Assembly (NCBI GenBank): GCA_029287915.1
Contig: JARFQE010000036.1
Location: 1 to 49,910, forward strand
Reading direction: 5' to 3'
Source of the DNA: Arenicellales bacterium
Lineage (GTDB): Bacteria; Pseudomonadota; Gammaproteobacteria; BMS3Bbin11
DNA: 49,910 nucleotides
In this document: in pieces, positions 1 through 49,910 of the stretch
Position numbering within the stretch: the first letter of the stretch is position 1
Layout: each line of letters begins with the position of its first letter
The notes under the pieces: model-generated
The model's database searches: none
The model's input: the letters and a program-made list of their open reading frames with translations, nothing else
What the model was told of the DNA's origin: nothing
Made by a program: the position numbers and the translations under genes

Positions 1-180
1 CTAAATCAAGTCATTGAGCACAGCCTGCCTCAGCAAAACTCTACTCAAGCCCTTATGACAATGCACCCTGTACTGTACAGCGGCAGGCGCTGATATACCC
101 AGCAATGCTGTATTGGTTGGTGCCATATCGAGCGCCGAAAAACTGACATAAAGGTAGTCAGGTATCCTGTCTTTAACCAA
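1..180 (-). pseudogene. Possible membrane-protein remnant at the left edge
   Basis: On the minus strand one frame is open from about position 180 down to a TAG at 1-3. It starts with a motif PDYLYVSFSALDMAPTNTA, which resembles the conserved C-terminal part of a family of small bacterial membrane proteins (recalled similarity, not tested). No start codon or N-terminal part of the frame is present, and the rest of the stretch is not convincing. The remainder of 1-230 shows no other gene. This is a weak call; it may be chance. Confidence 0.15.
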
Positions 181-230
181 CGTAGAACAGCCGCGACAGT
201 AATTCGATTAAACATGTCTTCGCAGTATTA

Positions 231-1979
231 TTACATCGTCGGTGACTTCATCATGAACAGAAATTCTTCTACCGCGGCTTTCGATTCAGGGCGCAGATTT
301 TCGATGCCTTCATAAGGCATGCCAGTAGCAGGACCTTCGTCAGGAAACCTGGCTTTACGCTGCAAGTGTCGCTGGATCATGCGCACGAACTTGGCGCCGC
401 CCCAGGCTCCGATCTCAGTAGAAACCGGGTATTTTTCCTGCGGATCACGGAACAGGTCATAGAAGTCAGCCAGTATGGCATTGTCGATATTGCCGCCTGG
501 AATTGCCAGCTTGTACTGCTCCTTCACCACGGCTTCAAGCTTGTCAATGTTGTAGAGGAACACGTAATCGCGACGGCCGTGTGTGTCACCCTTGAGCAGC
601 AGCGAGGTCTGGTCGATACCATCAATGATCCGGTCTCTCGGGATTTCATCTGTGGCGCCGCCAAGACGGGCGATGGTCGTGAACAGGTCGGTCACGTGAA
701 CAATATCGCCGGCCACGGTATCTGCCTCGATCATGTTCGGCCAGCGTACGAACGCATCCACGCGCACCCCGCCTTCCGTAGTCGAGCCTTTACCACCGCG
801 GAAGATCATGGGCGTATAACCAGATTGCGGTGAGTACTTGGTGAAGTGGCCGTTGTCACCCATGACGACAACCAGGGTATTGTCAGCGATGCCGAGTTTA
901 TCCATTTCTACCATCAGCTCGCCGATCCACTGATCGACTAGTTTCATCTTTTCAACGTAGGTGCCACCATTCGGCGTGGTGTACTTCTCGTAGGCTGTAC
1001 GTGGACCGGTCAACGGATACAGCGGCCAGTATTGTAAGAAAAAGGGCTTGTCCTCTTTCGCCAGCCTGCGCAGCTGTTCCATGGTCTGGTCCTGGTAGCG
1101 CTGGTTCATGGCCTCGTACTTGGCCTCGTTCCAGCGTTCGCCGGGTTTCATGTGAACCTCTCGAACAGGCTTGTTGCGGTAACCCTCAACACCTGTGACC
1201 ATGCTTGATGCATCGGTGCGCAGCCAACTGTCCATTGTATAGCGGTTATCATAGTTGTTGTCACCGATTCCGATGCTTACTTCTTCATCGGCTGCATCGT
1301 CGTGGAATATGGTTAACTGGCCCTGCTGGTGGATGGGAAAGGCAGCATAATCAAAGCCCTGGTAATTAGGCCAGGCCTCCTGTATATCTCCCATGTGCCA
1401 TTTGCCGATATGCACGGTGTTATAGCCCGCCTCTGATAGAATCTCGGCCAGGGTAACCTCTTTACCAGCGAGGCCGAAGCCGGAGATGTCGACTGCGGTA
1501 TTCCCCATGCCGTTGCGGTAAGGCTGCCGGCCCGTCATGAAGGCCACGCGAGTGGGTGTGCAGGAAGGTTCCGTATACATACGAGACAGGCGCATACCCT
1601 CGCGGGCGATATTATTGATCGATGGCGTCTCGTAACCGCGGATAGAATTCAGCGTTTTACTGCCGAGATCACCAAAGCCGATATCATCAATCAGGATGTA
1701 AAAAATATTCGGTGATTTCCCGTTGTTCTGCTTGCGGAACTCGGCTAGTTTCGCATCCAGGATTTTATCTTCGGCAGCCCATTTTTCGCGGTTCTGCTGC
1801 TCCAGGATATAGTATTCGGCATCATGGATGATTTTTCCCTGCGCGATCGGTGTTTTAGCCACGACGGCAGGTTTTATCGGGGCAGCCTGCGGACTTTTGG
1901 GTTGCGTATTGTCTGCTGCATCACAGGCACTGGTCATCAATAGCATGGATATTAATGCTGACTGGTAACTTTTTTTCAA
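231..1979 (-). CDS. Arylsulfatase-type sulfatase, probable lipoprotein
   Basis: The 582-residue protein is a type I sulfatase of the alkaline phosphatase superfamily, which hydrolyses sulfate esters. The hallmark CTPTR at residues 140-144 (C-x-P-x-R) is the site where Cys140 is converted to formylglycine. The metal-binding DD pair is at 98-99, with HIGKWHMGD near 195 and MGDNGH near 375, both typical of the active site. The N-terminus is a signal peptide ending in TSAC (Cys19), an imperfect lipobox, so a periplasmic, lipid-anchored enzyme is likely. A formylglycine-generating enzyme is needed but is not in this window. The gene stands alone on the minus strand, and the substrate cannot be told from sequence. 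Confidence 0.92.
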   Translation of the reverse strand: MKKSYQSALISMLLMTSACDAADNTQPKSPQAAPIKPAVVAKTPIAQGKIIHDAEYYILEQQNREKWAAEDKILDAKLAEFRKQNNGKSPNIFYILIDDIGFGDLGSKTLNSIRGYETPSINNIAREGMRLSRMYTEPSCTPTRVAFMTGRQPYRNGMGNTAVDISGFGLAGKEVTLAEILSEAGYNTVHIGKWHMGDIQEAWPNYQGFDYAAFPIHQQGQLTIFHDDAADEEVSIGIGDNNYDNRYTMDSWLRTDASSMVTGVEGYRNKPVREVHMKPGERWNEAKYEAMNQRYQDQTMEQLRRLAKEDKPFFLQYWPLYPLTGPRTAYEKYTTPNGGTYVEKMKLVDQWIGELMVEMDKLGIADNTLVVVMGDNGHFTKYSPQSGYTPMIFRGGKGSTTEGGVRVDAFVRWPNMIEADTVAGDIVHVTDLFTTIARLGGATDEIPRDRIIDGIDQTSLLLKGDTHGRRDYVFLYNIDKLEAVVKEQYKLAIPGGNIDNAILADFYDLFRDPQEKYPVSTEIGAWGGAKFVRMIQRHLQRKARFPDEGPATGMPYEGIENLRPESKAAVEEFLFMMKSPTM

Positions 1980-2019
1980 TTCACGTACTCCATTTGGTAA
2001 GCCACCCAGGCAGCTCTAC

Positions 2020-2157
2020 TTATTTCTTTATATCATTCGTTACTTTTTTTGTAACAGCACCGGCTGCCGCGGCTGTTCCCACGCTTTTAACTGCCTTTTT
2101 CTTCACTGCACTACCACCGCCCTGCTTGCCGTCTTTAGACTTTCGTTGTTCGGACAT
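2020..2157 (-). CDS. Small basic Ala/Lys-rich protein (45 aa)
   Basis: An ATG-started frame of 45 codons begins MSEQRKSKDG, contains GGG and AAAAG runs, and ends NDIKK. It is rich in Lys, Ala and Gly, so it would be basic and probably cytosolic or nucleic-acid binding; I recognise no family. A purine-rich GGAAAGGA lies about 20 bases upstream, which is too far for a good ribosome binding site. It overlaps, in another frame, the 3' part of a longer open frame at 2103-2294. Composition looks protein-like, but the support is only compositional. Confidence 0.35.
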   Translation of the reverse strand: MSEQRKSKDGKQGGGSAVKKKAVKSVGTAAAAGAVTKKVTNDIKK

Positions 2158-2294
2158 GTTTTAACACTATTTCTATCCTTTCCGGTATTTGCTACAGGAG
2201 TATCAACTGATGGCTTCATGCCGGGAGCTGACCACGCTGGCATAGCCAACAGTGTTAACGAAATTAATAACAAAGAAAATGAATGATTGACCAA
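2103..2294 (-). pseudogene. Small secreted peptide, possibly frameshifted at its 5' end
   Basis: The frame encodes a clear Sec signal sequence (hydrophobic core ISLTLLAMPAWSA followed by Pro-Gly), then about 40 polar residues. The only start in frame is TTG at 2294. Just upstream an ATG is followed at once by an in-frame stop (ATG GGA TAA), while the next frame reads ITIKRSPALVNHS straight into the signal peptide and would supply the missing positive n-region. That pattern suggests a one-base frameshift near the start, so a decayed gene is as likely as a functional TTG-started one. It has no recognisable family. Confidence 0.25.
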
Positions 2295-2387
2295 AGCAGG
2301 TGACCTTTTAATGGTTATCCCATTTATATTTTTGAATTGATTAATAGCATTGTCATCCCGGCCGGCATGAATACACCAAATATGGTG

Positions 2388-3092
2388 CTACCAGCTAATG
2401 CCAAGACCAATACCAAGCCCGTATTGATCGACATCCCATTTAAGATCATCGCTCTCAAAGTCTGTTGAGAGATAGCGATAAGCTGCCAGCAGCGACCAGG
2501 TCTTGTTGAACTTATATCCACCACCAACACCGGCCAGCCATATAGAATCAGAATCACCGGCACCGATATCACCACGCAGCCAGAGTGTCCATTTATCCGT
2601 ATTCACCGGCAGCCAATGCAGGCCAATGATTCCATCAGCCCAGCTGTCACTAATATTCCTGTCACCAATAACTGGCAGAGTAACATCCTGATCAATTTTC
2701 TGATAACGAGCCCCGGCATAGGCGTTTAACTGTTCTGTCAGGCGATAGCTGATTCCACCTTCGATAATTTCCTGTTTCACCGTAAATCCGAGAGTTCCAA
2801 CTGCTGTCTGCTCATCATCTTTCAGCTTCACAACCATGCCATCAAGAAAGAGGCCCCACGTATCTGCCTGTGCATCAAAACGTATGGCGCCACCGGCATC
2901 CAGTGATGAGACGAGGTCACTGAAGCTGGCATCAAAGTCAATATCACGTCCGGCAACAGTCGTTGTGCCATCCAGGTTCGAGGCCCACAGATAGGGTGTA
3001 ATCTGGAAGTTCCATTCAGCCTGTGCGCTGACTGAAAAACCGGCCAGGAAAATGCTCAGAGCGGCGAAGGAAATATCTCTTGTTGAACTCAT
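2388..3092 (-). CDS. Outer-membrane beta-barrel protein
   Basis: This 234-residue protein has a signal peptide with cleavage expected after SAQA (about residue 25). It then shows alternating amphipathic strands rich in Trp, Tyr and Gly, for example ITPYLWASNLDG, YAGARYQKI and SLLAAYRYLSTDF. It ends in an aromatic residue (LGISW), the usual BAM recognition end of outer-membrane proteins. The layout fits a small barrel of the OmpW/OmpA-like or outer-membrane protein beta-barrel class; no periplasmic domain follows. A strong AAGGAG ribosome binding site precedes the ATG, and a TATAAT-like -10 lies near 3142-3147. It sits downstream of thrC on the same strand but 335 bases away, so it is probably transcribed separately. 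Function is unknown. Confidence 0.8.
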   Translation of the reverse strand: MSSTRDISFAALSIFLAGFSVSAQAEWNFQITPYLWASNLDGTTTVAGRDIDFDASFSDLVSSLDAGGAIRFDAQADTWGLFLDGMVVKLKDDEQTAVGTLGFTVKQEIIEGGISYRLTEQLNAYAGARYQKIDQDVTLPVIGDRNISDSWADGIIGLHWLPVNTDKWTLWLRGDIGAGDSDSIWLAGVGGGYKFNKTWSLLAAYRYLSTDFESDDLKWDVDQYGLGIGLGISW

Positions 3093-3141
3093 TTTTCTTC
3101 TCCTTATTTATGTATTATTTTAACTTTATCACGTATGCACA

Positions 3142-3170
3142 ATTATATAATGATACCGAACGAAGAAAAC
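3142..3170 (-). promoter_or_regulatory. Candidate promoter of the outer-membrane barrel gene
   Basis: Read on the minus strand, TATAAT lies at 3147-3142 about 50 bases before the ATG, with only a poor -35 (GTTTTC) 17 bases upstream. The rest of the 3093-3427 gap shows no gene or strong hairpin. Confidence 0.25.
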
Positions 3171-3427
3171 CTACTGTGACAATTCCTTCTTTTGTTGCTT
3201 CAGAAGCTTTTGATTCGACCACTTATGCCTCGAGGCATCGGCCATGTTGTCTATCAGGTTCTCTGGTAAAGCCCGCACAGGAACAACGAGTTCGTTCTTC
3301 ACAGGTGACTGATCCAGCATGTATGGTTGATCACCTTCTGCATAATAGAGTTTACGTCTATTTTCTGCTCACGAACAAACGGTTACTAAATTCCTGCCAG
3401 TGAGTTTCTAAATAGCATCTAAAAGCA

Positions 3428-4897
3428 CTATAGGAACGCCAGAATTTCCTGCTCGATATCTTCCTTGTCAATGACGGTTTTCTGACTGATCTTTTTCTCG
3501 AACAGTGCGCTAATCTGCCCCGGAATTTCTATATTGGCTTCACGTGCAATAGAAACCAGTGCATCAATATCGTGCGCATCCTGTTCACCGGTCAGGGCAT
3601 TGGCAATGGTCGGTGAAAACTTGGTCCACTCGGCAGTGGAGTATACGACTGTCTTCAGCGCTTTCGAACGGCAGGTATCATAGGCTTTTAAACAGGTAGC
3701 TGTGTGCGGATCCATCAGGTAGCCTTTTGCAAAGGCCTGCTTGATATATTCCTTCCCTTCGCTGTTTTCGCAGTAGTCGGCGTTGAATATATCCTGCAGC
3801 TGCTCGAGTTCCTGTCCCGTCAGCTCGTAGTGTTTTTCATTATCCAGCAGCTGCATGAGTTCTTTAGTGCGCTCTGCGCCGTAAAGATCGTATAGGACTC
3901 GTTCGACGTTGGAGGATTTCAAAATGTCCATAGCCGGTGACGTGGTCGGTATCACAGAAGCACCACGCAGGTCGTATTGACCCTTTTTAATCAGCTGCGT
4001 CAGCACATTGTTTTTATTAGACGCAATCAAAATCTTTTCAACCGGCAGTCCCATCTTCATTGCGTAGTAGCCACCCAGTGCGTTGCCAAAATTGCCGCTC
4101 GGGACATCCAGGTAAATTTTTTCACCCATGCTAATGGCAGACTGACGAACCAGTTCCAGGTAGCTGTGGATATGATAAATCAGTTGAAAAATGATGCGCC
4201 CAAAATTGACCGAGTTGGCGGCAGACAGGCTGATATGTTTTTCTTTCAGTTTAGCATTGAAACTTTCAGAGCTTAACAACAACTTCAACGCGCTTTGGGC
4301 GTCATCGAAATCACCATGGATACCAATAACTTTCAGGTTGGGTGCATCCTCCGTCACCATCTGTAGGCGCTGAACATCAGAAGTGCCACCATCCGGATAC
4401 AGGCAGGCCACCTGGACGTTTTTGCGGTTCTTGAAGGTCTCAAGTGCAGCCGGCCCGGTATCACCGCTGGTGGCAGCCAGAATCAGGTAATTCTCATTGC
4501 GTTTTTGCGCCAGCGAGGACAGCAGAAGGCCAAACGGCTGCAGTGCCATGTCCTTGAAAGCACGTGTCGGCCCATGATAAAGCTCGCTGACGTAGAGATC
4601 GTCGTACACCTTGACCAGCGGCGCTGGGTTCGAGTTGTCATCAAAGTGGTCGTAAAGCTCAAGAGCCTCATCGATCACAACCTGATCGATATCTATTTCA
4701 AAGGCAGCCAGTACATCCCGTGCCAGTGTTTTATAGCCCGCTTGCAGATGGTTTTGCAGGAACTCTAGCCCCAGGTCAGGCAGTGTTTTTGGAACGTAGA
4801 TACCGCCAAAAGAGGCCATGGGTCCCAGTATCGCTGATGAAAAACTAACCTCAGGCGGGCGATGGCCATCGTTGCCGCGAGTTTCAATAAATTTCAT
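3428..4897 (-). CDS. thrC: Threonine synthase
   Basis: The 489-residue PLP enzyme converts O-phospho-L-homoserine to L-threonine, the last step of threonine synthesis in the cytosol. The PLP lysine is K115 in the motif HGPTRAFKDM. The N-terminal METRGND-like opening (FIETRGND), SSAILGPMASFGGIYVP and the glycine-rich DVPSGNFGNALGG phosphate-binding region are characteristic of the long threonine synthase class. Length is normal for the family. The homoserine dehydrogenase and kinase genes that often accompany thrC are not here, so the pathway is split in this genome. No threonine-rich leader peptide is visible upstream. Confidence 0.96.
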   Translation of the reverse strand: MKFIETRGNDGHRPPEVSFSSAILGPMASFGGIYVPKTLPDLGLEFLQNHLQAGYKTLARDVLAAFEIDIDQVVIDEALELYDHFDDNSNPAPLVKVYDDLYVSELYHGPTRAFKDMALQPFGLLLSSLAQKRNENYLILAATSGDTGPAALETFKNRKNVQVACLYPDGGTSDVQRLQMVTEDAPNLKVIGIHGDFDDAQSALKLLLSSESFNAKLKEKHISLSAANSVNFGRIIFQLIYHIHSYLELVRQSAISMGEKIYLDVPSGNFGNALGGYYAMKMGLPVEKILIASNKNNVLTQLIKKGQYDLRGASVIPTTSPAMDILKSSNVERVLYDLYGAERTKELMQLLDNEKHYELTGQELEQLQDIFNADYCENSEGKEYIKQAFAKGYLMDPHTATCLKAYDTCRSKALKTVVYSTAEWTKFSPTIANALTGEQDAHDIDALVSIAREANIEIPGQISALFEKKISQKTVIDKEDIEQEILAFL

Positions 4898-4969
4898 TGC
4901 TGTTCCTGAATCTGTTGTGATGTCTAATTCTAGCGCAGGATACGCCTGGTTACATTATGTGCCTCAGCT

Positions 4970-5767
4970 TCACCGACCAAGCTCGGCTTCCATCTGCTCA
5001 ATGACAGTATAAATGCTTTTATTGCTGACGATAACAAGACCATCATTCGGTCGATCAAAGTCCAGGATAATAAGCATCAGTGTGGTGAGCACAAGAACGA
5101 AGGCACTCATGCGCCAACGGCTCATACGGCCCTGGATGCCAGCGTTGTAGCCGGCAACGGCAAGTGCTGCGGCAACAACAAATACTAACATCCACATGAT
5201 GATTCTTGGCAGGTGGTCTCTAACAGCCGTCATGCGGATGGTATGTGCATCGAGAACGTTGTTAATTGCTGCTACAACCGATGCCTCTACCGGTCCCGGC
5301 TTACCCTGTTCGATCATACGTTTGGTGGCCGGCCATATCAGCTCCATCTTGTTGAGGGTTATTTTCACCACCGCCCTGAATTGTTCATAGGTTTTTACTG
5401 TGCCAGGCTCAAAAGCACGGGTACGGGCATAATCCAGTAATATCGTCCTCAGTTCTGTACGTCCTGGCTCCGCCACCAGGTCTGCCCTGTGAAATGCAGT
5501 ACCTAGTGCATTTGCTTCAATCATCACGGCGTTTTTGCGGGCATCAAAACGAGTCTGCCCTGAACCATAGGTAAACGCCAGTACCAGACCCATGACTGCA
5601 AACATTGATGTCAGCACCAAAGCACCACCGCCGGAGTCGGCATCCTTCCAGTGCGCTCGTCGTATCAGGCCAACCCGGAAACCGGCTTCAAGCGCGATGG
5701 TCAGGATGCTGATAAAGATCAGGCCCACAACCCACAGTGGCAGAATATAAAGTGGTGCATTTTCCAT
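4970..5767 (-). CDS. DUF4239-type four-helix membrane protein
   Basis: The 265-residue inner-membrane protein has two N-terminal transmembrane segments (about 8-30 and 48-68), a hydrophilic helical stretch of roughly 120 residues, and two C-terminal segments (about 189-208 and 220-236). The motif FDARKNAVMIEANALGTA after the second helix is typical of the DUF4239 (bestrophin-like) family. Family members have no firmly established function. It lies 72 bases upstream of thrC on the same strand, with no obvious terminator between them, so co-transcription is possible but a functional link is not implied. Confidence 0.75.
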   Translation of the reverse strand: MENAPLYILPLWVVGLIFISILTIALEAGFRVGLIRRAHWKDADSGGGALVLTSMFAVMGLVLAFTYGSGQTRFDARKNAVMIEANALGTAFHRADLVAEPGRTELRTILLDYARTRAFEPGTVKTYEQFRAVVKITLNKMELIWPATKRMIEQGKPGPVEASVVAAINNVLDAHTIRMTAVRDHLPRIIMWMLVFVVAAALAVAGYNAGIQGRMSRWRMSAFVLVLTTLMLIILDFDRPNDGLVIVSNKSIYTVIEQMEAELGR

Positions 5768-6097
5768 ATTGGATAAACCCTATATGAATGATAATTCTAG
5801 TATTTAGCCATGTAATCTGAGTCATTCAACACACAGCAAGTTTATTATTAATTTTATACCAGGCACCTCGCAATGACTACGCATGACGACCAATGCTCCA
5901 GCAAATCCAGCTCATTGCCAGTTACGGCATCGGCAAACTTCTGTGCCGCATGAAATCCTATGAGGTGACTCTGTTTGTATCTCTATTTGTTTCATTCATT
6001 TTCATTCATTTTCATTCATTTTCATCCATTTTCATACTCGGGAACATATTCGACGTTTAGCAATCAAATTTAATAACCGTTTACGACATAGATAAAG
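5768..6097. other. Divergent intergenic region with short tandem repeat
   Basis: The gap separates the DUF4239 gene (minus) from a small membrane protein gene (plus). It holds the 10-base tandem repeat described at 5991-6035 and, near 5865-5877, a reverse-oriented GTCATTGCGAGGTGC-like word known from dispersed bacterial repeats. No credible gene was found. Confidence 0.5.
5991..6035. repeat. 10-base tandem repeat, 4.5 copies
   Basis: The unit TTCATTCATT occurs at 5991-6000, 6001-6010 and 6011-6020, then once with one change (TTCATCCATT, 6021-6030), followed by half a unit. It lies about 65 bases upstream of the small membrane protein gene, in or near its promoter region, where slippage could change spacing. 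Confidence 0.9.
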
Positions 6098-6535
6098 ATG
6101 AAAAACAAACAATACAGCATAGGCCGGCAAATTCAACAAAACCTGCTTGCAATTATCAGCCTGGCCGTGGCCATCAGTGCGCTTGGCTACAATACCTGGC
6201 GCAATGAAACCACTGAAGTAAATAGAAATATCAGGCTGGCCTCGTTTGAGATCCTGGTGCAGTTGGGTAAATTACAGATCATCACCGATCATGCTCACTA
6301 CGGTAACAACAAAGAAATGGGAAATCCTATCACCGGCTGGGGACATGTCGCCATGGTGGAGGACCTAAGCTTTCTGATGCCCGAGCCGCTACCCGACATG
6401 GCAAAAAATCTGAAACAGGTTTGGCAGGCGAACTGGGAAGGTCTTGCTAGTAATCAGGAAAGTGAGGCGAAGATCACGGAAGCAATTAGCAATATGCGGG
6501 AAATGGTAAAAAAGCAGCTGAAAACTATCAAATGA
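6098..6535 (+). CDS. Small single-pass membrane protein, unknown function
   Basis: The 145-residue protein has one transmembrane segment at about 14-32 (LLAIISLAVAISALGYNTW), preceded by a basic N-terminus, so the remainder should face the periplasm. The soluble part is helical and polar, with the residues HAHYGNN and WGHVAMVEDL, and the tail (about 110-145) is Lys/Glu-rich and could form a coiled coil. I do not recognise a family. It is a single gene ending just before a long inverted repeat shared with the convergent rsmE operon. Confidence 0.65.
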   Translation: MKNKQYSIGRQIQQNLLAIISLAVAISALGYNTWRNETTEVNRNIRLASFEILVQLGKLQIITDHAHYGNNKEMGNPITGWGHVAMVEDLSFLMPEPLPDMAKNLKQVWQANWEGLASNQESEAKITEAISNMREMVKKQLKTIK

Positions 6536-6541
6536 AAAATC

Positions 6542-6601
6542 AGGTTTTACGTATTAGGTTTTATGTGTTACGTAACACCAAGAACCTAATACGTAAAACC
6601 T
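6542..6601. repeat. Perfect 19-bp inverted repeat around a 14-bp palindrome
   Basis: The arms AGGTTTTACGTATTAGGTT (6542-6560) and its exact complement (6583-6601) flank a loop whose centre, GTGTTACGTAACAC (6565-6578), is itself a perfect palindrome. It fills the space between two convergent genes (stop at 6535, rsmE stop at 6615). The stem could stop transcription from both sides, but no run of T follows either arm. It may be a mobile or dispersed intergenic repeat. Confidence 0.9.
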
Positions 6602-6614
6602 AATACTTCATTAA

Positions 6615-7316
6615 CTAGCCAAGACGAAGCCGCGCTAACAAACTAACCGCGGCCGTTTCGATGCGTAGTATGTGTTGACCTAGACTCACTTTCTTCGCAC
6701 CAGCTGCAACCACACGCTTTATTTCATCATCGGTGAACCCCCCTTCAGGACCCACCATTAGCAACTTATCCAGATCACTGCAGGTAGCTATCACCTCACC
6801 ATCGGGATGTGCCAACAGAACTTCCCTGCCCTCTGCAAGTGCTGCCTGTGCTACGTCTTCAGGTTTTGCTGCTGGCAACAGTTCCGGCAACCAGGCCGAC
6901 CCACTTTGCTTGCAGGCCTCAAGGCAGATTCGTTGCCAGCGTTGATAGCTGTTTTTACCCGGCTTGCTGACACTGCGATGACACAGCAAGGGTTGCCAGC
7001 CACTGATACCTAGCTGGGTCGCCATATCAAGCAGAGTGGACTGACGATCTCCTTTTGCGATTGCTGTCGCAAGAAAGATATTCGGTATTTGGGGTGGTAT
7101 ATGGGTCACTGCACCGACCCTCAAATAAGCCGTATTGCGGCCTTGCAGATTTTCAACGGCTGCCTGCGTGACGTTTCCCTTACCATCAATAAGGCGTATC
7201 GTGTCACCCACATCGAGTCGCCTGACACCTAGAGCATGCCATGCTTCTTTACCCGATAAGGTAATCAGACTATCTGCATCAAATCCTTCATCCAGATAGA
7301 ACGTCGGCATGCTCAT
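6615..7316 (-). CDS. rsmE: 16S rRNA (uracil-1498-N3)-methyltransferase RsmE
   Basis: The 233-residue SPOUT methyltransferase methylates N3 of U1498 in 16S rRNA using S-adenosylmethionine. An N-terminal PUA-like part (about 1-70) is followed by the knotted catalytic domain with the signature MVGPEGGFTDDE and the C-terminal SLGQHILRIETAA. Length is as usual for the family. Its start overlaps the stop of rsmJ in an ATGA quartet (7313-7316), so the two are translationally coupled. It is the last gene of the perM-like/rsmJ/rsmE operon. Confidence 0.96.
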   Translation of the reverse strand: MSMPTFYLDEGFDADSLITLSGKEAWHALGVRRLDVGDTIRLIDGKGNVTQAAVENLQGRNTAYLRVGAVTHIPPQIPNIFLATAIAKGDRQSTLLDMATQLGISGWQPLLCHRSVSKPGKNSYQRWQRICLEACKQSGSAWLPELLPAAKPEDVAQAALAEGREVLLAHPDGEVIATCSDLDKLLMVGPEGGFTDDEIKRVVAAGAKKVSLGQHILRIETAAVSLLARLRLG

Positions 7317-8044
7317 GATTGCTTTCTCGTTGGTAGATAGACCTCGTAACGAACGACCTTCCCTGCATGCAGTGCGACATGATCATCAGCCAGCGGCGGT
7401 GCGTGCAATGGTCTTTTTACCACTACCCGGCGTGCTGCATGCTGACGTGCTATTCGTAAAAGTTTTTCATCATCCGTATCATCACCCACGATGTCGCGAA
7501 GTATGCGAACCGATTTCGGCGGCAACGCTGAACGTTTACGCTTTGCTGGAAACATGGGGTCCATGAATATCACATCGATGGCAGGAAGTTGCCGTATTAC
7601 TTCGATGGCATCACCAAAATGTGCCTCTATTTTATCAACCATGGAAAGAGAAGAATTTCTGGCACTGATTAATGCAGAGGCCAGTAAGGCAAAGACTACC
7701 GGGTGTCGCTCAATAGCAATAACCCGGTCAGCAATCATAGCCAGCCTGAGGCTGTCTCCACCGAGGCCGGCTGTAGCATCAATGACGGTGCCGCCACGTG
7801 CCGGCGCGAGCGCGCGTAGAAACGGCTGATTGCCAATAAAGCGGGAGGGCCTGGTTAAAGTTGGCCGTACTTTCTCTCCATCTGCTGAGATCAAGACTAG
7901 GCTGCCATTTTCACAGGACAAATAAAAGTCTTCTGCAGGGCAGCTGCTACATAACGGAAGATTCAGTAATGCCAGAGTTTCAGTCAGTTCTGTTGGCAGG
8001 CTGGCGTTACAGCTTTCCAGCAGCGGGATCTTATTCACCGGCAT
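7313..8044 (-). CDS. rsmJ: 16S rRNA (guanine-1516-N2)-methyltransferase RsmJ
   Basis: The 243-residue class I methyltransferase forms m2G1516 in 16S rRNA. The SAM-binding motif DATAGLGGDS is at 89-98, followed by IAIERHP, and the catalytic-type MDPMFP is at 161-166 with the basic stretch AKRKRSA after it. All are characteristic of RsmJ, a gammaproteobacterial protein. It overlaps perM-like by one base (TAATG) and rsmE by four bases (ATGA), a compact operon with two rRNA methylases acting on the decoding-site region. Confidence 0.95.
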   Translation of the reverse strand: MPVNKIPLLESCNASLPTELTETLALLNLPLCSSCPAEDFYLSCENGSLVLISADGEKVRPTLTRPSRFIGNQPFLRALAPARGGTVIDATAGLGGDSLRLAMIADRVIAIERHPVVFALLASALISARNSSLSMVDKIEAHFGDAIEVIRQLPAIDVIFMDPMFPAKRKRSALPPKSVRILRDIVGDDTDDEKLLRIARQHAARRVVVKRPLHAPPLADDHVALHAGKVVRYEVYLPTRKQS

Positions 8045-9120
8045 TATGAGGCTTTGGCATCATCAATTACATCACGTCGTGGCCAGACCTTGAGCAATAC
8101 CTGTACAACGGTCGCCAGTGGTATCGCAAAGAAAACTCCCCAGAAACCCCACAGGCCGCCAAAAACCAGTACGGCGATAATGATCGCAATGGGGTGCAGA
8201 TTTACTACCTCAGAAAACAGCAGTGGCACCAGAACATTGCCATCCAGTGCCTGAATAACACCGTAGGATACAATTAACCAGCCTGTCTGTGGAACCCAGC
8301 CCCATTGAAAGAATGCAATTAACATAACGGGTATAGTTACCACTGCAGCACCAATATAGGGAATAATCACCGACAGACCGACCAGTACTGACAACAACAT
8401 GGCAAACTGCAGGCCAAACAGTGAAAAAACGGCATAGGTCACTGACCATACAACAATAATTTCCCACGCCTTGCCGCGTACATACTTGGCGATCTGGCTA
8501 TTCACCTCAACCCATACTGTGGTGGCCAGCCTGCGTTGTTTTGGCAACAATCCTATTACCCAGTCTGTAATCAATTCCTTGTCTTTGAGAAAGAAGAAAA
8601 CCAGCAATGGCACCAGAAAAAGATAAACAACAATTGCAAGCAGGCCGGGTACCGATGCCAGTGACTGGGTAAGAAGGTATTGTGCTGTACCGCCAATTTC
8701 TGAGCGTAGAATAACTGCCAGTTCGCGAATCTGATTTTCGGTAATCATTGCCGGGTATTTTGCCGGCAGTTCAAGCAAGGCCTGCTGGCTTGCGGAAATC
8801 ATGCTCGGAATCTGCTGTAGTAGTTGGCTTACCTGGGTTGAAAGTAACGGTAATAACCAGAACAACAACAGTAAATATATTACCAGGAATAATGCGAAGG
8901 TGATTACCGATGCAACAAGGCGGCTCAGCTTTATACGCAGGAGTCTTCGTACTATGCCTTCCAGCAAATAGGCAATGATAATGCTGGCAAATACAGGTGC
9001 TAGCATGTCGCCCATAATCAGCACAACAAACAGTACACCTGCCAACAATAATAGCAATATCAGTGCTTGTGGATCAGAAAAATACCTCTGCCACCAGAGG
9101 CGTACCAGGTTCATTGACAT
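8044..9120 (-). CDS. AI-2E/PerM family membrane transporter
   Basis: The 358-residue integral membrane protein belongs to the AI-2E (PerM/YdiK/TqsA) family of putative permeases. It has about eight transmembrane helices. A pair lies at 18-65 after the family-typical N-terminus, one or more around 75-95, and a C-terminal set ends in VFGGLWGFWGVFFAIPLATVV, the conserved family signature. Members include exporters and sodium/proton antiporters, and the substrate here cannot be assigned. It is the first gene of the operon with rsmJ and rsmE. Confidence 0.9.
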   Translation of the reverse strand: MSMNLVRLWWQRYFSDPQALILLLLLAGVLFVVLIMGDMLAPVFASIIIAYLLEGIVRRLLRIKLSRLVASVITFALFLVIYLLLLFWLLPLLSTQVSQLLQQIPSMISASQQALLELPAKYPAMITENQIRELAVILRSEIGGTAQYLLTQSLASVPGLLAIVVYLFLVPLLVFFFLKDKELITDWVIGLLPKQRRLATTVWVEVNSQIAKYVRGKAWEIIVVWSVTYAVFSLFGLQFAMLLSVLVGLSVIIPYIGAAVVTIPVMLIAFFQWGWVPQTGWLIVSYGVIQALDGNVLVPLLFSEVVNLHPIAIIIAVLVFGGLWGFWGVFFAIPLATVVQVLLKVWPRRDVIDDAKAS

Positions 9121-9238
9121 AGTAATCTCATACTCACTTTGGCTTGATTATACTTGCTGTAACGAGCAGGACAAATGCTGGTAGCAAGAAAGGCGATGAT
9201 ATAGATTTCTTATTGATGCATTGCTATATTCGCTTTGC

Positions 9239-9700
9239 ATGATCAGGATAACCATACAGGAAAAAGACTTCAGTCTCGAGCAGGAGGTCAATCTGCTACG
9301 CAATGGCCGAGTGGATATCGGGGCTATCGCCAGTTTTATCGGGCTGGTGCGTGACATCAATGAAGGTGATGATGTCAGTCAGCTGACGCTAGAACATTAC
9401 CCAGGCATGACGGAAAACCAGATAAATAAGATTGCCATCGAAGCAGAATCACGCTGGCCTCTGCAGGCCATTACCATCATTCACCGTGTTGGTACTCTCG
9501 CTCCCGGTGACCAGATAGTACTTGTTATCACTGCCAGCTCACATAGAGCAGCAGCCTATGAAGCTAACGAATTTATCATGGACTACCTGAAAACCAGAGC
9601 AACTTTCTGGAAGAAGGAAACCCTGGATAATCGTTCACGCTGGGTAGAAGGCCGCCCTGCAGATAATGCTGCTGCTGACCGCTGGAAGAAGCCGGCTTGA
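9239..9700 (+). CDS. moaE: Molybdopterin synthase catalytic subunit MoaE
   Basis: MoaE is the large subunit of molybdopterin synthase and transfers sulfur from MoaD thiocarboxylate to precursor Z. The sequence has GAIASFIGLVRD, LEHYPGM, the HRVG and GDQIV segments, and the C-terminal KTRATFWKKE with the catalytic lysines. I chose the ATG at 9239 (MIRITIQ), which matches the family's N-terminus. An in-frame ATG at 9221 would add six residues and has no better ribosome binding site. MoaD and the rest of the cofactor genes are not in the window, so moaE is an orphan here. Confidence 0.93.
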   Translation: MIRITIQEKDFSLEQEVNLLRNGRVDIGAIASFIGLVRDINEGDDVSQLTLEHYPGMTENQINKIAIEAESRWPLQAITIIHRVGTLAPGDQIVLVITASSHRAAAYEANEFIMDYLKTRATFWKKETLDNRSRWVEGRPADNAAADRWKKPA

Positions 9701-9770
9701 ATCAGCAAGCATGAAGGGTCTGAGACTCTCAATTATAATATTATTTTCCATCCAGCCTGGGCTGATGAAT

Positions 9771-9801
9771 GAAGCTCGACAATAAGGTCATGTCGGGCTT
9801 C
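9771..9801 (+). promoter_or_regulatory. Hairpin between moaE and fabI
   Basis: GAAGCTCGACA (9771-9781) pairs with TGTCGGGCTTC (9791-9801), giving an 11-pair stem with one G-U pair and a 9-base loop. No T-run follows, so it is not a clear intrinsic terminator. It sits about 80 bases before fabI and could be in that gene's leader. Confidence 0.4.
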
Positions 9802-9878
9802 ACTACTGTCGGCCCACGCTGTGAAAAAAACTGAACATGTAAAAATACGTAACTAGATCTGACTAATAAGGACATATC

Positions 9879-10670
9879 ATGGGATTTCTAAAAAACAAAA
9901 AAATATTGATCGCAGGCGTTGCCAGTGACCGTTCAATCGCTGCCGGCACCGCACTTGCCATGTCTGCACAGGGTGCAGAGCTGGCATTTACCTATCAGAC
10001 AGAAAAACTTAAGACCCGAGTAGAAAAGATTGCTGAGGCCTGTGGCTCATCCATCATTCTGCCATGCGATGTAGCTGAAGATGAACAGATAGATAATGCA
10101 TTTGCTGAACTGGCAAAAAGATGGGATGGTCTGGATGGCATCGTACATTCCATTGCCTTCGCACCACGCAATGAACTTAAAGGCCTGTTTCTCGATGCAA
10201 CCACGCGAGAAGGTTTCAACACAGCACATGAAATCAGCTCCTATAGCTTCACTGCCCTTGCCAGGGCTGGAAGAGAAATGATGCAGGGACGAAACGCTGC
10301 CCTTATCACCATGAGCTATATAGGCGCTGTACGTTCGATGCCTGGCTATAATGTCATGGGATTAGCCAAGGCAAGCCTTGAAGCGAATGTTCGCTACCTT
10401 GCTCAAAGCCTGGGGCCTGATGGCATTCGAGTCAATGCAATCTCTGCTGGTCCCATCAAGACCCTTGCCGCTGCAGGCATCAGTGGCTTTAAACAAATGC
10501 TCGACTTTTATGACAAAACCGCACCACTAGGCCGCAGCGTCACCATCGAGGAAGTAGGAAATGCAGCTGCCTTTCTCTGCTCCGACCTTGCATCCGGCAT
10601 CACCGGGGAAATCACCTATGTCGATGGAGGCTTCAGTACCGTCGGCATTGGAACGGGAATGGTGGAATAA
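9879..10670 (+). CDS. fabI: Enoyl-[acyl-carrier-protein] reductase (NADH) FabI
   Basis: FabI carries out the last reduction of each fatty-acid elongation cycle. The 263-residue protein starts with the atypical nucleotide-binding GVASDRSIA of this group. It has Tyr147, Tyr157 and Lys164 in [21 protein letters not shown], the Y-x6-K catalytic arrangement that separates FabI from ordinary short-chain dehydrogenases. The C-terminal [13 protein letters not shown] is also typical. A good AAGGAC site precedes the ATG. It appears monocistronic and ends at an inverted repeat shared with the convergent lipoprotein gene. Confidence 0.97.
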
Positions 10671-10674
10671 ACGT

Positions 10675-10739
10675 AGTTCCAAGTTCCAAGTCTGAAGTTC
10701 CAAGAGGAATGATTAACAATGTTTTTGGAACTTGGAACT
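10675..10739. repeat. Heptamer-type repeat forming a 15-bp inverted repeat
   Basis: AGTTCCAAGTTCCAA at 10675-10689 is the exact complement of TTGGAACTTGGAACT at 10725-10739. A third AAGTTCCAAG copy lies in the loop at 10695-10704. Each arm is a doubled 7-base unit (AAGTTCC on one strand, GGAACTT on the other). It lies between the convergent fabI and lipoprotein genes and could act as a bidirectional terminator. The unit differs by one base from the GAAACTT unit of the tandem repeat at 34915-34952. Confidence 0.9.
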
Positions 10740-10744
10740 TGTAT

Positions 10745-11374
10745 TTACTTAATCAACCCACTCTTCTTCATATCGGTTATCACAAGTTTTTCCAGCTCGC
10801 TGATTACTGCTTGTGATGAAGAGGGATTGAAGCTTTCGGTTTTACCTGCCCAGATCATTTTTTCTGAACTAACGGCAAACAATTTTGTGTCCAGCCTGAC
10901 GATGGTATCAGTCACTGTATAACCTGGGCTATAAACGGCTGTATGACGCATACCATAGTAACCATACATACCACCATAACCAAATCCGGCTGTCGGGACA
11001 TAGTCAATGGAAGGCGGCACCTCTCTTTGCTCCTTGCTTACACCCTGTAATGTAACGACCAGCACCCCGTCTGCGCCCACTTTTTCGACTGCAGCAAGAA
11101 CTTCCTCTTTCTGATCGGCACTTTCCAAATCAGGTATCAAAGTATAGCTTGCTACAGCTGTTCTATCATTTGCCGTGATCAGGTTCGCAAATTCCTGTTC
11201 AAAAGATCTCCTCTTGATATCATCTTTGATAATCCCGATGACAAGGATTTTCTGTAGCGCAGGACCCTTATATTCCGGATCACTCCAGCGATTGACAAGA
11301 CTTGTTGAGCTACATGAGCTGAGTACAAATGCAATAAATATGATCACTGGTAAAAAAAAGAGTTTTTTAAACAT
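10745..11374 (-). CDS. Lipoprotein, DUF4136-like
   Basis: The 209-residue protein has a clear lipoprotein signal (basic start, hydrophobic core, VLSSC with Cys21). The mature part starts SSTSLVNRWSDPEYKG, followed by an alpha/beta domain (KILVIGI, GADGVLVVTL) and a Gly/Tyr-rich insert (FGYGGMYGYYGM). The pattern VxxWxDP plus a stretch of IGI and a late WAGKTES resembles small envelope lipoproteins of the DUF4136 group, which have no established role. It is transcribed alone or at the end of the minus-strand envelope run, 100 bases beyond the SET-domain gene. Confidence 0.75.
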   Translation of the reverse strand: MFKKLFFLPVIIFIAFVLSSCSSTSLVNRWSDPEYKGPALQKILVIGIIKDDIKRRSFEQEFANLITANDRTAVASYTLIPDLESADQKEEVLAAVEKVGADGVLVVTLQGVSKEQREVPPSIDYVPTAGFGYGGMYGYYGMRHTAVYSPGYTVTDTIVRLDTKLFAVSSEKMIWAGKTESFNPSSSQAVISELEKLVITDMKKSGLIK

Positions 11375-11478
11375 GTCGTATCAACCTTGATTCGTCAATT
11401 AAATTTTATTTAGCCCTGATTATTTAGCTATCGATATACAGCCAGTTTCTGCACGCACTTTTTTTACTGCAGAATTAG

Positions 11479-11799
11479 CTAGTCTATATCATCCCAGTCC
11501 TCACCATAATTGATGGTTATTTCTTCACCACGCTTTATCATTCGTGAAGCGTATAAGTCAAAACCATCAAATTCTGCACAGGCATTAGAACTGTGGTTAA
11601 GATAACGCAGTTTGTTTCTACCTGAACGACCGACTACTCCACTTTCGTCATAAACCCATAAGACATGGCTGCCATTACGTTTTGCAGCAGGTCCCATGTA
11701 TTCGCCAAGATAGGTACCTTCTTCTATATCCGACCTGGCAAACAGGCCTCTACCATGTATTCCAGAGTCTGTTACATAAGTCAATTTATAGACGCTCAT
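11479..11799 (-). CDS. Small SET-domain protein (putative lysine methyltransferase)
   Basis: The 106-residue protein is essentially a bare SET domain. It has GRGLFA at 16-21, RYLNHSSNAC at 65-74 (the NHS/NH motif that binds S-adenosylmethionine) and EEITINYGEDW at 92-102 (the catalytic-tyrosine motif). No pre-SET or post-SET cysteine cluster is present. SET domains mostly methylate protein lysines, and the target here is unknown. Bacterial stand-alone SET proteins are uncommon but known. It starts 15 bases after the YihY/BrkB stop on the same strand, so it is probably co-transcribed with that gene. Confidence 0.85.
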   Translation of the reverse strand: MSVYKLTYVTDSGIHGRGLFARSDIEEGTYLGEYMGPAAKRNGSHVLWVYDESGVVGRSGRNKLRYLNHSSNACAEFDGFDLYASRMIKRGEEITINYGEDWDDID

Positions 11800-11813
11800 T
11801 CGCTATTACTTCC

Positions 11814-13151
11814 TTAAGCTCTAACCCTGTTTATTCGTTCTTCATCACTGGCCAGCTGTTTAATAGTTATATCATTCACTGCATCAAGCCCTTCCTGCTC
11901 AGCCAGCTTAAGGACATCAACAACATTTGCATTAGTCCTTATATCTGTTCTTTTTGTCCTTTCCTTCTTTGAATCATAAATATATGTAAGTAATTCAGCA
12001 CTGCTGGTTTCATCCGGTGGACGCCCCGGCAATAGCTTCATTTCATCATCAACGATATTCAAATAGCCACCTTGCTTCAGTTGGTAGACCATTTTTTCAA
12101 CCAGATCATCAGGTAGTTGGAGCTGATGAGCGACCTCGACTAATGTCAGCGGCGGTTTATCTGCATAATAATTTCTTGTCACCAGCACCATTAGCTGTAG
12201 TGCCAGAACTTCACTTTCATAAGGCGACAACTCTTCATCATGATAGAGATAAAGCAGTTTGTCTGCATGCTGATAATAATAGGCAATGCTGGAACCAAGT
12301 AACATTATCAACCAGATTATGTAGATCCAGATAAACAGAATAATGATTGTTGCAAAAGCAGAATAGATGGCATCGTACTTTGCCGATCCAACAATAAACA
12401 GCGTAAACACAAAGCTGGCAACCTTGAATAACAGAGTTGATATCGTAGCGCCAAACAATGCGGCCACTGGTCTTACTCGTGTATTCGGGACGAAAACATA
12501 AATGAAGGCAATAGCAATGACCGTCATGAAGAATGGTAAATAAACAGAAAGCATATTATACAGAAATGCCCCTGTCTCAGTTTCCACGGCATGCTGGAAC
12601 AGACTCATGTGCTTGACCGAATTGGAGAGACCAATAGCGGAAAATATCAGTACCGGTCCGACCAGTAACACAGAGATATAATGACTGAATCGCTCTGGCA
12701 GAGGCCGCAGTTTTCTAACGCACCAGGTACTATTAAACGCCTCTTCAATTTGACGAATCAATGAAACAACGGTGAAGATCAGAATACCCAGGCCTACAGC
12801 ACCGAGCACTCCAACCTGGATATTATCGACGAAAGTAAGAATGGTAGAGGTAATTTCTACCCCTTTTTCTCCCAGAGGTTCAAGACCATTTAGTAGCAGG
12901 GGCTCCAGTTGATTATGTACACCAAACCCTTTCAGCACCGAAAACATAACTGCAAGCAAAGGAACAATCGACAGGATGGTCATGTAAACCAGTGCCATGG
13001 CATACAGTTTATGGTTGCCGGCTAGCACATCAACCACTAGCATCTGCAGCCCACGCAGAAACAGCAAAAATTTTCGCTTCCAGCCTGGCAGACTGTTTAT
13101 ATCAGACTGCCAGACATTAGCATCCCACCAGTTCAGAAGATTCGTAAACAA
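11814..13151 (-). CDS. YihY/BrkB family inner-membrane protein
   Basis: The 445-residue protein belongs to the YihY/virulence factor BrkB family, once misannotated as RNase BN. The conserved opening (AMALVYMTILSIVPLLAVMFSVLKG) and about six transmembrane helices fill residues 35-290. The C-terminal 150 residues are soluble and look like a winged-helix segment (LTLVEVAHQLQLPDDLVEKMVYQLKQGG), which is present in the longer family members. The function is not settled. It is the upstream partner of the SET-domain gene and lies downstream of the FkpA-like gene on the same strand. Confidence 0.9.
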   Translation of the reverse strand: MFTNLLNWWDANVWQSDINSLPGWKRKFLLFLRGLQMLVVDVLAGNHKLYAMALVYMTILSIVPLLAVMFSVLKGFGVHNQLEPLLLNGLEPLGEKGVEITSTILTFVDNIQVGVLGAVGLGILIFTVVSLIRQIEEAFNSTWCVRKLRPLPERFSHYISVLLVGPVLIFSAIGLSNSVKHMSLFQHAVETETGAFLYNMLSVYLPFFMTVIAIAFIYVFVPNTRVRPVAALFGATISTLLFKVASFVFTLFIVGSAKYDAIYSAFATIIILFIWIYIIWLIMLLGSSIAYYYQHADKLLYLYHDEELSPYESEVLALQLMVLVTRNYYADKPPLTLVEVAHQLQLPDDLVEKMVYQLKQGGYLNIVDDEMKLLPGRPPDETSSAELLTYIYDSKKERTKRTDIRTNANVVDVLKLAEQEGLDAVNDITIKQLASDEERINRVRA

Positions 13152-13182
13152 ATCGACCTCACTGTGTATAGATAATCTTTAC

Positions 13183-13860
13183 CTACTTGACTTCCAGTAG
13201 TTCAATTTCGAAAAGCAGGGTTTCACCTGGACCAATAACGTTACCGGCACCCTTATCAGCGTAGCCGAATTCAGGCGGTATCACTACTTCCCATTTATCG
13301 CCAACTTTCATCATTGGCACTACTTCCTGCCAGCCTTTAATGACACCCGTCAGACCGAACGTAGCTGGCTTGTCACGCTTATACGAGGAATCAAACTCAG
13401 TCCCGTTTATCAGGCTGCCACGATAATGTACAGTTACTTCACTATCGGCAGTTGCCTGTTTGCCTTTACCTGATTTAACGACCTTGTACTGAATACCACT
13501 ATCAAGTGTTTTTACCCCTGACTTTTTTGCATTTTCAGCGCGATATTTATCACCTGCTTTTTTATTCGCTGCGACCTTCTCCTCTAAAGCCTTCAGTTGT
13601 TTGTCGCGCTCTGCGGCCATTACTGTCTGCATCTCTTCAGGTGACAATGCAGCTTTTCCACCACTGAGAGCGTCTTTCATTGCAGCAGAAAAGGCATCTG
13701 GATCAACATCGAGCCCTTCGGCTTTTAGTGAGGTTGCGAGCCGATAGCCAACAGAATAGCTAAATTTTTGTTTATGGCTTTTTAATTCTGCGGCAACTGT
13801 AATAGCCGGTGCTGCCAGTGACAATACAAGTATGGCAAGGGTAATATTTTTAAATTTCAC
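13183..13860 (-). CDS. fkpA: FKBP-type peptidyl-prolyl cis-trans isomerase, periplasmic (FkpA-like)
   Basis: The enzyme speeds proline isomerisation and acts as a folding chaperone in the periplasm. I chose the GTG at 13860 because AAAGAGGAT lies just upstream and translation from it begins with a clean signal peptide (MKFKNITLA...ITVAA). The frame runs open about 32 codons further upstream without signal-like sequence. The mature protein has an N-terminal helical dimerisation part (about 30-115, charged) and a C-terminal FKBP domain (about 125-225) with VTVHYRGSLINGTEFDSS, VIKGWQEVV and IPPEFGYADKG. This matches the FkpA/Mip layout. It lies between two envelope genes. Confidence 0.9.
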   Translation of the reverse strand: MKFKNITLAILVLSLAAPAITVAAELKSHKQKFSYSVGYRLATSLKAEGLDVDPDAFSAAMKDALSGGKAALSPEEMQTVMAAERDKQLKALEEKVAANKKAGDKYRAENAKKSGVKTLDSGIQYKVVKSGKGKQATADSEVTVHYRGSLINGTEFDSSYKRDKPATFGLTGVIKGWQEVVPMMKVGDKWEVVIPPEFGYADKGAGNVIGPGETLLFEIELLEVK

Positions 13861-13883
13861 TTTAATCCTCTTTATAGTGCGAA

Positions 13884-13901
13884 ACCCGAGAATACCCGGG
13901 T
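13884..13901 (-). terminator. Weak hairpin between lipoprotein and fkpA-like genes
   Basis: On the minus strand ACCCG/CGGGT forms a 5-pair stem around an 8-base loop, followed by only TTT. It may attenuate read-through from the upstream lipoprotein gene, but it is short. Confidence 0.2.
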
Positions 13902-13955
13902 AGTAAGTTTGTATACTGGATAATATATGACTATGGTGATCAAACAAAGTTTGCA

Positions 13956-14831
13956 TTAATGCACTTTTGCAGATAATTCATTGAGCAGATTTTCCAGGTC
14001 TTGTTTGACACGTTCCATCAATTCCTGCCATTGCGCCTGATAATCCTGAAAAGTTCCGGCATTGATCTTGTTAAGATTTTTCCTGGTAATAATTATTACT
14101 TCGCCACTTTCAGCAATACTGCTCATATCAGGCTGGGCAAGTCTCCTACTACTCTGGTTGAGCTCTTTTACTGTGTTTTCCATCGTTTCCCGATCAGCAG
14201 GATCAATTTCCTCCTTCTGTTCCTTTATAGCATTCTCTATTGAAGCTGCCAGTGCATCTAGATGAAGGCGCATAATCTCGCTATATTCCGTTATCGTCTG
14301 GCTAGCCTGATTACCAAGGCTTTCGGTCAGATCTAGCAGCTGATCATTCAGAGACTCAAGCTCAGCAGTTACTCTCTTGCTGGCTTCTTCTAGCTGTTGT
14401 GTAATTTCATTTCCTATTGAGCTAATTCGGTTAACAAAATCGGATACCGCAGAACTTGCCAGCACCACTTTTTCCGTTTTGTCATAATCTACCTTCCATG
14501 CATCACCCTGTTTTATCAGATAAGTAACGAAATTAAGCATTTCGCTTGTTGCAGCATCTGGTTTTGATATGTGTGTATAGACGCGCGCTTCATGATCTTC
14601 AATAATAACTTTGCCCCATGACGGAATCATCCCTTGCCAGTCGTACGAAAAGGCATCATAAGCCTCTTCACTTGCCAGAGTAGAGTATTCAACTACCCCT
14701 GAAACATTCCCTTCTATGACAGATTTCCAGAACTCCCTGGCCACCTCCTGTGGAGTTTGTGGCTTGCCGCAGGCAGTGAGAAAAAGGGCTAAAAAGAGCG
14801 TGATTAAAATTTTCAGTAATACGGGTTTCAT
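13956..14831 (-). CDS. Lipoprotein with DUF4878/NTF2-like domain and coiled coil
   Basis: The 291-residue protein has a good lipobox (FLTAC, Cys21). Residues about 25-130 (TPQEVAREFWKSVIEGN, then QGDAWKVDYD) look like the NTF2-like DUF4878 lipoprotein domain. The rest (about 140-290) is long, helical and rich in Glu, Gln, Ser and Leu (for example QLEEASKRVTAELESLNDQ), probably a coiled coil that reaches away from the membrane. No enzyme motif is visible. It is placed between the SYLF protein and the FkpA-like chaperone on the same strand, which suggests an envelope-related role. Confidence 0.7.
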   Translation of the reverse strand: MKPVLLKILITLFLALFLTACGKPQTPQEVAREFWKSVIEGNVSGVVEYSTLASEEAYDAFSYDWQGMIPSWGKVIIEDHEARVYTHISKPDAATSEMLNFVTYLIKQGDAWKVDYDKTEKVVLASSAVSDFVNRISSIGNEITQQLEEASKRVTAELESLNDQLLDLTESLGNQASQTITEYSEIMRLHLDALAASIENAIKEQKEEIDPADRETMENTVKELNQSSRRLAQPDMSSIAESGEVIIITRKNLNKINAGTFQDYQAQWQELMERVKQDLENLLNELSAKVH

Positions 14832-14854
14832 TTGATAGATTGAAGATTATATGA

Positions 14855-15439
14855 CTATATGGTTGGTTTACTGAGAGCTTTGTAGCTATATTTCTGTCCG
14901 CCAAGTGTAGCTTCATACATTAGGCCGCCCTTGGCGATGGTAAAAACAGCCATTCCCTTATAATAGCCGCCCACGGTAGTTGCTGAATCTCTATCGCCAC
15001 TGGCGCTGGCAGAGGAACCGGCTGTTGAGGCGCCTGCTGATACTCCGGCGGTAATTGCAACTGCAGTTGCCTGAGCCCCGAACTCGAACTGACCTGAGGT
15101 AAATTCGTCAAAGGCACGCTTGTCCTTGAAGAAAATTATCTGACTATATGCCTGGCCACCTAGCTGAAAACCTATTGTCAACTGGGTCACCGAAGCTTCA
15201 CCAACCTGTATGCCGGCAACGAAAACACCGCCCTTGCCATGGGCCCCGCCAATACCGACGCCTCCTTTCCCGATTGTCGGGAAAACAGCATAGCCATAAC
15301 TATTGTCAAAAAATGAACCGCTTTCACCTGCATTCTTGAATACCCTGATTGTTGCATTATAGGCATCTGCAGAAGCATGGCTGGCGCTATACAACACTAA
15401 TGCAAACAGAATACTGATTAATTTTTGAAAAATTTTCAT
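14855..15439 (-). CDS. SYLF-domain (Ysc84-type) secreted lipid-binding protein
   Basis: The 194-residue protein has a Sec signal peptide (cleavage near SHASA/DAYN, about residue 25) and then the SYLF/YSC84 domain. The domain shows YGYAVFPTIGKGGVGIGGAHGKG, GFQLGGQAYS, FDEFTSGQFEFGA and the closing KGGLMYEATLGGQKYSY. Family members bind phospholipids; bacterial ones are exported and poorly understood. A low-complexity Ala/Ser/Gly stretch sits at about 135-150. It is the first gene of the minus-strand envelope group. Confidence 0.85.
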   Translation of the reverse strand: MKIFQKLISILFALVLYSASHASADAYNATIRVFKNAGESGSFFDNSYGYAVFPTIGKGGVGIGGAHGKGGVFVAGIQVGEASVTQLTIGFQLGGQAYSQIIFFKDKRAFDEFTSGQFEFGAQATAVAITAGVSAGASTAGSSASASGDRDSATTVGGYYKGMAVFTIAKGGLMYEATLGGQKYSYKALSKPTI

Positions 15440-15595
15440 AGTGTTAGACTCACAGGTGGAGCAAAGGACATGTAATAGCTGAAAACAATTAACATGTATA
15501 TGAAATTAATTTTGTATGATAACAGAATTGCCATTCATGACTACAGCCAGATCAGGAATGTTTAAAAAATCCGCAGGTATAAAGGAGGGATAAAG

Positions 15596-15721
15596 ATGTA
15601 TATCTGCGACAGCGCTTACAATGCTGTATGTGAAAGCGGAACTAACTTAATCAGCGTAAGCCACGCAAAAAAAACAGGGAACAATGCCAAAGTCCCTGTG
15701 AACACCTGGCTTACAGGGTAA
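15596..15721 (+). CDS. Small ORF (41 aa) with a near-perfect ribosome binding site
   Basis: The sequence AAAGGAGGGATAAAG sits directly before an ATG, with GGAGG seven bases from the start, the best Shine-Dalgarno site in the window. The frame encodes 41 residues starting MYICDSAYNAVCESGTN, with Cys4 and Cys12, and has no signal peptide or known domain. It ends four bases before the stop of the convergent 86-residue gene and contains, in antisense, that gene's terminator. The strong site supports translation, but codon-level evidence is too short to be sure. Confidence 0.4.
   Translation: MYICDSAYNAVCESGTNLISVSHAKKTGNNAKVPVNTWLTG
15667..15699 (-). terminator. Intrinsic terminator after the 86-residue gene
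   Basis: On the minus strand ACAGGGA (15699-15693) pairs with TCCCTGT (15680-15674) around a 12-base loop and is followed directly by a run of T (8 with the last stem base, 15674-15667). This is a textbook Rho-independent terminator 26 bases past the stop at 15725. Confidence 0.9.
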
Positions 15722-15724
15722 TCT

Positions 15725-15985
15725 TTACCTGGGCCTCAGATAACGCCAGGCAATAATTTCATTTTCATTCAGTACGATGTGGGTATTTGTCTCTAGTAGC
15801 CATTTTTCCAGTACAGCCCCTTTATAGTAGGCTCTTTCTGTGCGCCCACTATCCAGTCGGACATAGAACAGCATGGGCTTGTCCGGGTCTTTTGGCGCAG
15901 CCGGTAAACCATCAACTGTATACACCCATTTGTAAGGCTCTATGCGCGCAGATTCACCGTTCTTTTTTACCATGACATCAAGCAT
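15725..15985 (-). CDS. Hypothetical protein (86 aa)
   Basis: The protein is a soluble alpha/beta-looking polypeptide with no signal peptide. Notable segments are PYKWVYTVDGLPAAPKDPDKP, the strand FYVRLDSGRTERAYY and the C-terminal NENEIIAWRYLRPR. The start at 15985 is preceded by AAGAAGGGTG at good spacing. It has its own terminator at 15667-15699, so it is expressed as a single small transcript. I recognise no family. It lies between the SYLF group and bioA, without an obvious functional link. Confidence 0.65.
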   Translation of the reverse strand: MLDVMVKKNGESARIEPYKWVYTVDGLPAAPKDPDKPMLFYVRLDSGRTERAYYKGAVLEKWLLETNTHIVLNENEIIAWRYLRPR

Positions 15986-16109
15986 TCGTTAATCACCCTT
16001 CTTTATTTTCATATTGTTCGATTATAATCCACATAGATAAGAAAACTTTTGATCTATATCAAATTAATTGCAATCCATTTCATTTCTACGCCATTCTGTT
16101 TACCGACAA

Positions 16110-17396
16110 TTATACAGATGATTGTGTTAGTCCATTGACAACATTTTTCACCGCCTCAGTCAATGTCTGCAAGTCTGCTTGCCCGATAATATAAGGCGGC
16201 ATTAGATAGATCAGCCGCCCAAATGGCCTGACCCAAACCCCCTGCTCTACGAACCGATAAGGAACGGTTTGCATATCCACTGCTTGCTCAAGCTCAACAA
16301 CCCCAATAGCTCCCAGCACTCTCACATCTGCCACTGCAGCTTTATTGCGGCAGTCACCAAGACCATCTGCCAGGTTTTTTTCAATCTGTTGTATAGTCTG
16401 ATGCCAGGGAGATGACAGCAGTAAATCTATGCTTGCGAGTGCTGCTGAACATGCCAGTGGATTAGCCATAAAAGTCGGTCCATGCATAAAAAGTCCTGGC
16501 TCACCTGAACTAATTACGCTACTGACTTCCAGGGTCGTCAGGGTCGCTGCAAGGGTCATGTATCCACCTGTCAATGCCTTACCCACGCACATAATATCCG
16601 GTGAGATATCTGCATGTTCACAGGCAAACAGCCTGCCCGTGCGGCCAAATCCGGTGGCAATTTCATCAAGGATCAACAAGACGCCATACTGCGAACAGAG
16701 ATGCCTGACCTGTTTCAGATAGTCGGCCGAATAAAATCTCATTCCACCAGCACCCTGAACAACCGGCTCCATGATAACGGCGGCTATTTTCATGTGATTT
16801 TGTTCCAGGCAGGCTTTCATCTTTGCTATATCCCTTTCTGTACAGGCCTCTCCGAAACGACAGCTCGGCGCATCAACAAAGTACTGTGAAGTCAGGATAT
16901 CCGAGAATAGTTTATGCATACCGGTGACAGGGTCACAGACTGACATCGCTCCTAGTGTATCGCCATGATAGCCAGAGCGAACGGTCAGAAAGTGCTGTTT
17001 GCTGGCCATACCTTTGTCATGCCAGTACTGGATGGCCATTTTCATTGCCACTTCCACAGCAACAGAGCCTGAGTCAGAAAAAAATACTGTCTGTAAGGGT
17101 TGCGGGGTCAATGCCACCAGCTTTTCTGCCAACATCACCGCAGGCTGGTGAGTCAAGCCGCCAAACATCACGTGAGACATCTTGTCTAACTGGGCTGTTA
17201 CCGCACTATTCATCACTGGATGGTTATAGCCGTGGATGGCACACCACCAGGAAGACATGCCATCGATTAGTTCTCTGCCATCCGTTAGTTTTAGTCTGAC
17301 GCCCTTAGCCGATCCAACAGCAAATACCGGTTGGCCCTTGCCCATACTACTATAAGGATGCCAGACGTGTGCACGATCCATGTCCAAAATATCCAT
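16110..17396 (-). CDS. bioA: Adenosylmethionine-8-amino-7-oxononanoate aminotransferase BioA
   Basis: BioA transfers the amino group of S-adenosylmethionine to KAPA, giving DAPA in biotin synthesis. The 428-residue fold-type I PLP enzyme shows HVWHPYSSM at 10-18 and MSSWWCAIHGYNHP near 47-60. It also has the PLP aspartate D244 in LILDEIATGFGRTG and the PLP lysine K273 in VGKALTGGYM. Length is normal. Other bio genes are not adjacent, and I saw no BirA-type operator upstream. It diverges from a small rhodanese gene. Confidence 0.96.
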   Translation of the reverse strand: MDILDMDRAHVWHPYSSMGKGQPVFAVGSAKGVRLKLTDGRELIDGMSSWWCAIHGYNHPVMNSAVTAQLDKMSHVMFGGLTHQPAVMLAEKLVALTPQPLQTVFFSDSGSVAVEVAMKMAIQYWHDKGMASKQHFLTVRSGYHGDTLGAMSVCDPVTGMHKLFSDILTSQYFVDAPSCRFGEACTERDIAKMKACLEQNHMKIAAVIMEPVVQGAGGMRFYSADYLKQVRHLCSQYGVLLILDEIATGFGRTGRLFACEHADISPDIMCVGKALTGGYMTLAATLTTLEVSSVISSGEPGLFMHGPTFMANPLACSAALASIDLLLSSPWHQTIQQIEKNLADGLGDCRNKAAVADVRVLGAIGVVELEQAVDMQTVPYRFVEQGVWVRPFGRLIYLMPPYIIGQADLQTLTEAVKNVVNGLTQSSV

Positions 17397-17487
17397 TATA
17401 TGTTGATCTCCTGAAAGCCTGTTAGGGTTGCATGAATCATCACATTTTCGTCCATCTTTTACTGAAAAATCAGGTGACTATGTCACT

Positions 17488-17515
17488 TTGTAAAGGTAGA
17501 TACTAGCACTATAAT
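17488..17515 (+). promoter_or_regulatory. Sigma-70-type promoter of the small rhodanese gene
   Basis: TTGTAA (17488-17493) and TATAAT (17510-17515) are separated by 16 bases, placing the start of transcription near 17522, about 34 bases before the ATG at 17556. A CAGGAG ribosome binding site follows. Confidence 0.6.
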
Positions 17516-17555
17516 TCTCACCTATTATCCATCATGAACAAGCAGGAGAGAAATA

Positions 17556-17846
17556 ATGCTTAATCCACACAAACGTTGCCAGGAAACTCGTCGCTTACTA
17601 AATCAAGGGGCTCGGCTGCTGGATGTACGCACTGAAGATGAATACCGCGCCGGTGCATTAGAAGGTGCAATAAACCATCCTGTTCAATGGATCAGTGCGG
17701 GTCACGTTCCGAAAGACAGAAAAACTCCAGTCATTGTATATTGCGTGACCGGCGCCCGCAGTCGTATGGCTAAACAGCTTTTAATGTCAGCTGGCTTCTC
17801 AGAGGTTTACGATCTTGGTAGCTACCAGAACATCCAGGCCTGTTAA
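17556..17846 (+). CDS. Single-domain rhodanese-like sulfurtransferase
   Basis: The 96-residue cytosolic protein is one rhodanese domain. It has LLDVRTEDEYRAGALEGAIN at about 21-40 and the active-site loop CVTGAR with persulfide-forming Cys63. Such proteins carry sulfane sulfur between donors and acceptors or detoxify thiosulfate or cyanide. The loop sequence resembles GlpE/PspE-type short rhodaneses. Its last four bases overlap the stop of the convergent cytochrome gene. A second, different rhodanese is encoded at 21997. Confidence 0.93.
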   Translation: MLNPHKRCQETRRLLNQGARLLDVRTEDEYRAGALEGAINHPVQWISAGHVPKDRKTPVIVYCVTGARSRMAKQLLMSAGFSEVYDLGSYQNIQAC

Positions 17847-20152
17847 TTTTTGGCACCTGATTGATTTAACTGCTGTTGCAGTTGTCTGACCATTGCGTTA
17901 CCTGGCAGTAACTTTGTTAAAGCAGAAACATAGTGCAGTGCTTTTTCTATGTTTCCTATATCACGATTTATGGTCACCAGGGCGTACAATATATCTGTAT
18001 TCCCCGGATGCAAACCATGACTCGCTTCCAGCAATTCTATCGCCTTATCGACGTTGCCCGCCGACTGAAGCCCCAGCGCATAGACATAACTGTAACGAAC
18101 TTCAGCGGGGGCAAGTTCAGCTGCTTTTGATAGATGCTTCAGTGCACCAGGCAAGTCCTTTTGGCGAACCAGTGCCAGACCAAGTGCATGATGCAAACTT
18201 GCATTTTCCGGTACCTGTTTTAAGCCAGCTTTTAATAAACTGATCGCCTCGGCCTCATTTTTCTGTTCACTATATAGCTGCGCCAGATTGACATAAGCGG
18301 GAACGAACTTACTCTGTAATTCAATCGCCTTGCGATAACGTCTTTCAGCCTCTTCCTTGCTGCCCAAATCACTGTATAGGCTACCCAGATTCACCTGTGA
18401 TTCTGGTCTCTCTGCATTAAATAACTGGGTCTCGATATATTCCTCTAAGGCGCTATCGAACATTTCTTGCTGATGCTCCGGTAGATTCCCGGCAGGTATT
18501 GTTGCCAGTAGCCGTGCGGCATGAATCCGTACGCTGCGAACTTCATCATCGAGCAAAGGAAAAGCCAACCGCACACGTTCCCTGATACCGAATGAACTAA
18601 GGGCATCGAGTGCCGCCTGCCTGAGCATTGGGTCCTTACTTTGAATCGCCTGCTGTATTATCGCCATTGTTGCCGGTGTACTATAGCGCCCTGAAAGTCG
18701 AATTGCGGTAGCACGCGCTATCGCTGGTTGACCTGAATCTGTAGCAAGGGAGGTAATCAGTGACTGAGCTGCTGGCAGCTCTTTTTCTGCTGCATTTAAA
18801 GCCGATGCAAATTTCTGATACCCGACCGGCAGTTTGCCATACCAGGATTCGATTTTAGATGCTGCCCATAATGGCGTTTGTTTGCTGTGACAGTTGTTAC
18901 AGGCATTTGGCGTGTTCAGTTTTACACTAAGATCAGGTCGTGGAATACGGAAGCTGTGATCATGCCTCGGGTCAACTTCCATATAGGTCTTTGCCGGCAT
19001 ATGGCACTCGATACAGCTGGAACCTGCTGATCCCTCTTGATGATGGTGATGGCGACTACTCGCATAGACATCTGGCCTGTGACACTGGTAGCAAACCTGT
19101 TCCCCGGGAGCCCGCAATGCGGCACTATGGGGATTATGGCAATCTGAGCATGTGACACCCGCCTGATTCATTTTGCTTTGCAGGAATGAGCCATAGACAT
19201 AAACCTCTTCATTGATCTGCCCATCAGCAAAATAGAGACCATCACTCAGTAGTGCCGGAAGGAAATTATCATATAAGCTTTCACCTGTCTGATTATTTTC
19301 ACTAATCTGGCTGCGTCGTGAGTGACAGACCGCGCATATTTCAATCTCGGTGCTGGTATTTCGAGGTATAGATCTTACAGGCTTAGCTGAATCTGCATCG
19401 ATGTTCCAGGTTATCCCTTTACGCTCATTAAAGCTCGTCACCAGGCCATTATTAGTTGCAGATCTATTTTCACTTTTAGCCCAGTCTACATGGTTATTAC
19501 CAGGGCCGTGACAGGCCTCACAGGAGACATTGATCTCTGACCAGGTTGTATCATAACTGTCATTGGCACTATCGTAATTCTTTTTCAAATTGGTCGAATG
19601 GCACTCGGCACACATGTAATTCCAGTTAAGATTAGGACCTGTCCAGTGCAATACATCGCCTGCAGGAATATGTTCATCGGGGTTGAGACGAAACCATCTC
19701 TGTCCGCCCTTATTTTCAGGGCGGCTGTCCCAGGCAATATCCAGTGCCTGTAATCGGCCACCTGGAAACTCGACAAGATACTGCTGCAGTGGATAAACAC
19801 CAAAGGTATATTTGATCTTGTAGTCATGTGCCTTACCATCGGGACCTACGGTATTTACTATGTAATCATCAGCTTGTTTGGTGAAATAGCTGGTTACACC
19901 ATCATGCTTTAGACTGGCTTTATTAAAATCGGCAAGGACTGTGTCCTTATTAGCCGGTTGCATGGCCATCTCATGATGAGAACCTTTCCATAATTGGGAC
20001 TGTTGCTGATGACAACCTGAACAGACTTTTTCACCGACGTAGGAATTTACCGGCGGCTCATTTGCATGAACAGCTTCAATCATGACAAGCGCAAGCAGAT
20101 CAAGAAAAAGAAAGACAGGCAGGATTTTCCCTGCAAAATAAGATTTTTTCAT
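17843..20152 (-). CDS. Octaheme c-type cytochrome with HEAT and TPR repeats
   Basis: The 769-residue exported protein has a signal peptide (residues 1-30) and eight CxxCH haem-attachment motifs at about 44, 181, 211, 273, 335, 354, 380 and 418. A HEAT-like segment (about 470-560, for example MLRQAALDALSSFG and VRIHAARLLATIP) and five or so TPR units follow (about 590-760). The haem part resembles the tetratricopeptide cytochromes annotated near NrfA/HAO-like octahaem proteins, but I cannot assign a reductase activity. It could be an electron-transfer scaffold in the periplasm. The DUF4124-glutaredoxin gene ends 14 bases upstream on the same strand, so the two are almost certainly one operon. 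Confidence 0.88.
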   Translation of the reverse strand: MKKSYFAGKILPVFLFLDLLALVMIEAVHANEPPVNSYVGEKVCSGCHQQQSQLWKGSHHEMAMQPANKDTVLADFNKASLKHDGVTSYFTKQADDYIVNTVGPDGKAHDYKIKYTFGVYPLQQYLVEFPGGRLQALDIAWDSRPENKGGQRWFRLNPDEHIPAGDVLHWTGPNLNWNYMCAECHSTNLKKNYDSANDSYDTTWSEINVSCEACHGPGNNHVDWAKSENRSATNNGLVTSFNERKGITWNIDADSAKPVRSIPRNTSTEIEICAVCHSRRSQISENNQTGESLYDNFLPALLSDGLYFADGQINEEVYVYGSFLQSKMNQAGVTCSDCHNPHSAALRAPGEQVCYQCHRPDVYASSRHHHHQEGSAGSSCIECHMPAKTYMEVDPRHDHSFRIPRPDLSVKLNTPNACNNCHSKQTPLWAASKIESWYGKLPVGYQKFASALNAAEKELPAAQSLITSLATDSGQPAIARATAIRLSGRYSTPATMAIIQQAIQSKDPMLRQAALDALSSFGIRERVRLAFPLLDDEVRSVRIHAARLLATIPAGNLPEHQQEMFDSALEEYIETQLFNAERPESQVNLGSLYSDLGSKEEAERRYRKAIELQSKFVPAYVNLAQLYSEQKNEAEAISLLKAGLKQVPENASLHHALGLALVRQKDLPGALKHLSKAAELAPAEVRYSYVYALGLQSAGNVDKAIELLEASHGLHPGNTDILYALVTINRDIGNIEKALHYVSALTKLLPGNAMVRQLQQQLNQSGAKN

Positions 20153-20166
20153 AAAACCCGGTGCTA

Positions 20167-20607
20167 TTAGTTATTGACTGAATACAGCTGATCGAATCGA
20201 GCTTGACTGAAACCATCCATACGCTGGTCACCAACCAGTATTATCGGCACTCCGCGGCCACCAAAGCGGGCATAATCGCGTTTTCCCCTGGGATCATTTT
20301 CGATATCGTATTCATCATAATCGATGGACTGATCCTCAAAGTAGGCCCTGGCCTGCTTGCAGACACCACACCAGCTTGCTGAATACAACACTACTTCTCT
20401 GCCTTCGCTTTCAGTGTAGCTGGTCATGGATGAGACAGTGTTATCGCGGATTGTTACTTTACTTGCCGAAGCATTCTCGACCGGCTTCTCACTTGAATAA
20501 ACCACCCTGCCATTATCATCGACGTAGCGGTAAATCTCGGCATTTGCCACTGCGGTAAACAGGCCGGGTAAAAGCAGAATCAACACACAAATGCTACGGA
20601 TGAACAT
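20167..20607 (-). CDS. Exported DUF4124-glutaredoxin protein
   Basis: The 146-residue protein has a signal peptide (cleavage near VANA/EIY, residue 22). A short DUF4124 strand pair follows (IYRYVDDNGRVVYSS, 24-38), then a glutaredoxin domain (about 70-140). That domain has the CGVC motif at 79-82, the cis-proline segment RGVPIILVG and the C-terminal GF motif. The export signal puts a glutaredoxin fold in the periplasm, where a thiol-disulfide role, for example in cytochrome maturation or repair of the neighbouring octahaem protein, is possible. It is the first gene of a two-gene operon with the cytochrome. Confidence 0.88.
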   Translation of the reverse strand: MFIRSICVLILLLPGLFTAVANAEIYRYVDDNGRVVYSSEKPVENASASKVTIRDNTVSSMTSYTESEGREVVLYSASWCGVCKQARAYFEDQSIDYDEYDIENDPRGKRDYARFGGRGVPIILVGDQRMDGFSQARFDQLYSVNN

Positions 20608-20668
20608 AGTTCTGAAATGATATAATTAATAGTTAACTTAAGTCTAAATAGCTAAACGCAGAAGTGCA

Positions 20669-21730
20669 ATGACTAATAATTCAGACAACAACAGAGAGCG
20701 AAAAGCCGTTGCTCTTGTATCTGGTGGTCTTGATTCCATGCTGGCTGTCAGGCTTATTCAGGAGCAGGGCATCCATGTCGAAGGAATAAATTTTTTTACC
20801 GGCTTCTGTGTAGAAGGTCATACCCATGCCATTCGCAAGAAAGATCGGGACAGGCCCAAGCGTAATAACGCACTCTGGGTTGCCGAACAACTGGGTATAA
20901 AATTACACATTATCGATATCTCTGAAGACTATAAAGACATCGTTATCAATCCTAAGCATGGCTATGGAGCTAATCTAAATCCCTGCCTGGACTGCAAGGG
21001 ATTTATGGTTCATGAAGCCCTCAAATGGATGCAAAAACATGACTTTGATTTCCTCATTACTGGTGAAGTCATGGGACAAAGGCCAATGTCACAACGCAAA
21101 GACACCATGCCGGTAGTCAGCAAGGAGTCCGGTGCCGGTGACCTGTTGCTCCGCCCTCTATGTGCCAGGTTGTTACCTGAAACAAAACCGGAGCAGGAAG
21201 GCTGGGTAGATCGTGATCAGCTGCTCGATATTTCCGGTAGAAATCGCAAACCGCAAATGGCACTGGCTAAAAAATATGGATTTACTGAATACGCACAGCC
21301 TGCCGGTGGCTGCTGTTTTCTAACCGACGCCAACTATTCCTCGAAACTGGCCGACCTGTGGCAGGCACGCGGAGAGAAAACCTATGAGATTGACGATATT
21401 GTCATGCTCAAAGTTGGTCGACATTTACGTCCCAAACCAAGTTTCAAACTAATCATAGCGCGTGAGGAAGGCGAAACCAATTTTCTAAAAGGCTACCGGA
21501 AAAAGTATATAAGCCTGAATACAATCAGCCATAGCGGCCCGATTGCTCTGATTGATGGTGAAACTGATAGTGATGATCTTGAACTTGCTGCCAGGCTTGT
21601 AGCACGTTTCAGTAGCGGTAGAGAATCAGAGTTTGTGAATGTAGAAATAAGACAAAAGAATGGCGAATCTAAGAATATTGATGTCGTTCCATTCAGGGCT
21701 GACGAAATTCCTCAGGACTGGTATGTCTGA
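20669..21730 (+). CDS. PP-loop ATPase, MnmA/ThiI-like tRNA thiouridylase family
   Basis: The 353-residue cytosolic protein has the PP-loop SGGLDS at 18-23, the ATP-binding signature shared by MnmA, ThiI and related adenylating enzymes that thiolate tRNA. Cysteines C106 and C109 (NPCLDCKGFM) match the position of the MnmA catalytic cysteine. TGEVMGQRPMSQR and PAGGCCFLTD (C215, C216) are family-typical of an uncharacterised MnmA/ThiI relative. No THUMP domain is present, so it is not canonical ThiI. The last 8 bases overlap tusA, implying TusA hands over the sulfur. The substrate is not proven: tRNA is likely, another thiolated metabolite is possible. Confidence 0.75.
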   Translation: MTNNSDNNRERKAVALVSGGLDSMLAVRLIQEQGIHVEGINFFTGFCVEGHTHAIRKKDRDRPKRNNALWVAEQLGIKLHIIDISEDYKDIVINPKHGYGANLNPCLDCKGFMVHEALKWMQKHDFDFLITGEVMGQRPMSQRKDTMPVVSKESGAGDLLLRPLCARLLPETKPEQEGWVDRDQLLDISGRNRKPQMALAKKYGFTEYAQPAGGCCFLTDANYSSKLADLWQARGEKTYEIDDIVMLKVGRHLRPKPSFKLIIAREEGETNFLKGYRKKYISLNTISHSGPIALIDGETDSDDLELAARLVARFSSGRESEFVNVEIRQKNGESKNIDVVPFRADEIPQDWYV

Positions 21731-21953
21731 ACAAACACTCGATGCTCGTAACCTGCTATGTCCGTTGCCAGTAATCAAAACGCAGGATAGGGTAGAAAAC
21801 ATGAAGCCCGGCGAATGTCTGAAGATAATTTGCACCGATCATGGTGCGATAAATGATATACCTGCCTGGAGTCGGATATACGGGCACGAAATACTATCGA
21901 TAGATGAGCAGGAATATGAGATAGTAATCAAATTAATAGTGGGTGATAAATAG
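21723..21953 (+). CDS. tusA: Sulfur-carrier protein TusA
   Basis: This 76-residue TusA-family protein has the signature LLCPLPVIKT, with the persulfide cysteine Cys13 in the CPxP motif. The start at 21723 overlaps the upstream PP-loop gene by eight bases. A longer frame from 21660 would add residues inside that gene with no family match. TusA passes persulfide sulfur to thiouridylases and, in sulfur oxidisers, to sulfur-oxidation enzymes. The coupling to a PP-loop thiolase favours a dedicated sulfur relay. The Ala-Ile-Asn-Asp and Trp-Ser segments are as in other TusA proteins. Confidence 0.93.
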   Translation: MSEQTLDARNLLCPLPVIKTQDRVENMKPGECLKIICTDHGAINDIPAWSRIYGHEILSIDEQEYEIVIKLIVGDK

Positions 21954-21996
21954 TATGGCCAGACTCATTGTTATTCTCTGTCTTGACTTAATTACC

Positions 21997-22338
21997 TTAG
22001 TAAACATTAGATACCTGTTCAGGCAAAACAGGTTCATAACCGCTGCGTACCCAGCCAATCATGCCGCCACGGAGATTAATAACATTATCATAGCCATGTT
22101 GGCCAAGAAACATGCAGACCTGTCCTGAGCGAGCACCACTGCGACAGATAAAGACAACCTCTTTATCTTTCGGGATTTCATTCAGGCGCACAGGCACAGT
22201 TGCCATGGGCATTGCTATAGCACCCTGAATAGTGCCCCGGGAAATTTCATGCATTTCACGAACATCAATGATGACCAGGTCGTCATTTTCTTCCATTTTG
22301 GAAACAAGTGTCGGAGAGTCAACTTCTTTTATGAACAT
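21997..22338 (-). CDS. Single-domain rhodanese-like protein
   Basis: The 113-residue protein is one rhodanese domain with LVIIDVREMHE (about 21-31) and the active-site loop CRSGAR (Cys65), then GHDNVINLRGGMIGW-type closing residues. I chose the ATG at 22338; the frame is open to 22428, but that would leave almost no space for the divergent ABC operon promoter and adds no family-like sequence. It could feed persulfide to the nearby TusA. It sits between tusA and the export operon, in opposite orientation to both. Confidence 0.88.
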   Translation of the reverse strand: MFIKEVDSPTLVSKMEENDDLVIIDVREMHEISRGTIQGAIAMPMATVPVRLNEIPKDKEVVFICRSGARSGQVCMFLGQHGYDNVINLRGGMIGWVRSGYEPVLPEQVSNVY

Positions 22339-22462
22339 ACTGGTGGCCCGCATATTGGAAAATAATTGGTTATTATATAAGAACTTACTTATATAATCAA
22401 TGCCTAGTAATTTAGTCAGGTATATCAAACTGATGTGCTTGAAATCAATAAAGTGAAAATTG

Positions 22463-23404
22463 ATGAACGCATTAACAATTCAAAATCTTCATAAACAGTA
22501 TGCCGGTGGCGTCAACGCACTAAAAGGTATCAATCTGGAGGTGGAAGCTGGTGACTTCTTTGCGCTGCTTGGTCCGAATGGTGCGGGAAAATCAACCGCT
22601 ATTGGAATTATCTCATCACTGGTCAGTAAAACCCGTGGCAGTGTATCCGTGTTCGGCCATGATATTGACAGTGACCCGGAATCGGTTAAATCCTGTATTG
22701 GACTGGTACCACAGGAATTTAATTTTGGTGTTTTTGAAAAAGTCTTCAATATTGTTGCCAATCAGGGTGGATATTATGGTCTAAAGCGGGAGCTTGCCAG
22801 GCAGAGAACAGAGAAATACCTGCGTCGACTGGGCCTCTGGGACAAGCGTGATACGGCTTCCCGTAACCTGTCAGGCGGAATGAAAAGACGACTGATGATA
22901 GCCCGCGCACTGGTTCACGAACCTGATATCCTTATTCTTGATGAGCCCACTGCCGGGGTTGATATAGAGATTCGGCGCTCAATGTGGGAGTTTCTGCGTG
23001 AAATCAATGAACAGGGGACTACAATTATCCTTACCACCCACTACCTTGAAGAAGCCGAAAACCTGTGTCGCAATATCGCCATTATTGATCACGGACTGAT
23101 TATGGAAAATACCAGTATGAAAAAACTGCTGGGCCAGCTCAACATGGAGACATTTCTGTTAGATACACGTGAAGCAGTGGATGTAGTGCCTGAGCTTGAT
23201 GGCTATTCACTGCTCAAGGTTGATGCTCATACACTGTCGGTAGATGTTGCCAAAGAGAATGCGCTCAATTCCTTATTCACACAGTTATCCGGTCATGGCA
23301 TAACCATCATCAGTCTGCGCAACAAGACCAACAGGCTGGAGGAGTTGTTTATGGGTATGGTGAATGAAAACAAAAAACCTGATGCACAGGCAAGGCAAAG
23401 CTGA
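22463..23404 (+). CDS. ABC transporter ATP-binding protein (YadG-like exporter type)
   Basis: The 313-residue ATPase has Walker [10 protein letters not shown] near residue 38, the Q-loop LVPQEF near 85, signature LSGGM near 138, Walker B LILDEP near 160 and the switch TTHYLEEAE. The C-terminal 90 residues are the extra domain found in ABC-2 exporter ATPases. I start at the ATG at 22463; a TTG directly before it is an alternative. It opens a plus-strand operon and its stop abuts the RND gene with no gap. The permease partner is encoded two genes later (25990), so the RND gene is inserted between the two ABC subunits. Confidence 0.95.
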
Positions 23405-25921
23405 ATGCAAAAGACGCTAATCAAGCTTTATGAGTCTCTGGTACTTAACAGACCCTGGCTAACGCTGGCCCTGTTAAGCATCCTGGTAGTTCCCGTTGCT
23501 TACTATAGCAAGGACTTCAGGCTCGATGCCTCTGCAGATACACTGGTGCTCGAGAATGATGCTGCTTTGCGTTATTACCGCTCTATTACTGCGCGTTATG
23601 GTTCTGAAGACTATCTCGTCATTACCTACACACCGACTAAAGGACTTTTCAGCAAAACCACGCTTGCCGATCTGGCCGAATTAAAACAACAGTTAAAGGA
23701 AATTGATCGAGTAGACAGCGTAACAACTATCCTTGATGTGCCACTAATCAACTCACCTCCTGTCACCTTATCAGAACTGAGTAAAAACATACGAACGCTG
23801 GAATCAGATGACTGTATTCCTGGTCTGGCCAGAAAAGAACTGACGACCAGCCCATTTTATAGCAATCTGATTATCAGCCCTGATGGCCACACTACAGCAC
23901 TGCAAATTAAACTTCGTCGTGAAGAAAAATGGCATGAGCTTTTTCAGCGGCGTAACGCTTTACGCATACAGCGGATGGAAAATACCCTGTCTCCAGAACA
24001 GGCGATTGAACTGGCGCAGGTGACGAAAAAATTTGATGATTATAGCGATAGCCTGCTGAAGCAGGAGCACGATGACATCCAGAAGATCCGCCAAATCATG
24101 GATGACCACCGTGATTCGGCAAAACTTTTCCTCGGTGGTGTACCGATGATTGTCTCTGACTCGATGGATTACGTCAGGAATGACCTGAAGGTGTTCGGTC
24201 TGGCTGTGCTGGGATTGCTGATCATTTTTCTATTTACCGCATTTCGTAAACCTCACTGGGTCTACCTGCCTGTGCTTACCTGTGGTGTCACTGGAATCTT
24301 CATGCTAGGGGTGCTCGGTGTGCTGGGCTGGCGAGTCACCGTAGTGTCATCAAATTTCGTCTCCCTGCTACTGATCATTACCATGTCACTAACAGTACAT
24401 CTTATTGTCCGTTATCGTGAACTACATGCTGCAAATCCGGATAACGATCAGTACTGGCTGGTAAGTCAAACAATTCGCAGTAAATTCTTACCCAGTTTTT
24501 ATACGGCGATTACAACTATGGTGGCCTTTGCCTCGCTGATCTTCAGCGATATACGACCCGTCATAGATTTCGGCTGGATGATGTTCATCGGTATTGCAGT
24601 GGCCTTCTTTTTCACCTTCACACTGTTCCCTGCCAGCCTGATGTTACTGAAGGCCGGCAAGCCTGGAAAGCTTCACGACATCACCGGCATCCTTACCCGC
24701 TACCTCGCAAACCTGATTGAACATAGAAAGCTTTGCGTTCTACTTGCAGCACTGATACTTGCCCTGCTGAGTATATTTGGTATTTCAAAACTGACAGTTG
24801 AAAACAGTTTTATCAGCTACTTTAAATCTTCGACCGAAATCCACCAGGGCATGAAACTCATCGATCTGGAGCTCGGGGGTACTACGCCACTGGATGTTAT
24901 CGTCGATGCGCCAAAAAGTTTTTATGAGGAAATTGAAGAAAACACGAAAGCAGACGTGGATGATTACGCTGATAGTTACCTGCATGATTACCCTGATCAG
25001 GGAGAAAGCGGAATCGCGGGATCAAGCTTCTGGTTTAATACATATATGCTGGAGGAAGTCGATAAAATTCACAGTTACCTCGATAGTCTACCGGAGACTG
25101 GCAAGGTACTGTCGATCAGTACTTCCATGCGAATGCTTCAACAATTGAAAGATGGTAAAAACCTGGATGACTTCTTCCTCTCAGTTCTGTTCAGTCGATT
25201 ACCCGATACGGTAAAACAAAGCCTGTTTACCCCCTATATGTCAGAAGATGGTAATCAACTACGTTTCAGTGCACGTATTATCGATTCTGACCCTGAACTA
25301 AAGCGCGCTGAACTGCTGTCGAGTATTGAAAAACACCTGATAGAGGATATGGGTTTTCAACCAGAGCAGATCCACTTGAGCGGCATGCTGGTGCTGTATA
25401 ACAACATGTTGCAAAGCCTGTTCAGCTCGCAGATCAAGACTTTGGGAGCGGTCTTTTTTGCCATACTGCTGATGTTCATCGTACTGTTTCGTTCATTAAA
25501 ATTCGCAGTACTGGCGATAATCCCGAATATCCTTTCGGCAGCAATGGTGCTTGGGCTTATGGGCGTGTTAGGTATCCCTCTTGATATTATGACAATTACT
25601 ATTGCTGCGATCACTATCGGTATTGCTGTTGATGACACTATCCACTATGTTCACCGCTTCCAGGAGGAATACTGGCAGGATAAAAACTACTGGTATGCCA
25701 TTATGCGCTGCCATAACAGCATTGGACGTGCAATGTATTACACTTCGGTAATTATTACAGTCGGCTTTTCCATTCTTGCTCTGTCGAACTTTATTCCGAC
25801 AATCTATTTTGGTCTGCTCACTGGTGCCGCCATGATTACTGCACTAATCGCAAACCTGACTCTTCTACCTTTATTGATAGCCATAGTCAGACCAATGGGA
25901 AAAACAGCTATTGCACACTAA
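23405..25921 (+). CDS. RND superfamily (MMPL/HpnN-type) transporter
   Basis: The 838-residue protein has the RND layout of two halves. In each, one N-terminal helix (about 18-32 and 437-456) is followed by a large extracytoplasmic domain and then a bundle of about five helices. The second bundle contains GIAVDDTIHYVHRFQEEY, a family signature with the paired aspartates of the proton path. The length and absence of a third partner suit the MMPL/HpnN class, whose members move lipids or other hydrophobic molecules between membranes. It is translationally adjacent to the ABC ATPase (TGA directly followed by ATG). The cargo is unknown. Confidence 0.92.
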   Translation: MQKTLIKLYESLVLNRPWLTLALLSILVVPVAYYSKDFRLDASADTLVLENDAALRYYRSITARYGSEDYLVITYTPTKGLFSKTTLADLAELKQQLKEIDRVDSVTTILDVPLINSPPVTLSELSKNIRTLESDDCIPGLARKELTTSPFYSNLIISPDGHTTALQIKLRREEKWHELFQRRNALRIQRMENTLSPEQAIELAQVTKKFDDYSDSLLKQEHDDIQKIRQIMDDHRDSAKLFLGGVPMIVSDSMDYVRNDLKVFGLAVLGLLIIFLFTAFRKPHWVYLPVLTCGVTGIFMLGVLGVLGWRVTVVSSNFVSLLLIITMSLTVHLIVRYRELHAANPDNDQYWLVSQTIRSKFLPSFYTAITTMVAFASLIFSDIRPVIDFGWMMFIGIAVAFFFTFTLFPASLMLLKAGKPGKLHDITGILTRYLANLIEHRKLCVLLAALILALLSIFGISKLTVENSFISYFKSSTEIHQGMKLIDLELGGTTPLDVIVDAPKSFYEEIEENTKADVDDYADSYLHDYPDQGESGIAGSSFWFNTYMLEEVDKIHSYLDSLPETGKVLSISTSMRMLQQLKDGKNLDDFFLSVLFSRLPDTVKQSLFTPYMSEDGNQLRFSARIIDSDPELKRAELLSSIEKHLIEDMGFQPEQIHLSGMLVLYNNMLQSLFSSQIKTLGAVFFAILLMFIVLFRSLKFAVLAIIPNILSAAMVLGLMGVLGIPLDIMTITIAAITIGIAVDDTIHYVHRFQEEYWQDKNYWYAIMRCHNSIGRAMYYTSVIITVGFSILALSNFIPTIYFGLLTGAAMITALIANLTLLPLLIAIVRPMGKTAIAH

Positions 25922-25989
25922 CTAAGTGTCTGGTTATAGATAAAACAGAATGCCTGAAACATTAACTATTGAATCAGCCCGATTATGAT

Positions 25990-26763
25990 ATGAGTAATAC
26001 AGTCCGATATACTGCATATAAAACGATCGTTACCCGTGAAATCACACGTTTTATGCGAATCTGGCCGCAAACTATCCTGCCACCAGCGATTACAATGTCT
26101 CTTTATTTCATCATTTTCGGTAGCCTGATAGGAAAACGCATTGGCACCATGGATGGCTTTAGCTACATGGAGTTCATCGTCCCGGGATTGATTATGATGT
26201 CCGTTATTACCAGTTCCTATGCCAATGTCGTGTCATCATTTTTCAGTATGAAATTTCAACACTCTATTGAAGAGATTCTGATCGCACCGGTTCCCAATTA
26301 CGTTATCCTCGCAGGTTTTGTCAGTGGTGGAGTGGCGAGAGGTCTACTTGTTGGACTGATTGTTACCATCATATCAATCATATTCACCGGACTGTCTATA
26401 GATAACTATCTCATAACCAGCTCTGTAATTCTTATGACGGCTATTTTATTTTCCCTGGCCGGCATGATTAATGCTGTGTTTGCGCGTAATTTTGATGATA
26501 TTTCAATCATACCCACTTTTGTACTAACCCCTTTGACCTACCTCGGCGGTGTCTTTTACTCTATCAAGTTATTACCCGAATTCTGGCAAAATGTATCATT
26601 AAGCAACCCGATTCTACACATGGTCAATGCCTTTCGTTATGGCGTCCTGGGTCAGTCTGATCTAAACATTTCCTATGCATTCATTATCATATTCGGCTTT
26701 ATCATTGTGTTGGTCGCCTGTACGCTATATTTGCTAAAGAAAGGGGTAGGTATACGTAGCTAA
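25990..26763 (+). CDS. ABC-2 type transporter permease (YadH-like)
   Basis: The roughly 257-residue integral membrane protein has six helices and the ABC-2 signatures FIVPGLIMMSVI and LTYLGGVFYSIKLLP, plus PILHMVNAFRYG near the end. It is the membrane partner of the ATPase encoded at 22463, together an exporter like YadG/YadH. An upstream in-frame TTG at 25969 could extend it by seven residues, and neither start has a strong ribosome binding site. Its position after the RND gene and before a radical SAM gene suggests that the transporter and the enzyme serve one pathway. Confidence 0.93.
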   Translation: MSNTVRYTAYKTIVTREITRFMRIWPQTILPPAITMSLYFIIFGSLIGKRIGTMDGFSYMEFIVPGLIMMSVITSSYANVVSSFFSMKFQHSIEEILIAPVPNYVILAGFVSGGVARGLLVGLIVTIISIIFTGLSIDNYLITSSVILMTAILFSLAGMINAVFARNFDDISIIPTFVLTPLTYLGGVFYSIKLLPEFWQNVSLSNPILHMVNAFRYGVLGQSDLNISYAFIIIFGFIIVLVACTLYLLKKGVGIRS

Positions 26764-26781
26764 ACCGTAAACTATGACGTC

Positions 26782-28266
26782 ATGAAAAATAACTGCACTA
26801 CAACTTGCTCTCGACAGGCAACAGACAAAGCTTATTCAAATCAGCACAAATCCGATCAGAATTTGCCTGATAAAAAAAGAATAGTTTTCATTAGCCCCTA
26901 TGACCTTGGCCGCCAGCCGTTTGCGCTGGCCGAACCCTCTGCCATATTTACCAGGGCAGGTTATGATGCCAAATGTCTTGATTTATCACAGCAAAAACTG
27001 ACAGATGATTTACTGGCACCAGCAAGTGTGGTTTTTATTTACCTCAGTATGCTGACAGCGACACGTATCGCAGTCGAAGCAATGCCACGCATTATAAAAA
27101 TGGCACCACTAGCAAGAATTGCGGTATTTGGCTGGTATGCACCGGTCAATGAAAAATTTCTGCGAGAACTGGGTGTTGATGCTGTGTTTGGTGGTGAGGC
27201 TGAAGATGACATGCTTGACTATGCTCGCTCTATTGTTGATCGTGACGATCATCCTGCACGAAATAAAACAGTGGTCAATCTGGGGCGTATTGACTTTATG
27301 GTACCTGATCGACAGTCGCTACCGGCTCTGGATAAGTATTCCCATCTCGTGTTGCCGGACGATAGCAGAAGAATCATGGGATTTACTGAAACCACTCGTG
27401 GCTGCAAGCACCTTTGTCGTCATTGCCCGGTGGTACCGGTTTACAGGGGCCGCTTCTATGCGATACCTGCTGATATAGTGCTGAAAGATATCCGTCAGCA
27501 GGTAACACAGGGTGCCCAACACATTTCATTTGGCGACCCGGATTTCCTCAATGGACCTGGCCATGCAAGGCGTATCATAGAGGCCATGCATGAGGAATTT
27601 CCATCATTGACATATGATGCAGTCATCAAGATCGAACATCTGCTGAAGCACCGTGATTTACTACCTTATCTTCGTGATACGGGGTGCATTCTGGTTACCA
27701 CGGCGGTGGAATCTGTCGATGACAAAATCCTCGAGCATCTCGATAAAGGCCATACTGCTGCAGGGTTTGAAGAGGTAGTCCAACTGATGTCTGAAAATGG
27801 TATAGCGCTGGCACCCACATTCATCCCCTTTACTCCGTGGACTACCATCATAAACTACATAGAATTACTGGAAAAGATTGCTGAGCTTAAACTGATCATG
27901 AGCGTCAATCCGGTACAACTTTCCCTGCGCCTGTTGATCCCCAGCGGCTCGCGGATACTAGAACTGCCGAAAGAGGAAACCTGTATCACCGGCTTCAACC
28001 CTGCATCACTGGGATATTCCTGGGTACACCGAGATCAGGAGGTAGATACGCTGCAGGAAAACATCCGACTGTGGACTGAAAAAGCAGAAAGCCAGGGACT
28101 TGATCGACTGCAGATCTTCAACGGCATTCGCCGCATTGCACTGAAGGCTGCCGGTAGAGACGATTTAGATGTCACAAAGGAGCAATGTGGAGACTCTGTT
28201 CCGGTGCACTCAGAATCATGGTACTGCTGCGCAGAACCCACTGAACAACAACTTGTCAGCTTCTAA
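26782..28266 (+). CDS. B12-binding-like/radical SAM protein with CCAEP tail
   Basis: The 494-residue protein has an N-terminal Rossmann-like B12-binding-type domain (about 32-150). A radical SAM domain follows, whose 4Fe-4S cluster cysteines are C208, C212 and C215 (RGCKHLCRHCP), with GDPDFLNG and the late AVESVDD typical of the barrel. The DxHxxG cobalamin-ligand motif is absent, so the N-terminal domain may bind no B12 or bind it base-on. The C-terminus reads YCCAEPTEQQ (C482, C483). I recall that this matches a family named for a CUAEP/CCAEP tail, in which some members have selenocysteine; here both codons are TGC. The reaction is unknown. It follows the ABC permease by 18 bases. Confidence 0.85.
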   Translation: MKNNCTTTCSRQATDKAYSNQHKSDQNLPDKKRIVFISPYDLGRQPFALAEPSAIFTRAGYDAKCLDLSQQKLTDDLLAPASVVFIYLSMLTATRIAVEAMPRIIKMAPLARIAVFGWYAPVNEKFLRELGVDAVFGGEAEDDMLDYARSIVDRDDHPARNKTVVNLGRIDFMVPDRQSLPALDKYSHLVLPDDSRRIMGFTETTRGCKHLCRHCPVVPVYRGRFYAIPADIVLKDIRQQVTQGAQHISFGDPDFLNGPGHARRIIEAMHEEFPSLTYDAVIKIEHLLKHRDLLPYLRDTGCILVTTAVESVDDKILEHLDKGHTAAGFEEVVQLMSENGIALAPTFIPFTPWTTIINYIELLEKIAELKLIMSVNPVQLSLRLLIPSGSRILELPKEETCITGFNPASLGYSWVHRDQEVDTLQENIRLWTEKAESQGLDRLQIFNGIRRIALKAAGRDDLDVTKEQCGDSVPVHSESWYCCAEPTEQQLVSF

Positions 28267-28267
28267 T

Positions 28268-29062
28268 ATGCAGTTGGCGGGGGTCAGGTTTCTGCTCATT
28301 GACGGCCCGAATCTTATCCGCAGAATCCATGCTGCAATTGCAGCCGGCAACAAAAACCAGATTATTGAGCAGACCATCTCGTCAACACATCAATCCCTAT
28401 CACGAGCACTGAAGCAACACAAACCGACGCATGCTCTATGTGCATTCGAGTGTGTTGGCCCGACGTGGCGGCATGAATTATTTCCCGATTATAAAAAAGA
28501 TCGCCCTGACATGCCTGTAGAACTGAATGAGATCTTCGCGCGATTACAAAAGGAGATTAGTGAAAATGGCATCTTGACAGTACAGTTGCCTGCAATGGAA
28601 GCCGATGATGTCATCGCCAGTGCTGCAGTAAAAGCCGTAGCGCAAGGTGCCGCCGTCACCATATTGTCGACCGATACAGGTCAGGCTCAGTTATTAGGCC
28701 CGGGAATCAGGCAATATAACCATTTCAAACAGGAACCCGTTACAGAGCAATCCATTCAGCAACGTTTTTCGGTCAGAATAACACAGCTGAATGATTACCT
28801 GGCGATGGTCGGCGATAAATCGCATTCTCTACCGGGGGTCCCCGGTATTGGAGCAAAAACTGCGGCACGGCTGCTTGATACTTATACAGGACTCGATGAG
28901 ATACTCAACGCCGCAGAGGAAATAGGCGGACAGACGGGTAAATCATTGTCAGAAAACCGTGATTTGGCAAGGCTGGTCAAGAAACTGCTTACGTTACGTA
29001 CTGACCTGAGTCTTGGGTATTCACTGCGATGCTTCCGCTGTATTGATCCCTTTTTGCAGTAA
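28268..29062 (+). CDS. xni: 5'-3' exonuclease/flap endonuclease, ExoIX (Xni) type
   Basis: The 264-residue protein matches Xni along its length. It has LLIDGPNLIRRIHA at the N-terminus, WRHELFPDYKKDRPDMP in the middle, AMEADDVIAS for metal binding, STDTGQAQLL, and the helix-hairpin-helix GVPGIGAKTAARLL near 190. Xni is related to the 5' nuclease domain of DNA polymerase I and acts on flap structures. The ATG at 28268 lies one base after the radical SAM stop, so it is co-transcribed. An upstream start would read through the radical SAM gene in another frame. The genomic link with the export operon is probably incidental. Confidence 0.9.
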   Translation: MQLAGVRFLLIDGPNLIRRIHAAIAAGNKNQIIEQTISSTHQSLSRALKQHKPTHALCAFECVGPTWRHELFPDYKKDRPDMPVELNEIFARLQKEISENGILTVQLPAMEADDVIASAAVKAVAQGAAVTILSTDTGQAQLLGPGIRQYNHFKQEPVTEQSIQQRFSVRITQLNDYLAMVGDKSHSLPGVPGIGAKTAARLLDTYTGLDEILNAAEEIGGQTGKSLSENRDLARLVKKLLTLRTDLSLGYSLRCFRCIDPFLQ

Positions 29063-29082
29063 ATACCATTTTATTGCGTGAT

Positions 29083-29111
29083 TTGACTGTATCCATTACT
29101 GGCAATATATT
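29083..29111 (+). promoter_or_regulatory. Sigma-70-type promoter of the STAS-like gene
   Basis: TTGACT (29083-29088) and TATATT (29106-29111) are separated by exactly 17 bases. Transcription should start near 29118, about 68 bases before the ATG at 29186. A CAGGAG element lies in the leader. Confidence 0.65.
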
Positions 29112-29185
29112 CGTACCATATTAAGAATCACAACTAAAAAATAATATTCTTTTCATAGTGGTATGAACAGGAGTTTAGACTCAGG

Positions 29186-29551
29186 ATGAGCATTGAATAT
29201 AATACCAGTAATAAAAAAAATCACCTTCTGGTCAAATCTCATGGAGAAAGTGACGATATAGAAGTAATCGGCAGTTACGTGCGCGAAATAACTAACATTT
29301 GTAAACAGCAGGGATACAAACGCATATTGGTCGATGAAAGAAACCGCGACTACAAATTGCAGGAGGTACTCGATCTCTACAAGCTGGCAATTTTTTTCAA
29401 TACGCTGGATATATCGCAACTGCAAATTGCAGTAATCTGTCAGCCACAATTTCTCGACCAGATCCGCTTTCTTGAGACCACAACCAACAATCATGGCATA
29501 AATCTAAAGTTCTTCGTCGATCTTGACAGTGCCAAAAGATGGCTGCTGTGA
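29186..29551 (+). CDS. STAS/SpoIIAA-like protein
   Basis: The 121-residue soluble alpha/beta protein has the pattern of the SpoIIAA-like/STAS (SEC14-like) small proteins. An early polar strand (NHLLVKSHGES) is followed by a helix and strand ending in KRILVDERNRD, and the protein closes with DLDSAKRWLL, a typical tail of the group. Such proteins bind lipids or act as regulatory partners. It has its own promoter and a long leader. The assignment rests on fold-like pattern only. Confidence 0.55.
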   Translation: MSIEYNTSNKKNHLLVKSHGESDDIEVIGSYVREITNICKQQGYKRILVDERNRDYKLQEVLDLYKLAIFFNTLDISQLQIAVICQPQFLDQIRFLETTTNNHGINLKFFVDLDSAKRWLL

Positions 29552-29583
29552 CAGAGATTTATAATTAAACAATAACCTCATCT

Positions 29584-30516
29584 GTGAAAAATAAACTGAA
29601 AGTTGCTGTTGCTGTCATTCAGCGTGAAGACGGCAGAATACTGTTTGCTGAAAGACCAGCCAACAAGGACTGCGCCGGAGACTGGGAGTTCCCCGGTGGC
29701 AAAGTAGAGGCCGGAGAAACACCTCGACAGGCACTAAACCGTGAAATTGAAGAAGAACTGGCCATTCACATAACAGAAGCCAGACCCTGGATCACTCTAT
29801 CTCACACTTACCCGCATGCAGCAGTGCAACTTCATTTCTTCATTGTGAGCGACTGGACTGGCGATGAGCACGGCAAAGAAGGTCAGCGGCTGTCCTGGCA
29901 GGACCTGTCAGCGCTGACGATATCTCCGCTGCTGACAGCCAATGCCCCTGTCATTCGTGCCTTACAGCTACCAGACATCTATGCCATCTCCTGTGCCAGC
30001 GAAATCGGCGAAGAAGAATTTCTACGGCGCTTGCCCATAGCAATTAATAAGGGACTGCGCCTGCTGCAAATAAGAGAAAAATCCCTGTCCCACTGTCAAA
30101 TGAGGCGACTTGTAGACCAGATCCTGCCCATTACAGTACCGGCGGGCGTCTCGGTTCTTGTCAATTCCAGCATGCCGGCCCAGCAAAAAATACGATTTTC
30201 TGGTTTACATCTGACCAGCAGACATTTGATGGAGCTCGACCAACGACCTGATTATAAGCTAGTTGCTGCATCCTGCCACAACAGAAAGGAGCTGGAGCAG
30301 GCTGTTAAACTTGGTATAGATTTTATTGTCCTGTCACCTGTGAATAAAACGCTTTCTCACCCTGATGCTGTGCCCATTGGTATCAGGGGAATGACAGAAC
30401 TGATCGCCGAGTGTCCAATACCTGTTTATGCACTGGGTGGCATGACCGTAGATCAATTACATGAGATACAATCACATGGTGCACATGGTATTGCCATGAT
30501 GAGAGATGCCTGGTAG
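29584..30516 (+). CDS. Nudix (MutT-type) hydrolase fused to thiamine-phosphate-synthase-like domain
   Basis: The 310-residue protein begins at a GTG. Residues about 5-130 are a Nudix domain with the complete Nudix box GGKVEAGETPRQALNREIEEE, expected to clear oxidised nucleotides such as 8-oxo-dGTP. Residues about 135-310 are a ThiE-like (thiamine-phosphate synthase/TenI-type) TIM barrel with RLLQIREKSLS, LVNSS, GLHLTSRH and the phosphate-binding ALGGM. Fusions of this kind are known in gammaproteobacteria. The ThiE half has probably lost or changed its role, because thi genes are not nearby. The start is assigned by the Nudix N-terminus; the ribosome binding site is weak. Confidence 0.9.
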   Translation: MKNKLKVAVAVIQREDGRILFAERPANKDCAGDWEFPGGKVEAGETPRQALNREIEEELAIHITEARPWITLSHTYPHAAVQLHFFIVSDWTGDEHGKEGQRLSWQDLSALTISPLLTANAPVIRALQLPDIYAISCASEIGEEEFLRRLPIAINKGLRLLQIREKSLSHCQMRRLVDQILPITVPAGVSVLVNSSMPAQQKIRFSGLHLTSRHLMELDQRPDYKLVAASCHNRKELEQAVKLGIDFIVLSPVNKTLSHPDAVPIGIRGMTELIAECPIPVYALGGMTVDQLHEIQSHGAHGIAMMRDAW

Positions 30517-30589
30517 TAAGGCCTTGTCTACCATAATGTCTTTGCGCCCATGCGGTAAAAAATAATTAGTACATATAACAGGAGTATCA

Positions 30590-31252
30590 ATGCAAGCAGA
30601 TTTCTGGCATCAACGATGGCAAGCTGGTGAAATTGGCTTTCACAAACATGAATACAATGCCCATATGACACGTTTCATCGATCTACTGGGTATCGAACAG
30701 GGTGACCATGTTCTGGTCCCATTGTGCGGAAAATCTCTCGATATGATCTGGCTGCGCGACAATATGTTCCATGTCACCGGTATCGAAATTAGCCCAATTG
30801 CAGTCGCTGATTTTTTTAGCGAAAACAATATAGAATATGAAATAAACGAACACCAATGGGGGCAGGCTTTTCAATCAGATGGAATTACCATTTTGTGTGC
30901 AGATTTTTTCGATATATCTTCTGCTGATTTGCCCCATATCGATGGAATCTATGACAGAGCATCATTAATTGCGCTGCCTGAAACCATGCGGCCAGCGTAT
31001 GCCAGGCATCTGTCAGGACTGATTCCGGACACTATTCGATCACTATTAATTACCCTCGACTACCCGCAGCAGGAAATGGATGGCCCACCTTTTGCAGTTA
31101 CTGAGAGCGAAGTAAATCAGTTGTTTGGAGAGCAGTTCATCATTGAGCCGATATACTCGGAAGACTGCCTGGCCAATGAACCACGATTTCAGGCAAAAGG
31201 CCTGACGCGACTTGATGAGCGGGTCTTTCTGTTGACCAAAAACCTTCCTTGA
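30590..31252 (+). CDS. tpm: Thiopurine S-methyltransferase family protein
   Basis: The 220-residue class I methyltransferase has the TPMT-family opening FWHQRWQAGEIGFHK, VLVPLCGKSLDMIWL for SAM binding, GIEISPIAV, and IDGIYDRASLIALPE later on. Bacterial members methylate sulfur, selenium or tellurium compounds, including detoxification of selenite and tellurite in some species. A good AACAGGAG site precedes the ATG. It is a single gene convergent with mltD. Confidence 0.93.
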   Translation: MQADFWHQRWQAGEIGFHKHEYNAHMTRFIDLLGIEQGDHVLVPLCGKSLDMIWLRDNMFHVTGIEISPIAVADFFSENNIEYEINEHQWGQAFQSDGITILCADFFDISSADLPHIDGIYDRASLIALPETMRPAYARHLSGLIPDTIRSLLITLDYPQQEMDGPPFAVTESEVNQLFGEQFIIEPIYSEDCLANEPRFQAKGLTRLDERVFLLTKNLP

Positions 31253-31381
31253 ACGCGCTTTTGGCCTGCTTGAATGATCAATGTATAAAGCGAAGTGTAT
31301 TTTGATATTAAGACTAACGAAGAAAGTCGCCAATCAGGTTCAGACTGCAGGAAATCTATTGATGCTTCGTTCAGAATGCAT

Positions 31382-33532
31382 TTAACCTTCCTTTAATATT
31401 TGTTCCGTTTCCGAGTCAGCCAATGGCTCAATGATCGGCAGGTTTATCACATCACCGGGTTGTGACTGGGTCGAAAATAGCTGCGGGTTATACCTTTTAA
31501 TCACCCACAAAGGTACCCTTTGCTTGATTGAAATACTCCACGCGCTATCACCAGAACGTATCTTGTAGGTCTCCACTCCTGCTATTTTGAAGCGTGCGCG
31601 AAATTCATCCTGTAATTCCCGATGATAATCCAGTCGTTGCTGATTATATTTTTCTATTTGTTGCTGTTTTTTTATCGGCAGGTAGATAACCTTGCCAATA
31701 CGCACCTTGCGTGAGCTCTTCAGTTTATTCATTTTGCGTATACTGCTGGCTGATCGTAAACCGAGCCAGTTTGCATAGTGTCCCAGTGATTCGTCGGGCT
31801 CGACGACAACAGAGTAGCGAGTTTTTCCATCCTTTTCAGAAAGCTGTATCAGTAAATCATCACCAACACCAAAGATTGATTCCGGTAGTTCCGGAATAGA
31901 CTTGATAACCTGCTCTGGTTTACGAGGAATTGGGCTAACAGGGACTGCGGCGAGTTGTTTTGCTGGCGCGGGTTTTTGTTGCTGCTTTTTTGCCACGACG
32001 ATCTTGGCCGGTTTCTTTTTTACTTTAACAGGTTCACTTGCCTGTTTTTTGGCCACTTTAGTTGGTATACCGGGAATGGTGAGAATCTGCCCGGTACGAA
32101 TCAGGGCGCGTCGGCCAAGATTATTCAGCGAAATCAATTCGCGGCATGAAACGCCTTCTTTTTTAGCAATTCCGCAGGCAGTATCACCACGCTTCACACG
32201 ATAGGAATACTCGACATATTTGGGTTCTTCAGCTGGCAGGCTATTTAGTTTTGCTACCTGGTCACTACGCCCGGTTGCAGTCTTAGGTAATTTAAGTTTG
32301 TATCCTTTAGGGACAAAGCGCCTGCCAGTCCAGACCAGGCGCATCAACGAAGGATTGTATTTTTTGAGGGCATCCACTGTAACAGAAAAGACTGAACTCA
32401 GGCGTTCAATAGAAACGGGTGTCCTAATTGTCACCACGTCTAGCGCGAGTGGTTTTGCTACCCTGTTATCGGGATAATATTTATCGACATTCTGTGCTAC
32501 ATGTCGTGCTGCAAGAAAACTTGAATAAAAGTTCTTTACCGCTACCTGGAATCCTTTTGCCTTATATTTGTTCAGCACATCCATATAATCCGTTCCAACC
32601 TTATCCATTGCCCGCAACATACCCGCGGCGCCATAGTTGTAGGAAGTGATAACAAATGGAAAAAGGCTGTGCTTTTCTGCAGATTTCAGGCCACGTGCCT
32701 TATCGCCCAACTTCTGCCGGCTATCCAGAAAATAACGTGCTGCCGCTGCCGAGGCGAGTTCGGGATCAAGCCGCTCATCTACAGTGGAGCTAATCTTAAG
32801 ACCCAGGGCCCTGGCTGTTCGTGGCATTATCTGCCACATACCTGCTGCACCCACCCTTGAATAGGCCGTAGGACGATATGACGATTCAACAAATGGCAGG
32901 TACTGAATATCAGTTGGCAAACCGGCCTTTTTTAAGGTAGAGACAACCATTGGGCCATAGATGCCATGTCTTCCCAGAGCATTCCGGTACTGGTCTGCTA
33001 CACCTCCCTGGCAGCGTATTCTCTCCGCTGCTTTTCTTATTTCAGAAGGCTTCTCATTTTTAAGCATTTCTGCCAGGTGATGTTTCTCGCCGCTGAATTC
33101 AGTAATTCCTTTTGCCCGTTTATCGGCAATCTGCAGCAGTTGCTTGCGAATCCTGTTTTTTGCATTTTTTATCGTTTTGGGTTCGCGGCGCCGGGAACAC
33201 CTTGCCGTAGTTTCAAGAACCCTGTAGACACGATGAGGATTAAGAGAATCGTGCAGAACTACCGTATCGTTGCCATATTTAGTAAACACGTCAACCCAGA
33301 ATGACACACGTGGTTTGAGCTCATCAGGACAGGGGAAGATTTTGTCACATTGAAGATCATGCTTTCCCAACAGATGATGGGCGGCAGCTGTTTGAGGAGT
33401 ACACAGTAACGTCACCAAGCTGATTATCGCCAGTAAAATACCGGAATACTGAATAAAATAGTGTCTTAAAAACATGAATGGCTTGAGGGCAAGATTTGCT
33501 TTCTGGAGTATTGACCTGCTTATGTTTATCAT
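31382..33532 (-). CDS. mltD: Membrane-bound lytic murein transglycosylase D-type with LysM domains
   Basis: The 716-residue envelope enzyme cuts the glycan strands of peptidoglycan. An N-terminal hydrophobic segment (about 25-50) targets it to the periplasm. The SLT catalytic domain has the active-site glutamate E216 in YLPFVESSYRPTAYS, followed by GAAGMWQIMPRTA. Downstream are several LysM-like repeats that bind peptidoglycan, with YRVKRGDTACGIAKK (about 446) and YKIRSGDSAWSISIK (about 655) clearest and weaker ones near 380 and 577. These are joined by a Lys/Pro-rich linker (about 490-550). A later in-frame ATG near 33475 is an alternative start that begins right at the signal peptide. Confidence 0.9.
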   Translation of the reverse strand: MINISRSILQKANLALKPFMFLRHYFIQYSGILLAIISLVTLLCTPQTAAAHHLLGKHDLQCDKIFPCPDELKPRVSFWVDVFTKYGNDTVVLHDSLNPHRVYRVLETTARCSRRREPKTIKNAKNRIRKQLLQIADKRAKGITEFSGEKHHLAEMLKNEKPSEIRKAAERIRCQGGVADQYRNALGRHGIYGPMVVSTLKKAGLPTDIQYLPFVESSYRPTAYSRVGAAGMWQIMPRTARALGLKISSTVDERLDPELASAAAARYFLDSRQKLGDKARGLKSAEKHSLFPFVITSYNYGAAGMLRAMDKVGTDYMDVLNKYKAKGFQVAVKNFYSSFLAARHVAQNVDKYYPDNRVAKPLALDVVTIRTPVSIERLSSVFSVTVDALKKYNPSLMRLVWTGRRFVPKGYKLKLPKTATGRSDQVAKLNSLPAEEPKYVEYSYRVKRGDTACGIAKKEGVSCRELISLNNLGRRALIRTGQILTIPGIPTKVAKKQASEPVKVKKKPAKIVVAKKQQQKPAPAKQLAAVPVSPIPRKPEQVIKSIPELPESIFGVGDDLLIQLSEKDGKTRYSVVVEPDESLGHYANWLGLRSASSIRKMNKLKSSRKVRIGKVIYLPIKKQQQIEKYNQQRLDYHRELQDEFRARFKIAGVETYKIRSGDSAWSISIKQRVPLWVIKRYNPQLFSTQSQPGDVINLPIIEPLADSETEQILKEG

Positions 33533-33746
33533 CTTCGCAGATGTAGTGTCCTATTACATGCAGTGCACTTAATCACCGTATAATAATAGGGTTTTGCAGC
33601 TGGCTAAATGAAGTCAATACTATACGTGAGCAGACTACGATAGGAAAGTGACAGACGATATAAATAGAGTGAATTGAAAAAGAAGAACTTTCCTGTTAAT
33701 GCTATGATTACATGCACTTATATTGAACTTTGCTAAAGGATAATAA

Positions 33747-34229
33747 ATGCCCTCTTTTGATATTGTTTCTGAATATGATTCTCACGAGGCTTCTAACGCT
33801 GTTGATCAGGCGAACCGAGAAATTGACACCCGGTTTGACTTCCGCGGTAGCAATGCAAGCTTTACTCTGGAAAAAGAAAATATCCTGCTAGAATCGGACA
33901 ACGAATTTCAATTGCAGCAAATGCTCGATATTCTGAACAATAAATTAACCAAACGTGGCATTGATATCGCCTGCCTTGAGGTAAATGAAGCAGAATTGCG
34001 TGGTCAACGTGCTCGACAAAACGTTACGTTACGAGAAGGCATCGACCAGACAACGGCAAAAAAGATCGTTAAGATGGTCAAGGATAAAAAAATGAAAGTA
34101 CAGGCGGCCATACAGGGCGAAAAAGTCCGCATCTCAGGGAAAAAGCGAGATGATCTGCAGGCAGTAATGGCCATGCTAAAAGATGAGAATCTGGACATCC
34201 CACTGCAGTTCAACAATTTTCGAGATTAA
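33747..34229 (+). CDS. yajQ: YajQ family cyclic-di-GMP-binding protein
   Basis: The 160-residue protein matches YajQ throughout, with the opening MPSFDIVSEYDSHE, NREIDTRFDFRG and the C-terminal AAIQGEKVRISGKKRDDLQ. The family has two RNA-recognition-like folds, and members bind cyclic di-GMP and act with transcription factors in some bacteria. An AAAGGA site precedes the ATG. The downstream membrane-protein frame overlaps its last 47 bases, so the two are probably co-transcribed. Confidence 0.95.
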   Translation: MPSFDIVSEYDSHEASNAVDQANREIDTRFDFRGSNASFTLEKENILLESDNEFQLQQMLDILNNKLTKRGIDIACLEVNEAELRGQRARQNVTLREGIDQTTAKKIVKMVKDKKMKVQAAIQGEKVRISGKKRDDLQAVMAMLKDENLDIPLQFNNFRD

Positions 34230-34899
34230 CATTATTAAAAAATCCAGCCACGATGCCAGCCTGGCGGCAAAAAACCAGAAAGCTCTTGCCCGTTTACCAG
34301 AAGTACTTCTGGCACTAACGCTTGTCATCCTGCTGTGGTCAAACATAGGACCCAAAGATCGTCTGACCTGGTTTCTTGAAGTCTCACCGGTGCTGATTGC
34401 AGTGCCTTTGCTTACTTATACCTGGAAAAGCTTCCCGCTAACCCCTCTGCTGTATAGCCTGATATTCTTACATGCTGTCATCGTGATGATTGGGGGCCAC
34501 TACACTTATTCTGAAGTCCCTGCCGGGTTCTGGTTCCAGGAGCAGTTCGATCTGCAGCGCAATCACTATGACCGTCTGGGGCACATTGCTCAGGGCTTTG
34601 CCCCGGCTATCCTGGCACGTGAGATATTACTCAGGAAAACATGCCTGCAAACTGGAAAAATGCTGTTCTTTATCGTCATATCAATATGTCTGGCATTTAG
34701 TGCCTTCTACGAATTATTAGAATGGTGGGCGGCACTTTTATATGGCGGCAAAGCGCAAGCTTTCCTGGCAACACAGGGTGACATCTGGGATACACATTGG
34801 GATATGCTGTTTGCACTCATTGGTGCTGTCAGCTCTCTGATATTATTTTCTAAACTGCATGACAGACAATTGAGAAAAGTATTAAGTGTTGAGAGCTAA
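34183..34899 (+). CDS. DUF2238 (YjdF-like) membrane protein
   Basis: The 238-residue protein has about six hydrophobic helices and the DUF2238/YjdF signature HIAQGFAPAILAREILLR near 145-165, then FSAFYELLEWW and GDIWDTHWDMLFALIGA. Function is unknown in this family. The only in-frame ATG lies at 34183, inside yajQ. The first 15 codons are shared sequence and may not be translated; a non-standard ATT start just after the yajQ stop (34231-34236) is conceivable but unproven. The N-terminal region otherwise looks polar. Confidence 0.8.
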   Translation: MRIWTSHCSSTIFEINIIKKSSHDASLAAKNQKALARLPEVLLALTLVILLWSNIGPKDRLTWFLEVSPVLIAVPLLTYTWKSFPLTPLLYSLIFLHAVIVMIGGHYTYSEVPAGFWFQEQFDLQRNHYDRLGHIAQGFAPAILAREILLRKTCLQTGKMLFFIVISICLAFSAFYELLEWWAALLYGGKAQAFLATQGDIWDTHWDMLFALIGAVSSLILFSKLHDRQLRKVLSVES

Positions 34900-34914
34900 G
34901 TTATATGCATTTTT

Positions 34915-34952
34915 ACTTGAAACTTGAAACTTGAAACTTGAAACTTGAAACT
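34915..34952. repeat. Heptamer tandem repeat (ACTTGAA, five copies)
   Basis: The 7-base unit ACTTGAA occurs five times in a row from 34915 to 34949, plus three more bases. It lies between two convergent genes (stop at 34899, ppx stop at 34963). Only one arm is present here, unlike the fabI-end repeat that uses a one-base variant of the same unit as an inverted repeat. Confidence 0.95.
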
Positions 34953-34962
34953 CAGAAATCAT

Positions 34963-36459
34963 CTACTTAAAAAGCAGTTTAAAGCCTGCTGATTTCAGAT
35001 ATTTGCTTTCTGCCACCAGGTCAGCCTTATTAAGCGGGTGCTCATCCAGCCAGCCATCAGGGAACTCTAGCTTAAGACTATTTTTTCCGGCTTTCACTTT
35101 AACTTCACTGAATGACCTGTCTCGCCGACTTCTATGCAGCAGTACCGACAGACGAAAAATAACAGCTATTTTTCTAAGTTTTTTCCCCGTATTTCCGGGC
35201 AGGTTCTCAAATAACTTATTTGAGAATTTACGCCGGTGCGACCTGACCAGTGCAGCCAGAGAACGCTGCTGCTCTCGGGTAAAGCCAGCCAGATCGGTGT
35301 ATTCAACCAGGTAGGCACCATGCTTATGATACTGGCTGTGTGATATCGCGAGGCCCGACTCATGAACCTCAGCGGCCCAACCAAGCATGTGCCTAAGTTC
35401 ATCATCGAGCTTCCAGACCGATAAGCAATTATTAAACAGATACATTGCCGTTTTCTTTACCCGTGCGACATGCGCCTGGTCAACACCAAAACGTTCACAG
35501 AAGGTACTAATTGAGTTATCGCGGACATCCTCATGTCGGATACGATCAACCTGGTCATACAGCAATCCTTCACGCAAAGAGCCATCAGAAACCAGCATAT
35601 GCTTAATCTTCAGTGCCTCAAAGACTGCACTAAGCACCATGACACCGCCCGGGAAGACCGGCAGGCGCTCATCACTAAGCCCCTTCAGGCTGAGATGTTT
35701 AATATCACCGGCATCCAGCATCGCCTTCCTGATCTTGGATAAAGATTCAGCTGTAATACCAGTATCAGACCAGCCCATTAGCTCCGAAACCTTACCAATG
35801 GACTTGATTGTACCTGATGCACCGATTGCCGTTTGCCAGTCCAAACCAGAGTAAAAATCCTGTACTGATCTGAGTTCCAGCATCGCCATTATTCGCGCAC
35901 TTTTGAATGCCTGCTTCGTCAATTTGCCATTGGCGAACCATTTTCTGGACATACTGACGCAGCCCATATAAAGACTTTCGCGGTAAAAGGTTGTGAATTT
36001 TTCCCCTACAATAAGCTCGGTACTGCCGCCGCCAATATCAACAACAAGGCGCCGCCCCTCTGCGCCTGCCATGCTATGGGCAACACCCAGATAGATCAAA
36101 CGGGCTTCTTCCAGACCGGTAATAGTCTCAATCTCATAACCCAGTGCCTGATGAGCCGCTTTCAAAAAGTCATTTGAGTTTTTTGCCTTGCGTAAAGTAT
36201 TTGTCCCTACAGCACTGACGGCGTCTTCAGGCAAGCCCTTTATACGCTGACCAAATTGACGCAGGCACTCTAACGCCCTGTCACGAGCCTCAGTTGTGAT
36301 GTTCCGATTCTTATCCAGACCGGCTGCCAGCCTTACCGAATCACGAATCCGATCGACAACAACTATATTGCCATCGACTATGTTGGCTACAACCATGTGA
36401 AAACTGTTTGACCCAAGATCAATCGCGGCCAGGGTCATTTGATTATTATTGCTAGACAT
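34963..36459 (-). CDS. ppx: Exopolyphosphatase/pppGpp-phosphohydrolase (Ppx/GppA) family
   Basis: The 498-residue protein belongs to the sugar-kinase/Hsp70-like Ppx/GppA family, which trims phosphate from polyphosphate or pppGpp. It begins AAIDLGSNSFHMVV (phosphate-binding loop), carries VDIGGGSTELIVG near 140 and GASGTIKSIGK near 225, and ends in an HD-like helical domain with RSHRRKF near 385. Length fits Ppx. Which of the two substrates it prefers cannot be told from sequence. No ppk gene is adjacent. It diverges from the SDR gene. Confidence 0.88.
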   Translation of the reverse strand: MSSNNNQMTLAAIDLGSNSFHMVVANIVDGNIVVVDRIRDSVRLAAGLDKNRNITTEARDRALECLRQFGQRIKGLPEDAVSAVGTNTLRKAKNSNDFLKAAHQALGYEIETITGLEEARLIYLGVAHSMAGAEGRRLVVDIGGGSTELIVGEKFTTFYRESLYMGCVSMSRKWFANGKLTKQAFKSARIMAMLELRSVQDFYSGLDWQTAIGASGTIKSIGKVSELMGWSDTGITAESLSKIRKAMLDAGDIKHLSLKGLSDERLPVFPGGVMVLSAVFEALKIKHMLVSDGSLREGLLYDQVDRIRHEDVRDNSISTFCERFGVDQAHVARVKKTAMYLFNNCLSVWKLDDELRHMLGWAAEVHESGLAISHSQYHKHGAYLVEYTDLAGFTREQQRSLAALVRSHRRKFSNKLFENLPGNTGKKLRKIAVIFRLSVLLHRSRRDRSFSEVKVKAGKNSLKLEFPDGWLDEHPLNKADLVAESKYLKSAGFKLLFK

Positions 36460-36651
36460 CTTTATTTGGCATTTTTGTACAGATACTTTTTACTAGTTTA
36501 TCTTTTTTCATCCGCTAATGGCAGAATTAAGATGTAAGATTGAACATAAAGGACGCAAGCTAAAATCATCTTATTTTTCCTTTATGCTAAATCATGAATC
36601 ATTAATCCGTTATCTTTACCGTACGATCGATCTAGACAGACAGGAGAAATC

Positions 36652-37332
36652 ATGAATATCCTAATAACAGGCGCTGGCCGCGGTATCGGTCTTGGTTTTG
36701 TGATTAATTATCTAAGCAGGGACCACACCGTATATGCCTGTTACCGAAGTAAATCTGCTGCACTGTCTACATTAGCTGAAAAATATCATCAGCTTAAGCT
36801 GGTGCAATGGGACGTCACCTGCCCCGCTTCAGAAAATATACTCGCGTCATTGCCGAAGCAGTTAGACCTGCTCATCAACAACGCAGGCATCTACGGTCCA
36901 ATAAAAGATGGCCAGTCTCTACGAAAAATAACAGCTGAAGCCATGCATGAGGTATTCGATGTGGATTGTGTAGCACCACTGCGCGTTGTCCAGACATTGC
37001 TGCCAAGGTTAAAAATGCCTGGAGCAATCATTGCCAATATCAGCTCCAAGATGGGCTCATCAAGTGATAATACTAGTGGTGGGACCTATGCCTACCGTGC
37101 AGCAAAAGCGGCACTAATTATTGTCTCAAAATCGATGGCTGTCGATCTGCAATCTGATGGGATAAATGTCATTACATTACACCCGGGCTGGGTACGAACA
37201 GATATGACTAATGCTACAGGACTGGTTGACGTTGACGAATCAGTAGCCGGAATGACCAGCGTAATTGAAAATATTAATGATTATGAGCCCGGTGACCTGG
37301 TAGCCTACGATGGTAACAAGATTGCTTTTTAG
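36652..37332 (+). CDS. Short-chain dehydrogenase/reductase
   Basis: The 226-residue SDR has the nucleotide-binding TGAGRGIGLG near residue 6, NNAG near 76, a catalytic-serine region SSKMGSS, and the active-site YRAAK with Tyr148 and Lys152. An ACAGGAG site precedes the ATG. The substrate is unknown; similar SDRs are often annotated C-factor-like or as general oxidoreductases. It is followed after 33 bases by a PAP2-type phosphatase and may share its transcript. Confidence 0.92.
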   Translation: MNILITGAGRGIGLGFVINYLSRDHTVYACYRSKSAALSTLAEKYHQLKLVQWDVTCPASENILASLPKQLDLLINNAGIYGPIKDGQSLRKITAEAMHEVFDVDCVAPLRVVQTLLPRLKMPGAIIANISSKMGSSSDNTSGGTYAYRAAKAALIIVSKSMAVDLQSDGINVITLHPGWVRTDMTNATGLVDVDESVAGMTSVIENINDYEPGDLVAYDGNKIAF

Positions 37333-37365
37333 CAAATACGGAGAAGCAACCCGAGATCATTATTT

Positions 37366-38058
37366 ATGGGCAAGTTAAAACGATATCTGTCAAAAGGTGA
37401 CATACTCGAATATGTTACTGAAGTCGGAATCATCCTGGTATCTCTTGGACTTTTAGGCTTCATAAAACTCACTGAGGAAGTCATTGAGGGTGAAACCTCG
37501 GGTTTTGATCAGCGTGTGCTGCTTTGGTTTCGCAACCAGGATGACCTGGCTGATCCGCTTGGGCCAGCCTGGCTTGAAGTAGTAGTACGGGATATCACAT
37601 CCATGGGTGGCCTGCTCATCCTGGGGCTGCTAACCATTGCTGCATGTGGATATTTATGGCTGACTCAGCGACATAAACTAGCGCTGTTTTTAGTTATATC
37701 AATCCCCGCTGGTTCATTACTTAACACCCTGTTGAAAGAATACTTTACACGACCGCGCCCTGATATTGTTCCCCATGCAACAAGCGCAGCGCTGAGCAGT
37801 TTTCCCAGCGGTCACGCAATGATGTCTGCCATAGTCTTCCTTACGCTAGGCGCCTTGCTGTCTCTATCGACAGAAAACAGGCGCATCAAGATATACATCC
37901 TGTCATGGTCGGTGTTTATAACCATCCTGGTAGGCATTAGCAGGCTCTACCTTGGCGTCCATTGGCCCACAGATATCATCGCCGGCTGGATTGCAGGAGG
38001 CACCTGGGCGATGTTATGTCTGCTGGTAGCTCACTGGTTTACCCGTACTGAAAACTGA
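37366..38058 (+). CDS. PAP2-family membrane phosphatase
   Basis: The 230-residue protein has about six helices and the three-part PAP2 signature: KEYFTRPRP (about 124-132), PSGH (147-150) and SRLYLGVHWPTD (about 192-203), with the catalytic histidines. Family members dephosphorylate lipid phosphates such as undecaprenyl pyrophosphate or phosphatidic acid on the periplasmic face. The exact substrate is not assignable. It is probably co-transcribed with the SDR upstream. Confidence 0.92.
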   Translation: MGKLKRYLSKGDILEYVTEVGIILVSLGLLGFIKLTEEVIEGETSGFDQRVLLWFRNQDDLADPLGPAWLEVVVRDITSMGGLLILGLLTIAACGYLWLTQRHKLALFLVISIPAGSLLNTLLKEYFTRPRPDIVPHATSAALSSFPSGHAMMSAIVFLTLGALLSLSTENRRIKIYILSWSVFITILVGISRLYLGVHWPTDIIAGWIAGGTWAMLCLLVAHWFTRTEN

Positions 38059-38251
38059 AGTCTGATAGAATATAAAAATCATACTTAATGAAAGAAGTGT
38101 ACTACCTCCTTTTATTTGACGAGATGCATGACCAACATGCTGATCGAGCAGCATTCTGCTGAGACGAACCAGCGACCGAAGCATAGACCACGATGGCTGG
38201 ACGCCAGCTTGCATCGAGATCAACATCGCATGCGTAATGGAACTGACATCA

Positions 38252-38989
38252 ATGACCAAACCATTTCTTATCATGCAGCTTCGCCCGGAGGACGATACCT
38301 CCGAAAGTGAATATGCGGCGATCCTGAAATACGGCGACCTTGATACCAAAGATGTCCATCGCCTGCGCATAGAAAAAAACGGTATCCCGGATGACCTTGC
38401 ACTGGGAAAGTATAGTGGCGTAATTGTCGGCGGCAGTCCATTTGATATCAGCACACCCGAGCAGGACAAATCAGAAATTCAGAAAAAAATTGAACAAGGT
38501 TTCAAAAGGCTGTTTGATGTAATTGTTCCCAATGATATACCTTTCCTTGGCGCATGTTCGGGTAATGGTTTGCTTGGTTCGTACCTGGGCACTTCAATAT
38601 CCTCCCGTTATGGCGAGGCAGTAGGATGCGTTGAGCTTGATATCACGGATGCTGGTAAAAGTGACCCGTTATTAACCGGTTTCCCGGACACTATCACAGT
38701 ATTGTTAGGACACAAGGAAGCCTGTGACGCGTTACCTGCCAGCGCTGTTTTATTAATGACCGGTAATGCCTGCCCGATACAGATGTTTCGTGTAGGCAGC
38801 AATGTATATGCAACCCAGTTTCACCCAGAAGGTGACGCTGAAGGCTTTACGTTGCGCATCCATGCTTATAAACATCATGGCTACTTTGAACCGCACGAAG
38901 CGGATTGTCTGATTGGTGCTGTGTGCATGGAAAAGACACCTTACGCTCAGGAAATACTTCGGCGGTTCGTAAGCCGCTATAAAAGTTAA
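38252..38989 (+). CDS. Class I glutamine amidotransferase-like protein
   Basis: The 245-residue protein is a stand-alone class I glutamine amidotransferase. The nucleophile Cys102 lies in the strand-elbow LGACSGNGLLG, and the partner His191 and Glu193 lie in QFHPEGD. No synthetase domain is fused, so ammonia would be passed to another protein or the enzyme may act as a hydrolase. I used the ATG at 38252 (MTKPFLIMQ), which fits the family; an ATG at 38237 adds five residues. Its neighbours downstream are an ATP-grasp ligase and an isoaspartyl peptidase, a context suggesting amide or peptide metabolism. GMP-synthase-like annotations are common for this group. Confidence 0.85.
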   Translation: MTKPFLIMQLRPEDDTSESEYAAILKYGDLDTKDVHRLRIEKNGIPDDLALGKYSGVIVGGSPFDISTPEQDKSEIQKKIEQGFKRLFDVIVPNDIPFLGACSGNGLLGSYLGTSISSRYGEAVGCVELDITDAGKSDPLLTGFPDTITVLLGHKEACDALPASAVLLMTGNACPIQMFRVGSNVYATQFHPEGDAEGFTLRIHAYKHHGYFEPHEADCLIGAVCMEKTPYAQEILRRFVSRYKS

Positions 38990-39203
38990 TAGGACTCAGG
39001 TCCCAATTTTCTTCAATACTCGCCCACCTCACCTGCTGACATATTGGGCATTGCAGTGGTTTGTCTGCACCAACATTGAACAAAAATCGCCTGCTCAGGC
39101 AGATGTAAGTTGTTAATATTGTTACATATCTTATTGTTTTTAATATGATTATTATCTTAATGTTAAGTGCGGCATAGTTATTGCTTCATTGGAATCAGGA
39201 GAA

Positions 39204-39281
39204 ATGAACTATTCGCCTGCAATAAATGTCCGGTCACTGTCGAGCGGCATTTATATCGACAGGCTTTTTGCATTTTGTTGA
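39204..39281 (+). CDS. Possible 25-residue leader peptide
   Basis: An ATG preceded closely by CAGGAG opens a 25-codon frame (MNYSPAINVRSLSSG...FAFC) whose second half covers a terminator-like hairpin. The spacing of the ribosome site to the ATG is short. The peptide has no obvious run of one amino acid, so it would not sense a single tRNA. It may be a chance frame. Confidence 0.25.
   Translation: MNYSPAINVRSLSSGIYIDRLFAFC
39237..39270 (+). terminator. Terminator-like hairpin in the leader of the ATP-grasp gene
   Basis: CTGTCGA (39237-39243) and TCGACAG (39256-39262) form a perfect 7-pair stem with a 12-base loop, followed by GCTTTTTGC. It looks like an intrinsic terminator or an attenuator about 85 bases before the ATP-grasp start. 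It could also simply end the amidotransferase transcript. Confidence 0.55.
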
Positions 39282-39355
39282 TTTACCAGTCATCACATTG
39301 GCATCTCTTATGCGCAAGGAGCTTTGACTCACATTCTTAATAGGATAGAACAACA

Positions 39356-40471
39356 ATGTCCAGTACGCTAAATCACGGATATCTGCCTTCGGGCCGTTAC
39401 ATAGTCAATCACGACATCATGCGTTGTACTGCTGAAGGCGTGGTGGGCAACAATCTTTATTCGGGGCGTGCACTCGGCCTGACCGAGCCGGAAGATTATA
39501 TTCAATTGCACCCTGACCTCAAACCACTGTGGGACGACATTGCACGCCATTACCGCCGTATTGGCCTCAACCATAGTGAAAATGTTATCTGGAACCTGAA
39601 CCTTAAACAGCTTTCAGCATACAAAGATTATCGGCCATCCGTATTCTATTTTGGGCCGGAAGAAGGGAAGGTATGGAATGATACCGACTGGGTTGAAACA
39701 GTCGAATTCATTAATTCGAAAAACAACTTCATGGCCCTGGCCACCGAACTGGGGATAGACGTACCACAAACACACTGTTTTGACAGCGTAAATAACATTA
39801 GTGAAATGGACATCTTCTCATTCAATATGCCCTGTTATCTGAAAGCGGCAATCTCGGTGTCAGGTGTCGGCATCTACCGTTGTGCCAATCGCGAGGAACT
39901 GCGCGATGCAATGGCTGCTTTCGAAGACGGTGTTCCGGTACAAGTGCAGGAAGAAATTGTGTCTGACGTTTTTCTTAACATGCAGTACCGGGTGATTGAC
40001 GGTCAACTCGTGCGTCTCGCAGTGAGCGAACAGATACTTGAAGGTTGTGCGCACCAGGGCAACCGATTTCCTGCCAGCCATGAGCCATGGGAGGCCGTCG
40101 AGCCGATGGCCCTCTGGCTCAGGGATAAAGGAATCAAAGGCATATTCGCGTTTGATGTCGCCGTCATCAAAACACCGGATGGAATTCGCTTCCCGGCTAT
40201 CGAATGCAACCCTCGCTTCAACGGTGCAACCTACCCAACGGTGATTGCCCAGAAAATGGACATACCGGAATGGAGCGCGCTGACATTCAAAACGTCGCAT
40301 CGAAACCTCAATGAGCTGGATTTAAGCGATATTGAATTTGACATGGCCACTGGCGAAGGTCTCATAATCGTAAACTGGGGCACCTTGCTGAAAGGGAAAC
40401 TTGTATTGCTGCTTGCCGGGTCGCCGGAATATCAGGAAGCATTAAAAAACGAGATTATTCACCGGTTATAA
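39356..40471 (+). CDS. ATP-grasp ligase, uncharacterised
   Basis: The 371-residue protein has an ATP-grasp fold. It shows the nucleotide-binding lysine K163 in PCYLKAAISVSGVGIY, the QEE triad at 198-200, and the metal-binding AFDVAV (D267) and IECNPRFNGATYP (E283, N285, R287). ATP-grasp enzymes join a carboxylate to an amine through an acyl phosphate. The N-terminal 110 residues (DIMRCTAEGVVGNN, FYFGPEEGKVW) are unusual and probably bind the acceptor. I do not recognise a named family. It is followed after 75 bases by an isoaspartyl peptidase and precedes the glucosylglycerate genes. Confidence 0.88.
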   Translation: MSSTLNHGYLPSGRYIVNHDIMRCTAEGVVGNNLYSGRALGLTEPEDYIQLHPDLKPLWDDIARHYRRIGLNHSENVIWNLNLKQLSAYKDYRPSVFYFGPEEGKVWNDTDWVETVEFINSKNNFMALATELGIDVPQTHCFDSVNNISEMDIFSFNMPCYLKAAISVSGVGIYRCANREELRDAMAAFEDGVPVQVQEEIVSDVFLNMQYRVIDGQLVRLAVSEQILEGCAHQGNRFPASHEPWEAVEPMALWLRDKGIKGIFAFDVAVIKTPDGIRFPAIECNPRFNGATYPTVIAQKMDIPEWSALTFKTSHRNLNELDLSDIEFDMATGEGLIIVNWGTLLKGKLVLLLAGSPEYQEALKNEIIHRL

Positions 40472-40546
40472 AACAGCTTCTGCTGGAGAAAAAATTTGAC
40501 GAATATGTGAGAATGCATGGATGCAAATATCTGTCCTGTGTGATCT

Positions 40547-41488
40547 ATGAGTGCTGCAAACAATTATTCAATAATGGTGCACGGTGGCGCCGGTGCGCTG
40601 GATAATGTAAAGGACGATAAAACCGCATTTCGCTATCTCGAAAGTATTCGGCAGGTACTTGAGCATGGCCGTAATGTCATTACGCTCGGCGGCTCAGCAC
40701 TGCAGGCAGTCGAAGCCTGTGCCTCGCTTCTGGAAGACGATCCCGTGTTCAATGCAGGGTGCGGTTCGGTCCTGAACGAAGATGGCAAAGTTGAAATGGA
40801 TGCGGCTATCATGGATGGCCGTGACCTGTCGGCTGGTGCCGTTGCTGCGGTGGATAATATCGCCAATCCAGTCCAGCTCGCGCGTTTGGTGATGAGCAAA
40901 AGCGAACATGTCATGCTGATATCAGAAGGGGCAATGCGCTTTGCAGAGCATTGCGGTATGTCGCGCGTACCCGAAGATTATTTCTATACTCCCGACCGCA
41001 TCGAACAGCTTCACCAGGCCCGCCTGCAACACAAGATCATGCTTGACCATGATGATACCGAGGAAGATACCGAAGACCAGAAGTACGGCACTATCGGTGC
41101 CATTGCACTGGATCCTGCTGGCAACCTGGCCGCCGCCACTTCAACCGGCGGCATTGTCAACAAGCGCATGGGCCGAGTCGGCGACTCACCGATAGTCGGT
41201 GCCGGTGTCTATGCAGACAACGAAACCTGTGCCGTATCAGCTACCGGCTTTGGTGAAGACTTCATGCGTTCTGTCATTTCCAAGACCATTTCTGATTTTA
41301 TCTGGATGAAAGAGATGAATGCCAGGCAGGCAACAGATGCCGGCATCGACTACCTTGTGCGCAAGGTGAACGGCCGTGGCGGCGTCATCGTTATCGATAA
41401 GGCCGGTAACTGCGCCAGTGGTTTCAGTACCAAAAAAATGATTCATGGCTGGATAGAAAAAGGCGGTGAGTCTGTATGCCGTTTTTAA
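40547..41488 (+). CDS. Isoaspartyl peptidase/L-asparaginase (Ntn-hydrolase)
   Basis: The 313-residue protein is a plant-type asparaginase family Ntn-hydrolase that hydrolyses beta-aspartyl peptides or asparagine after self-cleavage. The catalytic N-terminal threonine after cleavage is Thr182 in QKYGTIGAIAL, with the supporting HGGAGA (12-17) and AAATSTGGIVNK. An acidic loop (DHDDTEEDTED, about 167-177) precedes the cleavage site. The gene is directly downstream of the ATP-grasp ligase, so it may cleave or mature the ligase product. Confidence 0.92.
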   Translation: MSAANNYSIMVHGGAGALDNVKDDKTAFRYLESIRQVLEHGRNVITLGGSALQAVEACASLLEDDPVFNAGCGSVLNEDGKVEMDAAIMDGRDLSAGAVAAVDNIANPVQLARLVMSKSEHVMLISEGAMRFAEHCGMSRVPEDYFYTPDRIEQLHQARLQHKIMLDHDDTEEDTEDQKYGTIGAIALDPAGNLAAATSTGGIVNKRMGRVGDSPIVGAGVYADNETCAVSATGFGEDFMRSVISKTISDFIWMKEMNARQATDAGIDYLVRKVNGRGGVIVIDKAGNCASGFSTKKMIHGWIEKGGESVCRF

Positions 41489-41505
41489 TATTCCTCTTTT
41501 GTTCA

Positions 41506-41520
41506 GTAAGATGATCTTAC
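41506..41520 (+). promoter_or_regulatory. Short palindrome upstream of the phosphatase gene
   Basis: GTAAGAT and ATCTTAC are perfect complements around a single G. It lies in the 107-base gap after the peptidase gene and could be an operator, or chance. Confidence 0.2.
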
Positions 41521-41595
41521 CGCCATGCATCAAACCGCTATGAAGCGAAAGGTGTGTTCACCAGTGATCGCAACCACTGGCTGAAGTCATCAGTT

Positions 41596-42450
41596 ATGCG
41601 ATCAGTACAGGCCCCACGAATGATAGTTTCGACCGATCTCGACGGCACATTACTGGACCATTTCAGTTATTCCTGGCAAGCAGCACGGCCTGCAATGGAA
41701 AAACTTGCCAGCCTCGGAATACCCGTCATTCTGAACAGCAGTAAAACATATGCCGAGATCCGTGCATTACAGGAGCAGCTGGGTTTATCCGGACCATTTA
41801 TCGTTGAGAACGGCTCTGCCCTTTTTCTACCCGTGGATGACTTTGCCTGGCTACTAACAACCCAGCCCGCTGATCAAGCCGTCATTCAGGTTGATGGCTA
41901 CCTGCAGGTAGTGTTTGGCGCCCAGCGTGCGACTATCATAGATTATATAGGCGAGCTACGCAGGCAGCATGGCTGGGATTTTGAGGGGTTTAACGACTGG
42001 ACTGTTGCACAGATCATGACATACACAGGTCTTGATGAAGAAAGTGCCTCACAGGCTGCTGATAAGATGTTTTCCGAACCTATCCAGTGGAATGATAGCG
42101 AGCCAAATCTCTCATCGTTCACCAAGCAGCTGAAAACCCGCAAACTCAGCCTCCTTAAGGGTGGACGTTTTTATCATGTACAGGGCCAGACTGATAAAAG
42201 CAGACCGTTGCTGTGGCTGCAGGCGCTATACACCAGCAAAACAGATGCAACCCCACCACTTGTCTGTCTTGGTGACAGCGAGAACGATATACAGATGCTG
42301 AACGTTGCCGATCATCCCGTCTGTATCAGGTCACCTGTATCTGATTTTCCTGTGCTTCAGTCTGACAAACCCGTTATTAAGACAACGGCCTATGGGCCGG
42401 CGGGGTGGAACGAGGCAATTAATGCTATTCTATCGACGGAGTTACAGTGA
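41596..42450 (+). CDS. gpgP: HAD-IIB phosphatase, mannosyl-/glucosyl-3-phosphoglycerate phosphatase type
   Basis: The protein (284 residues from the chosen start) is a HAD-IIB phosphatase of the mannosyl-3-phosphoglycerate phosphatase family. It has the nucleophile motif STDLDGTLLD, NSSKTYAEI, KLSLLKGGRFYH, and the closing CLGDSENDIQML. Because glucosyl-3-phosphoglycerate synthase is encoded next to it, the likely substrate is glucosyl-3-phosphoglycerate. I used the ATG at 41596; a GTG at 41554 (14 residues longer) and an ATG at 41620 are alternatives, none with a strong ribosome binding site. Confidence 0.88.
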   Translation: MRSVQAPRMIVSTDLDGTLLDHFSYSWQAARPAMEKLASLGIPVILNSSKTYAEIRALQEQLGLSGPFIVENGSALFLPVDDFAWLLTTQPADQAVIQVDGYLQVVFGAQRATIIDYIGELRRQHGWDFEGFNDWTVAQIMTYTGLDEESASQAADKMFSEPIQWNDSEPNLSSFTKQLKTRKLSLLKGGRFYHVQGQTDKSRPLLWLQALYTSKTDATPPLVCLGDSENDIQMLNVADHPVCIRSPVSDFPVLQSDKPVIKTTAYGPAGWNEAINAILSTELQ

Positions 42451-42492
42451 ATAATCTAACAAAAATTTTAATTACCTTTAAGGCTGTTCAAC

Positions 42493-43713
42493 ATGGTTGA
42501 TTTCTATCAGAATGGAATAATCACGACTCTTCACAACCTGCACCAGCGCCCCGTCGAGGACATGGAAAAGGCGCTGAAAAAGTTCTCACGAAAACGGCCA
42601 ATGACCCTGATTCTTCCATCGCTATATTCAGAACTCGAAGGTGAAGCATTACCGAATATCGTAAACCATCTCAGCAAGGTCGATTATTTGTCTGAAATTG
42701 TAATCGGGCTGGATCGTGCAGATGAGAAACAGTATCGCCATGCTCTACAGTTCTTTAAACCACTGAACCAGAATTTCAAGTTGCTTTGGAACGATGGCCC
42801 ACGTCTACGTAAAATAGACAAAAAGCTGCGCAAGGAAGAACTCGCCCCAATGAATCCCGGAAAAGGTCGTAATGTCTGGTATTGCATGGGTTATGTTCTG
42901 TCTACAGGAACGGCCTCTTCGGTTGCATTGCACGATTGCGACATTCTGACCTATGACCGCGGTCTGCTTGCCCGCCTGTTCTACCCTGTTGCCGACCCCA
43001 GTTTTAACTATGAGTTCTGTAAAGGCTATTACGCAAGAATTGCCGATGGCGCTATCCATGGCAGAGTGACACGTCTGCTGGTCACCCCCCTGATTCGCGC
43101 TCTGAAAAAGACCTTGGGTCACAATGAATATCTCGATTATATTGACAGTTTTCGCTATCCACTTGCCGGTGAGTTCTCGATGCGTGCAGATGTCATTAAC
43201 GACCTGCGTATTCCCAGTGACTGGGGGCTGGAAATCGGCGTATTGTCTGAACTGAATCGAAACTATGCGAACAACCGCATTTGCCAGGCAGACCTTGCCG
43301 AATCATATGACCACAAGCACCAGTTACTGTCTGCAGATGATGCGGAGAAAGGCTTGTCAAAAATGACTGTCGATATATCCAAGGCCATATTCAGAAAGCT
43401 TGCAACCAATGGTTGTGTATTTACCAAAGAAACCTTTCGCTCGATCAAGGCCTGTTATTACCGCATCGCCCTGGATTTTGTAGAAACTTACAGTAACGAT
43501 GCCAAAATGAATGGCCTCGATCTGGATATACATGCCGAAGAACTGGCCATTGAACTGTTCGCCAAAAATATCATGGTGGCTGGCAAGGCCTTCCTTGATA
43601 AACCTATGGAAAAGCCATTCATCCCCAGCTGGAATCGTGTGATGAGTGCCATCCCTGATGTTCTGGAACAGCTAAATGATGCTGTTGAACAGGACATGAA
43701 GGAATACATGTAA
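42493..43713 (+). CDS. gpgS: Glucosyl-3-phosphoglycerate synthase
   Basis: The 406-residue GT-A glycosyltransferase transfers glucose from a nucleotide sugar to 3-phosphoglycerate, the first step of glucosylglycerate synthesis. It shows the GT2/81-like LILPSLYSE opening, ALHDCDIL with the metal-binding D148-x-D150, GKGRNVWYCMGYV for nucleotide contact, and the acceptor-region LAGEFSM. A good AAGGC site precedes the ATG. It sits 42 bases after the phosphatase and 17 bases before the phosphorylase, a single transcript. Mannosylglycerate synthase is an alternative, but GpgS fits better. Confidence 0.9.
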   Translation: MVDFYQNGIITTLHNLHQRPVEDMEKALKKFSRKRPMTLILPSLYSELEGEALPNIVNHLSKVDYLSEIVIGLDRADEKQYRHALQFFKPLNQNFKLLWNDGPRLRKIDKKLRKEELAPMNPGKGRNVWYCMGYVLSTGTASSVALHDCDILTYDRGLLARLFYPVADPSFNYEFCKGYYARIADGAIHGRVTRLLVTPLIRALKKTLGHNEYLDYIDSFRYPLAGEFSMRADVINDLRIPSDWGLEIGVLSELNRNYANNRICQADLAESYDHKHQLLSADDAEKGLSKMTVDISKAIFRKLATNGCVFTKETFRSIKACYYRIALDFVETYSNDAKMNGLDLDIHAEELAIELFAKNIMVAGKAFLDKPMEKPFIPSWNRVMSAIPDVLEQLNDAVEQDMKEYM

Positions 43714-43730
43714 CTAACATCTGACGCTAG

Positions 43731-45479
43731 ATGAATCAGCAATCAGAAGACAACCTCGAATTTCGCATTTGCACATTTCTAGAGCTTCTCTATCCGCAGT
43801 GCGATTGCAATGCACTGACCACTAAACTGCTGGCGCTGATGGAACTCGAGGGAAATTCATCGATCCTGCCCGGGATAAATGAAAACTGGAATGAACATGA
43901 TGCCTGGCTGATCACCTATGGCGACAGCCTCATAGGCATCGATGAGAAGCCATTAAAAACGCTGGAACACTTTCTAAAAAGTGAGCTCGAAGGTGTCATA
44001 AACGGAGTACATATCCTGCCTTTTTTTCCTTACAGCTCGGATGATGGCTTTTCAGTCATTGACTATACCCAGGTTAATGATGCACTGGGGGACTGGCAAA
44101 ATATCGAAAGCATTGCATCAGATTTCAAGGTCATGTCTGACCTCGTGATCAACCATTGCTCGAGTGAAAGTGAATGGTTTAAAAATTACAAAGCGCGAAA
44201 GGACCCAGGACGGGATTATTTTTTTGAGGCATCGCCCGATGAAGATCTTTCTCAGGTGGTTCGGCCCAGAACATCACCGCTACTGCAGGAGGTCGAAACC
44301 AGAGATGGCAAACGTCATGTCTGGTGCACCTTCAGCCACGATCAGATCGATCTCAACTTTGCTAATCCGCAGCTGCTGTGTGAAATCGTAGGCATCATTA
44401 AATTATATCTTGACCATGGAATTCGAATCTTCCGCCTTGATGCCGTTGCCTTTCTATGGAAAGAACCGGGAACTAGCTGTATTCATCTCTCCCAGACGCA
44501 TACGATCATTCGCCTGTTGCGTACTTTAATTGAGCATTACTCGGATGAAGCAATACTGATTACCGAAACCAATGTACCAAACCATGAGAACCTGTCCTAT
44601 TTCGGTAATTCGAACGAAGCCCATGCGGTTTATAATTTTTCACTGCCACCATTATTGCTGCACGCATTGATCAGCGGCACCAGCAAACATCTCCGCACCT
44701 GGCAGATGAGTATGCCGCCAGCATTAATGGGAACGTTCTATTTCAACTTCATCGCTTCCCATGACGGCATAGGCCTGCGCCCTGCTGAAGGCCTACTGGA
44801 TGAACAGGAGATAGATGAACTGGTCAGTACATTGCGCAAGTTTAATGCGCGCATATCATATCGCACAGCAGATGGTGGTAAGAAAAAACCCTATGAGATT
44901 AATGCAACACTATATGATTCATTGCAGGGCACGCTTAACGGTACTGACCAGTGGCAGTTACAACGATTTATGTGCACACAGGCAATAATGTTCGCGATGG
45001 AAGGTATCCCTGCTATCTATATCCATAGCCTGCTCGGTACAAACAATTACCTTGAAGGTGTTGAGGCAACAAAGCAGAACAGGACCATTAACCGCTATAA
45101 ATGGCGATTCGATGAACTAAACAGGAAGCTCACTGACACCAGTAGCCATCACCACCAGGTGTTCACAAAGATCAAAGAACTGCTGCGAATCAGGACCCGG
45201 CAGCCGGCCTTCCATCCCAATGCGGTCCAGTTCACATTACAGCTCGGTAATGATGTATTTGGATTCTGGCGCCAGAGCAGATACCGTGAACAGAGCATAT
45301 TCTGTCTGCATAACGTGACAGACCACGAGGTAGTTATCCCACTTTCTTCGATCAACCTGATCAGCTTTGACACCTGGATCGACCTGGTCGGTGGACAGAA
45401 ATTTGATGATTTCAGACAGGACCTGAAATTACAGCCATACCAGTATGTCTGGCTTTCAAATAAGGAATACAAGAACTGA
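43731..45479 (+). CDS. GH13_18 sugar phosphorylase (glucosylglycerate/sucrose phosphorylase type)
   Basis: The 582-residue GH13 protein has the subfamily 18 layout with HILPFFPYSSDDGFSV near 94-109. The catalytic nucleophile is D237 in FRLDAVAFLWKE, the acid/base E279 is in LITETNVPN and the transition-state stabiliser D345 is in ASHDGIGLRP. Members phosphorolyse sucrose, glucosylglycerol or glucosylglycerate to release glucose-1-phosphate. Next to gpgP and gpgS, glucosylglycerate is the best guess, so the operon would both make and recycle this solute. Neighbour-based assignment; the acceptor is not proven. Confidence 0.88.
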   Translation: MNQQSEDNLEFRICTFLELLYPQCDCNALTTKLLALMELEGNSSILPGINENWNEHDAWLITYGDSLIGIDEKPLKTLEHFLKSELEGVINGVHILPFFPYSSDDGFSVIDYTQVNDALGDWQNIESIASDFKVMSDLVINHCSSESEWFKNYKARKDPGRDYFFEASPDEDLSQVVRPRTSPLLQEVETRDGKRHVWCTFSHDQIDLNFANPQLLCEIVGIIKLYLDHGIRIFRLDAVAFLWKEPGTSCIHLSQTHTIIRLLRTLIEHYSDEAILITETNVPNHENLSYFGNSNEAHAVYNFSLPPLLLHALISGTSKHLRTWQMSMPPALMGTFYFNFIASHDGIGLRPAEGLLDEQEIDELVSTLRKFNARISYRTADGGKKKPYEINATLYDSLQGTLNGTDQWQLQRFMCTQAIMFAMEGIPAIYIHSLLGTNNYLEGVEATKQNRTINRYKWRFDELNRKLTDTSSHHHQVFTKIKELLRIRTRQPAFHPNAVQFTLQLGNDVFGFWRQSRYREQSIFCLHNVTDHEVVIPLSSINLISFDTWIDLVGGQKFDDFRQDLKLQPYQYVWLSNKEYKN

Positions 45480-45692
45480 CAGTCGGCCACAGTGACTACT
45501 GTAGAAATGAAGGTCGCCTAACTGGTGGGGGCAAATGCAGGTTTTGACAATGTGCCGACAATGATATCGACACTCTGCTGTAGCTGTCGGGCCTATGGGT
45601 CGTTATTGCCAGTGGCAAGCAGAGAGGTCAACAAATAGAAAAATCAAACCGTATTTTATACGTCGGATTGGGTAAGTATTCTGTTATGCAGC

Positions 45693-45962
45693 TTAGCGAC
45701 GCCGTCCACGCCCTTTTTTCTTACTGGTATCTTCGAAACGTACTTTCAGTGTGGAATTATTTTTTATTCGGCCATCTAGTGCATCGATGGCAGCACGTGC
45801 TTCGTGTCCTTCCATTTCAATAAAACCAAAACCGCGACAACGGCCGGAAAATACATCTGTCACCAGCTTGATGGATCGAACTTTCCCGTAATCCGAGAAT
45901 AGTTCGGTGACGCTTGCTTCTGTGGCATCCTGTGGCAAACCACCGACAAAAATTTTTTTCAA
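45693..45962 (-). CDS. RRM-type RNA-binding protein
   Basis: The 89-residue protein is a single RNA-recognition motif with RNP2 (KIFVGGLP, 3-10) and RNP1 (RCRGFGFIEM, 41-50), plus a basic Lys/Arg-rich tail (SKKKGRGRRR). Such small Rbp proteins occur in cyanobacteria and several proteobacteria, often cold-induced, and bind RNA. The start is a TTG at 45962 with an AGGA site in the leader. A 7-pair hairpin lies about 30 bases upstream. It is a single gene. Confidence 0.92.
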   Translation of the reverse strand: MKKIFVGGLPQDATEASVTELFSDYGKVRSIKLVTDVFSGRCRGFGFIEMEGHEARAAIDALDGRIKNNSTLKVRFEDTSKKKGRGRRR

Positions 45963-45993
45963 TATTTTTTCCTGTAATAATTATGTTAGACAG

Positions 45994-46011
45994 GCGAATC
46001 TGACGATTCGC
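45994..46011 (-). promoter_or_regulatory. Perfect hairpin in the leader of the RRM gene
   Basis: GCGAATC and GATTCGC are exact complements around a 4-base loop, 32 bases upstream of the TTG start. It has no T-run, so it is more likely a leader structure or an autoregulatory site than a terminator. Confidence 0.4.
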
Positions 46012-46368
46012 TTTATGATTTAGTCGTTAAATAAAAAACCAAAGAAATGTGAGGTCAGACAGGACGTAACAGGATGTAACCCGGAAACGAATCTTATTAC
46101 AGGCTAATTACGGGGAAAGACACTGTGCGGAAATCGCATTCTTGTTCAAATATTACATGAAAGTGGCCTGACACGCCATTAGTTTCATAGCTATACATCA
46201 ATTCCAGGTTCTCACTGAAGAGGGGCCTCGAGCCGGTATATTTCACTGATATCAATATAGTTATCCTGCTCACGATGACAGCATTTATGTTACTGATGCA
46301 GCGTGGACCATTACTTTCTCAGCACTATCAGTTCAACAGGGTTAAAATAAAATCACTGAATCCCTTCC
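46012..46368. other. Gap between RRM and DUF2130 genes
   Basis: Apart from the leader hairpin at 45994-46011, I saw only a near-repeat of CAGGA(C/T)GTAA at about 46057-46078 and no credible gene, RNA or terminator. Confidence 0.35.
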
Positions 46369-47643
46369 CTATTCTTCCAGTTCAGGAAACATTCCAATAT
46401 CTCCAAGTGCTGGCAAGCTATCTTCAGCAATACCCTGTAACTCACCCGACATGCCCATCATATTTGATGTGATACGATCGAGCTGGGCTTCACGCTTTTT
46501 CCACAGCCGCTGCATGGCCGCTTTCTCTTTTTCCAGATCCACTTTCATCGCCTGGTAGGCATCAATTACCCCACGTATTTTCTGTGCAAATTGCGGGCTG
46601 CAGAGATAATCGTAAAGTGCCTCCATCTTTTCATTCTTGCCATGCTCTGTCAGTTTCTGCTTCTGTTTTTCAATCAGAGTCATCCTTAATGCTTCAGCGA
46701 CGGGTCTTACAGCATATGGCCGAACTATCCATATGTCATCGTCAAAGATAAATGGCTCGCGTGTATCTCGAGGGAATGCCGTTGCTACTAACACGGCGAT
46801 CTCGGCACCTGCTTCATGCTGATCGTCCTTGAGCTTGGTGATCCAGCTATTTGACCAGTTTTCTGCACGCTTCGCTTCCCAGATCAGCTTGCCGCATATC
46901 GTCCCTGTGCGTGTCATGACTGTCTGGATTACATCTGCACCTCGAACTCCTTTTTTAACCTCGACGACTTCATCTAGGGGAAAGGATGCTGTTAATGTTT
47001 CCTCTATCTCCAGTTCCAGGACTTCACCTTGTAATTGTGATGATCCCTGCTCCAGTTTACGTTTAAGATCTTCGTTAGATTTCTGGGCATCTTCAATTTT
47101 TTTCCGAAGTTCTGCTTCACGCAAATTGAAATTATCCGAGATCTGTTTCTGTATCTTTTCCTTTTCCCTGTTAAGTTGGCGCTGCAATGTGATCTCGAAT
47201 TCCTTCCTGTCTTCATCCAGTTTGTTCATGTCCTGCCTGAGTTTGAGTTCCTGAGAACGATATTCATCAAGCTTTTTTTCTTTGCTGGCTAAATCTTGCT
47301 CAAATTCTTTCAGTCTGGCCTCCGCGTCGGCCCGCGCTTCCCTGGCTGCCTTTTCTCTTGCATGATCAATCTCTTTCCTGAGTTTTTTGCTGTCTTCATG
47401 ACTTTCATTAAGCCTGTCATTGAGTTCACTGATACGAGATTCAAATATCCTGGCAGCGTGCCGTTCGGCATCTTTTTCAGCTGCCTGCCTCAATTTCTCA
47501 CGTTCTTCTGTCATTGCAGAATCATATTCATCTGCATATCGCTCAATGGTCTGCTGAGTAATCCCATCTCTTAACTGAAACTCGTGACCGCAATCCGGAC
47601 AGGTGATAATTTCATCGGCGTTTAGAATTATTCGCTTGGACAT
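46369..47643 (-). CDS. DUF2130 protein: zinc-ribbon-like, coiled coil, nuclease-like domain
   Basis: The 424-residue protein has three parts. An N-terminal CPDC pair (residues 15-18) resembles half a zinc ribbon. A long charged coiled coil (about 30-205) has heptads rich in Glu, Lys and Arg. A C-terminal domain (about 205-385) includes GEVLELEIEE, GADVIQ and IWEAKRAENW (E256-x-K258), an arrangement like the PD-(D/E)xK nuclease core. The family is DUF2130, of unknown function, reminiscent of RmuC in domain layout. I chose the ATG at 47643, preceded by GGGAG; a longer frame from 47703 adds Cys-rich residues with no such site. Confidence 0.88.
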   Translation of the reverse strand: MSKRIILNADEIITCPDCGHEFQLRDGITQQTIERYADEYDSAMTEEREKLRQAAEKDAERHAARIFESRISELNDRLNESHEDSKKLRKEIDHAREKAAREARADAEARLKEFEQDLASKEKKLDEYRSQELKLRQDMNKLDEDRKEFEITLQRQLNREKEKIQKQISDNFNLREAELRKKIEDAQKSNEDLKRKLEQGSSQLQGEVLELEIEETLTASFPLDEVVEVKKGVRGADVIQTVMTRTGTICGKLIWEAKRAENWSNSWITKLKDDQHEAGAEIAVLVATAFPRDTREPFIFDDDIWIVRPYAVRPVAEALRMTLIEKQKQKLTEHGKNEKMEALYDYLCSPQFAQKIRGVIDAYQAMKVDLEKEKAAMQRLWKKREAQLDRITSNMMGMSGELQGIAEDSLPALGDIGMFPELEE

Positions 47644-47759
47644 TGTTACTCCCAGTTTCCTTGTATTGATGAAATCAGAGTTAGTGCAGCATTCGACAGG
47701 CAACTGGCATATTACCTGTTAATATTCAAAATACGGGAAAAACTGAAATTCTGCAAAAT

Positions 47760-47788
47760 CTGATAATAGTCTGATAATAGTCTGATAT
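47760..47788. repeat. 11-base tandem repeat, about 2.6 copies
   Basis: CTGATAATAGT at 47760-47770 is repeated at 47771-47781 and partly at 47782-47788. It lies upstream of the DUF2130 gene, about 120 bases from its start, and could affect its promoter. Confidence 0.85.
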
Positions 47789-48199
47789 TTGAATGCTTCG
47801 TATAGTTATTTTCCGAAGTTACATTAGACACACTGGAATGGCCACGGTACAACCAGTCAGCGTCGGGATAGTCAGTGGAACATGTTATCCAACTAAGCAG
47901 GTGACTAATTTTACCAGTTAGCTATTTCCGTATAGCAAAAAGTTTGCTCAATTAGCTAGTCGATACCGTTGTCATCGAGCGTTCCCCTATTTTAGCAACC
48001 ACAGTGTTGGAATATCCGAAATGAACGTACTTTTGCATCCGTCGGAAAACTATAACGAGGGATCTTTCGCTAAGATCTAAGTAGGAGCAAGTCTTTCGGG
48101 ATAGACGTCTGCAAGTCTTTACAGCTATGGAATATTGCCATATTACGGGCTGAATTACCGAGTTTTTCTACTGGCAAGAGTAAACTATACTGCCCATAC

Positions 48200-48227
48200 T
48201 CGACACATATGAAAAAGTTAATATATA
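48200..48227 (+). promoter_or_regulatory. Candidate promoter of the 77-residue ORF
   Basis: TCGACA (48200-48205) and TATATA (48222-48227) are separated by 16 bases, giving a start near 48234, about 18 bases before the ATG cluster. Confidence 0.35.
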
Positions 48228-48251
48228 GATTGTTTCAATATTAAAGCGGAG

Positions 48252-48485
48252 ATGATGATGGAGGAATTACCACCAGGTGTATACATGGCTACATTTGCAA
48301 ATGGTTACAGGATGCGTTCTGACACGCAGTTTATAGGTGACTCATATAATAACAAAGGCCACACTGCTACCGCTGGTGAATTAGCGGCCCAGGGCTTTTC
48401 ATATAGCGAAGCGGGCGGTGCATATGTTAATTCACCTATTGATGACAGAGGATATAGCCTGAGTCAGCATCAGCCATTCAAATAA
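48252..48485 (+). CDS. Hypothetical protein (77 aa)
   Basis: The frame starts with three ATG codons in a row; a GCGGAG motif lies directly before them, so the second or third ATG gives better spacing. The protein is small, Gly/Tyr/Ser-rich and has no signal peptide or domain I know (LPPGVYMATFANGYRM, then AAQGFSYSEAGGAYVNS). It stands alone in a gene-poor stretch. Reasonable codon content supports it, but the function is unknown. Confidence 0.55.
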   Translation: MMMEELPPGVYMATFANGYRMRSDTQFIGDSYNNKGHTATAGELAAQGFSYSEAGGAYVNSPIDDRGYSLSQHQPFK

Positions 48486-48557
48486 AAAGTGGCAATAAAA
48501 AAGGCGACCGTCACTTTAACCTGGTTTTGTCAGTCAAGACTGCTGCACGATTAAACT

Positions 48558-48734
48558 TTACCTGAGACCAGGTATCGAAGGAAGTCGAGAATATTCACTT
48601 CCGATTGCGCTCAGCGTTGGCAGTTGATAGTCAATGATTACGCATAGCGTCGTACCATATTCAATATTTTTAGATTTCCTGACGAGCTCATCTGAAGCAG
48701 CTTTCATTGATGCTAAATCGGGCTTGCCGCTCAT
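48558..48734 (-). CDS. Possible small protein (58 aa)
   Basis: An ATG-started frame of 58 codons (starting MSGKPDLASMKAASDELV, ending RLPSIPGLR) is protein-like: an amphipathic helix, then a hydrophobic TLCVIIDY strand. Only a weak AAAGAA precedes the start. It has no known family and may be a chance frame or the remnant of a larger gene. Confidence 0.3.
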   Translation of the reverse strand: MSGKPDLASMKAASDELVRKSKNIEYGTTLCVIIDYQLPTLSAIGSEYSRLPSIPGLR

Positions 48735-49047
48735 TTCTTTATCTATTTAGATTAATACCATTCTCTATATTAAACATTCACACTCCTGCTCCCGGGAAAT
48801 GCTGATAGCTAATGGTTAAGCCAGGTAACCTCTGCTGTTCATAACCATAACCATGCTACAAAAATTCTCCTTAGACTTCGTCAGTCATTCAAACATCTTG
48901 TCAGTGATATTTCTGAATTTCTCTGCTCTCACCATCTAACAGCATCACAAAATAATAGATCGACTTCATTAGGAATGCCTTATCAAGACTGTCAGATAAT
49001 TTTACGTTTGTTACGATTTAGGGTCTGTAGGTTGTTGAAATTACGTG

Positions 49048-49064
49048 CTGGCACAATTCTTGAA
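49048..49064 (+). promoter_or_regulatory. Sigma-54-like promoter motif
   Basis: CTGGCAC-AATTC-TTGAA matches the -24 element (TGGCAC) and the spacing of sigma-54 promoters, but the -12 element reads TTGA instead of TTGC. It lies about 75 bases upstream of the small membrane ORF at 49140. A chance match is possible. Confidence 0.3.
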
Positions 49065-49139
49065 AGATGAAAGATGTCAAAGGTAATCGAAATTATGATT
49101 TGTCAATAAAATCATTAAGCTCAATCGAGGAAATGAATT

Positions 49140-49235
49140 ATGATAAGAATGCTGATTAGTAATTTTTGGGTGTTCCTGGCGATAGTGCTGTCATTCATCA
49201 TTGCTCCGAACTCGGTAGCAGCCTTGCTGGTCTAG
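49140..49235 (+). CDS. Small membrane protein (31 aa)
   Basis: A GAGG site lies 9 bases before an ATG that opens a 31-codon frame, almost all hydrophobic (VFLAIVLSFIIAP in the centre), with a basic residue at position 3. It would form one transmembrane helix, the typical form of bacterial micro-membrane proteins. A tetraloop hairpin that may be its terminator follows at 49278. Confidence 0.45.
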   Translation: MIRMLISNFWVFLAIVLSFIIAPNSVAALLV

Positions 49236-49277
49236 TGTTTATCCTATAAACAAGAGATTCTGCATGACCTTAACTTG

Positions 49278-49297
49278 AACCGCTTCGGCGGTTTATT
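49278..49297 (+). terminator. UUCG-tetraloop hairpin, likely terminator
   Basis: AACCGC (49278-49283) and GCGGTT (49288-49293) pair perfectly around TTCG, a very stable C(UUCG)G tetraloop, followed by TATT. It lies 43 bases after the small membrane ORF. The T-run is short, so termination may be partial. Confidence 0.6.
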
Positions 49298-49378
49298 GAC
49301 TGAAAAATGGCAAAACGTGAACTTGTCACATTTTTTCTAGTTCACCATTCGCTGTAAAAGATATAGTATGTTGTCATA

Positions 49379-49678
49379 ATGAAGTTAAGAATAAAGAACC
49401 TTATTGTTATCGATAGGCGCAAACGCAAATGGCGCAAAACCATTGCAGCGATCCCGCACAACCGTTTCTGGTTTTTCAATACAGATCAGGTAAATACATA
49501 CCTTCGTTTGAAAGACGATGGCTGGAAGTTATATTTTATTCGCAGGATACCCCGATTTCGAAAACACACGATAGCAATGATTAACAGCGACGGCACGAGT
49601 GTCGGCGTGATCGAGGAGAATGGTTTTTTTGCTACAAACCCATTGCCGATCAAGCTGCGGGATACGGGTATGCACTAA
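49379..49678 (+). CDS. Hypothetical basic protein (99 aa)
   Basis: The 99-residue protein is strongly basic, with clusters RRKRKWRK near 13-20 and RRIPRFRKH near 55-63. A hydrophobic, Trp/Phe-rich middle (FWFFNTDQVNTYLRL) may be a strand bundle. It has no signal peptide and no known family; nucleic-acid or membrane binding would fit the charge. A short 6-pair hairpin (49691-49714) lies after its stop. It is located just before a mobile element. Confidence 0.5.
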   Translation: MKLRIKNLIVIDRRKRKWRKTIAAIPHNRFWFFNTDQVNTYLRLKDDGWKLYFIRRIPRFRKHTIAMINSDGTSVGVIEENGFFATNPLPIKLRDTGMH

Positions 49679-49763
49679 CTGCTCCGAAAATCGGCTTTAG
49701 GTTGCGATAGCCGAGATTCCCACAATTCAAGTCGACTTCCCTTCATGGACGACCGCTATCGGT

Positions 49764-49910
49764 CCAGAGTGTGTGAAAACGTAAACCCCGATATAATCCT
49801 GTTATCAATTACTCGGGGTTAGATATGAAGCGTTTTGTTGAAGGTGAGAATAGAAACCAGAGCACCTTGTTTCCTGAATTACTTGATGACTACGTCGATG
49901 AGAACAACCC
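49764..49910 (+). mobile_element. Left end of an IS1182-like insertion sequence (truncated by the window)
   Basis: A putative transposase starts at 49825. The region just upstream has GTGTGTGAAAACG, which resembles the terminal inverted repeats of IS1182-family elements (recalled, not searched), and TATAAT at 49792-49797. The exact left boundary is an estimate. The element continues beyond the window. Confidence 0.55.
49825..49910 (+). CDS. IS1182-like transposase, N-terminal part only
   Basis: The visible 28 codons start MKRFVEGENRNQ and continue STLFPELLDDYVDEN, which match the conserved start of IS1182-family transposases. The frame is open to the last base of the window. The reading frame and the promoter (TATAAT) are intact as far as they can be seen. 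Confidence 0.8.
   Translation, partial: MKRFVEGENRNQSTLFPELLDDYVDENN

What the first reader, a model, noticed from the sequence alone, without database searches (positions are those of the whole stretch)
26782..28266. Radical SAM protein with Cys-Cys-Ala-Glu-Pro tail and without the DxHxxG cobalamin motif
The final residues carry CCAEP (C482, C483), which I recall as a family-defining C-terminal tail in which a Cys can be selenocysteine. Here both codons are TGC (28225-28230). The N-terminal B12-like domain lacks the DxHxxG histidine. A vicinal Cys pair at a C-terminus suggests a redox or metal site that could serve the active site. The reaction is unknown.
Basis: partly seen in the sequence, partly recalled or inferred. 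Interest (0 to 1): 0.6.

Follow-up and report, generated by a model that had tools for sequence, protein, structure and literature searches.

The report
CCAEP-tail radical SAM enzyme, ArsL relative
This gene encodes a radical enzyme of a known but functionally unassigned family whose last residues carry an invariant Cys-Cys (or Cys-selenocysteine) pair; its nearest characterised relative makes the arsenic antibiotic arsinothricin, and across distant microbes it travels with a dipeptide-forming ligase and an iron-sulfur carrier, which makes its function testable.

Summary
ORF 26782-28266 (+, 494 aa) is a radical SAM protein with CX3CX2C (C208/C212/C215) and a WYCCAEP tail (C482/C483, both TGC). 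It belongs to NCBIfam NF040546, CUAEP/CCAEP-tail radical SAM (seleno)protein (584.8 bits, cutoff 500). The tail is an invariant island in homologues 31-82% identical from Proteobacteria, Euryarchaeota, actinobacteria and Thermomicrobium. Sec replaces only the second Cys, in 15 of 48 loci: 14 of 15 carry a six-pair or longer hairpin after TGA, and all 14 Sec genomes checked show SelB (one in fragments). No DxHxxG occurs anywhere in the family. The nearest solved fold is AprD4, then cobalamin enzymes.

New here: the only other family matching every member is ArsL, the arsinothricin enzyme that transfers SAM's aminocarboxypropyl group to As(III); its tail is also CC. The gene co-occurs with an ATP-grasp L-amino-acid ligase (37/40 carriers, 5/38 non-carriers). 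That ligase nearly always sits beside an Fe-S carrier (Nfu-like or A-type). In this genome the ligase is on another contig.

Best reading: a radical SAM enzyme that builds an unusual amino acid by ArsL-like chemistry, the tail presenting a soft acceptor, which the ligase turns into a dipeptide. Chemistry and substrate are inferred. Arsenic itself lacks contextual support.

The parts
26782..28266 (+). CCAEP-tail radical SAM protein, 494 aa
   Evidence: NF040546 584.8 bits
26782..26877 (+). lineage-specific disordered N-terminal extension (residues 1-32) with Cys residues; homologues outside this lineage start near residue 33
   Evidence: (pLDDT under 50)
26878..27351 (+). N-terminal Rossmann (B12-like) domain without DxHxxG
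27403..27426 (+). CX3CX2C cluster motif C208/C212/C215, with an invariant His at the usually aromatic position (CX3CXHC)
28201..28239 (+). conserved C-terminal tail, residues 474-486 (P...E.W.CC.EP)
28225..28230 (+). vicinal Cys codons TGC TGC (C482, C483); the second is TGA (Sec) in 15 of 48 loci
22460..26763 (+). ABC ATPase, MMPL/RND transporter and ABC-2 permease directly upstream (19-nt gap); present in two related loci but not in other lineages, so not shown to be part of the system

Best explanation
An anaerobic-type radical SAM enzyme that makes an unusual amino acid for a dedicated ATP-grasp L-amino-acid ligase. By analogy with its closest characterised relative ArsL, it most likely cleaves SAM to an aminocarboxypropyl (ACP) radical and joins that group to a soft element (sulfur, selenium, arsenic or another metalloid). 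The invariant Cys-Cys or Cys-Sec pair on the C-terminal tail would hold that acceptor and swing it over the cluster-bound SAM. The ligase then couples the new amino acid to another amino acid, and the co-conserved Fe-S carrier (Nfu-like, or A-type here) loads or repairs the enzyme's cluster. Shown: family, tail, Sec/Cys exchange, relation to ArsL, co-occurrence with the ligase, ligase-carrier linkage. Inferred: ACP chemistry, acceptor binding by the tail, dipeptide product.
For: ArsL (NF040542) is the only other NCBIfam family that matches all 34 members at E under 1e-20; 31% identity over 404 residues, E 8e-68. In a 13-sequence alignment, 36 columns are invariant across both families, including E203, H247, D252, D254, D279, H286, E310, K322 and W353 as well as the tail CC. 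ArsL was proposed to transfer ACP from SAM to As(III) (PMC8552651), and a 2025 review states that this step is radical SAM catalysed (PMC12159101). The ligase (strong match, E at most 1e-40) is present in 37 of 40 genomes with the enzyme and 5 of 38 without, Fisher 4e-13 uncorrected for kinship. Its best solved homologue is L-amino-acid ligase BL00235 (224 bits), which makes Met-Gly (PMC6920838). Nfu-like, ligase and enzyme genes adjoin in three different orders in Euryarchaeota, Alphaproteobacteria and actinobacteria. Three of four ArsL plasmid loci inspected also carry an ATP-grasp gene of the same superfamily.
Against: The loci lack the other arsinothricin genes and ArsL-type ArsM does not co-occur. 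The tail is CCAEP, not RCCLKC, and lies about 50 residues further on, so the two CC pairs may not be homologous; the alignment placed them together. Active-site positions differ (M90 to L, T92 to D, H214 to Y, P216 to S, P387 to Y), so acceptor or chemistry may differ. Four actinobacterial genomes keep the ligase-carrier pair without the enzyme. The tail-to-cluster distance is unmeasured.
Confidence: 0.42

Rival explanations
1. The tail Cys pair helps bind an auxiliary Fe-S cluster that is sacrificed for sulfur, as in lipoyl synthase; the co-conserved Nfu-like or A-type carrier rebuilds it. The product is a thiolated amino acid joined by the ligase into a low-molecular-weight thiol dipeptide.
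For: The ligase gene is adjacent to an Nfu-like carrier gene in 11 of 11 actinobacterial loci away from the enzyme (7 in genomes with it, 4 without) and to a divergent extra A-type carrier in 4 of 4 gammaproteobacterial loci. NfuA is known to repair lipoyl synthase (own knowledge).
Against: Only two conserved Cys in the tail and no further invariant Cys outside the CX3CX2C motif; Sec is unusual as a ligand of a sacrificial cluster; the carrier link is with the ligase more than with the enzyme.
Confidence: 0.18
2. The Cys-Cys/Cys-Sec pair is a thiol-disulfide (selenenylsulfide) redox arm that reduces a substrate, product or cluster after each turnover, like the C-terminal Cys tail of ribonucleotide reductase, without binding the acceptor.
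For: C-terminal position, vicinal arrangement, repeated Cys/Sec exchange (8 changes on the tree, at least 5 forced by well-supported branches), modest model confidence at CC.
Against: Flanking P, E, W, E and P are invariant too, more than a generic redox tail needs; no reductase partner found.
Confidence: 0.2
3. It is a dedicated arsenic enzyme making an arsinothricin-like C-As amino acid.
For: ArsL homology; CC pairs suit As(III); ArsS, the other radical SAM enzyme named in the review as C-As forming (PMC12159101), belongs by own knowledge to TIGR04167, a selenoprotein family listed in PMC13188914.
Against: No ars genes among the recurrent neighbours; ArsL-type ArsM strong matches only in two genomes that lack the enzyme; retained in some genomes of about 1 Mb.
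Confidence: 0.12
4. A cobalamin-dependent radical SAM methyltransferase that binds B12 without the His ligand.
For: Fold matches OxsB, MgmA and TsrM at Z 24-26.
Against: No Pfam B12-binding match, no DxHxxG in any homologue; the top fold match is AprD4 (Z 27.5).
Confidence: 0.08

Closest known systems
NCBIfam NF040546, CUAEP/CCAEP-tail radical SAM (seleno)protein
   Same: Score above curated cutoff, full length, same tail, CX3CX2C.
   Different: Nothing essential; Cys form, in a genome with no SelB above cutoff. The family has no assigned function that I could find.
ArsL (NF040542), arsinothricin biosynthesis radical SAM protein
   Same: 31% identity over about 400 residues, shared invariant polar residues, CC in the C-terminal tail, ATP-grasp partner in several loci.
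   Different: Tail CCAEP instead of RCCLKC, about 50 extra residues before it, below the ArsL cutoff (240 vs 450 bits), no ars operon.
AprD4 radical SAM diol dehydratase (PDB 6fd2)
   Same: Best fold match: Rossmann-like domain plus radical SAM barrel (Z 27.5, 408 residues).
   Different: 15% identity, sugar substrate; no CCAEP-type tail match reported (alignment ends at residue 460).
PylB/PylC of pyrrolysine biosynthesis (functional analogy, from own knowledge)
   Same: Radical SAM enzyme makes an unusual amino acid; ATP-grasp ligase joins it to another amino acid.
   Different: Different radical SAM family and chemistry.

Membership tests
NF040546 CUAEP/CCAEP-tail radical SAM (seleno)protein | score over curated cutoff, full length | tested here: met
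   584.8 vs 500 bits, profile 1-466 of 468
NF040546 CUAEP/CCAEP-tail radical SAM (seleno)protein | C-terminal CUAEP or CCAEP motif | tested here: met
   C482 C483 A E P; invariant Cys pair in 34-row alignment
NF040546 CUAEP/CCAEP-tail radical SAM (seleno)protein | CX3CX2C radical SAM motif and Pfam Radical_SAM | tested here: met
   C208/C212/C215; PF04055 E 2e-12
ArsL (NF040542) | score over curated cutoff | tested here: not met
   240.1 vs 450 bits
ArsL (NF040542) | RCCLKC tail | tested here: not met
   tail is WYCCAEP
ArsL (NF040542) | arsenic operon context (arsM, transporter, ArsR) | tested here: not met
   none in the examined stretch nor among recurrent neighbours; ArsL-type ArsM absent from carriers
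ArsL (NF040542) | ACP transfer to As(III) | not testable with these tools
   needs enzyme assay
cobalamin-binding radical SAM (class B) | B12-binding domain profile match | tested here: not met
   no Pfam B12-binding hit at E up to 0.1
cobalamin-binding radical SAM (class B) | DxHxxG lower-ligand motif | tested here: not met
   absent in all 34 homologues; not required by every B12 radical SAM enzyme (own knowledge)
cobalamin-binding radical SAM (class B) | fold of Rossmann plus radical SAM barrel | tested here: inconclusive
   Z 24-26 to OxsB, MgmA and TsrM, but 27.5 to AprD4; a shared fold does not show B12 binding
selenoprotein form of the family | in-frame TGA, downstream hairpin, SelB in genome | tested here: met
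   for 15 relatives, not for this gene: hairpin of six or more pairs in 14/15 (13 in the same register) vs 4/33 Cys genes; SelB over cutoff in 13/14 and split in the 14th, vs 9/26
selenoprotein form of the family | TGA at position 483 in this gene | tested here: not met
   TGC; no SelB above cutoff in own genome

The most novel reading that the evidence does not exclude
A widespread, unrecognised biosynthetic pathway (radical SAM enzyme, L-amino-acid ligase, dedicated Fe-S carrier) that makes a small dipeptide containing an ACP-derived amino acid bonded to selenium, sulfur or a metalloid, used for metal or redox handling by aerobic bacteria and archaea, including genomes of about 1 Mb.
Probability: 0.25. 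Interest if true: 0.85.

Novelty: new member of a known kind. Interest (0 to 1): 0.5.

Why it matters
The family has a name but I found no function for it. Placing it beside ArsL, with a ligase that co-occurs almost obligatorily and an Fe-S carrier, turns an orphan radical SAM selenoprotein family into a pathway with a testable product class. If the tail presents a soft element to a SAM-derived radical, it would extend C-As bond chemistry to a wider set of elements, and natural Cys/Sec pairs offer ready-made comparisons.

Tried and rejected
Arsenic by context: ArsL-type ArsM and recurrent neighbours gave no support. Transporter partnership: the ABC/MMPL genes upstream recur only in the window's own lineage, so not taken as part of the system. 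Literature: no held paper contains CUAEP or CCAEP; the two selenoprotein-neighbourhood papers by Haft are not held, so a prior description there cannot be excluded. Only chains that Foldseek ranked were re-aligned, so absence of other folds says nothing. Greedy ORF calling in GC-rich loci is error-prone; gene linkage was therefore repeated with profile searches. Thermodynamic z-scores did not separate Sec from Cys genes; the fixed-register hairpin test did.

Full report
Observation. ORF 26782-28266 (+) encodes 494 aa with CX3CX2C at C208/C212/C215 and the tail SESWYCCAEP, C482/C483 both TGC at 28225-28230. It scores 584.8 bits against NF040546, CUAEP/CCAEP-tail radical SAM (seleno)protein, cutoff 500; Pfam gives Radical_SAM only. 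In 34 homologues, 31-82% identical to it, P474, E478, W480, C482, C483, E485 and P486 are invariant while residues 425-473 hold no invariant column; no homologue has DxHxxG.

Sec. TGA replaces the second Cys in 15 of 48 distinct loci, never the first. A hairpin of at least six pairs follows the codon in 14 of 15 Sec genes against 4 of 33 Cys genes; in 13 of those 14 it has the same register and five-base loop. SelB is over cutoff in 13 of 14 Sec genomes and split over two contigs in the last, against 9 of 26 Cys genomes; the window's genome has no SelB above cutoff. On a tree the Sec label needs 8 changes, at least 5 forced by well-supported branches. So Cys and Sec are exchanged repeatedly, as expected of a chemically used residue (inference).

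Distribution. All seven genomes of the window's genus that were searched, and one more of its family, carry the gene, but only 1 of 398 genomes sampled across the phylum (the window's own); it is in 102 of 296 genomes of an actinobacterial class and 5 of 119 of a euryarchaeal class. Thermomicrobium roseum has an annotated copy with TGA.

Closest relative. The only other NCBIfam family matching all 34 members at E under 1e-20 is ArsL; pairwise 31% over 404 residues, E 8e-68. In a 13-sequence alignment 36 columns are invariant across both families, among them polar residues likely to line the active site, and the tail CC, while Y40, M90, T92, H214, P216 and P387 among others switch. ArsL was proposed to transfer the aminocarboxypropyl group of SAM to As(III) (PMC8552651); a 2025 review states that this step is radical SAM catalysed (PMC12159101). 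Membership in ArsL fails on score, tail and context, so this is a sister family, not ArsL.

Pathway. Neighbourhood clustering found an ATP-grasp protein and an Nfu-like Fe-S carrier next to the enzyme: Nfu (divergent), ligase, enzyme in actinobacteria; enzyme, Nfu, ligase in Euryarchaeota; Nfu, enzyme, ligase in an alphaproteobacterium. Of 48 loci, 17 show both partners and 5 more one of them (counted by hand). The ligase's best solved relative is BL00235 (224 bits), which makes Met-Gly (PMC6920838). A strong ligase match is present in 37 of 40 genomes with the enzyme and 5 of 38 without (the p-value ignores kinship, and the three misses include small or incomplete genomes). In the window's genome it lies on another contig (G000:C93:72186-73406, 460 bits), preceded by a divergent A-type carrier and an Fe(2+)-trafficking gene; that genome has two standard A-type genes elsewhere. 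The ligase-carrier pair persists in four actinobacterial genomes that lack the enzyme, so the pair may have a role of its own. Three of four ArsL plasmid loci inspected also carry an ATP-grasp gene of the same superfamily.

Structure. AlphaFold2 gives mean pLDDT 90.1 (494 aa) and 92.0 for a relative; the tail is modelled back onto the protein to the Trp with pLDDT 89-93 and with 70-76 at the Cys pair. Best fold matches: AprD4 (Z 27.5), OxsB 26.0, MgmA 25.9, TsrM 24.7, MiaB 23.8.

Mechanism. I favour ArsL-like chemistry: radical cleavage of SAM, group transfer to a soft element held by the Cys-Cys/Cys-Sec tail, then ligation into a dipeptide. The identity of the element is open; arsenic has homology but no context in its favour. 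Rivals are a sacrificial auxiliary cluster, a redox tail and a cobalamin enzyme.

Verdict. A real, well-conserved feature of an already named family; the protein itself is an ordinary member. What is added is the relation to ArsL, the obligate-looking ligase partner, the Fe-S carrier and evidence that the TGA forms are genuine Sec. I found no paper assigning a function, but two relevant papers could not be read.

Noticed in passing
window 26782-26877: Disordered N-terminal extension with Cys residues (for example MKNNCTTTCS, MNKCCTTQCS) found in the window's lineage only; an alternative start near residue 33 is possible.
   Followed up: partly
window 27403-27426: CX3CXHC: an invariant His at the position that is usually aromatic in radical SAM motifs; Tyr in ArsL.
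   Followed up: partly
window 22460-26763: ABC ATPase, MMPL/RND protein and ABC-2 permease in one run upstream of the enzyme, conserved in related loci only.
   Followed up: partly
window 20669-22428: MnmA/ThiI-like protein with an NFACT RNA-binding domain, overlapping a TusA gene, with a rhodanese gene on the opposite strand: a possible sulfur-relay set.
   Followed up: no
window 17843-20152: 769-aa ORF on the minus strand with several CxxCH haem motifs and a C-terminal part that looks like TPR repeats.
   Followed up: no
L132-L135: Four actinobacterial genomes keep the ligase and Nfu-like pair without the CCAEP enzyme.
   Followed up: partly

Follow-up and report, generated by a model that had tools for sequence, protein, structure and literature searches.

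A conserved ligase-hydrolase gene pair

The conserved unit of this locus is the middle pair of six neighbouring genes, encoding an ATP-grasp ligase and an isoaspartyl aminopeptidase (IaaA), and not the six-gene set as a whole. Predicted sigma-54 and NtrC sites make it likely that the pair serves under nitrogen limitation, one of the two conditions suggested in a first-pass annotation of this DNA. ORF calling on the window, i.e. the whole analyzed stretch of 49,910 nt, recovered all six plus-strand ORFs listed by that annotation, at 38237-45479:

38237..38989, + strand: class I glutamine amidotransferase (GATase); PF00117; NF005743 301.9 bits, above the cut-off
39356..40471, + strand: ATP-grasp ligase, 371 aa; amino-acid/peptide ligase fold (AF2 model, Foldseek)
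40547..41488, + strand: IaaA, isoaspartyl aminopeptidase / plant-type asparaginase, an Ntn hydrolase with Thr182; Asparaginase_2 family PF01112, E 1.2e-104
41554..42450, + strand: HAD-IIB glucosyl-/mannosyl-3-phosphoglycerate phosphatase; 208.8 bits to the mannosyl-3-phosphoglycerate-phosphatase family TIGR01486, cut-off 164.75
42493..43713, + strand: GpgS, glucosyl-3-phosphoglycerate synthase; residues 3-405 match NF040724 with 370.5 bits, short of its cut-off of 700; DCDI motif
43731..45479, + strand: GH13_18 glucosylglycerate phosphorylase; GH13 alpha-amylase family; 228.3 bits to the sucrose-phosphorylase model TIGR03852, below its cut-off of 334.4; TETN motif and loop-A Glu

The intergenic gaps measure, in order, 366 nt (GATase to ATP-grasp), 75, 65, 42 and 17 nt. 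The GATase ORF contains an in-frame ATG at 38252, the start used previously, and a hand count on the translation from this ATG confirmed the reported Cys102, His191 and Glu193. An in-frame ATG at 41596 is perhaps the real start of the HAD phosphatase. Known RNA families were not detected in the window at Rfam gathering scores.

Of the 18 loci where the ATP-grasp homologue is full-length (the window and 17 others, at least 43% identity), 15 have ATP-grasp and IaaA genes together. IaaA lies downstream of the ATP-grasp gene on the same strand, at one locus with one gene in between. At the 17 other loci, represented by stretches of 3.3-19 kb of which several are short, tblastn gave no match to the GATase, HAD phosphatase, GpgS or GH13 proteins. 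The co-occurrence of all six genes in other bacteria, proposed earlier as a check, is thus not borne out, and a conserved six-gene set is ruled out as far as these stretches reach. The GATase, which has no sigma-54/NtrC sites in the 450 nt upstream, is judged not to belong to the unit. Of the idea that the first three genes work together, the ligase-IaaA part therefore stands and the amidotransferase drops out.

Among 369 gammaproteobacterial genomes 52 gave an IaaA match, 12 of them at 62-100% identity over at least 237 residues. Ten of these 12 IaaA genes adjoin an ATP-grasp gene and two adjoin its remnants; of the remaining matches only a 42-residue fragment exceeded 51% identity. Of 398 genomes sampled across the phylum, 5 gave a match, full-length only in the window's own genome. 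Carriage by phages is not indicated, as no match occurred in a phage collection. The sole plasmid match, an intact ATP-grasp homologue (51%) in Acaryochloris sp. 'Moss Beach', has no IaaA within 17 kb. Pairwise identities of ligase and IaaA correlated in a mirror-tree comparison (r 0.88 for 15 loci, r 0.57 without locus L041), to which no weight was given because the correlation rests largely on that one locus. Three loci have their flanks in common, and a Pfam scan of 20 neighbours assigned them to many different families. The commonest additional group, ABC-transporter-type ATPases, was found at 5 of 26 loci in differing places; what unites it is probably no more than the general similarity of that family. 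The pair is not described among the literature matches listed, judged mostly by title and abstract opening and with subscription papers thinly covered, nor in the available text of PMC10206079 and PMC8939145.

Fold and active site of the ATP-grasp ligase

The ATP-grasp protein has no Pfam match at E 0.001, and a sequence-profile search against the PDB returned a D-Ala-D-Ala ligase as top match at only E 0.012. No solved relative could be convincingly assigned by sequence, and the structures named below are absent among the 21 profile matches listed. The AF2 model (pLDDT 84), in which a pre-ATP-grasp and an ATP-grasp domain follow each other along the chain, matched ATP-grasp amino-acid/peptide ligases in Foldseek with E 1.7e-18. 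Its relatives by fold are 8ynd, 3wvq (presumably PGM1), BesA (8yi6) and SAOUHSC_02373 (7r8p/q), which we take to be an L-aspartate-L-methionine ligase. Z-scores for these four are 28.5-30.7, compared with 22.9 for the next group, and the alignment to 3wvq_A (Z 30.7, 348 residues, rmsd 2.8 (VIA)) covers residues 14-371. Because almost the entire model can be matched to ligase folds, the unusual N-terminus is a diverged pre-ATP-grasp domain. It had been noted that this region matches no known family; this holds for Pfam, but a new N-terminal fold is ruled out by the alignment from residue 14 onwards.

The catalytic residues of ATP-grasp enzymes are retained. Lys163, predicted to belong to the ATP/magnesium site, is present in 16 of 16 aligned homologues including the window's, and Glu283, Asn285 and Arg287 in 14 of 16, the motif being lost in L042 and L043. 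We assume that these four residues form the ATP and magnesium site and act in catalysis. The window's ligase differs from the four structural relatives in sharing only 14-18% identity with them, in the lack of any link through sequence profiles, and in that no natural-product cluster was recognized in the scanned neighbours of ligases of its type.

A separate IaaA subfamily

The window's IaaA is homologous to E. coli IaaA (EcAIII; 2zak, E 6.8e-72) over the full length. The earlier assignment of Thr182 was confirmed, as the alignment to 1jn9_B, the E. coli IaaA beta subunit, starts at query residue 182. Residues T182, T200, R210, D213, T233 and G234 are identical in all 17 aligned sequences; they presumably comprise the Thr nucleophile behind the autocleavage site and an Arg/Asp/Thr/Gly substrate site. 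Together with PF01112 these residues place the protein in the IaaA family. In contrast to the E. coli enzyme, it is paired with a ligase, scores below the cut-off of the E. coli-type equivalog NF007589 (277.7 vs 567 bits) and falls into a clade of its own: the 16 cassette IaaA proteins, two of them from beside ligase remnants, form a single group with support 0.97 against 18 others. In two genomes (G010 and G350) IaaA is intact and the ligase decayed, which implies some role without the ligase. A second, partial IaaA copy with C182 (165 residues, 84%) lies at a contig end in genome G750, from the same family as the window's genome. According to the available text of PMC10206079, even the IaaA enzymes of cyanophycin clusters show promiscuity, so the presence of IaaA does not name the substrate.

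Predicted control by sigma-54 and NtrC

Three candidate sites were located between the GATase and ATP-grasp genes, with p-values each from 200 dinucleotide shuffles of the window's own upstream region:

39066..39082, + strand: NtrC-like site TGCACCAACATTGAACA; score 9.4, p=0.030; left half good, right half poor
39298..39314, + strand: sigma-54 -24/-12 promoter TTGGCATCTCTTATGCG; score 21.3 of 25, p=0.065; begins 58 nt before the ATP-grasp start
39169-39185: second sigma-54 candidate GCGGCATAGTTATTGCT; score 21.1; 103 nt below the NtrC-like site

The position of the sigma-54 site before the ATP-grasp gene is conserved in relatives. New here is the finding that a sigma-54 promoter (GG-N10-GC) and an upstream NtrC-type 17-mer occur jointly upstream of 13 of the 17 ATP-grasp genes, the window's own sites being weaker. 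Under the same rule, which requires the promoter to lie 30-120 nt ahead of the start codon and whose thresholds and position limit were chosen once 11 of the 17 regions had been viewed in an alignment, joint sites occurred in 2 of 192 control upstreams; since the 17 loci are related, they are not 17 independent cases. Fifty shuffle rounds of the 17 regions yielded no joint sites. In 11 of the 13 regions the distance from the NtrC site down to the sigma-54 site is 84-98 nt, compared with 232 nt in the window. Upstreams lacking joint sites belong to two paired loci (L038, L041) and two unpaired ones (L042, L043); upstream of L112 the best sigma-54 score was only 17.3, not reaching a site. The window's genome encodes NtrC (707 bits, over the cut-off) and RpoN, and its glnA and glnK carry both kinds of sites, at promoter distances (166 and 124 nt) that would fail the position limit of the rule. 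The consensus sequences agree with those in the available part of PMC8743547.

The glucosylglycerate operon

The assignment of the last three genes to synthesis and phosphorolysis of glucosylglycerate fits their families and motifs. GpgS had no Pfam match. The GH13 protein carries TETN at residue 278 and a Glu in KKPYEIN at 385, which aligns with Gln of two GH13_18 structures; it thus shows both marks of glucosylglycerate phosphorylases, (T/S)ETN and a loop-A Glu, given in the available text of PMC7178133. Genes, signature motifs and gene company are those of the operon in that text, from which the window's operon differs in its position downstream of the ligase-IaaA pair. No plus-strand terminator-like sites were predicted from 38900 to 43226, and transcripts probably read through from the pair into the operon in this genome. 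The operon is nevertheless a module separate from the pair.

Proposed function and alternatives

The explanation we favour, at even odds, is that the pair forms a cassette for nitrogen starvation by which a beta-aspartyl amide is made and hydrolysed, joined here to the operon for a nitrogen-free solute. At low glutamine, phosphorylated NtrC bound upstream would activate sigma-54 polymerase on the promoter that precedes the ATP-grasp gene. The ligase would convert a carboxylate to an acyl phosphate and couple this with an amine. The product would be a small amide containing aspartate, most probably a beta-aspartyl compound, and IaaA would cleave its amide bond to aspartate and amine. By this hydrolysis the pair would set the level of the conjugate, or trap and later release amine nitrogen. 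A transcript continuing into the glucosylglycerate operon would let the same signal produce a nitrogen-free anionic solute able to stand in for glutamate. Synthesis of the amide in starvation, alongside expression of its hydrolase, would be futile if the two were not separated in time or space.

The fold match to SAOUHSC_02373, 3wvq, 8ynd and BesA would also suit a ligase for an alpha-linked dipeptide used in signalling, defence or amino-acid buffering, with IaaA as a co-regulated general scavenger that is unlinked to the product and acts on isoaspartyl peptides and asparagine to release nitrogen in starvation. The promiscuity of IaaA in other systems (available text of PMC10206079) and its persistence beside decayed ligases agree with such a scavenger, but all 12 members of the subfamily in the 369 genomes lie beside a ligase or its remnant, and a clade of its own is more than a general scavenger needs; we regard this explanation as unlikely. 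Gamma-glutamylation routes for putrescine or isopropylamine are the model for another, slightly less probable one: the ligase would load an amine on aspartate, another enzyme would alter the amine, and IaaA would free aspartate and the product, making the nitrogen available for assimilation. This would explain the joint production of ligase and hydrolase and fits nitrogen scavenging under NtrC/sigma-54 sites. Some 2.3 kb from one cassette (L004) there are genes that carry both kinds of sites themselves and, from reading the sequence by eye, putatively encode a nitrate-type ABC transporter; this speaks for the favoured explanation as well. A third gene widely common beside the pair is missing, however, the largest group reaching 5 of 26 loci.

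A single salt- or nitrogen-responsive solute system of all six genes, in which amidotransferase, ligase and IaaA make a second solute, is very improbable. The shared direction, the short gaps downstream of the ligase and the lack of a terminator-like site between pair and phosphatase speak for it, as does the only pair-type IaaA found near glucosylglycerate genes outside the window, in G010. There, however, the genes are divergent and the ATP-grasp gene is decayed; in G750 the pair and the glucosylglycerate genes lie on different contigs, and the other four genes are missing from the 17 other ATP-grasp loci as far as covered.

The beta-aspartyl amide cassette resembles cyanophycin metabolism (CphA1, cyanophycinase, IaaA) in combining a ligase and an isoaspartyl dipeptidase around aspartate and nitrogen. 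CphA1 has a Mur-ligase-like part, whereas the 371-aa ligase of the window consists of pre-ATP-grasp and ATP-grasp domains only. None of the 20 scanned neighbours belongs to a cyanophycinase family. Some of the genomes with CphA1 and cyanophycinase have IaaA clustered with these two, as stated in the available text of PMC10206079. The combination of pair and apparent nitrogen switch hints at a small aspartate compound that serves during nitrogen shortage. Tentatively, and at somewhat under even probability, the pair might represent a hitherto undescribed NtrC-controlled system for a soluble beta-aspartyl conjugate, with a dedicated ligase and a dedicated IaaA subfamily, as a polymer-free counterpart of cyanophycin turnover in nitrogen-starved gammaproteobacteria. 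If so, a new nitrogen-starvation metabolite would exist in gammaproteobacteria known mostly from metagenomes. An unnamed ATP-grasp gene has become a testable system with a conserved partner, a predicted low-nitrogen signal and an assay of IaaA on the ligase product.

Glucosylglycerate can replace glutamate under nitrogen limitation, according to the available text of PMC11009771. If read-through occurs, glucosylglycerate synthesis would be under NtrC control in one genome, a simple genetic basis for exchanging glutamate for a nitrogen-free solute. Scans of upstream stretches gave no sigma-54/NtrC sites at five of six other glucosylglycerate loci; a second copy of the operon in the window's genome carries its own.

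Conservation of the ligase-IaaA pair

All six plus-strand genes of the first-pass annotation were recovered at their positions, with the claimed families and catalytic residues. For the ATP-grasp protein, Pfam gave no hit at E 0.001. When it was scanned together with 15 relatives at E 0.1, only weak hits to ATP-grasp families emerged (best E 1.4e-5, in one member).

Ligase homologues were collected from a genome-contig scan (5 loci), 369 genomes of the class, 37 relatives and plasmids. Counting full-length homologues with at least 43% identity gave 18 loci (the window, L002-L006, L010, L035-L043, L067 and L112). G343 is identical to L002 and was counted once; L045 (25%) and fragmentary or weaker matches from the 369-genome scan were kept outside the count. 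The six genes had been joined into one set, of which only the core is conserved: IaaA was found in 15 of the 18 loci, whereas the amidotransferase, HAD phosphatase, GpgS and GH13 genes occurred in none of the 17 loci other than the window, over the stretches covered there (3.3-19 kb, several of them short). IaaA lies downstream of the ligase on the same strand, with a gap of 9-133 nt in 12 of 13 pairs measured (75 nt in the window); in L035 a transglutaminase-like gene sits between them. IaaA was absent at three of the 18 loci, and a ligase without it was seen only where the ATP-grasp motif was lost or in a cyanobacterium:

L042:1791-2936, ATP-grasp homologue, catalytic motif replaced
L043:8791-9936, ATP-grasp homologue, catalytic motif replaced
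NZ_CP071720.1 (Acaryochloris plasmid pMB03), 5453-9113, L112 ligase region, 51% identical

L042 and L043 represent two genomes of one genus, >95% alike, in which the motif ECNPRFNG is changed to GCRPWYSD. The plasmid-borne L112 ligase has an intact motif, and 34 nt separate its gene from a preceding glycogen phosphorylase gene; no IaaA was present within the 17 kb examined. The more distant L045 protein is likewise without IaaA. A C39-like peptidase and a RimK-like (RLAN) ATP-grasp gene lie near the L042 homologue.

The co-occurrence also holds conversely, from IaaA to ligase. The IaaA query matched 52 of the 369 genomes. Twelve of these matches extended over long stretches at 62-100% identity (a contig end truncates one); the remainder reached at most 51%, except a 42-residue fragment in G360 (79%). 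All 12 close matches adjoin an ATP-grasp gene; in 10 genomes this gene is intact, and in G010 and G350 it has decayed. As IaaA is intact beside these two decayed genes, loss of the ligase can precede that of the hydrolase. The 16 cassette IaaA proteins in the tree, including two beside ligase remnants, formed one clade (support 0.97) versus 18 of the other matches, and those catalytic residues that were checked were retained in 17 of 17 proteins. Besides the ATP-grasp remnants next to IaaA, G350 carries elsewhere (L044:7455-7865, minus strand) a 136-aa ORF resembling ligase residues 22-83 only (63% identical).

Ligase, IaaA and GpgS were absent from six same-genus genomes, three of which are only 60-75% complete. 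G750, of the same family, harbors the pair and a glucosylglycerate operon on different contigs, and a second, partial IaaA at a contig end. This patchy spread of the pair suggests gain and loss. Its other neighbours are variable; the commonest group, ABC-type ATPases, occurs at differing positions in 5 of 26 loci. Elsewhere in the window (22460-28266), an ABC ATPase, a large RND-type exporter, an ABC permease and a B12/radical-SAM-like protein, named from reading the sequence, are encoded in tight order on one strand.

Predicted fold and chemistry of the ligase

An AlphaFold model of the ligase was built from 16 sequences (mean pLDDT 84). Its nearest solved folds (Z 28.5-30.7) were a Streptomyces ATP-grasp peptide ligase (8ynd/8ynq), 3wvq/3wvr (PGM1), SAOUHSC_02373 (7r8p/q) and BesA (8yi6); the next group followed at Z 22.9. 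BesA reportedly uses the gamma-carboxyl of glutamate, and SAOUHSC_02373 is said to join aspartate to methionine. Based on the fold match and these substrates, the window protein is likely an acyl-phosphate amide ligase, and an acidic amino acid is a fair guess for its donor.

Predicted nitrogen control

Alignment of 11 upstream regions made a sigma-54-like promoter and an NtrC-like half-site visible. Consensus scoring covered 17 ligase upstream regions (all but L112) under a joint rule, a sigma-54 site 30-120 nt before the start with an NtrC-type site upstream. Thirteen passed, their sigma-54 site beginning 54-74 nt upstream of the gene start and an NtrC-type site lying farther up; L038, L041, L042 and L043 failed the rule. 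The spacing was 84-98 nt in 11 of the 13, in two groups (84-87 and 96-98 nt) about one helical turn apart, with L036 (44 nt) and the window (232 nt) as outliers. The window's predicted sites are also weaker than those of its relatives. Shuffled regions gave no joint sites in 50 rounds, and 2 of 192 control upstreams passed: the gene preceding the ligase in L004 (L004_7) and the phosphatase gene of a second glucosylglycerate operon that this genome carries on G000:C116, besides the one in the window. The best sigma-54 score at L112, 17.3 of 25, is a background value (control mean 18.0).

The window's genome encodes NtrC, RpoN, glnA and glnK, the latter two being NtrC targets known elsewhere. 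Both kinds of site precede its glnA (TGCACTAAACTGGTGCA and CTGGCACGATTCTTGTT) and glnK (TGCACCAAAATGGTGAA and TTGGCACGGTATCTGCA), at distances of 166 nt (glnA) and 124 nt (glnK) from the start, which places them outside the position rule.

Near the L004 cassette (L004:3-5511) lie genes named, from reading the sequence, as a formate/nitrite-type transporter, an ANTAR-type regulator and a nitrate-type ABC transporter, the last with sigma-54 and NtrC-type sites. At L004:10065-10131, the nucleotidyltransferase-family gene following IaaA has a sigma-54 site that is close to perfect, CTGGCACGGTAATTGCT (score 24.8 of 25), but lacks an NtrC-type site farther up; a homologue of this gene also adjoins IaaA in L047.

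The predicted promoters point to nitrogen starvation as the condition and the modeled fold to amide ligation, while the IaaA partner points to a beta-aspartyl bond. Given the co-occurrence, the ligase product may serve as the IaaA substrate. Alternatively, the pair may act in an amine-salvage detour, or the ligase may form an unrelated alpha-dipeptide. Among the papers listed by the literature searches, none described an experiment on the ATP-grasp/IaaA pair.

Glucosylglycerate genes

Downstream of IaaA, and oriented like it, come the phosphatase, GpgS and phosphorylase genes; the plus strand shows no terminator-like site between IaaA and 43227. These genes have no sigma-54/NtrC site of their own. 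Joint NtrC control of the pair and these genes would be sensible, because under nitrogen limitation glucosylglycerate can replace glutamate, according to a review (PMC11009771), but of six other glucosylglycerate loci only one showed direct sites. Upstream of the second HAD-GpgS-GH13 operon (L066, G000:C116, 1-3390, minus strand; GH13 cut by the contig end) lie one sigma-54 site and two sites of the NtrC type, which makes this operon a candidate for direct control of glucosylglycerate by nitrogen.
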